Part shown: piece by piece, positions 1 to 33,923 of the stretch
Position numbering within the stretch: the first letter of the stretch is position 1
Layout: each line of letters opens with the position of its first letter
Source of the DNA: Paludibacteraceae bacterium
GTDB lineage: Bacteria; Bacteroidota; Bacteroidia; Bacteroidales; Paludibacteraceae
NCBI GenBank assembly: GCA_024401565.1
Contig: JAKSKU010000025.1
Coordinates: 1-33,923, forward strand
Reading direction: 5' to 3'
Length of the DNA stretch: 33,923 nt
Notes under the pieces: model-generated
What the model was told of the DNA's origin: nothing
Seen by the model: the letters and a program-made list of their open reading frames with translations, nothing else
The model's database searches: none
Translations under genes and position numbers: made by a program

Positions 1-73
1 TTCTGCTTTTTGATCCTTAACAAAATTTTCCACTAAAATTTAAACAGCTTCTTAAATATTTGAATTATTCAAA

Positions 74-1369
74 TTACTTTGCAACGATCAAGAAGTAGTT
101 CTTCTTTCCACGCTGAGCAAGAATGTACTTGCCGTTAAGAAGTGAATCAGCGTTGATCATAGTGTCGTAAGAAGCAAGTTTCTCCTTGTTGATTGAAACT
201 CCGCCGCCCTGAACCATCTTTCTCATCTCACCCTTTGATGGGAATACGTTTGCCTTCTCTGTTAGCAAGTCAGCTGCTGCGATACCTGCCTCGATCTCGC
301 TCTTTGCAACCTCAAACTGAGGCACACCCTCGAATACAGAAAGCAAAGTATCCTCGTCGAGCTTCTTCAATGAATCAGCAGTTGCGTTTCCGAACAAGAT
401 GTTAGAAGCCTCAACAGCTGCCTCGTAATCCTCGCGTGAGTGAACCATAACAGTGATCTCCTCAGCAAGCTTCTTCTGAAGTGGACGCAAGTGTGGAGCC
501 TCAGCCTGCTCCTTCACCAAACCTTCGATTTCCTCCTTCGATAGAGAAGTGAAGATCTTGATGTACTTCTCTGCGTCGTCGTCAGAGACGTTTAGCCAGA
601 ACTGGTAGAACTTATATGGAGAAGTACGTTTTCTGTCAAGCCATACGTTGCCCGACTCTGTCTTTCCGAACTTCTTACCGTCAGCCTTAGTGATTAGAGG
701 GCAAGTCAGAGCGTAAGCCTCAGCGCCGCTGATCTTACGGATCATCTCAGTACCAGTAGTGATGTTACCCCACTGATCCGCGCCACCAAGCTGAAGTTTA
801 CAATTCTTAGTCTCGTTCAAGTACACGAAGTCGTAACCCTGAAGAAGCTGGTAAGAGAACTCAGTGAACGACATACCGTCGGCACCATTCTCACCTGTGA
901 AACGACGCTTTACAGAGTCCTTGCTCATCATATAGTTGACAGTAATAAGCTTACCGATGTTACGGATGAAATCAAGGAAAGTGAAGTTTTTCATCCAATC
1001 GTAGTTGTTGACAAGCTCTGCCTTGTTAGGAGCGTCGCTATCAAAATCCAAGAATTTAGAAAGCTGAGCCTTGATGCACTCCTGGTTGTGGCGAAGCATA
1101 GGCTCGTCGATAAGCACACGCTCCTGAGATTTACCAGAAGGGTCGCCGATCATACCTGTAGCACCACCGATAAGAGCAAGTGGTTTGTGGCCAGAACGCT
1201 GGAAGTGACGAAGCATCATCACACCAACAAGATGACCGATATGTAGTGAGTCAGCAGTAGGGTCGATACCCAAGTATGCTGTTGTGACCTCCTTTTTCAA
1301 CTGATCTTCTGTGCCCGGCGTCATATCCTGAATCATGCCGCGCCATTTTAGTTCTTCAACGAAATTCAT
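74..1369 (-). CDS. tyrS: tyrosyl-tRNA synthetase
   Basis: Cytoplasmic class I aminoacyl-tRNA synthetase that charges tRNA-Tyr with tyrosine. Counting from the chosen Met, the 431-residue protein has the ATP-binding HIGH signature at 43-46, a TyrRS active-site segment (GGADQWGN, 195-202) and a KMSKS-equivalent KFGKT at 233-237. An S4-like RNA-binding domain fills roughly the last 65 residues. Length is normal for bacterial TyrRS. A start 12 codons further upstream (1405) is open, but its codon lies inside the -7 promoter element, and the extension is lysine/tyrosine-rich and unlike the family, so MNFVEEL at 1369 is preferred. It is divergent from efp across 127 bp. Identification is by family motifs and is secure. 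Confidence 0.97.
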
Positions 1370-1404
1370 ATATTTATATTTCTGTTTTCTATTAAAAGTG
1401 GGCA

Positions 1405-1412
1405 CAAAAATA
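1405..1412 (-). promoter_or_regulatory. -7 promoter element of tyrS
   Basis: Read on the minus strand this is TATTTTTG, a match to the Bacteroidota -7 consensus TAnnTTTG, 35 bp upstream of the chosen tyrS start. No good TTTG -33 box is seen 19-21 bp further upstream. The call rests on the -7 element and the divergent gene arrangement. Confidence 0.5.
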
Positions 1413-1433
1413 ACATTTTTTAAGGAATATTAG

Positions 1434-1462
1434 TTGAATATTGCATAATTAAACTAAATTTG
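1434..1462 (+). promoter_or_regulatory. promoter of efp
   Basis: TTG at 1434-1436 and TAAATTTG (TAnnTTTG) at 1455-1462 are separated by 18 bp, close to the usual spacing of the Bacteroidota housekeeping promoter. The efp start codon lies 34 bp downstream of the -7 box. Confidence 0.6.
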
Positions 1463-1496
1463 CGGACAGAAAAATAAAACGTAACTAATTATTCTT

Positions 1497-2060
1497 ATGA
1501 TCAATTCACAAGATATCAAGATTGGAAGCTGCGTTCGTTTGGACGGAAAGCTTTATTTCTGTATTGATTTTCAGCATGTAAAGCCAGGTAAAGGTAACAC
1601 AATCATGCGTGTTAAGCTAAAGTGTGTAACTGACGGTCGCGTATTGGAGCGTCGCTTCGACATCGGTGAGAAGCTAGAGGACGTACGTGTAGAGCGTCGT
1701 GAGCACCAGTACCTTTACAAAGAAGGTGAGGATCTAATCTTCATGAATAACGAGACATTCGAGCAGATTCCTTTGAATCCAGAGTTGGTAACAGGTGTTC
1801 AGTTTATGAAGGAAGGTGATACTGTAGAGCTAGTAGTTGACGCTTCTACTGAGAATGTACTTTTCGGTGAGATGCCAGTTAAGACTAAGCTAAAGGTCAC
1901 TTACACTGAGCCAGGTATCAAGGGAGATACTGCAACTAACACTCTTAAGCCAGCTACTGTTGAGACAGGTGCTGAGGTACGCGTTCCTTTGTTCATCGAG
2001 GAAGGTGCTATCATCGAGATCGATACTCGTGATGGTTCATACCAGGGTAGAGAAAGATAA
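1497..2060 (+). CDS. efp: elongation factor P
   Basis: Elongation factor P binds the ribosome between the P and E sites and rescues ribosomes stalled at polyproline stretches. The 187-residue length is standard. The N-terminal KOW-like domain carries the exposed loop HVKPGKGNT, with Lys32 at the position that is modified in many bacteria. Two OB-type domains follow, ending in the conserved IDTRDGSYQGR segment. No genes for a Lys32-modifying enzyme lie nearby. The gene is monocistronic, with its own promoter and a strong terminator. Confidence 0.97.
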   Translation: MINSQDIKIGSCVRLDGKLYFCIDFQHVKPGKGNTIMRVKLKCVTDGRVLERRFDIGEKLEDVRVERREHQYLYKEGEDLIFMNNETFEQIPLNPELVTGVQFMKEGDTVELVVDASTENVLFGEMPVKTKLKVTYTEPGIKGDTATNTLKPATVETGAEVRVPLFIEEGAIIEIDTRDGSYQGRER

Positions 2061-2085
2061 TAGACATTTCTATGTTTATTTAGAT

Positions 2086-2123
2086 ATGGGCAACCAGGCT
2101 TTATGCTTAGTTGCCCATTTTTG
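2086..2123 (+). terminator. intrinsic terminator after efp
   Basis: A perfect 9-bp stem, ATGGGCAAC (2086-2094) with GTTGCCCAT (2110-2118), has a 15-nt loop and is followed by TTTTG. It lies 25 bp after the efp stop. Its U-tract overlaps the -33 box of the next promoter. Confidence 0.85.
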
Positions 2124-2150
2124 TTTGTCTCCATTTTCTTGCTATCTTTG
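2120..2150 (+). promoter_or_regulatory. promoter of the T9SS protease gene
   Basis: TTTG at 2120-2123, a 19-bp spacer and TATCTTTG at 2143-2150 give a textbook Bacteroidota promoter. It directs transcription into the CDS at 2181. It also shows that the longer reading frame opening at 2103 cannot be the true start, because that start lies upstream of the promoter's -7 box. Confidence 0.75.
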
Positions 2151-2180
2151 CACACGAAATCTCTAATAAGAACTTGTAAA

Positions 2181-4307
2181 ATGATTGCCATAAAGTATGT
2201 ATTCGCCGCTTTAATAGCATTGTTTAGTCTTTCGGCACAGGCTCAGATAAGTTTTGGAGGATTACCTACTAAAATATGTCCTGACGGATTGCGTTCAGCA
2301 ACAGCAATCCCTACAGTCAACATCTCAGTGGACTACACTCAAGACAGAGAAGAAAACCAATTCGCATACCAAACCGTCACCGACATCTCAATCACCAAAG
2401 AGGCTTTGGCCACCACTGTCGGCAACAACATCATATATCGTCTGATGATCCACAGCGACGAAGCTAAATCCATAAATCTTATTTTCTCGCCAATCTCTAT
2501 CCCTGACGGCGCAAAAATCTACTTAAGCACCCCAGACGGCGAACAGATCCTTGGTGCATATACAAAAGGCTCCGTGGCTGGAGACGTGTTTGCCACAACA
2601 CCTATCAGCGGCGACAACATCCTTGTACAATGCGAGGTGCCATCTGAAGAATCAAACAAATTTTCTGCCACAATCTCTGCTGTCAACAGCGGATTCCGTG
2701 AGCTGCGTCTTCTTCCCGGACAGAGCACAGGAAAACCTGATTTTTGTGAGGTTGACGCAGTATGCAACGATAATGGTTTTGAGGACCAAATCCGCGCCAC
2801 CTGCATGGTCATTCTCAATGGATCTCGCTTCTGCACAGGAACACTTATCGCCAACGACGACAAAAAGCCATATATTCTTACATCAAACCACTGCGTCTGG
2901 AATAAATACACTAATGAAGTGGACCCTTCATACGCGAAAACCAGCGTCGTCTATTTTGGCTATGAATCTCCAATATGCGAGTCGAGCATAATAGGCTCAT
3001 ACGAAAAATCAATATCCGGAACAGAAATCAAGCGTAGCAACAAGGAGAAGGATATGGTTTTGCTTGAATTGTCGCAACGTCCTCCCGTCGACTACATGAC
3101 ATACGAAAGCGGATGGAACATAACTAAATCGCCACAGGGTCCGCTCACCTGCATACATCATCCTGACGGAGGGACAAAAAAGATAAACAAAAGCGACAAC
3201 GACCCTATCCCATCTACATTTGACAACGAGTATATGGATCCCAATTCCCACTGGAATATCGCGCAATGGAATATGGGTGTCACAGAAATAGGATCTTCCG
3301 GATCCGCTCTTTACGATGCGGACGGATACATCATCGGTGCATTGACAGGAGGAGAATCGTTGTGCAAATCGCCAGGCAACGATGATTTCTGGCGTATCTA
3401 CAAAACATGGGGCGGAGAGCAAGAGGAATCTAAAAACCTAGGTTCTGCACTCGACCATTCCAACACAGGCGTCATACGCATGGACGGAAGAGAATCATAC
3501 GAAAAACCATGTCTTTTATTAAGAAACTACAGCAAGTATGACGAACTGAACGAACCTATGTACAATCACGACTACGCTACAGGATACAACAGTTGGGGCA
3601 TGGATGAGTTTGCCGAAAAATTCGAGTCGCCATACGAGACCACAACCATCTACGGAATATCTTTCATCCCTATCGCAGGCAGCTACGACAAAGAACAGCC
3701 CATATACCTGAAAATCTATACCGGAAAAGACAAACCGGAAACCCTTGTATATGAGGCAGAGACAAAAGTGAAACGCAGCGAATATAAGTCATCGTCGTCG
3801 AGCTTCATCACCACAGCCAAAACAGAATGGTCTTACACGGAAAACTATATCCGCCTTGACTCGACGGTGACTGTCGGGAAACATTTCTTTGTCTCATTTG
3901 CCACTGACTACGAGCACACCTTCTTCGCTATGCTGGCAAACTATTCCGACAACAAAACAGCCCTATTCAAGAAAAACGGAGTGTGGGAGACGTGGGAAAG
4001 CCATCCTTTCGACAATACAGTCGGCAGCTTGCTCATCAACGCCGTTGTCAACGGGGACAATGCTGAAAGCAACAATGTCCTACAGTCGGAGAAAAACGTC
4101 ACCGTCTTCCCTAACCCAGCGTCTGACATGCTTTACATCAACGCCGAGGAAGAACTTGTCAAGGTGAAAATCCTCACTCCTAACGGGAATGAAATCATGC
4201 AGTCCAAGTCAAACGCGATCAACATAAAAGGCTTTGAGAATGGCATATATTCTGTAGAAATAGAGACTATCAAAGGCTTTTACCACACAAAATTCATCAA
4301 ACATTAA
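2181..4307 (+). CDS. secreted trypsin-like serine protease with T9SS type A sorting domain
   Basis: A 708-residue exported protein. The signal peptide (about 1-22) ends in SAQAQ. The central S1-fold protease domain shows the triad as His237 (TSNHC), Asp291 (EKDMVLLEL) and Ser373 (GSSGS). A CIHHPDG segment at 324-330 resembles lysyl-endopeptidase-like members of the S1 family. The last ~75 residues (starting near VTVFPNPAS) form a Por-secretion-tail domain, which directs proteins through the type IX system and is normally removed during surface attachment or release. The start at MIAIKYVF follows the promoter at 2120-2150. Substrate specificity is not established. The next two exported-protein genes follow on the same strand, but this one has its own promoter. 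Confidence 0.9.
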   Translation: MIAIKYVFAALIALFSLSAQAQISFGGLPTKICPDGLRSATAIPTVNISVDYTQDREENQFAYQTVTDISITKEALATTVGNNIIYRLMIHSDEAKSINLIFSPISIPDGAKIYLSTPDGEQILGAYTKGSVAGDVFATTPISGDNILVQCEVPSEESNKFSATISAVNSGFRELRLLPGQSTGKPDFCEVDAVCNDNGFEDQIRATCMVILNGSRFCTGTLIANDDKKPYILTSNHCVWNKYTNEVDPSYAKTSVVYFGYESPICESSIIGSYEKSISGTEIKRSNKEKDMVLLELSQRPPVDYMTYESGWNITKSPQGPLTCIHHPDGGTKKINKSDNDPIPSTFDNEYMDPNSHWNIAQWNMGVTEIGSSGSALYDADGYIIGALTGGESLCKSPGNDDFWRIYKTWGGEQEESKNLGSALDHSNTGVIRMDGRESYEKPCLLLRNYSKYDELNEPMYNHDYATGYNSWGMDEFAEKFESPYETTTIYGISFIPIAGSYDKEQPIYLKIYTGKDKPETLVYEAETKVKRSEYKSSSSSFITTAKTEWSYTENYIRLDSTVTVGKHFFVSFATDYEHTFFAMLANYSDNKTALFKKNGVWETWESHPFDNTVGSLLINAVVNGDNAESNNVLQSEKNVTVFPNPASDMLYINAEEELVKVKILTPNGNEIMQSKSNAINIKGFENGIYSVEIETIKGFYHTKFIKH

Positions 4308-4376
4308 CGCTTATAATTTGATTTTTGCTAATTTAGCGGCATAAACACATTATCGAAAACAAAATAATAGGGTAAA

Positions 4377-4814
4377 ATGAGACGACTAACTACAATACTT
4401 GCCATCCTTTTAGCGGGATTGTCCGCACATGCCGAAGTGGCAACAGAATCATTCACAAGAGTGCTGAATCCAGTATACGCTAAGAATTACTCAAACGTTT
4501 CAGTTCAGATAGACGCTGCTTTCTACAAACTTGGGTTGCCGAAATTCTACCGTATTCCTCCATTCATGAAAGAGGGCTACTGTATTTTCCAGTGTACACG
4601 TATCGGAGGCAAAGAGTCTGATCTAAGCACTCTTAATGGTGAGCCTTACGGAGAAGTATTCTTGATTGAAGAGTCGAAGAAAGCAGAAATTGAAAAACTG
4701 ACAGCCGGAGAAAAGCTGACAATCATTGGCAAGACAAAACCTTACGCCAACCCATTGGCATTCGGAAAAGAAGAAGTTTATTTCATCGTGGAGTCTATCA
4801 CTCCTATAAAATAA
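4377..4814 (+). CDS. small exported protein of unknown function
   Basis: A 145-residue protein with a clear signal peptide (about 1-19, ending AHA). The mature part is about 125 residues, mixed charged, with two cysteines close together (GYCIFQCTR). The C-terminal half (EKLTIIGKTKPY ... YFIVESI) is reminiscent of a small OB-like beta barrel; this is only an impression. Family not recognised. It ends 14 bp before the giant repeat protein and is probably cotranscribed with it, which suggests a role in the same surface structure. Confidence 0.8.
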   Translation: MRRLTTILAILLAGLSAHAEVATESFTRVLNPVYAKNYSNVSVQIDAAFYKLGLPKFYRIPPFMKEGYCIFQCTRIGGKESDLSTLNGEPYGEVFLIEESKKAEIEKLTAGEKLTIIGKTKPYANPLAFGKEEVYFIVESITPIK

Positions 4815-4828
4815 CTAAAACAACCAGC

Positions 4829-7800
4829 ATGGGCATACTGCAAAGAATAGGCATATACATCGCTTCATTGATCATGTTAGCCGGCGTAACAGCTACGTCG
4901 GCCCAGACCCTATTCAATGTGTACAGCGAAGCCCACATGGACAACAAGACCCATCACAACTATCTCTGCATGCAGTATGATCAGGATGATGTGGGCTATA
5001 TTCTGATCACTCACGTAAACGAAAGTTATTATGACGGCAATATCGACGCTGCTCTTTACGAAAATGCAGAAGACGTTGGTGTTCCGTCTAAAGCATTACA
5101 GACAATAACAGACAAAGCACCCAAAGATGCCGTCCTACGCGTGTACAGAGACGACATCAACCCAACCGGTGCCGCAAGAACCATGTCTAAAACCTACTAC
5201 GTGCAAGTATGTAAAACCGGCACTAATGAATGTGAAATTACAGAAATGCCATTTGACACATATCATACTCAAGATGTACCTGAAATAAATATCGAACCAT
5301 ACTGCTATGGAAACACTCCGGGTGAACTGACTACAATAGTGCAAAGATACAATAACGACAACTATTCTTGGAAAGACGAAAATAATAAAAAGCTAGGATT
5401 CACAGACTTTCTTACCATCAGATCCCTAAGCGCGGGCGAACACAAGTACATATTGCAGAACAGAAACCATGAGTGCTATAGCCCGGGAATAGAGATCACA
5501 CTTACCGTAAAGAAAAACGCGACTCCACATTTAAGCAAAACCAATGCCATATACACGTCTGAAGACATAGCAAACGGCAACTACACCAAAAGCATCAAGC
5601 AGAAGGTGGGCGGAGACATCGTTGACGATCCTTTCGAGTGCGACCTGACATGGGTAGACAAAAACGGAAACGTGATAACCGATTTCGAATCGTATGTTCC
5701 GCCTGTGCCAGACAAACCAGGTGTCACTATCGACGAATACAAAGTGTCAAGAGACTGCGGCTGCAATGACCAACATAAGACATCGTCTTTCTATGTCATG
5801 CTTTATGTGTTGCCTAAACCGACCGTTAGCGACTTGACTTTCTGTGTCGACGATCCTCGCGCAGCAAACGGTTTTGACGCAATTATAGGTGAGACATCAG
5901 AAATAGGAGAGTCGAAAAACAATTACCAGCTTGAGTTCAGCAAAAATGCAGACATGAGCGGTGCCATCACACTAAACAACGGTGAGGAACACTTTGATTA
6001 CTCATTCGATGTCTCCACCGCCGGTAAAACCACGTATTATGTTCGCCAGAGAAAAGCGGCCGACAATGAGACTAGCGAGATAGTACCTTTCACAGTCACT
6101 GTCAAACAGCCTGTCAAACCTACATTGGCCAATCAGGACATATGTCTGAACACTACAAAGACTGTTTCTCTTTCATCTATCTCCAGCGAGACTAACATCA
6201 TATGGAAAGACGCTGCGGACAACGTCATTAGCGACAACATCAGCATAGAAAGAAGCGGCAACACGACAGTGTACGGCCAGACATACGAAATAGTAGATGG
6301 CAGACGGTGTCTGAGCGAAACATCGTCGGCCACAATACATGCCGACTCTCTTGAAGTCACCATTTCAGGAGACGATGTCCTTTTGCCAGGACAAACAGGA
6401 AAGGCTGAAATAGCATTGGTCAGCAACGGCACTCCGACAATCGCATGGAGCAGCACACCACCTTCAGCTATCGTTGGAGACGCCAATAAAAAAGAGGTGT
6501 CGGTGACCATGGGATCATCAAACATCATATTGGAATCTACGGTCACTAACGGAAGCTGCACAACAACGAAAAATTGGACTATCCGCACCGACTTGTTCCA
6601 ATGCCCAGCACCAACAGCCGACGATGTAAACCTATGCATCAACGACACTCACGCAGCTGACGGATTTGACGCAAACATCACACTTGAAAACACATCCGAC
6701 GTCACTTCAAACTATGTACTTAGCGTCAGCAAAAACGCAGACATGAGCGATGCCACAACATTAGCGCCAGGAGAGACTCACTTCAACTACACGTTTAACG
6801 TATCCTCTGTCGGAACACAAAAAGTATATATCCAGCAGAAGGAATTGTCACGCAACCTGTCGAGCGCGATCGTTCCTGTGACAATCAACGTCAAACAGCC
6901 AGTCAGTCCGTCTTTTGCAAATCAAAATATTTGTCTGAACACTACAAATACTGTTTCGCTTTCGTCTATCTCCAGCGAGACTAACATCATATGGAAAGAC
7001 GCTGCAGACAACATCATAAGAGGCAATATATCTATCGAGAAAAGCGGCAACACAACAGTGTACGGCCAAGCATACGAAATGATAAACGGCGAACAGTGTC
7101 TGAGCGAAAAATCATCGGCCACAATACATGCCGACTCTCTTGGAGCAACCATTTCAGGAGACGACATCCTTTTGCCAGAACAAACAGGAAAGGCAGAGGT
7201 GTCGGTGCAAAGCAGTGGCAGCCCGACATTTGCATGGACCAGCACTCCACCTTCAGCCATTGTAGGCGGGGCTAACCAAAAGGAGGTTTCCGTGAAGATG
7301 GGAACAACAGACATCACTTTGGAATGCACAATTACAGACGGTGTTTGCTCTACAATGAAACCATGGGCTATCAGCGCAGATCTGTTCAAATGTCCCAAGC
7401 CTACCGCCAACGAGGTAAATCTATGTATCAACGACCCTCGTGCAGCCAACGGATTTGACGCGAGCATCACACTTGAGAACACATCCGACGTCACTTCAAA
7501 CTATGTACTCAGTGTCAGCAAAAACGCAGACATGAGCGGTGCCACAACATTAGCGCCAGGAGAGACTCACTTCAACTACACGTTTAACGTATCCTCTGTC
7601 GGAACACAGAAAGTATATATCCAGCAGAAGGAATTGTCACGCAACCTGTCGAGTGCGATCGTACCTGTGACAATCAACGTCAAACAGCCATCAGAACCAT
7701 CCGCGAATACAGCTACCATCTGTTTTAACGACGGTCAGGAAGTGCTTCTTGCTGATCTTAGCACAGAATCTAATCTGCAATGGTATGACGAGAACGATGC

Positions 7801-9658
7801 TGAATTGACGACGAAAGCAGTATTCAGCAGCAGAGGCGACCACAGATTATCAGTAAAGAGGTATGTGTTGGTCGACGGTGCAAATTGTTGGAGCAACCTG
7901 ACAACGACAACAGTTCATGTTGACTCTATCGGCGTCGATGTCAGCGGAGACAATCACCTCTGCCCTATGAGCAGCGGACAAGTAACTCTTAATCCAACTG
8001 CGACAGCCTTCGACATGATAATGTGGAACTCACCTTACATCACTTCTGGAATAACAAAAAGAACTGCATCAGTGACTATAGGCGAGGAAAACGCTACACT
8101 TAAATACGCAGTAAAAGCAGGAGTTTGCAAAACATCGGGTTCGTGGCATATCACTGTCGGGACAGGAAAAGTGAATGGCGACATCAGTTTCTCAGAAGGA
8201 ACCAGAAAACGCACATTCCCACTATCAGAAGCGAACTACATCAGTTGCGGCAATGAAATAGAGGTTGAAACTACCATAGAGCATTCCTCTTCAAGTCTTT
8301 CAGTCAAGAAAGGAAACAAAGATTTAGGCACATACACTTTTGATGGAGACATTGCCAAATTCAAGATAGAGGGTGATGGCACTTATACAGTATCCTATGA
8401 GAACGATTGCCCGACATCATTCACTTTTAAAGTGACAACTCTTGAAATAGAGCCAAAACTAACTACGTCAAAATGGAGCAGCTGCTACGGCGGCCGTATA
8501 GCGGCAGACATAAGCAACATAAGCAATGAATGCAGCATCATATGGAAAAAAGACGGTGCACAAGTGGCAAACGATACAAGATCTTTGACAATCAGCAACG
8601 TCTCTGCAAATGATATCGGCTCATACACCTACGAGCTTGTATGCGACGGTTGTCCGTTTAATGGCATTGTATCAGACTCCAAACCAGACATTTATTCTCC
8701 TGTCGCTGTCAGTTTCACACAGTCGGCCGACACAATATGCCAAGGAGACCAGATTGAAATAAAGTTGACAGCCACACCTTCAAGCGACAAGGTCACATAC
8801 GTTTGGGAAACGTCTAACGACATCCAAACACACAACAACGGTGCGTCCGCTACTCTATCTCCTAGATCATCTAATAATTTCACAGTGAAGATCAACAATG
8901 GAGATTGTGAAAGTCAGACGGTGACAATCAACACAAAAGTACACCCACAGATGACAGGAGACATAAACGCAGAAGCCATCATGTGTGAGGGAGACAGCAC
9001 AACGCTTGACGCCAGCAGTCTGAAAGCAGAGAGATACGAGTGGAAACATACCGACTCTGAATCTCCAATTATCACCGTCGTGCCAAACGGAGTGGAAAAC
9101 AAATATAATCTAACCGCATATCGTGGAAAATGCGTGCTAGAAAAAGAGTTCATATTGATGGTTGGAGCCACACCGAAACTAGCCTCTGTCGATTCCATCG
9201 GACTCGACGACGTGATGATCAATATGGAAAGCGACGGAGATTACCAATATATTGTTGATGGCAAATATAATGCGTCAAACATAGCCGATAATGTAAAAAC
9301 ACATGTGGGCTTTGGCAAACATACGTTGAGGATCATTGACATTGCCGGATGTATAACAGACACGTCTTTCACTGTCGTCGAACCTCCTTTTGAAATACAA
9401 AATGTATTCAATCCAAATTCAGATGGCAAAGATGCCACATTCAGAATTCCAGATGCAGTGATAGTCTATCCCGGCACCACAATGAGCATCTACGACCGTT
9501 GGGGCAAAAAGATTACCACACTAACGTCATCTGATGAAGAAGGTTGGGATGGAACGTATAATGGCAAACCTATGCCATCAGCCGACTACTGGTACGACCT
9601 AAATGTAGATGCTATCGACAAAAACTATTTCGGACATTTCACTCTGATTAGGGATTAG
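4829..9658 (+). CDS. giant secreted repeat protein with gliding-type (CHU_C) T9SS sorting domain
   Basis: A 1609-residue exported protein with signal peptide about 1-25 (ending TSAQ). The body is a chain of Ig-like/PKD-like beta modules. Two module types alternate: one starting near DxxFCVDDPRAANGFD and one starting near NQDICLNTT. They give a 263-residue period that is present twice almost unchanged and in diverged form before and after. The last ~85 residues (NVFNPNSDGKDATFRIP ... IYDRWGKKI ... GWDGTYNGK ... GHFTLIRD) are a CHU_C gliding-associated domain, the type B T9SS signal. Such proteins are usually large cell-surface adhesins or matrix proteins; the ligand is unknown. It is probably transcribed with the preceding 145-residue exported protein. 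Confidence 0.88.
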   Translation: MGILQRIGIYIASLIMLAGVTATSAQTLFNVYSEAHMDNKTHHNYLCMQYDQDDVGYILITHVNESYYDGNIDAALYENAEDVGVPSKALQTITDKAPKDAVLRVYRDDINPTGAARTMSKTYYVQVCKTGTNECEITEMPFDTYHTQDVPEINIEPYCYGNTPGELTTIVQRYNNDNYSWKDENNKKLGFTDFLTIRSLSAGEHKYILQNRNHECYSPGIEITLTVKKNATPHLSKTNAIYTSEDIANGNYTKSIKQKVGGDIVDDPFECDLTWVDKNGNVITDFESYVPPVPDKPGVTIDEYKVSRDCGCNDQHKTSSFYVMLYVLPKPTVSDLTFCVDDPRAANGFDAIIGETSEIGESKNNYQLEFSKNADMSGAITLNNGEEHFDYSFDVSTAGKTTYYVRQRKAADNETSEIVPFTVTVKQPVKPTLANQDICLNTTKTVSLSSISSETNIIWKDAADNVISDNISIERSGNTTVYGQTYEIVDGRRCLSETSSATIHADSLEVTISGDDVLLPGQTGKAEIALVSNGTPTIAWSSTPPSAIVGDANKKEVSVTMGSSNIILESTVTNGSCTTTKNWTIRTDLFQCPAPTADDVNLCINDTHAADGFDANITLENTSDVTSNYVLSVSKNADMSDATTLAPGETHFNYTFNVSSVGTQKVYIQQKELSRNLSSAIVPVTINVKQPVSPSFANQNICLNTTNTVSLSSISSETNIIWKDAADNIIRGNISIEKSGNTTVYGQAYEMINGEQCLSEKSSATIHADSLGATISGDDILLPEQTGKAEVSVQSSGSPTFAWTSTPPSAIVGGANQKEVSVKMGTTDITLECTITDGVCSTMKPWAISADLFKCPKPTANEVNLCINDPRAANGFDASITLENTSDVTSNYVLSVSKNADMSGATTLAPGETHFNYTFNVSSVGTQKVYIQQKELSRNLSSAIVPVTINVKQPSEPSANTATICFNDGQEVLLADLSTESNLQWYDENDAELTTKAVFSSRGDHRLSVKRYVLVDGANCWSNLTTTTVHVDSIGVDVSGDNHLCPMSSGQVTLNPTATAFDMIMWNSPYITSGITKRTASVTIGEENATLKYAVKAGVCKTSGSWHITVGTGKVNGDISFSEGTRKRTFPLSEANYISCGNEIEVETTIEHSSSSLSVKKGNKDLGTYTFDGDIAKFKIEGDGTYTVSYENDCPTSFTFKVTTLEIEPKLTTSKWSSCYGGRIAADISNISNECSIIWKKDGAQVANDTRSLTISNVSANDIGSYTYELVCDGCPFNGIVSDSKPDIYSPVAVSFTQSADTICQGDQIEIKLTATPSSDKVTYVWETSNDIQTHNNGASATLSPRSSNNFTVKINNGDCESQTVTINTKVHPQMTGDINAEAIMCEGDSTTLDASSLKAERYEWKHTDSESPIITVVPNGVENKYNLTAYRGKCVLEKEFILMVGATPKLASVDSIGLDDVMINMESDGDYQYIVDGKYNASNIADNVKTHVGFGKHTLRIIDIAGCITDTSFTVVEPPFEIQNVFNPNSDGKDATFRIPDAVIVYPGTTMSIYDRWGKKITTLTSSDEEGWDGTYNGKPMPSADYWYDLNVDAIDKNYFGHFTLIRD
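6101..7678 (+). repeat. 789-bp tandem duplication inside the giant surface protein
   Basis: Two units of 789 bp (6101-6889 and 6890-7678), each beginning with GTCAAACAGCC; the same start recurs at 7679 before the third copy diverges. Matching points checked at three places are all exactly 789 bp apart. The second half of each unit (about 6680-6889 against 7469-7678) is nearly identical, while the first half has diverged more. A more diverged copy of the second module precedes at about 5818-6100. 789 is a multiple of three, so gain or loss of a unit keeps the reading frame. Confidence 0.92.
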
Positions 9659-9689
9659 TTGCAAGTTTCTGGTTTCAAGTTTCAGCTAA

Positions 9690-10646
9690 ATGAGTGTCAA
9701 TAATTTGTCAGATAAAGAATTTATAGAAGAATACAAGGAATTGCGTCATTGTACGGATTTTGATGGATGCTTAGACATATTAGGAACAAGCATAATCGTT
9801 CTTTTTGTATCCTTATACTTTTCAATTATTGTTTGTTTTTTTGTTATAGGGATATGTGCGTTTTTTGACTTTTCGTGCTTCTTCGGCATTCTTGCTGGCA
9901 TTGTTAGCACGATATCCATATTCTCTTATTTAATGAATGAAGAGTTAAAAGGCAAAAAGGAGAAAACTGCCAGAAAAAAAATCATACTTGAAAAAATAAA
10001 CTTGAGCGAAGACGAATGCAACAAAATTTACGATGAATTTAAAAAAGTAAAAAATCACTTGACATATTTCTCCATAATCCAGCAAGTATGCAGGCTAAAC
10101 CCCAATGCGAGCTATAGCCAAGAAGATTTGTTGAAGGGTTTATTTGGATTCGACGACGCCACTATCAAAAAATATGTCTTTGAAAAAGAGTACACTGAGG
10201 AAGATTTGAAATTCTATGGGGAACTTGCAATAGCAATGGACTTAAAGGAGAAAAAATCTTTCGTCGACTTGCTCTTCAAATTGGCTATCGTGTTAGATGG
10301 CATCCACAACGACGAGTGGAAACTCTTGATGCAGATACTTGCAGACTTCAAATTCAACAAGAACTATATCAATCTTTTCATAAGACGCTACGGTCCCCTA
10401 CGCACTGAGTTTGAGGATGAGCGTAAAGATAGCACGTCGACGGGAGAGCGTACCGTCGCATTCCTTAATCCATATTATGCCATCTTAGGTTTGGATAATT
10501 CCGCTTCTGAAGAGGAGATCAAGAAAGCCTATCATGCTCTTGCGTTGGAACATCATCCTGATTTGCCGAAGAATGCCGGTCGTGTAAAAGAATGTGAGGA
10601 GATGATGACGAAGATCAATGAGGCGTATGAGAAGATTAAAAACTAA
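9690..10646 (+). CDS. DjlA-like membrane J-domain protein (copy 1)
   Basis: A 318-residue protein with two hydrophobic segments near the N-terminus (about 31-60 and 61-84). A helical middle region (about 115-235, [16 protein letters not shown] ... [20 protein letters not shown]) looks like a TerB fold. A C-terminal J domain (260-318) carries the Hsp70-stimulating HPD triad at 289-291. The order membrane anchor - TerB - J domain is that of DjlA, an Hsp70 co-chaperone that recruits DnaK to the inner membrane. It is followed after 9 bp by a paralogue, so the two are one operon. The ATG at 9690 is the first plausible start. Its reading is AT-richer than the upstream surface-protein gene. Confidence 0.8.
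10470..10638 (+). repeat. 169-bp exact repeat, copy 1 (J-domain coding)
   Basis: Identical base for base to 11544-11712. It covers almost the whole J-domain coding part of the two adjacent djlA-like genes. The copies are 1074 bp apart in direct orientation. Confidence 0.95.
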
Positions 10647-10655
10647 ATAGAAGTC

Positions 10656-11720
10656 ATGAATATATCAGATAAAAATTTTATTGAAAGATACGAGAATACA
10701 CAAACAGAAGGAGATTTAATCAAACTATTTTTTCAAGTGCTTTTGTGTATGTTCGTATTTATATTTAAGGCAATTGGCTATTTTACATCGATATTAAAAC
10801 TAGTGGGATGTTTAGCTTTACCTGCATTTTTGTCCATTCTGCCAATATGTGATCTTATAAATGGGGAATACTCGAAGCAAACAACTTATAAATTTATAGT
10901 TACGTTAGTATTCCTTGTCGGAATTATATTTATAAGGAAAGAACTCATTAATGATTATCATAAATCCATTTCTGAAATCAGAGAAACCCTTATAATAAAA
11001 AGAAATTCATTCTCAGCAGCTTATGATTCATTCATAAAGGCAAGGAGAATAAGGAAGAAAAGAAAAACTTTGTTGGTCGACGCAGGATTGAGCGAAAAAG
11101 GAGCAGAACGTCAGTATAATATATCAAAATACATATACTATTTCTTCTTAGCTCACCAAGTATGCAAATTGAACAATAGTGCTAGTTATAGCCAGGAGAA
11201 TTTGTTGAAAGGATTGTTTGGATTTGACGACGCCACTATCAAAAAATATGTATTTGAAAAAGACTACACCTTAACAGATTTAGATTTTCTTGCCAAGCAT
11301 TCAAAAGTGTTATTATTAAAGGAAAAGAAATCGTTTGCCGATCTACTTTTCAAATTATCGTTTGTGCAAGATGGCATCCACAACGATGAATGGAATTTAT
11401 TGATGCAATTTCTAAAGCAGTTGAAATTCAACGATAATTACATAGCATTTTTCAAGAGACGCTACGGTCCACTTCGCACTGAATTCGACGAAGATAAAAA
11501 AGATAACGTTGCTACAGAATTACGTAATACTTCTTACTTAAAACCATATTATGCCATCTTAGGTTTGGATAATTCCGCTTCTGAAGAGGAGATCAAGAAA
11601 GCCTATCATGCTCTTGCGTTGGAACATCATCCTGATTTGCCGAAGAATGCCGGTCGTGTAAAAGAATGTGAGGAGATGATGACGAAGATCAATGAGGCGT
11701 ATGAGAAGATTAGAGGATAA
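10656..11720 (+). CDS. DjlA-like membrane J-domain protein (copy 2)
   Basis: A 354-residue paralogue of the preceding gene with the same architecture. Hydrophobic segments lie at about 23-45, 47-66 and 79-97, a basic linker follows, the TerB-like region is at about 150-275, and the J domain is at 296-354 with HPD at 325-327. The N-terminal halves of the two proteins are strongly diverged, apart from the opening (N-[LI]-SDK-[EN]-FIE-[ER]-Y). The middle region is moderately similar and the J domain is identical except at its ends. They could form hetero-oligomers or serve different membrane partners with one Hsp70; this is inference. It ends 57 bp before the amidase gene, which has its own promoter. 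Confidence 0.8.
11544..11712 (+). repeat. 169-bp exact repeat, copy 2 (J-domain coding)
   Basis: Second copy of the sequence at 10470-10638, with no mismatch over 169 bp. The flanking coding sequence on the 5' side is clearly diverged. Confidence 0.95.
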
Positions 11721-11746
11721 ACGTCTCATTATTCCATCAAATTTCA

Positions 11747-11754
11747 TAACTTTG
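11747..11754 (+). promoter_or_regulatory. -7 promoter element of the amidase gene
   Basis: TAACTTTG matches TAnnTTTG and is followed by CA, as is common in this phylum; the start codon is 23 bp downstream. No convincing -33 box is seen. Confidence 0.55.
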
Positions 11755-11777
11755 CAGAAACTATACACAACAACAAT

Positions 11778-12653
11778 ATGAAGGTCGGAATTATTCAAGA
11801 GAGCCATACGGCAAATGTAGAGCAGAATATCGCGAAACTAACTTCTAAGATTGAGGAGTTGGCAAAGAAAGGAGCACAACTTATCGTGCTTTCGGAGCTT
11901 CACAACTCTCTATATTTCTGTCAGGTGGAGGACGTTGACAACTTCGATTTGGCTGAGTCTATCCCTGGCAAATCTACCGACCATTTCTCCGCTGTGGCAA
12001 AACGACTTGGCGTGGTGATCGTGATCTCCCTTTTCGAGAAACGTGCCACTGGACTTTACCACAACACTGCTGTTGTGCTTGAGAAAGACGGAACAATCGC
12101 TGGCAAGTATCGCAAGATGCATATTCCAGACGATCCTGCATACTACGAGAAATTCTATTTCACTCCTGGCGACTTGGGATTCCACCCAATCCAGACTTCC
12201 CTTGGCAAACTAGGCCTTATGGTTTGTTGGGACCAGTGGTATCCAGAAGGAGCAAGACTTATGGCTCTTGCCGGAGCAGACATGCTCATCTACCCTACAG
12301 CAATCGGTTGGGAAAGCACTGACACCGACGACGAGAAAGCTCGTCAGCGTGGAGCATGGATGACGGTGCAGCGCGGACACGCAGTTGCCAACGGACTTCC
12401 TGTGGTGACAGTCAACCGTGTAGGCTACGAGGCTGATCCATCAGGTGTGACTGGCGGAATACAGTTTTGGGGCAGCAGCTTCGTCGCAGGTCCACAGGGT
12501 GAGCTTCTTTACGAAGGACCCACAGACAAAGAGGAGAGCATCATCGTCGACATTGATATGGAGAGAAGCGAGAATGTTCGCAGAATCTGGCCGTTCCTAA
12601 GAGACAGACGAATCGAAGAGTTTGGCGACCTAACACGAAGATTCAGAGATTAA
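11778..12653 (+). CDS. aguB: carbon-nitrogen hydrolase, probable N-carbamoylputrescine amidase
   Basis: A 291-residue nitrilase-superfamily enzyme. The Glu-Lys-Cys triad is visible as Glu40 (LSELHNSLYF), Lys113 (KYRKMHIPDD) and Cys150 (MVCWDQWYPEGAR). Length and the segments around all three residues fit N-carbamoylputrescine amidase, which converts N-carbamoylputrescine to putrescine, CO2 and ammonia in the agmatine route of polyamine synthesis. The usual partner agmatine deiminase (aguA) is not adjacent in this window, so it must be elsewhere or the substrate could differ. It is a soluble cytoplasmic enzyme. The exported-protein gene 33 bp downstream may be read through from the same promoter. 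Confidence 0.88.
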   Translation: MKVGIIQESHTANVEQNIAKLTSKIEELAKKGAQLIVLSELHNSLYFCQVEDVDNFDLAESIPGKSTDHFSAVAKRLGVVIVISLFEKRATGLYHNTAVVLEKDGTIAGKYRKMHIPDDPAYYEKFYFTPGDLGFHPIQTSLGKLGLMVCWDQWYPEGARLMALAGADMLIYPTAIGWESTDTDDEKARQRGAWMTVQRGHAVANGLPVVTVNRVGYEADPSGVTGGIQFWGSSFVAGPQGELLYEGPTDKEESIIVDIDMERSENVRRIWPFLRDRRIEEFGDLTRRFRD

Positions 12654-12686
12654 TGTCATTTGTGACGTCAAATAAATTAAAAAAAC

Positions 12687-13565
12687 ATGTACAGACTTCT
12701 TTTATTCATAACATCACTTCTTGTCTCATTATCTGGTTTTGCACAAACTCCAAACGACTCAATACAAGAAGTTCGCAAAGCCCAAATAGAGAAAGCACGT
12801 GCCGCAGCAAGAGCAAAAGCCGAGGCAAGAGCTGCAGAACGATCAAAAATGGAGGCACAAAAGCAGGAGGCAGATGCAAAAAAACGTTCTTCTAAAGATG
12901 TAGATGCCGACAAGACAAACAAAACAGACTCCCCAAAAGCAGCGACAAATGTCAACGACAAAGCCGACAGTGAAAAGCCAAAGCGCGACAGGAAAGCACG
13001 CGAAGAGAAAGCGAAAGATCCTTCTGCGCCAGTAGCCGCTAAGACAGCACCCAAGAAAGAGGAAAAGCCAAAGAAGCCATCTATAAAAGAGCGTAACATG
13101 GCCGACACAGCCATTGCCAAGAGCAAGTATGGCGACGGAACATTCGGCATGCGAGGCCAGTTTGGAGCATCAATCGTATGGGGCACCTACGACAGTGAAA
13201 AGATCGGTTTCGAGCATTGGGGATTCGTTTTGAGTGGAGGTGCAGGCTACCGTCTCAACCACATATGTTACGCAGGCATCACATTAGATCTAGAAGTAGT
13301 TGAGCTATTGTCGTTCTCACCTATGCTAGACATCATCGTATCCGCACCTACACCTGTGGCACCTTTCGCTGAAATCACCGCAGGCCCATACTTCTCATAT
13401 AAGGACAACCGTAATTGGGTGTTCTTTCCACGCGTCGGTTTATCGTACAGAGGAAAGAAAAACCATATAGCACGTTTCGGATTCGGAGCCCGAATGTACG
13501 ACGACACATTCAAGGCAGAGTCGCTGAACCTTCAATACGGAGCAAGCGTCAATGTAGAATTCTAA
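12687..13565 (+). CDS. exported Lys/Ala-rich protein with probable outer-membrane barrel
   Basis: A 292-residue protein with signal peptide about 1-20 (ending GFAQ). Residues ~25-145 are an extremely Ala/Lys/Glu/Arg-rich, low-complexity, coiled-coil-like stretch, which could span the periplasm or touch peptidoglycan. Residues ~150-292 alternate Gly/aromatic beta strands and end in Phe (VNVEF), as outer-membrane barrels do. Family not recognised. It lies 33 bp after the amidase and 14 bp before lrgA, so it may share their transcript. The long open frame on the opposite strand here is a by-product of the skewed composition. Confidence 0.75.
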   Translation: MYRLLLFITSLLVSLSGFAQTPNDSIQEVRKAQIEKARAAARAKAEARAAERSKMEAQKQEADAKKRSSKDVDADKTNKTDSPKAATNVNDKADSEKPKRDRKAREEKAKDPSAPVAAKTAPKKEEKPKKPSIKERNMADTAIAKSKYGDGTFGMRGQFGASIVWGTYDSEKIGFEHWGFVLSGGAGYRLNHICYAGITLDLEVVELLSFSPMLDIIVSAPTPVAPFAEITAGPYFSYKDNRNWVFFPRVGLSYRGKKNHIARFGFGARMYDDTFKAESLNLQYGASVNVEF

Positions 13566-13579
13566 AAGTATATAAAACA

Positions 13580-13933
13580 ATGGCACTACAACTATTCATA
13601 ATCTTTGCCATGTTGGCATTCGGGGAATTGGTGGTATGGCTGACGGGAGTTCCTGTTCCGTCGTCGATCATCGGAATGCTAACTCTTACGTTTTTGCTCA
13701 AGATTGGAGTGATCAAACTCCAGTGGGTGAAGTCGGCAAGCAACGTACTTACCGGCAATCTCACATTCTTTTTTATTGCACCAGGAGTATCGTTGATTCT
13801 ATACTACGAACTAATTAAAAGCCAGTGGATTCCAATCACTGTGTCAATTATAGTCAGCACAATTTTAGTGATGGTAACAACCGTCTGGACATATAAACTT
13901 GTCAGAAAACACAATGGAAATTCTAGAAAATAA
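13580..13933 (+). CDS. lrgA: CidA/LrgA family holin-like membrane protein
   Basis: A 117-residue protein with four hydrophobic segments (starting near residues 2, 29, 62 and 87). The VPVPSSIIGM turn is typical of CidA/LrgA proteins. Family members are holin-like and are linked in other bacteria to murein hydrolase control and to pyruvate transport together with LrgB; the role in this organism is not known. An upstream in-frame ATG at 13415 lies inside the previous gene and gives a basic, non-membrane extension, so the start at 13580 is preferred. It overlaps lrgB by 20 bp. Confidence 0.88.
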   Translation: MALQLFIIFAMLAFGELVVWLTGVPVPSSIIGMLTLTFLLKIGVIKLQWVKSASNVLTGNLTFFFIAPGVSLILYYELIKSQWIPITVSIIVSTILVMVTTVWTYKLVRKHNGNSRK

Positions 13934-14603
13934 ATACGTGCTAATCGCCTTGACGTTTGGCGTCTACGCAGTGTCGAAGCACCTTCAGAAGCGTACCAAT
14001 ATTCTATTGCTCAACCCTATTCTGGTAAGCATTGCTGTCATCATCATTTTCTTGAAATTCACTGGAATAGACTACAGCAAATACAAAGAGGCTTCAACAG
14101 CCATTGATATCTGGCTTTCACCATGTGTTGTGGCAATGGGAGTACCACTCTACCTACAGTTGGATAACATCAAGAAGCTAATTGTGCCTATACTTGTATC
14201 CCAGGTGGTGGGATGTTTAGTGGGGCTTTTCAGCGTCGTCTACATAGCCAAATGGCTTGGAGCGACAGATGAGGTTGTGCTTTCGCTTGCCCCAAAATCA
14301 GTCACGACGCCAATCGCGATGCAAGTGTCGGAGATGATGGGGGGAATCCCAGCACTCACAGTGTCAGCCGTGGTGATCGCAGGTATCTTTGGCGGAGTGT
14401 TCGGATTGAGCATTTTCGGACTTTCAAGAGCCAAGACACCAATCGGAGAGAGCCTGAGTATGGGTACGGCCTCACATGCCGTCGGCACATCAAGAGTGAT
14501 GGAGATCAGCACACGTTACGGAGCCTACGCCGGAGTAGGACTATCCCTTAACGGAATCTTGACAGCCATCATCGCGCCAACGATTCTGAGCTGGATAATG
14601 TAA
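13914..14603 (+). CDS. lrgB: LrgB/CidB family membrane protein
   Basis: A 229-residue polytopic inner-membrane protein carrying the family signature LAPKSVTTPIAM and the C-terminal GTASHAVGTSR segment. It is the obligate partner of LrgA-type proteins, and the 20-bp overlap with lrgA points to translational coupling. A TTG five codons upstream is also open, but the ATG at 13914 gives the usual N-terminus. Confidence 0.93.
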   Translation: MEILENKYVLIALTFGVYAVSKHLQKRTNILLLNPILVSIAVIIIFLKFTGIDYSKYKEASTAIDIWLSPCVVAMGVPLYLQLDNIKKLIVPILVSQVVGCLVGLFSVVYIAKWLGATDEVVLSLAPKSVTTPIAMQVSEMMGGIPALTVSAVVIAGIFGGVFGLSIFGLSRAKTPIGESLSMGTASHAVGTSRVMEISTRYGAYAGVGLSLNGILTAIIAPTILSWIM

Positions 14604-14648
14604 AATAAGAAAATCAAGAAAAACCTTCATAAAAAGAGAAAAAAACAT

Positions 14649-14656
14649 TAAGTTTG
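14649..14656 (+). promoter_or_regulatory. -7 promoter element of the PBP1A gene
   Basis: TAAGTTTG matches TAnnTTTG, 37 bp before the start codon. No clear -33 box and no convincing terminator are seen between lrgB and this gene. Confidence 0.45.
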
Positions 14657-14693
14657 CCAGCACAAAGGCTTTTTTCAAAAGAAAATCAGAAAA

Positions 14694-17120
14694 ATGAGCA
14701 TAAGCGGTAAATTATCAATTGCTTTTTGGGCAATATTCTTGATAGCCATTGGAGCTGTCATTGCATTGTTTGTTGGTATCAAAAACGGTTCATTCGGGCA
14801 TCTTCCTCCAGTGGAAGAGTTGCAGAGCCCAAAAAATAAATTCGCAACAGAGATTTTTTCTAGCGACGGTGCCGTGCTTGGACGTTATTTCCAGTCGAAA
14901 GAGAACCGCGTCTACACTGCTTATGAGGATATCTCGCCAAAACTAATCAATGCGTTGATCGCCACAGAGGACATCCGCTACAAGGAGCATTCCGGTATCG
15001 ACTTCAGATCTTTATTCCGCGCGATCTTCAAATCAGTGATCCTTCAGCAGAAGAATTCGGGTGGTGGTTCGACTATCACTCAGCAGCTTGCAAAGTTGCT
15101 TTACACAGAGGTAGCACAAGATAAAATAGAGCGTGCCATGCAAAAGCCTACAGAGTGGGTGATTGCAGCCAAACTTGAGAAACTCTACACAAAGGAAGAG
15201 ATCATGACCATGTACCTTAACAAGTTTGACTTCCTTAACAACGCCGTAGGTATTCGTTCTGCCGCACAGGTATATTTCTCAACTACTCCCGACAAACTTA
15301 AGCAGGAAGAGGCTGCATTGCTGGTGGGTATGCTTAAAAACCCCGCCCTTTACAATCCTCACCGCGAAAGCCGTATCGAGATGTGTACCGAGCGACGCAA
15401 TGTCGTATTCGGACAGATGGAAAAAGCTGGTTTTATCACCGCAGCAGAGAGAGACTCATTGTCACAACTGCCTATCTCATTACGTTTCAACAAGGTGGAC
15501 CACAAAGAAGGTCTTGCGCCATACTTCAGAGAGTATTTGAGAAAAGTCATGACAGCGGAAGAACCTGTCAGAAGCAATTATCCTAAATGGAACCGTCAGA
15601 AATACTACGAAGACTCGTTGGCATGGGCTACAGATCCATTGTTTGGCTGGTGTAACAAAAACAAGAAACCAGACGGAACGCCATATAATCTTTACACAGA
15701 CGGTTTGAAAATCCACACCACAATCGACTCTCGTATGCAGAAGCATGCAGAGGACGCTCTTAGAGAGTTCTTGGGCGGACACATCCAGACTTTGTTCTTC
15801 AAAGAGAAAGCCAACCGTAAGACTGCCCCATACTCTAGCAAGACATCTAAAGCACAAAGAGACTCGATGCTACAGAAAGCAATGCGTCTTACAGACAGAT
15901 ATCAGAGAATGAAAGCTGCAGGAGCTACCGCCACTGCAATCAAAGAGGCATTCAACACACCTGTCCAGATGTCGGTGTTTGACTGGGAGCATGGCTCAAA
16001 AGACACAACCCTTACACCGCTTGACTCTATCCTTTACAACAAACATTTCCTTCGCAGCGGAATGATGAGTATCGATCCAAAGAACGGATATGTGAAGGCA
16101 TACGTCGGTGGTCCGGACTTCCGTTATTTCCAGTATGACATGTGTACTGTAGGTCGTCGTCAGGTTGGTTCCACAATCAAGCCATTCCTTTACGCATACG
16201 CAATGGAGAACGGCATGAATCCTTGCGACGAGGTAGCCAACACACAACCATCTGTAAAAGTAAGAACAGGTAACAGAGAAGAAGACTATACTATCTGGCA
16301 GCCAAAGAACGTCCCTTACGGTGAGTCAGGAAAGAAGGAGGTTGGTCAGATGATCACATTGAAACGTGGTCTGCAGACATCCAACAACTGGACATCCGCA
16401 AGAATCATGATGCAGTACCACCCAGAAGGATTCGTGAAGCTACTTCACTCATTCGGCATCAAGAATCAAGAGATTGAGCCAGTATATTCACTTTGTCTTG
16501 GTGTTTGCGACTTGACTATCGCCGAAATGTGCGCCGCATATACAGCATTTGCCAACCACGGTATTCAGGTTGAGCCGGTATACGTGGAGAGCATCCTCGA
16601 CAACGACGGAAACGTGTTGGCGACATTCCAGCCACGTATGAAAGAGATCTTCAGCGACGAGACGTCAGAAAAGATGATATCATTGATGAGAGGCGTTATC
16701 GACGGTGGTACAGGTTTAAGACTTCGTTCTAACACAGCGTCATTCAACTTCACCATTCCTTGGGAGGAAGGTCACCCTAAACACTCATACAGAATCGGTT
16801 GGGAGACAGAAGTTGCAGGCAAGACCGGTACAACTCAGAACAACTCCGACGGATGGTTCATGGCATTCGTTCCAGACTTGATCACTGGAGTATGGGTCGG
16901 TGGAGAAGACCGTGATATCCACTTTGACAACCTACGTAACGGACAGGGTTCATCAACAGCCCTTCCTATCTGGGGTGTATACATGAACAAGGTATATGAT
17001 GATCCAGCTCTTCACTACGAAAGAAAGATCAAGTTCGACGTGAAAGAGACATACAACTGCAAGAACCAGGACGCCAGCCAGCAAGTCGAGGAGAATGCAG
17101 TCGAGGGTATTTTTGAATAA
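14694..17120 (+). CDS. mrcA: bifunctional penicillin-binding protein 1A (class A)
   Basis: An 808-residue inner-membrane enzyme that polymerises lipid II and cross-links the glycan chains of peptidoglycan. One N-terminal membrane anchor (about 8-29) is followed by the GT51 transglycosylase domain, with the catalytic Glu92 (TEDIRYKEHSGID) and the GGSTITQQLAK motif. The transpeptidase domain has its catalytic motifs S493-TIK, S563-NN and K710-TGT. A charged stretch of about 80 residues (about 360-450) sits between the glycosyltransferase and the SxxK motif. The protein is within the size range usual for Bacteroidales PBP1A. It is followed by a strong terminator and is probably monocistronic. 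Confidence 0.96.
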   Translation: MSISGKLSIAFWAIFLIAIGAVIALFVGIKNGSFGHLPPVEELQSPKNKFATEIFSSDGAVLGRYFQSKENRVYTAYEDISPKLINALIATEDIRYKEHSGIDFRSLFRAIFKSVILQQKNSGGGSTITQQLAKLLYTEVAQDKIERAMQKPTEWVIAAKLEKLYTKEEIMTMYLNKFDFLNNAVGIRSAAQVYFSTTPDKLKQEEAALLVGMLKNPALYNPHRESRIEMCTERRNVVFGQMEKAGFITAAERDSLSQLPISLRFNKVDHKEGLAPYFREYLRKVMTAEEPVRSNYPKWNRQKYYEDSLAWATDPLFGWCNKNKKPDGTPYNLYTDGLKIHTTIDSRMQKHAEDALREFLGGHIQTLFFKEKANRKTAPYSSKTSKAQRDSMLQKAMRLTDRYQRMKAAGATATAIKEAFNTPVQMSVFDWEHGSKDTTLTPLDSILYNKHFLRSGMMSIDPKNGYVKAYVGGPDFRYFQYDMCTVGRRQVGSTIKPFLYAYAMENGMNPCDEVANTQPSVKVRTGNREEDYTIWQPKNVPYGESGKKEVGQMITLKRGLQTSNNWTSARIMMQYHPEGFVKLLHSFGIKNQEIEPVYSLCLGVCDLTIAEMCAAYTAFANHGIQVEPVYVESILDNDGNVLATFQPRMKEIFSDETSEKMISLMRGVIDGGTGLRLRSNTASFNFTIPWEEGHPKHSYRIGWETEVAGKTGTTQNNSDGWFMAFVPDLITGVWVGGEDRDIHFDNLRNGQGSSTALPIWGVYMNKVYDDPALHYERKIKFDVKETYNCKNQDASQQVEENAVEGIFE

Positions 17121-17141
17121 ATGAATATTAAAATTAATCCA

Positions 17142-17172
17142 ATAGAGACGCGTGCATCGCGTCTCTATTTAT
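17142..17172 (+). terminator. intrinsic terminator after the PBP1A gene
   Basis: A perfect 11-bp stem, ATAGAGACGCG (17142-17152) with CGCGTCTCTAT (17158-17168), closes a TGCAT loop and is followed by TTTAT. It begins 22 bp after the stop codon. Confidence 0.88.
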
Positions 17173-17481
17173 ATGAGATGTCAAAACTCTAAATATTCAT
17201 CGTCATAGAGTTGAAGTTTGAACAACCACTATCATAATCTCCTTATTATTACTCAGATGAACCAGCCAACTTGTAAATAGTCCTAATAAATTAACATAAA
17301 TACTAACGTTTTTTACATTTTTCATTTTTTAGTCCTTTTTATTGTTGGTATACTATACACCAACTTTTTTGTTACATACAACACCAGTTAAATAATTTTT
17401 TTGAATTATTTTTGATTAGTGAACGCAATAAACGGAGTCTCTTTTCCGTTATGCAAATGTAATGACTTAATAAAAACAAAC
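17173..17481 (+). promoter_or_regulatory. AT-rich intergenic region upstream of the heptose genes
   Basis: No gene is visible in these 309 bp. A -7 match TATTTTTG lies at 17407-17414, 67 bp before the start codon, without a good -33 box. GTTGGT (17344-17349) and ACCAAC (17359-17364) form a 6-bp stem with a 9-nt loop followed by six T, a weak terminator candidate. In the presumed leader, AACGGA (17431-17436) pairs with TCCGTT (17445-17450). None of these has a proven role. Confidence 0.4.
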
Positions 17482-18504
17482 ATGATATACCGTAGTAAAG
17501 CACCATTAAGATTAGGGTTGGCAGGCGGCGGCACAGATGTGTCCCCATTCTCCGACTTGTACGGAGGAGCCATTCTGAATGCTACAATTAATATGTATGC
17601 TTACGCAACTATCGAGCCTCTTGACAACGGCAAGGTGGAGTTTGTAGGTCCAGACTGCAACGAATTCGAGATTTGTGAGGCTACAGAAACCTTGTCAACT
17701 GACGGTTTTTTTGTGTTGGCACGTGGAGCATACAATAGAATAGTATCTGACTTTACTCACAAACCACTTTCTTTCCGAATCACATTACATGTAGACGCAC
17801 CAGCCGGTTCTGGTCTTGGCACATCATCTACTCTGATGGTTGCAATTGTAGGAGCCTTTGCAGAATGGCTAAAGCTACCTCTTGGCGAGTATGACATCGC
17901 TCAACTTGCATATAAGATTGAACGTGAGGACTTGAATATGGCAGGAGGAAAACAAGATCAATACGCTGCCACTTTCGGAGGCGTAAACTTTATGGAGTTC
18001 TATGCCGACAATAAAGTGATTGTCAACCCACTTCGCGTACGTTGTCAATTCCAAAATGAGCTTGCCCATAATCTTCTTCTTTGTTATACTCAGACAAGCC
18101 GTGAGTCGGCTAAGATCATTGAGGGACAGGTAAAGAATGTGAAAGGGAAGAACCAGTCGTCGATTGAGGCTATGCATAAATTGAAAGAGCAAGCTGTCCA
18201 GATGAAAGAACACCTTCTTAAAGGCGACATTGACGCGATGGGTGAATTGCTGAATTTTGGTTGGGAGTATAAGAAGAAGATGACAGATGGCATTTCAAAT
18301 CCGTTTATAGACAAACTATATGAGACAGCCCTAAAAGCAGGTGCGACGGGAGGTAAAATATCAGGAGCAGGAGGCGGTGGATTCATGTTCTTCTACTGTC
18401 CTAACTGTACTCGTTTTGCGGTGGAGAAAGCGTTGGCTGAACTTGGAGTTGCAGCCAAAAGGTATGAGTTCACTTCAAATGGATTAAAAACTTGGACTAT
18501 ATGA
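17482..18504 (+). CDS. hddA: GHMP kinase, probable D-glycero-D-manno-heptose 7-phosphate kinase
   Basis: A 340-residue GHMP-family sugar kinase. The N-terminal substrate motif is LRLGLAGGGTDV, the ATP-binding motif GSGLGTSS is at 109-116, the GGKQDQYAATFGG segment is characteristic of heptose/fucose kinases, and the glycine-rich motif 3 (GGKISGAGGGG) lies near residues 290-300. In the GDP-D-glycero-alpha-D-manno-heptose pathway HddA phosphorylates heptose 7-phosphate at C1. The following gene supplies the next two activities, which supports this assignment over fucose kinase. The start at MIYRSKAP is preferred to an ATG 21 codons upstream because conserved sequence begins there. It ends in an ATGA overlap with the next gene. 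Confidence 0.82.
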   Translation: MIYRSKAPLRLGLAGGGTDVSPFSDLYGGAILNATINMYAYATIEPLDNGKVEFVGPDCNEFEICEATETLSTDGFFVLARGAYNRIVSDFTHKPLSFRITLHVDAPAGSGLGTSSTLMVAIVGAFAEWLKLPLGEYDIAQLAYKIEREDLNMAGGKQDQYAATFGGVNFMEFYADNKVIVNPLRVRCQFQNELAHNLLLCYTQTSRESAKIIEGQVKNVKGKNQSSIEAMHKLKEQAVQMKEHLLKGDIDAMGELLNFGWEYKKKMTDGISNPFIDKLYETALKAGATGGKISGAGGGGFMFFYCPNCTRFAVEKALAELGVAAKRYEFTSNGLKTWTI

Positions 18505-19733
18505 TTACTGAAGCTATTATATTGGCAGGTGGTTTCGGAACACGTCTGAAACATGTTCTTGGAAACATACCTAAGCCTATGGCACCTGTAGACGGAAGGC
18601 CGTTCCTTGCCTATTTATTCGCACGTCTGCGTGGGATCGGCATCAATCACGTCATCCTCTCTACCGGCTATATGCATGAGAAGGTACAGGAGTATTTTGG
18701 CGACAGTTATCGCGGCATCAATATAAGCTATGCACAAGAGACTACCCCACTCTTCACCGGAGGAGCAATAGCACTTGCGTCTACTCACGCAAAGAGCAAC
18801 GACATACTTGTGTTGAACGGAGACACTCTTTTCGACATCGATTTCGACGTGTTTGAAAAGTTCCATTTCGAGAAAGGCAACAACATCAGCATCGCGCTCC
18901 GCAAAGTTGACAATGTGGAGAGATACGGTGCCGTACAGGTGGATGGAGACGGAAATCTTATCGACTTTGTGGAGAAAGGCAAACTAAGCGGAGAAGGATA
19001 CATCAACGGTGGAATATACATCGTGAAGAAGGATTGGCTTCTCGCTCAGGGAATGCCTGCAAAATTCTCTTTCGAAAAAGAGATTCTCGAAATGCCGTCT
19101 TTCAGAAAGAATATTGTGGCTTATCCGTTCGGTGGCTACTTTATCGACATCGGTGTGCCTGAAGATTATTACAAAGCACAGCGAGAGTTTGGCGGACTAT
19201 TTCCAAAAGCAAAATATCTATTCCTTGACAGAGACGGCACGATCAACAAAAGAATCGTAGACGGATACGTCACAAAACCAGAAGAATTTGTGTTCCTAGA
19301 CGGAGTGAAAGAAGCATTGGCAGTGTTCGCTAAAAAGTTTGACAAAATCTTCATAGTCACAAACCAACGAGGAATAGGCAAGAAAAAATTCACAGAGGCT
19401 CAACTTGCAGACGTCCATACACTAATGATGAAAGAGATTGCAGACGCGAATGGACGCATCGACAAGATTTACTACTGCGTCGACCTAACAACCGAGGAGA
19501 CAGGCAGACGTAAGCCAGAAATAGGTATGGCTAAAGACGCAAAACGAGACTATCCAGAAATTGACTTTGCAGAGTCGACAATGGTGGGCGATTCTATATC
19601 AGACCTACAGTTTGGATACAAGGCAGGAATGCAAACTGTCTATCTTCTCACAGATGGTGATGCTCCTGAACAAACAAAAGACTACACAGACAAATTCTTT
19701 GTAGACCTGAATTCATTTGCCAAAACACTGTAA
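18501..19733 (+). CDS. fused sugar-1-phosphate nucleotidyltransferase and HAD phosphatase (HddC-GmhB type)
   Basis: A 410-residue two-domain enzyme. Residues 1 to ~235 are a nucleotidyltransferase with the signature ILAGGFGTRLK, followed by IPKPMAPV and the metal-binding NGDTLFDID. Residues ~236-410 are a HAD phosphatase with DRDGT at 243-247, the VTNQRG motif, RRKPEIGM and the acidic MVGDSISD motif. This combines HddC (GDP-heptose formation) with GmhB (removal of the 7-phosphate from heptose 1,7-bisphosphate), the two steps after the upstream kinase. The segment where Zn-type GmhB has a Cys/His cluster reads YYCVDLTTEETGRRKP, with one Cys and no His, so the zinc loop appears absent. Start at 18501 (ATGA overlap) is preferred to TTG at 18492. 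GmhA is not adjacent. Confidence 0.82.
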   Translation: MITEAIILAGGFGTRLKHVLGNIPKPMAPVDGRPFLAYLFARLRGIGINHVILSTGYMHEKVQEYFGDSYRGINISYAQETTPLFTGGAIALASTHAKSNDILVLNGDTLFDIDFDVFEKFHFEKGNNISIALRKVDNVERYGAVQVDGDGNLIDFVEKGKLSGEGYINGGIYIVKKDWLLAQGMPAKFSFEKEILEMPSFRKNIVAYPFGGYFIDIGVPEDYYKAQREFGGLFPKAKYLFLDRDGTINKRIVDGYVTKPEEFVFLDGVKEALAVFAKKFDKIFIVTNQRGIGKKKFTEAQLADVHTLMMKEIADANGRIDKIYYCVDLTTEETGRRKPEIGMAKDAKRDYPEIDFAESTMVGDSISDLQFGYKAGMQTVYLLTDGDAPEQTKDYTDKFFVDLNSFAKTL

Positions 19734-19750
19734 ACAAGATTGATTCAGAT

Positions 19751-19780
19751 AAAAGACGCAAGAAACTGCGTCTTTTTTTA
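19751..19780 (+). terminator. intrinsic terminator after the heptose operon
   Basis: A 10-bp stem, AAAAGACGCA (19751-19760) with TGCGTCTTTT (19767-19776), has a 6-nt loop and continues into a T-rich tail. It separates the heptose genes from the tRNA promoter. Confidence 0.85.
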
Positions 19781-19808
19781 ATTTTATTTTAAAAAAATCG
19801 CAAAAACA

Positions 19809-19839
19809 TTTGCAAGTACAGAAAAAAGCACTACCTTTG
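19809..19839 (+). promoter_or_regulatory. promoter of tRNA-Asp
   Basis: TTTG at 19809-19812, a 19-bp spacer and TACCTTTG at 19832-19839 match the Bacteroidota promoter consensus. The tRNA begins 39 bp after the -7 box. Confidence 0.75.
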
Positions 19840-19878
19840 CACTCGCAATCAGGAAATGAGAGCAAGACATAACAAAAT

Positions 19879-19955
19879 GGTGTGGTAGTTCAGCTGGTTA
19901 GAATACATGCCTGTCACGCATGGGGTCGCGGGTTCGAGTCCCGTCCATACCGCCA
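19879..19955 (+). tRNA. tRNA-Asp (anticodon GTC), CCA encoded
   Basis: A full cloverleaf can be drawn. Acceptor GGTGTGG (19879-19885) pairs with CCATACC (19945-19951), with one G-U pair. Anticodon GTC is at 19913-19915 within loop CTGTCAC. The T arm is CGGGTTCGAGTCCCG, the discriminator G is at 19952, and an encoded CCA is at 19953-19955. The sequence downstream changes at once to AT-rich element DNA, so the 3' end of this tRNA is the likely attachment site. Confidence 0.95.
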
Positions 19956-20124
19956 AATTGATTAACCTTTTTTATAAATTTCAAAACTAGCGAGTTTGAA
20001 TTTGTCGGGAGGGATAATCATAATTGAGAAAAAAGCATTAAAATTTTTATTTTAATGATATTATGCAAAAGAGTTATTTCATTGTGAAATGAGATAATTC
20101 TACTTTATTGTTTATTGCTCTATG

Positions 20125-20197
20125 TTTCAAAAGCGATGCAAAATTACATACTTTAATTTGAAAAACAAGCATGTGATTCAAATTTTTCGCTTTGAAA
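20125..20197. repeat. nested inverted repeats
   Basis: Outer arms TTTCAAAAGCGA (20125-20136) and TCGCTTTGAAA (20187-20197) pair with a single bulged base. Inside them AATTTGAA (20155-20162) pairs perfectly with TTCAAATT (20177-20184) across a 14-nt loop. Together they could form a long hairpin in single-stranded DNA or RNA. Function unknown; an origin or recombination-protein site is possible. Confidence 0.55.
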
Positions 20198-20236
20198 TAA
20201 AAAAGTTTAATGTTATATTATGCAATCCGAGAATAA

Positions 20237-20289
20237 AACTTCCCAAGTTTTGTGGAAAAACAAAAAACAACTTCCCAAATTTTACGGAA
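20237..20289. repeat. two iteron-like 21-bp direct repeats
   Basis: Both copies start AACTTCCCAA (20237-20246 and 20269-20278) and, after a T-rich centre, end in GGAA (20254-20257 and 20286-20289). They match at 17 or 18 of 21 positions and start 32 bp apart, close to three helical turns. Each has TTCC and GGAA half-sites in inverted orientation. The location 340-390 bp upstream of the initiator-like gene suggests protein-binding sites. Confidence 0.6.
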
Positions 20290-20406
20290 TTTTAGTGTTG
20301 CAATTATTTGAGCATTAGACAAATGTGAGCGGACTCTCTTATAGTTCTATGTTATAACATTATTGTCAAAAAAAGATACTCTATTGACTATAAAAAGGGA
20401 CCGAAA

Positions 20407-20438
20407 TTTGCAAGAGTCAATAATTATCACTACTTTTG
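20407..20438 (+). promoter_or_regulatory. promoter P1 upstream of rep
   Basis: TTTG at 20407-20410, a 20-bp spacer and TACTTTTG at 20431-20438 match the consensus well. Transcription would start near 20445, about 180 bp upstream of the rep start, and would cross the hairpin AACTTTT/AAAAGTT (20462-20478) and the terminator-like hairpin at 20537-20572. Confidence 0.65.
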
Positions 20439-20536
20439 CATCACCAAACGAGAAAAAGAAGAACTTTTATTAAAAGTTAAATTGTAATTAAAATAAAAAT
20501 CATATTTCTGGAAAGCTGAGAAGCGTGAAGGAAGTC

Positions 20537-20572
20537 AAAAAAGAGGATATGGTAACATTTTCTCTTTTTTTT
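20537..20572 (+). terminator. terminator-like hairpin between P1 and rep
   Basis: AAAAAAGAG (20537-20545) pairs with CTCTTTTTT (20562-20570) across a 16-nt loop and runs into further T. The stem is AT-rich but has the layout of an intrinsic terminator. It lies downstream of P1 and upstream of P2, so it could end the P1 transcript at about 130 nt. Confidence 0.45.
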
Positions 20573-20573
20573 G

Positions 20574-20603
20574 TTGCAAATACGAATAATCTCTTTATTT
20601 TTG
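20574..20603 (+). promoter_or_regulatory. promoter P2 of rep
   Basis: TTG at 20574-20576, a 19-bp spacer and TATTTTTG at 20596-20603 lie directly before the rep start at 20627. Because it falls inside the first 34 codons of a longer open frame beginning at 20525, it supports the downstream start. Confidence 0.6.
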
Positions 20604-20626
20604 CAGTCGATTTTTATTTTAATAAC

Positions 20627-21742
20627 ATGAAAAAAATTGCTAAAAAGGAGGTTTTAGTCTCTCTGTTGCCAGACTTGACCTACCACACAAACAAGGCGAC
20701 AGGACGCAAAATAAGCAAAACAAGCATTGTTCCCAATGATGCTAATTATCCAAACTTCAGTAATTTAAGTCCGACAAAGGTCTATGACGAATTAGAGAAA
20801 CTCCGTTCAAAAGAGAATGCCGAGGACTCAGGACTTATGGATATTGCCGACATCATTACAGATGATAGAAAATTTGTCCGTTTACATCAGACTCCAGAGA
20901 CAAAAAAACTATTTGCTGACTTCATGACCATCAGATCAGCTCACTTGTTTGCTTATCTTCTTGACCACATACAAATAGACAAGAAAAAAAATGTGAATGT
21001 CGTTACTTTTGATAAGGATATACTATGGAAAAAGTATTTTTTTAATTGCGACAGCACATATAACTATGCCATTAACGATTTGATTTTTGGAGGTTTAATT
21101 TCGAGACCTAAAGGGAAACGTCAAGCGATGACATATTATATAAACCCTAACATTTTAAGTTGTGGAAATGTCACTCCAGAGTCTTATTCTGGCGAAGCAA
21201 ACAAAAAAGTTAAGGTTTTGACAAAAAAGGAGTTAGACAAGAAAAAGATAGATTCAAGCATCCTTGATGTTCTTGCACCTCAGTCAAGTAAAGAAAAAAA
21301 TGGTAATACAAAAATAGGTGCTTATGTTGAGAAAGACGATAGTCGTTCCAATGTCCCCTTTTTCAAGCTTTTTCGCAATAAATTTTCTAAATCTCTTCTC
21401 AACATAAAGAAAAAGTCCTCTTTTAAGGTTATTGCCTGTATTACAGAACAATTCCTTCCAGAGGACGAAGACAATGCCAGAATGATGCGAGAAATGATTA
21501 CAACATCATTAAACAACAAAAAATCAAACTGTTACACATTAATAGCTGATATTCTAAATTCGGGATTAATATACCGTGATTCAGAAACAAAGCTCTTTAA
21601 GTTCAATCCTAATATATGGTTTAATGGCAATGTCGTAAAGCTATTTGACAAGCGATTCAAAAACCGTCGTGCAATTAGACGAGACGATTTCTTGAGAATC
21701 CAAAAGCGGAGACTAGTCGACCATTTGGCAGATGTAGTATAG
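20627..21742 (+). CDS. probable replication initiator with two RepL-like winged-helix halves
   Basis: A 371-residue basic protein. Two similar segments each end with the same pattern: YINPNI then GNV at 171-176/180-182, and KFNPNI then GNV at 325-330/334-336. Each is preceded by helix-rich sequence (about 95-165 and 255-320). The NPNI-xxx-G pattern after a predicted wing recalls RepL-type plasmid initiators, here apparently duplicated. A role in replicating the circular form of the element, or in its control, is inferred from this and from the repeats upstream. The longer open frame from 20525 would run through promoter P2. It converges on the integrase gene with 10 bp between stops. It could instead be a DNA-binding regulator. 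Confidence 0.6.
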   Translation: MKKIAKKEVLVSLLPDLTYHTNKATGRKISKTSIVPNDANYPNFSNLSPTKVYDELEKLRSKENAEDSGLMDIADIITDDRKFVRLHQTPETKKLFADFMTIRSAHLFAYLLDHIQIDKKKNVNVVTFDKDILWKKYFFNCDSTYNYAINDLIFGGLISRPKGKRQAMTYYINPNILSCGNVTPESYSGEANKKVKVLTKKELDKKKIDSSILDVLAPQSSKEKNGNTKIGAYVEKDDSRSNVPFFKLFRNKFSKSLLNIKKKSSFKVIACITEQFLPEDEDNARMMREMITTSLNNKKSNCYTLIADILNSGLIYRDSETKLFKFNPNIWFNGNVVKLFDKRFKNRRAIRRDDFLRIQKRRLVDHLADVV

Positions 21743-21752
21743 CCAAAATCAT

Positions 21753-22766
21753 TTATTTTTCACCTTTATTGTCATCAGTGGAAGTCTTATTATTAGATTC
21801 CCACGCATTTAGTTTGTCCATTTGTTCTTGACGAGCAGAATCCATGACATCTATATATGGCTTAATACCTTTGTATGTAGTGTGACCAGTCCACTTCATT
21901 ACCATTTCGTGTCTGATATCGAGGTGAAGACACAAACAAACGAATGTGCGTCTGGCGGTGTGTGAACTCAGAGACTCCCACAATCTTGTCCTTGTAACAA
22001 CTTTTGCTGTCCCCGAATATTGAGTCTGTTCGATAACTCGCATAAATCTCAGTTTGCGAGCTATCCTTTTCAGTATTTTGTTATAAGTGATTGTATAATG
22101 AGGAATTTCAAAAACTAAATTGGATATCTTCTTCTTAAACTGTTTAATCAGAATCCCTTTTGAAACATTGTTGAGCTCAACATATGTCAGGTGGGATGTC
22201 TTTTGAGAAACAAATGCGATTCTGTTCTCTTTAAACTCCACCTCATCCCAGTTGAATTTAATAAGATCCGAAAATCTAAGACCTGTAAAACAAGCAAAAA
22301 CAAAAGAATCTCTGACTTCTTCAGCCATTCTTCCCATACCCGATATGTTGCTTCTATAAAAAGTTTGAAGCTCTTCTACCGTTAGATATACAACTTTCTT
22401 CTGGATTGTTTGGAGTCGTGGCTCTTCAATCTTTCGAACCACACCTTCTGTTACATATCCTTTGTCTCCAAGCCAATAAAGGAATTTCTTGTAATAGATA
22501 AATCTTTTGTGAATTGTCGTGTTCTTAAGATTCTCAGATATAAGAAACTCATAGAATTCGTCGACACCTGAATGTGCAAGGTAGTCATAAGTCAAAACAA
22601 AATCTTTGTCTTGTCCATTTGTTACCAACCACGATTTGAATTTGATCAAGCTTTTTCGAGTTGTCTCAAATGTCTGAATAGAACTCTTTTTGAGTCCACC
22701 TCGTTTGACACTTATGTTCTGAAATGTTTCCCACAGTGCCATAACATCATCTTTCTTTCCGTTCAT
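21753..22766 (-). CDS. int: tyrosine recombinase (element integrase)
   Basis: A 337-residue integrase. An N-terminal SAM-like arm/core-binding region (about 1-115) is followed by a catalytic domain with Arg164 (TGLRFSD), Lys189, the HxxR box His269/Arg272, His295 (TGH) and the nucleophile Tyr304 (IKPYIDV). All six family residues are present, so it is probably active. It would cut and rejoin DNA at the attachment sites. Its position within 2 kb of tRNA-Asp and transcription toward the tRNA fit an integrase acting at that site. Its promoter overlaps the tra-operon terminator. Confidence 0.92.
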   Translation of the reverse strand: MNGKKDDVMALWETFQNISVKRGGLKKSSIQTFETTRKSLIKFKSWLVTNGQDKDFVLTYDYLAHSGVDEFYEFLISENLKNTTIHKRFIYYKKFLYWLGDKGYVTEGVVRKIEEPRLQTIQKKVVYLTVEELQTFYRSNISGMGRMAEEVRDSFVFACFTGLRFSDLIKFNWDEVEFKENRIAFVSQKTSHLTYVELNNVSKGILIKQFKKKISNLVFEIPHYTITYNKILKRIARKLRFMRVIEQTQYSGTAKVVTRTRLWESLSSHTARRTFVCLCLHLDIRHEMVMKWTGHTTYKGIKPYIDVMDSARQEQMDKLNAWESNNKTSTDDNKGEK

Positions 22767-22801
22767 GATTTATGGTTTGTTTTTTGTTCTTTTATAGTCA
22801 A

Positions 22802-22839
22802 CAAAAATAGTGGCAGATAATTTCTCAATCATCTACCAC
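22802..22839 (-). terminator. terminator of the tra operon overlapping the integrase promoter
   Basis: On the minus strand GTGGTAGAT (22839-22831) pairs with ATCTGCCAC (22818-22810) over 9 bp, including one U-G pair, and is followed by TATTTTTG (22809-22802). This ends the transcript coming from traM. The same TATTTTTG matches the TAnnTTTG -7 consensus, 36 bp before the integrase start, so it may serve as its promoter element. Confidence 0.75.
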
Positions 22840-22873
22840 TTCTTTGCATAATTTCATTAAAAAATTTATTATG

Positions 22874-24085
22874 TCATTGCTTAACCTTGATCAAAATTTT
22901 ATAATTGGCAGGTAATGTTATTTTTGTCTCTTTTATTTTGTTGCTGGTAGCTCCTTTGATTGTAGAAGCTGTTGTTCTGACAGCACCCACCAAGACACCA
23001 CCAACATTACCACTTGCCATACCTGTTGTCATTTGATTGACACCAGAGCTGTTACTGATAGAATTGCTTGAAGACTCTTTGCTCACATCATTGATTAGAT
23101 TGTCTGGTACATATAGACCTTCGAATCCATCCTTGTCGTATATTATGCCCTTGAAAGGGTAAACATTGTTGTTATAAGCGATATTTTCAATATGCACACC
23201 CATTCTATTATTTTGAAACCGAGCTTGACCATAGATAATAGTATTCCTAGGAATTGTTGTGCCATCAATCTCAATTTCATCTAGAATACGTAATTGCACC
23301 TGACTAGAAGTTGTTACATTCTTTTGCTCTCCATGAACAACTGCACGAATAGCTCCCTTTTCTCCCTTAGTTTGCTTTTCTTCCATTGGTTTGAAACCAT
23401 TTAATTTTTTCGGTTTTTCCTGGTTTGTTGCAGTTGCGACAGGAGTGTTTTGTGCTATGTTTTTGTTATTTTCTCTCTGTACAAATGCGTCATATCCCAT
23501 AGCCACCTCTTCTGGTGTCAGCTGTCGGACAAAGCATAAATCATCATCAACCAGGACACCAGTGGAGAACATTTGTTTCTTGCTTTTATTGATGAATTGT
23601 TTGCGTTTCTCATCTATAATTCTTTTGTTCTTTTCTTCATTTGTTTCAGCTCGCTTACCTCCTGTTCTTTGTACGCTACGCACTGGAGTTGAAACTTTAA
23701 CTGGCTCTGCTTTGGGTTCTTCAGATTCTTTTGCACTCTCTCCTATTTTTGCTTCTAACTGAGCTATTCTATCGTCTATTGAAGTTTCCGTCTGTTCAGG
23801 AACATCCGCCTCATTATTAAAGAAATCAAATGTGTTGAATTCCTTTTGTGCATCCTGAACTTCTTGTTTACGATGTTCAATAGCCAGGGCTGTTTCATAA
23901 CTTGCAATTCTGCTATTGTCAGTCGTTTTGTCCGATTGATATTCAGGAATGGTTATCTCTGTATTTACTATCTCTTCAGTAGGATTTCCCCCATCAAGAT
24001 AGTAAAACATACCACATACTGAAGCGAAGCCGATAACCGTGGCTATCTGCACAAATAATAGTTCATTCTTTGTTTTTTGTTCCAT
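22874..24085 (-). CDS. traM: conjugative transfer protein TraM (VirB10-like)
   Basis: A 403-residue inner-membrane protein of the type IV secretion channel. A short cytoplasmic N-terminus and one membrane helix (about 9-30) are followed by a long, charged, low-complexity periplasmic linker, with a run predicted to coil near SIDDRIAQLEAKI. The C-terminal domain (about 265-400: IEIDGTTIPRNTIIYG ... GFEGLYVPDN) is typical of Bacteroides TraM and of VirB10-like proteins. The start at 24085 is preferred to 24145 because it leaves 4 bp after traK. It is the last gene of its operon; a terminator follows. Confidence 0.88.
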   Translation of the reverse strand: MEQKTKNELLFVQIATVIGFASVCGMFYYLDGGNPTEEIVNTEITIPEYQSDKTTDNSRIASYETALAIEHRKQEVQDAQKEFNTFDFFNNEADVPEQTETSIDDRIAQLEAKIGESAKESEEPKAEPVKVSTPVRSVQRTGGKRAETNEEKNKRIIDEKRKQFINKSKKQMFSTGVLVDDDLCFVRQLTPEEVAMGYDAFVQRENNKNIAQNTPVATATNQEKPKKLNGFKPMEEKQTKGEKGAIRAVVHGEQKNVTTSSQVQLRILDEIEIDGTTIPRNTIIYGQARFQNNRMGVHIENIAYNNNVYPFKGIIYDKDGFEGLYVPDNLINDVSKESSSNSISNSSGVNQMTTGMASGNVGGVLVGAVRTTASTIKGATSNKIKETKITLPANYKILIKVKQ

Positions 24086-24089
24086 AGGC

Positions 24090-24716
24090 TTATCTTTTGC
24101 GAGGTTCTCCAATCTGTTCGTTAAGTTCCACTTTCCAGTTTTCAATCATCAGACCATGAGGATTGTTATCATATCTCTGCACATTTACAAGTGTTTGAGT
24201 TGTGATCAGACTAAAATATGTTATGGATGAAGTACGCATATAAGAAGTTTTTCCGTACATAATCGCTTTGTATGGATAGCAGTCGGTTTTGACTATAACA
24301 GAATCAACCCTTATGTCTCCTATTACGTTACTTCCTATCAAAGACTTATAAAACCCTTTCTCTTGTTGGTTTTTGTAGAATTCCAACACGCTATTATCTG
24401 CTAAATACAAGGCTTGGTTGATGTTATAATCTATCGCTTCCTGATTTGGAGTAAGCGTAAAGAAGAGTTCGTGAAATCGCTTGACATGACTCTTAATCTC
24501 CGCTTCTCTATTCATCTGAACATCTTGCTGAAGTGCGAGGATAAGAGACTTGCCATTGTCAAGGACATATATCTTTTGTCTTTGTTCCTCAGCATACTGT
24601 AGACTCATAAAAATGGCGGAGCAACTGATTATTGCACACATGGCTATAGTGGCAAATGTGATACCTTTACTCAGCTTAAATGCCGATTCTATGTTAATTA
24701 GATTTTTGAATTCCAT
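24090..24716 (-). CDS. traK: conjugative transfer protein TraK (VirB8-like)
   Basis: A 208-residue protein with one membrane helix (about 20-42) and a periplasmic domain of about 165 residues. Size, the N-terminal MEFKNLINIESAF opening and its place between TraJ and TraM match TraK of Bacteroides conjugative elements, thought to be a VirB8-like assembly factor. It is separated from traJ by 17 bp and from traM by 4 bp. Confidence 0.88.
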   Translation of the reverse strand: MEFKNLINIESAFKLSKGITFATIAMCAIISCSAIFMSLQYAEEQRQKIYVLDNGKSLILALQQDVQMNREAEIKSHVKRFHELFFTLTPNQEAIDYNINQALYLADNSVLEFYKNQQEKGFYKSLIGSNVIGDIRVDSVIVKTDCYPYKAIMYGKTSYMRTSSITYFSLITTQTLVNVQRYDNNPHGLMIENWKVELNEQIGEPRKR

Positions 24717-24733
24717 GTTTCTTCCTTTTATAG

Positions 24734-25816
24734 TTATTTACCCATTTTTGCTTTTGCGTTATCAATAGCTTTCTCTGCAACCTTTGCAGAACCTTTACTG
24801 GCAATGTTTATAGAAGTTCCAAATGCCTTTCCCATCCAAGATACGGCAGTCATGGCAGTGCCTGTCATAAATTCTCCTCCTGCACTTGATATGATTGCAG
24901 ATGCGATTGTAGGAATAGACAGATACATACAACCTATGACGATAGACAACACGATTCCTGTAAAACATTGAAATCCATCACCAGAGGACATCACATCATA
25001 AGTCCCTGAACTTTGTACTTTATTGTAGAAGTCAATTTGTTTGTCGAGAAAGGATTCTGTGCAACAATTTTGGACTAACTCCAAAACATAAGAAATAGGA
25101 ATCCATAACGACGCATGGATATATCGCCCGAACCAGTGCTTAATGTTGTCGTGGAAATATGGAAACATGCTGAGTGCGAATGCAAACGGTGCGAATATTG
25201 TAAGTATTATCTTATATAACGACGATATCATTATGATCACCAATTTTGCCACACTCATAAATATATCCGCTATACATTCAAATAGATACCATATCTTGTT
25301 TGTTATAACTGTTCCAAAATCCAAATTACCAGTGACACCATCCCACACTTCCGTGAAGGCATTAGATATTTTTGTCCCAAGGTTAGAAGGTTCGTCGCTT
25401 TCCGTACTTTGCTTTTCTTGAGTCACTGCTGTTTTTTTATCTTCTAACATTCTTCTTTTTGAAGATATTTTTTCTTGTTGTGCCTTATGTGATGTTTCAG
25501 TTAGGGCAATCAGAGGTTTTTCTATTATAAAGTCGACAGCAGGACAAACCAATCGGCACGACGCAATAAGAAGAAAAATCCCAACAGGACGAGACAATTT
25601 CCATAAATCCAATTTTTCCTCACCTCCGCTAGCAAGCACCTTTGATAGAATAGAACCGATGTAAAATACAGCACCTATTCCACAAACAACTTGACTTACA
25701 GTTATGAAATTGCCAAGATAATTATCAATTACCTTAGTCATTATGTCTTGAACTGAATCCTTAAAAGGAGTCGCTATATATTCATTAAGCGTACTTGATA
25801 AATTAAGTAGCATCAT
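24734..25816 (-). CDS. traJ: conjugative transfer protein TraJ (VirB6-like)
   Basis: A 360-residue polytopic inner-membrane protein. Hydrophobic segments lie near residues 35-60, 75-95, 170-215, 235-250 and 275-330. Between the second and third is a charged loop. Size, topology and position match TraJ of the CTnDOT family, a VirB6-like channel component. It starts 2 bp after the traI stop, so the two are translationally linked. Confidence 0.87.
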   Translation of the reverse strand: MMLLNLSSTLNEYIATPFKDSVQDIMTKVIDNYLGNFITVSQVVCGIGAVFYIGSILSKVLASGGEEKLDLWKLSRPVGIFLLIASCRLVCPAVDFIIEKPLIALTETSHKAQQEKISSKRRMLEDKKTAVTQEKQSTESDEPSNLGTKISNAFTEVWDGVTGNLDFGTVITNKIWYLFECIADIFMSVAKLVIIMISSLYKIILTIFAPFAFALSMFPYFHDNIKHWFGRYIHASLWIPISYVLELVQNCCTESFLDKQIDFYNKVQSSGTYDVMSSGDGFQCFTGIVLSIVIGCMYLSIPTIASAIISSAGGEFMTGTAMTAVSWMGKAFGTSINIASKGSAKVAEKAIDNAKAKMGK

Positions 25817-25818
25817 AG

Positions 25819-26481
25819 TTACCAGTTTATTTGTTTAGTTTGTTTTTGTGTTGTCTGTTTGTTGCTTTTTGCGTAAATCTCATATGTAGAAAAAGAGCTC
25901 TTTCTCATCATTGAAGATTCTTTTTCATATTCTATTTCTTTTACTTTTCTTACCACCCTATTTTGAGTCTCAATAGAGTTGTTGATTTGAGCATCATACT
26001 TAGTTATTTCATTGTAACGTTCATGTTCACTCATTTCGCTCTTCTCTGGATGTTCTATCAATTCTTTTATCTGTGTAACATCCTCAATTATATTGTCTAC
26101 CAATTTAGTCGTATACAATAAAAGAGCTGTTTTTTCTTTAAGAGTAAGATAAGGTGAGGAACTTATAACTTCTGTACTATATCTTAGAGAAGAAACAGCA
26201 TTTTGTGATGTCTGAATAAGATCCGTAAATCGTGATAACATTTTAATTCGGTTTGACACTTTGGTCACCTTGTTCTTTATGCTATCCATTCTTGAAACTT
26301 GTGAATTCATCTTGTCTGCCTGATCAAGAAGTTGCTCTAAGTTGTTGAGTGCATTCTCCGCATCAGCTGACATGGATGCGATACGTTGTCCGAAGGCAGA
26401 TCCGTCAACAACAGTCACTGGTTGCCCATACATTTGTAAAGACAGCAACGCTCCTGCAATTAATGAAATGATTTTTCCCAT
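25819..26481 (-). CDS. traI: conjugative transfer protein TraI (DUF4141-like)
   Basis: A 220-residue exported protein. The signal peptide (about 1-19) is followed by a mostly helical, Asn/Gln/Ser-rich chain with coiled-coil character (near QLLDQADKMNSQVSRMD and RVVRKVKEIEYEKE). This and its place between traG and traJ match the Bacteroides TraI family; a VirB5-like pilus-tip role is a guess. The start codon overlaps the traG stop by one base (TAATG). Confidence 0.78.
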   Translation of the reverse strand: MGKIISLIAGALLSLQMYGQPVTVVDGSAFGQRIASMSADAENALNNLEQLLDQADKMNSQVSRMDSIKNKVTKVSNRIKMLSRFTDLIQTSQNAVSSLRYSTEVISSSPYLTLKEKTALLLYTTKLVDNIIEDVTQIKELIEHPEKSEMSEHERYNEITKYDAQINNSIETQNRVVRKVKEIEYEKESSMMRKSSFSTYEIYAKSNKQTTQKQTKQINW

Positions 26482-29009
26482 TATATTTTCCTTTTATGTT
26501 TTACATATAATTCTATAGCTTGAGCCATAGAACAGTTCTTTTCTCTTTTTATATTGAACAAAGTCGCTTTCTCTGGTCGTTCAGTCGTGTATGCCATATA
26601 CTCTTCATTGCTCACCTCGGTAGCGAAAACCTGACTTTTTTTCTTAACGGATACAAACACCTCCTTATATCTGTTTCTGTTGTTGAAGTCGAGTTTTTTA
26701 TTGACCGATAAAAGAATAGCAATCTCTTCTTTGCTTAGACCTAACGCTTCTTGTATAGGTTGCATATTCTCTTTATAGCCAGAGAAATCAAGAAGTATTT
26801 TTGTGTCTGCTTGACTCACACATACATCCTGGACTATTTTGTTGCCGACAAGATCCTTGACTTCCTGAGTCACAACGGCAATCTCGCCAAAGAACTTACG
26901 CACTGTCTTGAAAAGATATTTGACAAATTCAGCCATATTCTCCTTAGACAATGCTTGCCATGCTTCCTCGATTAACATAAACTTTCGTATGTTGTTATTG
27001 TTCAGTTTACGCATCTTCTCAACAAATGTGTCCATGATAATAAGAGATACGATAGGAAAAAGGGTTTTGTTCTCTTTGATATTATCCAGTTCAAATACAA
27101 TGAATCTATCTTCCAATAAGTTTAACTCTTTTTCACTGTTCAGAAGAAAGTCGTATTTTCCTCCTTTATAGTATGGCTGTAAATTGTGAAGTAAATTGCC
27201 TATATTAAATTCGGATTCGTTTACTTTATCTTTCTGAATAGATAAGTATTCACGAAATTCCTTATCTAGATATTCGTAATAAGAATTTAAATTTGGTTTG
27301 ACAGTACCCAATAAAATATAGTCAATATAATTGTTTATTGACATCTTCAAAAATGTATATTCGGTTTGAGACGTCTTTTCATCACCTTTCCAGAGCAATG
27401 TTATCAGACTTACAAGAGTACCGATTTTTTCTTCTGAATATACATTATCAGACACAAAGAAGGGATTGAACTGGATAGGATCATCTTCTTTGTATGTAAA
27501 ATATGTTCCATCTTTTCCGTTAGTTTCCTCTTTGATTAGGTTAGATAATCCTTGATATGAATCACCAACGTCGACTATTACGATATGTGTATTCATTTCG
27601 TAATACTGCATCAACATATTATTGATGAAGAAAGATTTTCCGCTACCAGACGGACCGACAATAATCTTATTTCTATTGCTTATCCATCCATTCTTCATAG
27701 GCATGTCATCGAGATCCACCTTGATAGGTATTCCGAAAATTCGGTCGCATAGGTTAATATGGAAGTTGCTATTATCTACCCAATCTTTGTAATTTGAGTC
27801 TGTTATTACAAAATCACATCCGTTGTTGACGAACGTGATAAAAGTGTCGTCCATCGGGTAATAACTTTCAGCTCCTGCTATTCCACCCCAGAAAATTTGA
27901 GGTGCTATATCAGAAACCCTTACTTGTTTGCAATCAAGAGAGATAAATTCTCTTTCTAATTTCGTGTTCTTCTTCTCAAGATTCTTTGCGTTCCTATCCC
28001 ATGTGATGATATTAAAAGCACATCTACAGATTCTTTCTTTGGTTTCTGCTTCGTGATCAATGAAATCGTCTGTTCTCTTTTTAGTGACTTCATTTACTTT
28101 ACTTAAAGAAGCTGTTGACCCAAGAAGGTTGCTTTTTCTTGTCAAGTCCTTGATGACATCTATATTGTCTTCAAGAAAAAAATATTGATTGTAGATATGT
28201 TCGAATCCAAGCCTTTCTCCAAGTGGAGATACAAATGAATTGCAAACATAGTACGGAGGTGTGCTATAATTGACATTGTAGCTGTGTGTCGCAGTATGTA
28301 ATGGCAATTGTTCACTTTCTGCTAAAGTATGAATAGAAACCAGCTTGTTTCCTATTATTAGGTCTCCATCTTCAGTATGAATATCATTTAATGTAATTAA
28401 GTCTTCCTGACCAAAAGACAAATTGGTATATAGATCAAGCAACCCGAACTTACAAGGTTGCTTTGTGCCAACTAAATCAGTAGTTGATAGTTTTCTGTAT
28501 GTGACACAAATGTTCTTTTCCTCATCAGATAACATTTTGAATCCAGCCATAGCAAGATCTACGGCTTTGAAAAAGGCAGTTTGCTCATTGGGATCACAGT
28601 TCTCTTGAGGAATTAGGGTTTTGCATAGAGGACTCCAGCGAGCTGTACTATTCTTTATTGCGTCCTTTGTGCTTTTGGTAAAAAAAAGGTAGCATTTATG
28701 TTTAAGATGATGTCGTCCATTGAAATGTCTGGCATAACCTCTTTGAAGGAAAGTTTCTTGTTTTCCCTCGTATTTGTATTCAGCATCGTAATAAATGTCT
28801 TGTTTATGGACTATGGTGTATGCAGGTAAATCTTTAATACAATTTACCCAGTCTGAATGCATCTTTTCATAATCCGAATCTCCTAATGTCCAAAGCTCAG
28901 GAAGATATATTTCATATCCTACTGTCAAATCTCCATTTTTGCTGATTAGAACACCATTTTCAATCTTATAAATCGGACATACATCGTCTATTTTTACTAT
29001 TCTGCTCAT
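26481..29009 (-). CDS. traG: conjugative transfer ATPase TraG (VirB4-like)
   Basis: An 842-residue cytoplasmic ATPase that energises assembly and function of the transfer channel. Walker A GPSGSGKS lies near residue 451, Walker B KFMLIEEAW near 675, and the TQEVKDL segment after it fits motif 3 of the VirB4 family. The N-terminal ~400 residues match the Bacteroides TraG family. Length is normal and no frame break is seen. The start overlaps a 62-codon ORF by 44 bp, an unusual overlap for this operon. Confidence 0.93.
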   Translation of the reverse strand: MSRIVKIDDVCPIYKIENGVLISKNGDLTVGYEIYLPELWTLGDSDYEKMHSDWVNCIKDLPAYTIVHKQDIYYDAEYKYEGKQETFLQRGYARHFNGRHHLKHKCYLFFTKSTKDAIKNSTARWSPLCKTLIPQENCDPNEQTAFFKAVDLAMAGFKMLSDEEKNICVTYRKLSTTDLVGTKQPCKFGLLDLYTNLSFGQEDLITLNDIHTEDGDLIIGNKLVSIHTLAESEQLPLHTATHSYNVNYSTPPYYVCNSFVSPLGERLGFEHIYNQYFFLEDNIDVIKDLTRKSNLLGSTASLSKVNEVTKKRTDDFIDHEAETKERICRCAFNIITWDRNAKNLEKKNTKLEREFISLDCKQVRVSDIAPQIFWGGIAGAESYYPMDDTFITFVNNGCDFVITDSNYKDWVDNSNFHINLCDRIFGIPIKVDLDDMPMKNGWISNRNKIIVGPSGSGKSFFINNMLMQYYEMNTHIVIVDVGDSYQGLSNLIKEETNGKDGTYFTYKEDDPIQFNPFFVSDNVYSEEKIGTLVSLITLLWKGDEKTSQTEYTFLKMSINNYIDYILLGTVKPNLNSYYEYLDKEFREYLSIQKDKVNESEFNIGNLLHNLQPYYKGGKYDFLLNSEKELNLLEDRFIVFELDNIKENKTLFPIVSLIIMDTFVEKMRKLNNNNIRKFMLIEEAWQALSKENMAEFVKYLFKTVRKFFGEIAVVTQEVKDLVGNKIVQDVCVSQADTKILLDFSGYKENMQPIQEALGLSKEEIAILLSVNKKLDFNNRNRYKEVFVSVKKKSQVFATEVSNEEYMAYTTERPEKATLFNIKREKNCSMAQAIELYVKHKRKI

Positions 29010-29154
29010 TTTTTATATCTTTATAGAAATCTTTTAGTAACTTTGCAAGTGGAATCGAATCCATAAGCAACGAAGGTGGGGTCGGATACTCTAACGAGAA
29101 CGGCGCCTGTTGTAATGGATCGATTTTTTTTATATTCAAGATTGTATTCTTCAT
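28966..29154 (-). CDS. 62-residue protein sharing a SIxLAxLL motif with its upstream neighbour
   Basis: A small ORF whose ATG overlaps the stop of the preceding gene (ATGA) and whose 3' end overlaps traG by 44 bp. Residues 31-50 (MDSIPLAKLLKDFYKDIKNE) match two segments of the 438-residue upstream protein, so it is likely real and related to it. It might be a split-off fragment, a separate partner, or the 3' remnant of an older fusion. Function unknown. Confidence 0.6.
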   Translation of the reverse strand: MKNTILNIKKIDPLQQAPFSLEYPTPPSLLMDSIPLAKLLKDFYKDIKNEQNSKNRRCMSDL

Positions 29155-30467
29155 CTTTTTTTTCTTACGCTTTTTGTATTTGACTCTTCCTGGTCCTCAT
29201 GCAGAGACTCCAGTTTATCTTTTATAGTTTCTATTTCGGAATCCAATCGTGTATCTACATTTGTCGTTATATGTGTACCTTTGTCATTTACTATCTTTTC
29301 TTGTGTTTCTCTATCCAAAAAATTATTCTGACGCAAATACTCTTTTAGAATGTTATTTCCTGGTTCTATGAGTAATTTTTCAGATTCTTTGCTTGCATCG
29401 AGAATATTTTTTTCTTCATCGTAGGATTTCTTAACATCAAGTAGTAACTTTGCCAATGAAATTGAGTTGGACGATATCAAGTGCGTTGTCTGGTTCTTCG
29501 CTAAATTTGAAGAGTTGGCTATGGGATGTCGCAATTCAATTTCTTTGCCTTTGTCGTAGGATTTTTCAACATTATGTAATAAATTTGCCAAAGAAATTGA
29601 ATCGTATGCCATCGAGGGGTTTAATCGATACGTACATTGGGTTGTTGTACTCGGTTCGACATGATGGGGAACAGCCGATTCAATTTTTTCTTTTTTATCT
29701 ACCTCCAAACATTCAATTTCGTAACTATATAAATTTTTTGTAACACAATCTTTTCTATCCAAGATATGTTTTAAAGACAATTTTATCCATAATACTTCTT
29801 TCTCATTACTTGATTTGATAGCTCCATAAGACCTAATAAATGCAAGATTTCCTGTAAAACCTTCCTTAGGACTTCTGATTTCAGTTGCTTCGTTTTTGTT
29901 ATAGTTAGAGTGAATTTCTACAATTTTTGCTTTTTTTATTATATCAAGGAGTTTATACATTACAGAATAATGTGTATTATAATCAACACTCTTATTGCTT
30001 GCTGATTTATCTAGAAATTTGTTAATGGCTTTTATTGGTATATAAACATTTCCTAATTGAGGAATATCAAAAATTGTCGTGTTGAGATTCAACTGTTTTG
30101 CTATAATGCTAAGTTCTTTTTTTACAACACTTTCATTTCTGTTAAAATTAAATTGCTTTTTTTCAAATTCGATGATTTTTACATTTTGTATGTTCAAATA
30201 AGGCATAACAAAACCATTCAATTTCGAAAGACAATCTGATATGGATTTGTTTATTAGTATATTCACGGATTCGTGTTTATTCCCCCAAAATAAATTTGAA
30301 TCAATATTTAATTCAACAAGAACTGATTGGCTTTCAAGTGTGTCTCTTGAATAATTGGATAAGATGAATTCAACAGCTTCTACCTTATCTGCGGTTTCCA
30401 ACAGTAAAATTGGATTATTGTCTTTGTATTCAAAAACACGGTATATTTCATCCTTTTCTTCTTCCAT
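29151..30467 (-). CDS. unknown 438-residue protein between traF and traG, possible LPD3-like domain
   Basis: A soluble, highly charged protein that is not part of the standard tra set. Residues ~135-258 (hydrophobic strands, NTHYSVMYKLLDIIKKAK, then WIKLSL and YSYEIECLE) resemble the large polyvalent protein-associated domain 3 seen in phage and conjugative-element proteins; this is a recollection of the pattern, not a search result. Residues ~266-355 hold two 45-residue tandem repeats, each with a SISLAxLL helix (288-309 and 333-354). The tail is basic (SVRKKR). It starts 1 bp after traF and overlaps the small ORF by 4 bp, so it is cotranslated with the channel genes. Confidence 0.75.
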   Translation of the reverse strand: MEEEKDEIYRVFEYKDNNPILLLETADKVEAVEFILSNYSRDTLESQSVLVELNIDSNLFWGNKHESVNILINKSISDCLSKLNGFVMPYLNIQNVKIIEFEKKQFNFNRNESVVKKELSIIAKQLNLNTTIFDIPQLGNVYIPIKAINKFLDKSASNKSVDYNTHYSVMYKLLDIIKKAKIVEIHSNYNKNEATEIRSPKEGFTGNLAFIRSYGAIKSSNEKEVLWIKLSLKHILDRKDCVTKNLYSYEIECLEVDKKEKIESAVPHHVEPSTTTQCTYRLNPSMAYDSISLANLLHNVEKSYDKGKEIELRHPIANSSNLAKNQTTHLISSNSISLAKLLLDVKKSYDEEKNILDASKESEKLLIEPGNNILKEYLRQNNFLDRETQEKIVNDKGTHITTNVDTRLDSEIETIKDKLESLHEDQEESNTKSVRKKR

Positions 30468-30468
30468 C

Positions 30469-30774
30469 TTATTTGCTGATTATAATATCCTGAAATGCAG
30501 ACTTGTAATGAACCCCTGTATGGAGTTTTCTGTTGGCAAGAAATTTGCTGAATCCTCTTGTTCCATATTTCTTATTGAACGAATATGAGATATAGATTCC
30601 TATCAGAACTAAGGGAATGCAGACTCCAAGGGCAAGGACGATACTAAACATCTGTAATACAATAAACAATATGAAACTCCCAAAAAAGATTGAGAGTCCC
30701 AATATTGCCCATCGCATTTGAAGTCCCCAGAACACTGGGTATTTGCCTACTCCTACACTTGTGATGTGAAACAT
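30469..30774 (-). CDS. traF: conjugative transfer protein TraF (DUF4133, VirB3-like)
   Basis: A 101-residue protein with two adjacent membrane helices (about 22-47 and 46-68), preceded by a short loop with GVGKYPVFWGLQ and followed by a basic cytoplasmic tail. This is the pattern of the Bacteroides TraF family, considered VirB3-like. It lies 4 bp after traE, as usual. Confidence 0.88.
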   Translation of the reverse strand: MFHITSVGVGKYPVFWGLQMRWAILGLSIFFGSFILFIVLQMFSIVLALGVCIPLVLIGIYISYSFNKKYGTRGFSKFLANRKLHTGVHYKSAFQDIIISK

Positions 30775-30778
30775 CTGA

Positions 30779-31102
30779 TTAGAAGAATAGAGCTTTAACC
30801 AAAGAGCTTAGCGCAGTAAGCACCAACACTCCACCTACCCAACCAGTAAGAGCTTTATTTGCATCCTGCTCGTTAGACAAGTGCTTCTTTACTACAGTCA
30901 AGATACCATAGATAGAAGCCAAACCACAGCATACCTGGACCAATGTCAAAAGTCCATTTCCAAGACCTTTGAGTGTACCTGTTGTTGTAGAAATCTGTTG
31001 ATTTAGAGCAGATGCGTCAAGATCTGCATACGAATTAGTAGCAAGTGACAAGCACAATGCCACCATACCCCATTTCAAGAGGTTCTTCTTTTGTGTATTC
31101 AT
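30779..31102 (-). CDS. traE: conjugative transfer protein TraE (DUF4134, pilin-like)
   Basis: A 107-residue protein with a signal peptide (about 1-27, ending SYA) and two hydrophobic segments in the mature part (about 43-64 and 82-105). Size and layout match the TraE family, which resembles VirB2 pilins. The start at 31102 is preferred to an ATG nine codons upstream because it gives a normal signal peptide. It lies 17 bp after the acidic membrane protein. Confidence 0.88.
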   Translation of the reverse strand: MNTQKKNLLKWGMVALCLSLATNSYADLDASALNQQISTTTGTLKGLGNGLLTLVQVCCGLASIYGILTVVKKHLSNEQDANKALTGWVGGVLVLTALSSLVKALFF

Positions 31103-31119
31103 ATAATTATGTTTATTGA

Positions 31120-31626
31120 TTAATTCCAATGAAAATTGTTTCCAATACTCTCGTATTCCTGTAATTCCTGAGTATTTCTGGTCTCAGAGAATGTTTGTTC
31201 GTTTGATTCTGCCTGAACAGGAACAGTTTCTTCTTCATTGTCATCTGCGGATTCTTCAGCCGAAGCTTCTACTTCCGAATAGATGTCTTCTATATCTATA
31301 GAAGCGTCATTTTGACTGACAGCTTCTGCCTGAGCAACAAGATCGTCTGCTAACTGAGAAAGGGCATCTTCAGATTGTGTCATATCTGGAATGTCTTCAT
31401 AGTTGTCATCAAACGCAGTTGCATTTTCAGGTTCTATTTCAGTATATTCTTCGGATTGTGCAGATTCTTCTTCGTTGGCAAGGTCATTTTTGTTTGTATA
31501 AGAACTTTGCTTTTCTTTAGGAGCTTTGCTTATACATCGATATGAAAAAAATCCGTCCAGTGCTAATGTTATTGGCACTGTCACACTAAGGAAACTACTC
31601 CATGATATATTCTCTATTCCGAGCAT
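31120..31626 (-). CDS. acidic membrane-anchored protein, first gene of the traE-traM operon
   Basis: A 168-residue protein. One hydrophobic segment near the N-terminus (about 9-30) is followed by ~130 residues extremely rich in Glu, Asp, Ser and Gln, probably disordered. No family recognised; similar short acidic anchored proteins occur before traE in related elements (TraD position). It is the first gene behind the hairpin-leader promoter at 31646-31686. Confidence 0.7.
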   Translation of the reverse strand: MLGIENISWSSFLSVTVPITLALDGFFSYRCISKAPKEKQSSYTNKNDLANEEESAQSEEYTEIEPENATAFDDNYEDIPDMTQSEDALSQLADDLVAQAEAVSQNDASIDIEDIYSEVEASAEESADDNEEETVPVQAESNEQTFSETRNTQELQEYESIGNNFHWN

Positions 31627-31645
31627 TATGTTTCTTATTTTAATG

Positions 31646-31686
31646 AATTATGCAATAATGTCTTTCCGAAAGACGGTGCAAAAATA
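31646..31686 (-). promoter_or_regulatory. promoter and hairpin leader of the traE-traM operon
   Basis: On the minus strand TATTTTTG (31686-31679) is a -7 box followed at once by CACC and a perfect hairpin GTCTTTC-G-GAAAGAC (31674-31660), then TATTGCATAATT (31657-31646). The hairpin would sit at or within a few bases of the mRNA 5' end. The same arrangement recurs before traA. No -33 box is evident. Confidence 0.65.
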
Positions 31687-31729
31687 CAAAAACTTAACGA
31701 GTAATGATATTTTGCCCTAATTTTTTTAA

Positions 31730-31764
31730 TCAAAATAGCCGTTAAGGGAATGTCCTTAACGGCT
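31730..31764 (-). terminator. intrinsic terminator of the traA operon
   Basis: A perfect 10-bp stem, GCCGTTAAGG with CCTTAACGGC (31738-31747 and 31754-31763), plus one more A-T pair, and a 6-nt loop. On the minus strand it is followed by TATTTTG. It lies right after the last gene of the traA operon. Confidence 0.88.
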
Positions 31765-31769
31765 TATAT

Positions 31770-31967
31770 CTACTTGTTTTCTAATTCCTCAATCAAAAAT
31801 CTGAGGGACATAAGAGTTTGTTTTGTCAAGCAATATTCATCCAAAGAAGTATTATCTTTTGATTCATGCACGACATTCGCAATTTCCGTCCATCTTCGTG
31901 TCAAAATGATTTCTGCAATTTTAAGAATCAACAGATCCTTATCTTTTCTATTTTGAATCTTCTTCAT
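31770..31967 (-). CDS. small basic protein at the end of the traA operon
   Basis: A 65-residue, predicted helical protein (KDLLILKIAEIILTRRW ... LMSLRFLIEELENK) with no recognised family. The ATG at 31967 overlaps the preceding gene by 20 bp; a start 21 codons further upstream would overlap by 83 bp and is less likely. A terminator lies 6 bp downstream. Confidence 0.6.
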   Translation of the reverse strand: MKKIQNRKDKDLLILKIAEIILTRRWTEIANVVHESKDNTSLDEYCLTKQTLMSLRFLIEELENK

Positions 31968-32286
31968 ATGCAAAAGAAAAAGGCAGATTTTTAGAAAATA
32001 TCTCCTTAATATGTTCTTTGTTCTGTTCAAAATATAGGTTCAGTATATTGTGTAAAATATCTGGTGTGCCTATTTTCTTTGGCATGAGTCTAGACAACAT
32101 CACAATCTTGTTTATGTCAGACACATACATTTTTGTCGTTTGCGTGTCAAGATTCTGACTGTCTTGGTTTCTACAAGTGAAAACTTCATCAAAAGTAGCA
32201 ATCTCGTTATCGGCAAATACTTTTTTGTTTGTAAATGCTTTTTTTTCTGTCACATCATTCTGAACTGATTCTATGTTTTCTTCCAT
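31948..32286 (-). CDS. TraB-like protein (DUF3408 type), copy 2
   Basis: A 112-residue protein whose C-terminal ~70 residues (TQTTKMYVSDINKIVMLSRLM ... DILHNILNLYFEQNKEHI) align with the preceding gene's product. The pattern recalls the DUF3408/TraB family, with a possible ribbon-helix-helix DNA-binding part. It lacks the long acidic N-terminus of its neighbour. The start overlaps the upstream stop (TGATG); a GTG one codon earlier is possible. Confidence 0.72.
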   Translation of the reverse strand: MEENIESVQNDVTEKKAFTNKKVFADNEIATFDEVFTCRNQDSQNLDTQTTKMYVSDINKIVMLSRLMPKKIGTPDILHNILNLYFEQNKEHIKEIFSKNLPFSFAYEEDSK

Positions 32287-32783
32287 CACTTCGTATAATT
32301 TGCAAATTTATTTGAAAGTGTCTCTTTTACTTTGTCCTTATTTTGTTCCAAGTACAAACTTAGAATGTTATGGATGATATCAGACAATGCGATTCTCTTA
32401 TTTATGCAATTAGACAATGTTGCCAATATCTGTACGTCAGGAATGTATAGTCTTACTGTCTGCGTTCCAAAGTCTTGCGTTGTTTGGTTTACACAAGAGA
32501 ACACATCATGAAATTCACTGATATCATGATCCGTGAATTTCTTTTTGCTTGAACGATCCATTTTTTCTGTCGCTGAAGAAGTTTCTTCTGGTGTCTCACC
32601 TTTAGGATCATTTGTACTTTGAGAAGATGCATTGTTTAATTTTTTCATTTCCTCTTCCCTTTGCTTTTCCCTATATTCTCTGATTTCGGTAAGAGCCATC
32701 ATAGGACGATCTTCAGGCACAGGTGGCAATTCAGCTAACAAGTCCTCGAATTCTGCAAATACATCAGTAGTGTTGTCTGCCAT
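32286..32783 (-). CDS. traB: TraB-like protein (DUF3408 type), copy 1
   Basis: A 165-residue protein. The acidic N-terminal third is followed by a charged linker, and the C-terminal domain (TQTVRLYIPDVQILATLSNCI ... DIIHNILSLYLEQNKDKV) looks like a ribbon-helix-helix fold. Its place just after the ParA-like gene and its size fit TraB of Bacteroides conjugative elements. It probably binds DNA and works with TraA, but that role is inferred. It lies 4 bp after traA. Confidence 0.75.
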   Translation of the reverse strand: MADNTTDVFAEFEDLLAELPPVPEDRPMMALTEIREYREKQREEEMKKLNNASSQSTNDPKGETPEETSSATEKMDRSSKKKFTDHDISEFHDVFSCVNQTTQDFGTQTVRLYIPDVQILATLSNCINKRIALSDIIHNILSLYLEQNKDKVKETLSNKFANYTK

Positions 32784-32787
32784 ATCC

Positions 32788-33570
32788 TTATTTTGTTATG
32801 ATTGAATAAAATTCGTCAATAAAGCTTCCTATTTTACCCTCATTGTGGTAGCCTTCGCTCTCGTATCCCTTTAGGTACTTATGTCTGATAGGCAACACAG
32901 TGTTCACACAATCAAACGACCTCATTCGTATTGAATCAGTCACTCCATTTTCCATTCTAATGTCTACATTCAATTTGTTGTAAGCATCAAGAATTTGCTT
33001 TTCTGCCTTACTGCCAGAAAAGAAGTTCCCTTGATTTGGAATCTTATTAAAGAATGTGACAACTTTCACATTAGGGTTTGTCTTCTTAATGTGATTTATC
33101 ATAATGAGTGTAGATTGATATTGAGATAACAAAGACAGATCTGAAAATTCAAAAGGAATGAATATATAATCCATCTTTGCAAGACACTGAAACATCGTGT
33201 CTGTACTTGCACCTAAATTCACTGAACCAACAAAATCAACAAAGACAAAATCTCCCAAACGCTCACGATAACGTTCGTCAAGAATAAATGGTGCCACATC
33301 CTTAGTGACATTATCTTTGTTTGGTGCTGAACCTAAACAACATGGAAGAATAGAATAACAAAGATTCAATGGTCGTTTTGATCTAACTGACTCAGAAAGC
33401 TTGGAATAATCAAGCTTACGTTTGTTCACCATTGAATGTTGTGGATAATCTGCGTCAAGAACTGTGACCTTTTTATTCTGACAGTATGCCAAGTAGTTGG
33501 CACATAAAACAGAAAGTGTTGTCTTTCCACACCCACCTTTCTGTCCGAAAAATGTAATGAATTTTGCCAT
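32788..33570 (-). CDS. traA: ParA-family ATPase TraA
   Basis: A 260-residue P-loop ATPase with the deviant Walker A KGGCGKTT (11-18) and the DADYPQ segment of the ParA/MinD family. The first position in a transfer operon fits TraA of CTnDOT-like elements rather than a chromosomal partition gene; the partner ParB is absent and the next genes are TraB-like. It may position or stabilise the circular form or organise the transfer machine. Confidence 0.88.
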   Translation of the reverse strand: MAKFITFFGQKGGCGKTTLSVLCANYLAYCQNKKVTVLDADYPQHSMVNKRKLDYSKLSESVRSKRPLNLCYSILPCCLGSAPNKDNVTKDVAPFILDERYRERLGDFVFVDFVGSVNLGASTDTMFQCLAKMDYIFIPFEFSDLSLLSQYQSTLIMINHIKKTNPNVKVVTFFNKIPNQGNFFSGSKAEKQILDAYNKLNVDIRMENGVTDSIRMRSFDCVNTVLPIRHKYLKGYESEGYHNEGKIGSFIDEFYSIITK

Positions 33571-33588
33571 TATATTTACTTTAACGAT

Positions 33589-33655
33589 AATTATGCAATA
33601 GTGTCTTTCTTCTTAAAGACGGTGCAAATATATAGCATGCTTTTTGAATAAGCAA
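33589..33655 (-). promoter_or_regulatory. promoter and hairpin leader of the traA operon
   Basis: On the minus strand TTG (33655-33653), a 20-bp spacer and TATATTTG (33632-33625) form a good promoter. CACC and the hairpin GTCTTT - 6 nt - AAAGAC (33620-33603) follow, then TATTGCATAATT (33600-33589). Apart from the loop and a few bases this equals the leader at 31646-31686. The traA start is 19 bp further downstream. Confidence 0.75.
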
Positions 33656-33733
33656 CATTTTTTACAATAATCTTGAAAAAATGTTATGTTACATAAACTT
33701 CTACAACACACATTTAGTAGTTATGTCTAAATA
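33656..33733. other. short AT-rich spacer between the traA promoter and the octamer array
   Basis: No gene or clear signal is seen. The ORFs that open here on the minus strand are produced by the repeat array. Confidence 0.5.
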
Positions 33734-33923
33734 CAACAATGCAACAATGCAAAGATGCAAAGATGCAAAGATGCAACAATGCAAAGATGCAACAATGCAA
33801 AGATGCAACAATGCAAAGATGCAAAGATGCAAAGATGCAACAATGCAAAGATGCAAAGATGCAAAGACGCAACAATGCAAAGATGCAACAATGCAAAGAT
33901 GCAACAATGCAAAGATGCAACAA
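33734..33923. repeat. octanucleotide tandem repeat array reaching the window end
   Basis: 23 complete 8-bp units plus a partial one, built from two versions: CAACAATG (A) and CAAAGATG (B), with one CAAAGACG. The order is A A B B B A B A B A B B B A B B B' A B A B A B A, which shows a higher-order ABBBAB pattern. All three minus-strand frames stay open only because the unit contains no stop. The array continues to the last base, so its full length is unknown. Confidence 0.95.

Follow-up and report, generated by a model that had tools for sequence, protein, structure and literature searches.

Introduction

The E. coli ompA mRNA carries a stabilising stem-loop at its 5' terminus. A further E. 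coli mRNA with such a 5'-terminal stem-loop, papA, appears in the reference list of PMC3997798, and the excerpted text of that article states that 5'-terminal structure stabilises mRNA in E. coli and that RppH and RNase E prefer single-stranded 5' ends. In Prevotella bryantii, a hairpin of -9 kcal/mol placed at -21 was not inhibitory (1.34 of control) and structures closer to the start accompany low protein; binding of S1 to unstructured 5' UTRs was proposed by the authors (excerpts of PMC3155529). For Flavobacterium, certain adenines together with low structure before the start accompany better translation, according to an excerpt of PMC6847099. Excerpts of PMC7366714 place the centre of the -7 element of B. 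thetaiotaomicron promoters at -7 and provide, with the RteR small RNA of CTnDOT, a precedent for small RNA control of a Bacteroidales tra operon.

We analyzed a stretch of 33,923 nt from a Paludibacteraceae bacterium (assembly GCA_024401565.1, contig JAKSKU010000025.1, positions 1 to 33,923 of the forward strand), referred to as the window. It contains two similar sites, each preceding an operon, and our best reading, held at about even confidence, is that they are copies of an RNA leader which one family of conjugative elements within this genus puts before its transfer operons. This leader would consist of a short hairpin, about 30 nt of unpaired, A/U-rich RNA containing the word TATTACAATT (here TATTGCATAATT) and the start codon. 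Like the E. coli 5'-terminal stem-loops, it would have a short stem a few bases from the likely start of transcription and upstream of the ribosome-loading region; unlike them, four of five mobA hairpins are not beside a TTTG box, and a conserved ten-base word follows the hairpin. The unstructured A/U-rich stretch before the start codon is shared with S1-type initiation regions of Bacteroidota as presented in the excerpts of PMC3155529 and PMC6847099; the present leader adds a hairpin near -33 and the word TATTACAATT. Among the open-access papers listed in our literature searches, none was seen to describe this module, as judged by title and beginning of the abstract.

Results and Discussion

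The initial annotation had claimed that two tra operons of the window start with the same promoter plus 5' hairpin module. This was confirmed by coordinates, a chance test and an assembly-wide count of the shared 14-mer. In a check of the window, both modules were found on the minus strand at the positions originally assigned. Site 1 (33632-33589) precedes a ParA-like gene and reads TATATTTG-CACC-GTCTTT-AAGAAG-AAAGAC-AC-TATTGCATAATT. Its parts are TATATTTG, the -7 box assigned to the parA (traA-like) operon (33625..33632, by sequence match), leader hairpin 1 with a loop of 6 nt (33603..33620, by pattern match and fold prediction) and the first TATTGCATAATT motif (33589..33600, by sequence match and the leaders of relatives, which have TATTACAATT in this place). 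Site 2 (31686-31646), in front of the leading gene of a DUF4134/DUF4133/TraG operon, reads TATTTTTG-CACC-GTCTTT-CGG-AAAGAC-AT-TATTGCATAATT, comprising the -7 box TATTTTTG of the traE-M-like operon (31679..31686, by sequence match), leader hairpin 2 with a loop of 3 nt (31660..31674, by pattern match and fold prediction) and the second TATTGCATAATT motif (31646..31657, by sequence match). The likeness between the sites is sharply bounded, with flanks poorly alike on either side.

The 14-mer TTTGCACCGTCTTT occurs twice in the whole 2.18-Mb assembly (rated 78 percent complete), namely at these sites, which are also the only exact matches of TANNTTTGCACCGTCTTT. The pattern GTCTTTN{2,12}AAAGAC matched twice in the window compared with 0.07 expected matches, and none of 100 shuffles reached two. 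When one mismatch to TATTGCATAATT is tolerated, the window is expected to contain 0.56 matches, and 3 of 100 shuffles reached three; a third exact copy lies outside any leader, upstream of a TAAATTTG box, at 1439-1450 on the plus strand. Among octamers in 195 upstream regions of the genome, a set that includes locus L023 of the element itself, TATATTTG ranked first for enrichment on the measure applied (26 vs 5 antisense occurrences). By eye, a -33-like TTG lies at 33653-33655, 20 nt 5' of the -7 box of site 1, and none was seen at that distance upstream of the -7 box of site 2. At both sites the stem begins 4 nt after TTTG. Given that B. thetaiotaomicron promoters have their -7 element centred on that position (PMC7366714, in excerpt), we infer that transcripts start 0-3 nt before the stem.

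Both hairpins are weak, with predicted energies of -5.1 kcal/mol (hairpin 1) and -4.1 kcal/mol (hairpin 2), and 47 of 200 (site 1) and 59 of 200 (site 2) shuffled sequences fold as well. The segment between hairpin and ATG is predicted to be unpaired in both leaders, which by eye are A/U-rich and free of a Shine-Dalgarno word; thus, the unpaired A/U-rich stretch before the start codon that characterizes an S1-type initiation region was predicted twice. No Rfam leader or riboswitch reached the gathering score in the window, where a tRNA was the sole match. Further, a scan of 88 TAnnTTTG sites of this genome (L023 included) revealed no general 5' hairpin after the box (mean z -0.17).

All genes of both operons discussed here lie on the minus strand. 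Operon 1 begins with a traA-like ParA/MinD-type ATPase (32788..33570; AAA_31 and CbiA; relatives at 28-32 percent identity), followed by two ORFs within 31948..32783 (32783-32286 and 32289-31948) that gave no Pfam match at E 0.001. A terminator scan located an intrinsic-terminator-like hairpin after operon 1, between the operons (31737..31764, minus strand), and site 2 therefore plausibly starts its own transcript. Operon 2 opens with an ORF (31120..31626) that is the positional counterpart of the relatives' 'WSWGDFLSVW' ORF, with likeness confined to the 24 N-terminal residues, followed by a DUF4134 gene (TraE-like, 30779..31129, domain match, with a weak TrbC/VirB2 pilin match). A TraG-family conjugative transposon ATPase (26481..29009, domain match) marks the operon as conjugative. 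No other tra gene in the scan matched its family strongly, and the designations traA/B and traE-M are taken from the initial annotation and gene order. Tandem 8-base TGCAACAA/TGCAAAGA units occupy 33731-33920 of the window, at the contig end adjoining parA.

A TraA search at E 1e-20 across the 357 other genomes of the family gave hits in 3, each of them a congener, with identities of about 30 percent. No TraA relatives were found in IMG/VR by single protein or alignment, and none in genome_contigs by single protein, while an alignment search of genome_contigs yielded four loci, i.e. the three known congeners and one partial locus (L036). The three congeners (G328, G329 and G332) keep the order parA, an ORF, and an ORF resembling the first ORF of operon 2 over 24 residues. 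This comparison was made with one congener (L010) and gave 11 of 24 identical residues at the start (E 5e-6, single comparison); full-length likeness is absent, and tblastn of the ORF against the element loci gave no match at 1e-5.

Before the same two operons, the congeners have a short stem ending 22-35 nt 5' of the start codon, followed by TATTACAATT or a near variant (TTTACAATT before parA in G328 and G329). The letters of the stem are replaced. For parA, the stem is GTCTTT in the window, GGATT/AATCC in G328 and G329 and GAATC/GGTTC in G332; for operon 2 it is GTCTTT in the window, TCTC/GAGA in G328 and G329 and AAGGC/GCCTT in G332. Within one relative, the two operons thus have different stem letters, whereas the two leaders of the window agree, and the simplest account of the identical stems is that one was recently copied or converted in the lineage of the window. 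The clade sample comprises at most five elements of a single genus.

Hairpin and word recur at further operons. A hairpin with a TATTACAATT-type word also precedes mobA (5 elements), and a hairpin with TATTACAATT or a variant precedes the operon upstream of a weak TraO-like gene (4 elements), which begins MAEENKE on contig C11 of the same assembly and has relatives at about 51 percent identity. All five mobA leaders contain CGCC/GGCG (inside a longer stem in two) or AGCC/GGCT, then TATTACAATT. C11 carries the weak TraO match and mobA, which lies within 0.9 kb of the contig end; on the window contig (C18), the distance from parA to the end is under 0.4 kb. Since mobA and parA are divergent neighbours in G328 and G332, we infer that C11 and C18 are parts of one element. 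MobA was found in 1 of 393 genomes of the order (its own) and in 5 of 9 congeners including its own, and neither IMG/VR nor the plasmids searched contained MobA relatives. At the right end of C11 (the end of L072), adjoining mobA, GTGCGTAAC/GTGCGTAAT-type repeats were observed.

Additional structures were noted in the vicinity of these genes. Several consecutive hairpins are predicted in the roughly 200 nt upstream of mobA in five elements (L072:16172-16391, minus; L128:9230-9449, plus; L133:17807-18026, minus; L074:10127-10346, minus; L075:2740-2959, minus), a candidate oriT or structured leader in which, for 12 of 63 predicted pairs, both sides changed at least once with pairing retained. 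Close upstream of a mobC-like ORF, hairpins of differing sequence are present in L128, L133, L072 and L074, followed by the word TATTACAAT in L074 only. A second leader set, in which TATATTTG is followed by (T/C)(A/G)TATG(G/A)AAATG and predicted hairpins, stands before accessory ORFs (L071:2085, L071:1446, L137:3579, L137:2621 and L132:1632, all minus; L130:9964, plus).

The initial annotation had proposed searching related elements for the 14-mer upstream of tra genes; in other genomes of the family, the 14-mer with its second arm was not found there. The pattern TTTGCACCGTCTTTN{2,12}AAAGAC is present in 5 of 358 family genomes including the window's own (4 of 357 others), the reversed control pattern in none. 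In the four other genomes, 14-mer and second arm stand before a tRNA-Gln gene, before rho and before small ORFs, the latter at two like loci and not tra by eye, so that 0 of 4 cases are tra (two judged by eye). Like the window sites, the leaders of rho (G079) and tRNA-Gln (G009), from other genera, have TTTGCACCGTCTTT and a complementary arm directly after the box, and because these genes are unrelated to those of the window, the string alone is no tra signature.

More distant loci were inspected as well. ParA-like leaders of other elements (L112, L114, L118) have TAnnTTTG and, by eye, no comparable hairpin. Four plasmid tra loci with DUF4134, DUF4133 and TraG in order lack the module before parA or DUF4134, and by eye it was not seen in the 25 leaders inspected among 30 DUF4134 loci. 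In genus g27, DUF4134 leaders have stems of 3-5 bp, which were judged too weak to use. In other Bacteroidales elements, hairpins that share a GGACTATCCA-like loop but differ greatly in their stems occur just before the DUF4134 gene (L037, L038, L077, L082, L083, L086, L087), and by eye this looks like a separate covarying RNA element.

For statistical analysis, we assembled a set of 17 leaders (parA from 4 elements, traE-like from 4, MAE/MSE from 4 and mobA from 5). All p-values given below are optimistic because the leaders are related by descent. The word after the stem is exactly TATTACAATT in 12 of the 17, TATTGCATAATT in two, TTTACAATT in two and GTTACAATT in one. Of 366 stretches taken from element regions, which include some neighbouring DNA, 11 had TATTACAATT within 45 nt of a first ATG, compared with 0 of 382 background stretches, while 300 scrambled words averaged 0.11 in element regions with a maximum of 4, reached by the same word shifted by one base. 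With up to one mismatch, TATTACAATT has 34 places in 342 kb of element regions, part of which must be due to chance, and 11 in 380 kb of background, none of them exact. As TATTACAATT was defined on some of the leaders later counted, the motif test is partly circular and its p-values are optimistic on this account too; the zero in the background and the recurrence at four operons are not affected by this circularity. A sample of 195 leaders, drawn from 400 kb of this genome, contained no exact TATTACAATT, and TTTG...TATTACAATT was not enriched genus-wide (40 matches vs 43 for the reversed pattern, 9 genomes). The motif signal is clearer than the hairpin signal.

Folding was compared for the 30 nt before the motif, with combined tests on the 16 distinct leaders (the identical G329 parA leader was left out); control leaders for the fold, stem-score and motif tests exclude L023, which belongs to the element. 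Mean energy was -5.3 kcal/mol for the set and -2.4 kcal/mol for 169 chromosomal leaders (Mann-Whitney p 9e-6 for energy and 4e-5 for z; Fisher p 5e-8). Values of p<0.05 were obtained for 9 of 17 leaders vs 18 of 169 controls, and two MAE leaders gave no signal in this 30-nt window (p 0.79 and 1.0). A stem-only score shifted the set more weakly (Fisher 3e-5, Mann-Whitney 0.0016), with 3 of 16 leaders vs 24 of 169 controls at p<0.05 singly. The hairpins are thus weak singly and visible as a set. Their end lies 22-51 nt from the ATG (median 34.5), and within 30-39 nt in 12 of the 16 distinct leaders.

In case of the parA stem, comparing G328/G329 with G332, 2 of 5 pairs are changed on both sides and 10 of 10 cells are paired (2 distinct rows); in case of the mobA stem, 1 of 4 pairs is changed on both sides and 20 of 20 cells are paired (5 distinct rows). 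As many both-side changes were reached by 128 of 500 (parA) and 97 of 500 (mobA) shuffles, while slid versions of the stem pair at most 70 (parA) and 53 (mobA) percent of cells. The operon-2 and MAE stems are out of register in the MAFFT alignment and were therefore excluded from the pair count, and a third trimmed alignment was left out.

Taken together with the leaders of relatives, these data bear on how the hairpin acts. If a dimeric repressor or activator bound a DNA operator just 3' of the transcription start, this would fit the perfect GTCTTT/AAAGAC dyad at both sites and its placement where a roadblock repressor could sit. However, the distance between half-sites differs by 3 bp in the window, and the relatives' stem letters differ between operons of one element as well as between operons in the same place. 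Fixed spacing and conserved half-sites were therefore not found (loops of 3 vs 6 nt, stems replaced), and since both loop length and stem letters vary, we regard an operator as distinctly unlikely. The original preference for an RNA-level hairpin holds up better, as the relatives replace the letters of the stem and keep the stem. An operon start is the usual place for attenuation, which the position of the hairpins would suit, yet no T-run follows either hairpin and neither is among the four terminator-like sites of 31500-33923, the scan returning the site after operon 1 instead; for lack of a T-run, an attenuator or intrinsic terminator is extremely unlikely. If about 42 bp had recently been duplicated or converted, with a hairpin under no selected function, this would explain the sharply bounded identity, which extends to the stem letters even though these differ between the two operons of the relatives, and would agree with individually weak hairpins. 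It accounts for the shared stem letters but not for the stem and motif that relatives keep in the same places with other letters, nor for those at two more operons, and we consider it unlikely as the whole explanation.

A trans-acting RNA-binding protein or small RNA, encoded by the element or the host, may read the hairpin together with UAUUACAAUU and co-set translation or stability of the transfer operons, which is possible though not probable. General A/U-richness would not require the same ten bases to be kept before four different operons, and RteR is a precedent for a small RNA acting on a tra operon; on the other side, five of the 17 leaders, including the window's own two, depart from the exact word. 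That hairpin and UAUUACAAUU are the target of a dedicated post-transcriptional regulator, forming one translational regulon of the element, is doubtful. The link between the two operons suggested by the initial annotation is supported and wider than proposed, as mobA and the operon upstream of the TraO-like gene carry a hairpin with TATTACAATT or a variant too. Stem letters are not that link, the two operons of one relative having different stems. Likewise, a position at the extreme 5' terminus is not what is most constant about the hairpin: before mobA it stays close to the start codon, yet 4 of the 5 elements have no TTTG next to it.

The common leader, with its architecture, its recurrence at four operons, its locally specific motif and its replaced stem letters, suggests protection of the messages or help with their translation. 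In such a leader, the module would comprise a cap hairpin, an open loading stretch and a conserved core word. Since Bacteroidota do not rely on Shine-Dalgarno pairing, ribosomes would load on unstructured A/U-rich RNA, and the hairpin may close off upstream RNA and keep the loading stretch open. Where it directly follows the promoter, the hairpin would leave few unpaired 5' bases and may thereby slow decay from the 5' end.

Conclusion

In conclusion, the two sites of the window are best read as copies of a leader found before several transfer operons of one conjugative element family. To our knowledge, the choice of start codons without Shine-Dalgarno pairing in Bacteroidota and the coordination of several transfer operons are both open questions. 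If a dedicated regulator did act on the module, its regulon would join mobA and parA, for DNA processing, with traE-M, for the mating channel, and with the operon that precedes the TraO-like gene. Under the preferred reading of a common RNA leader, a compact leader at four operons with natural variants of stem, loop and motif would provide ready constructs for studying both start-codon choice and operon coordination.
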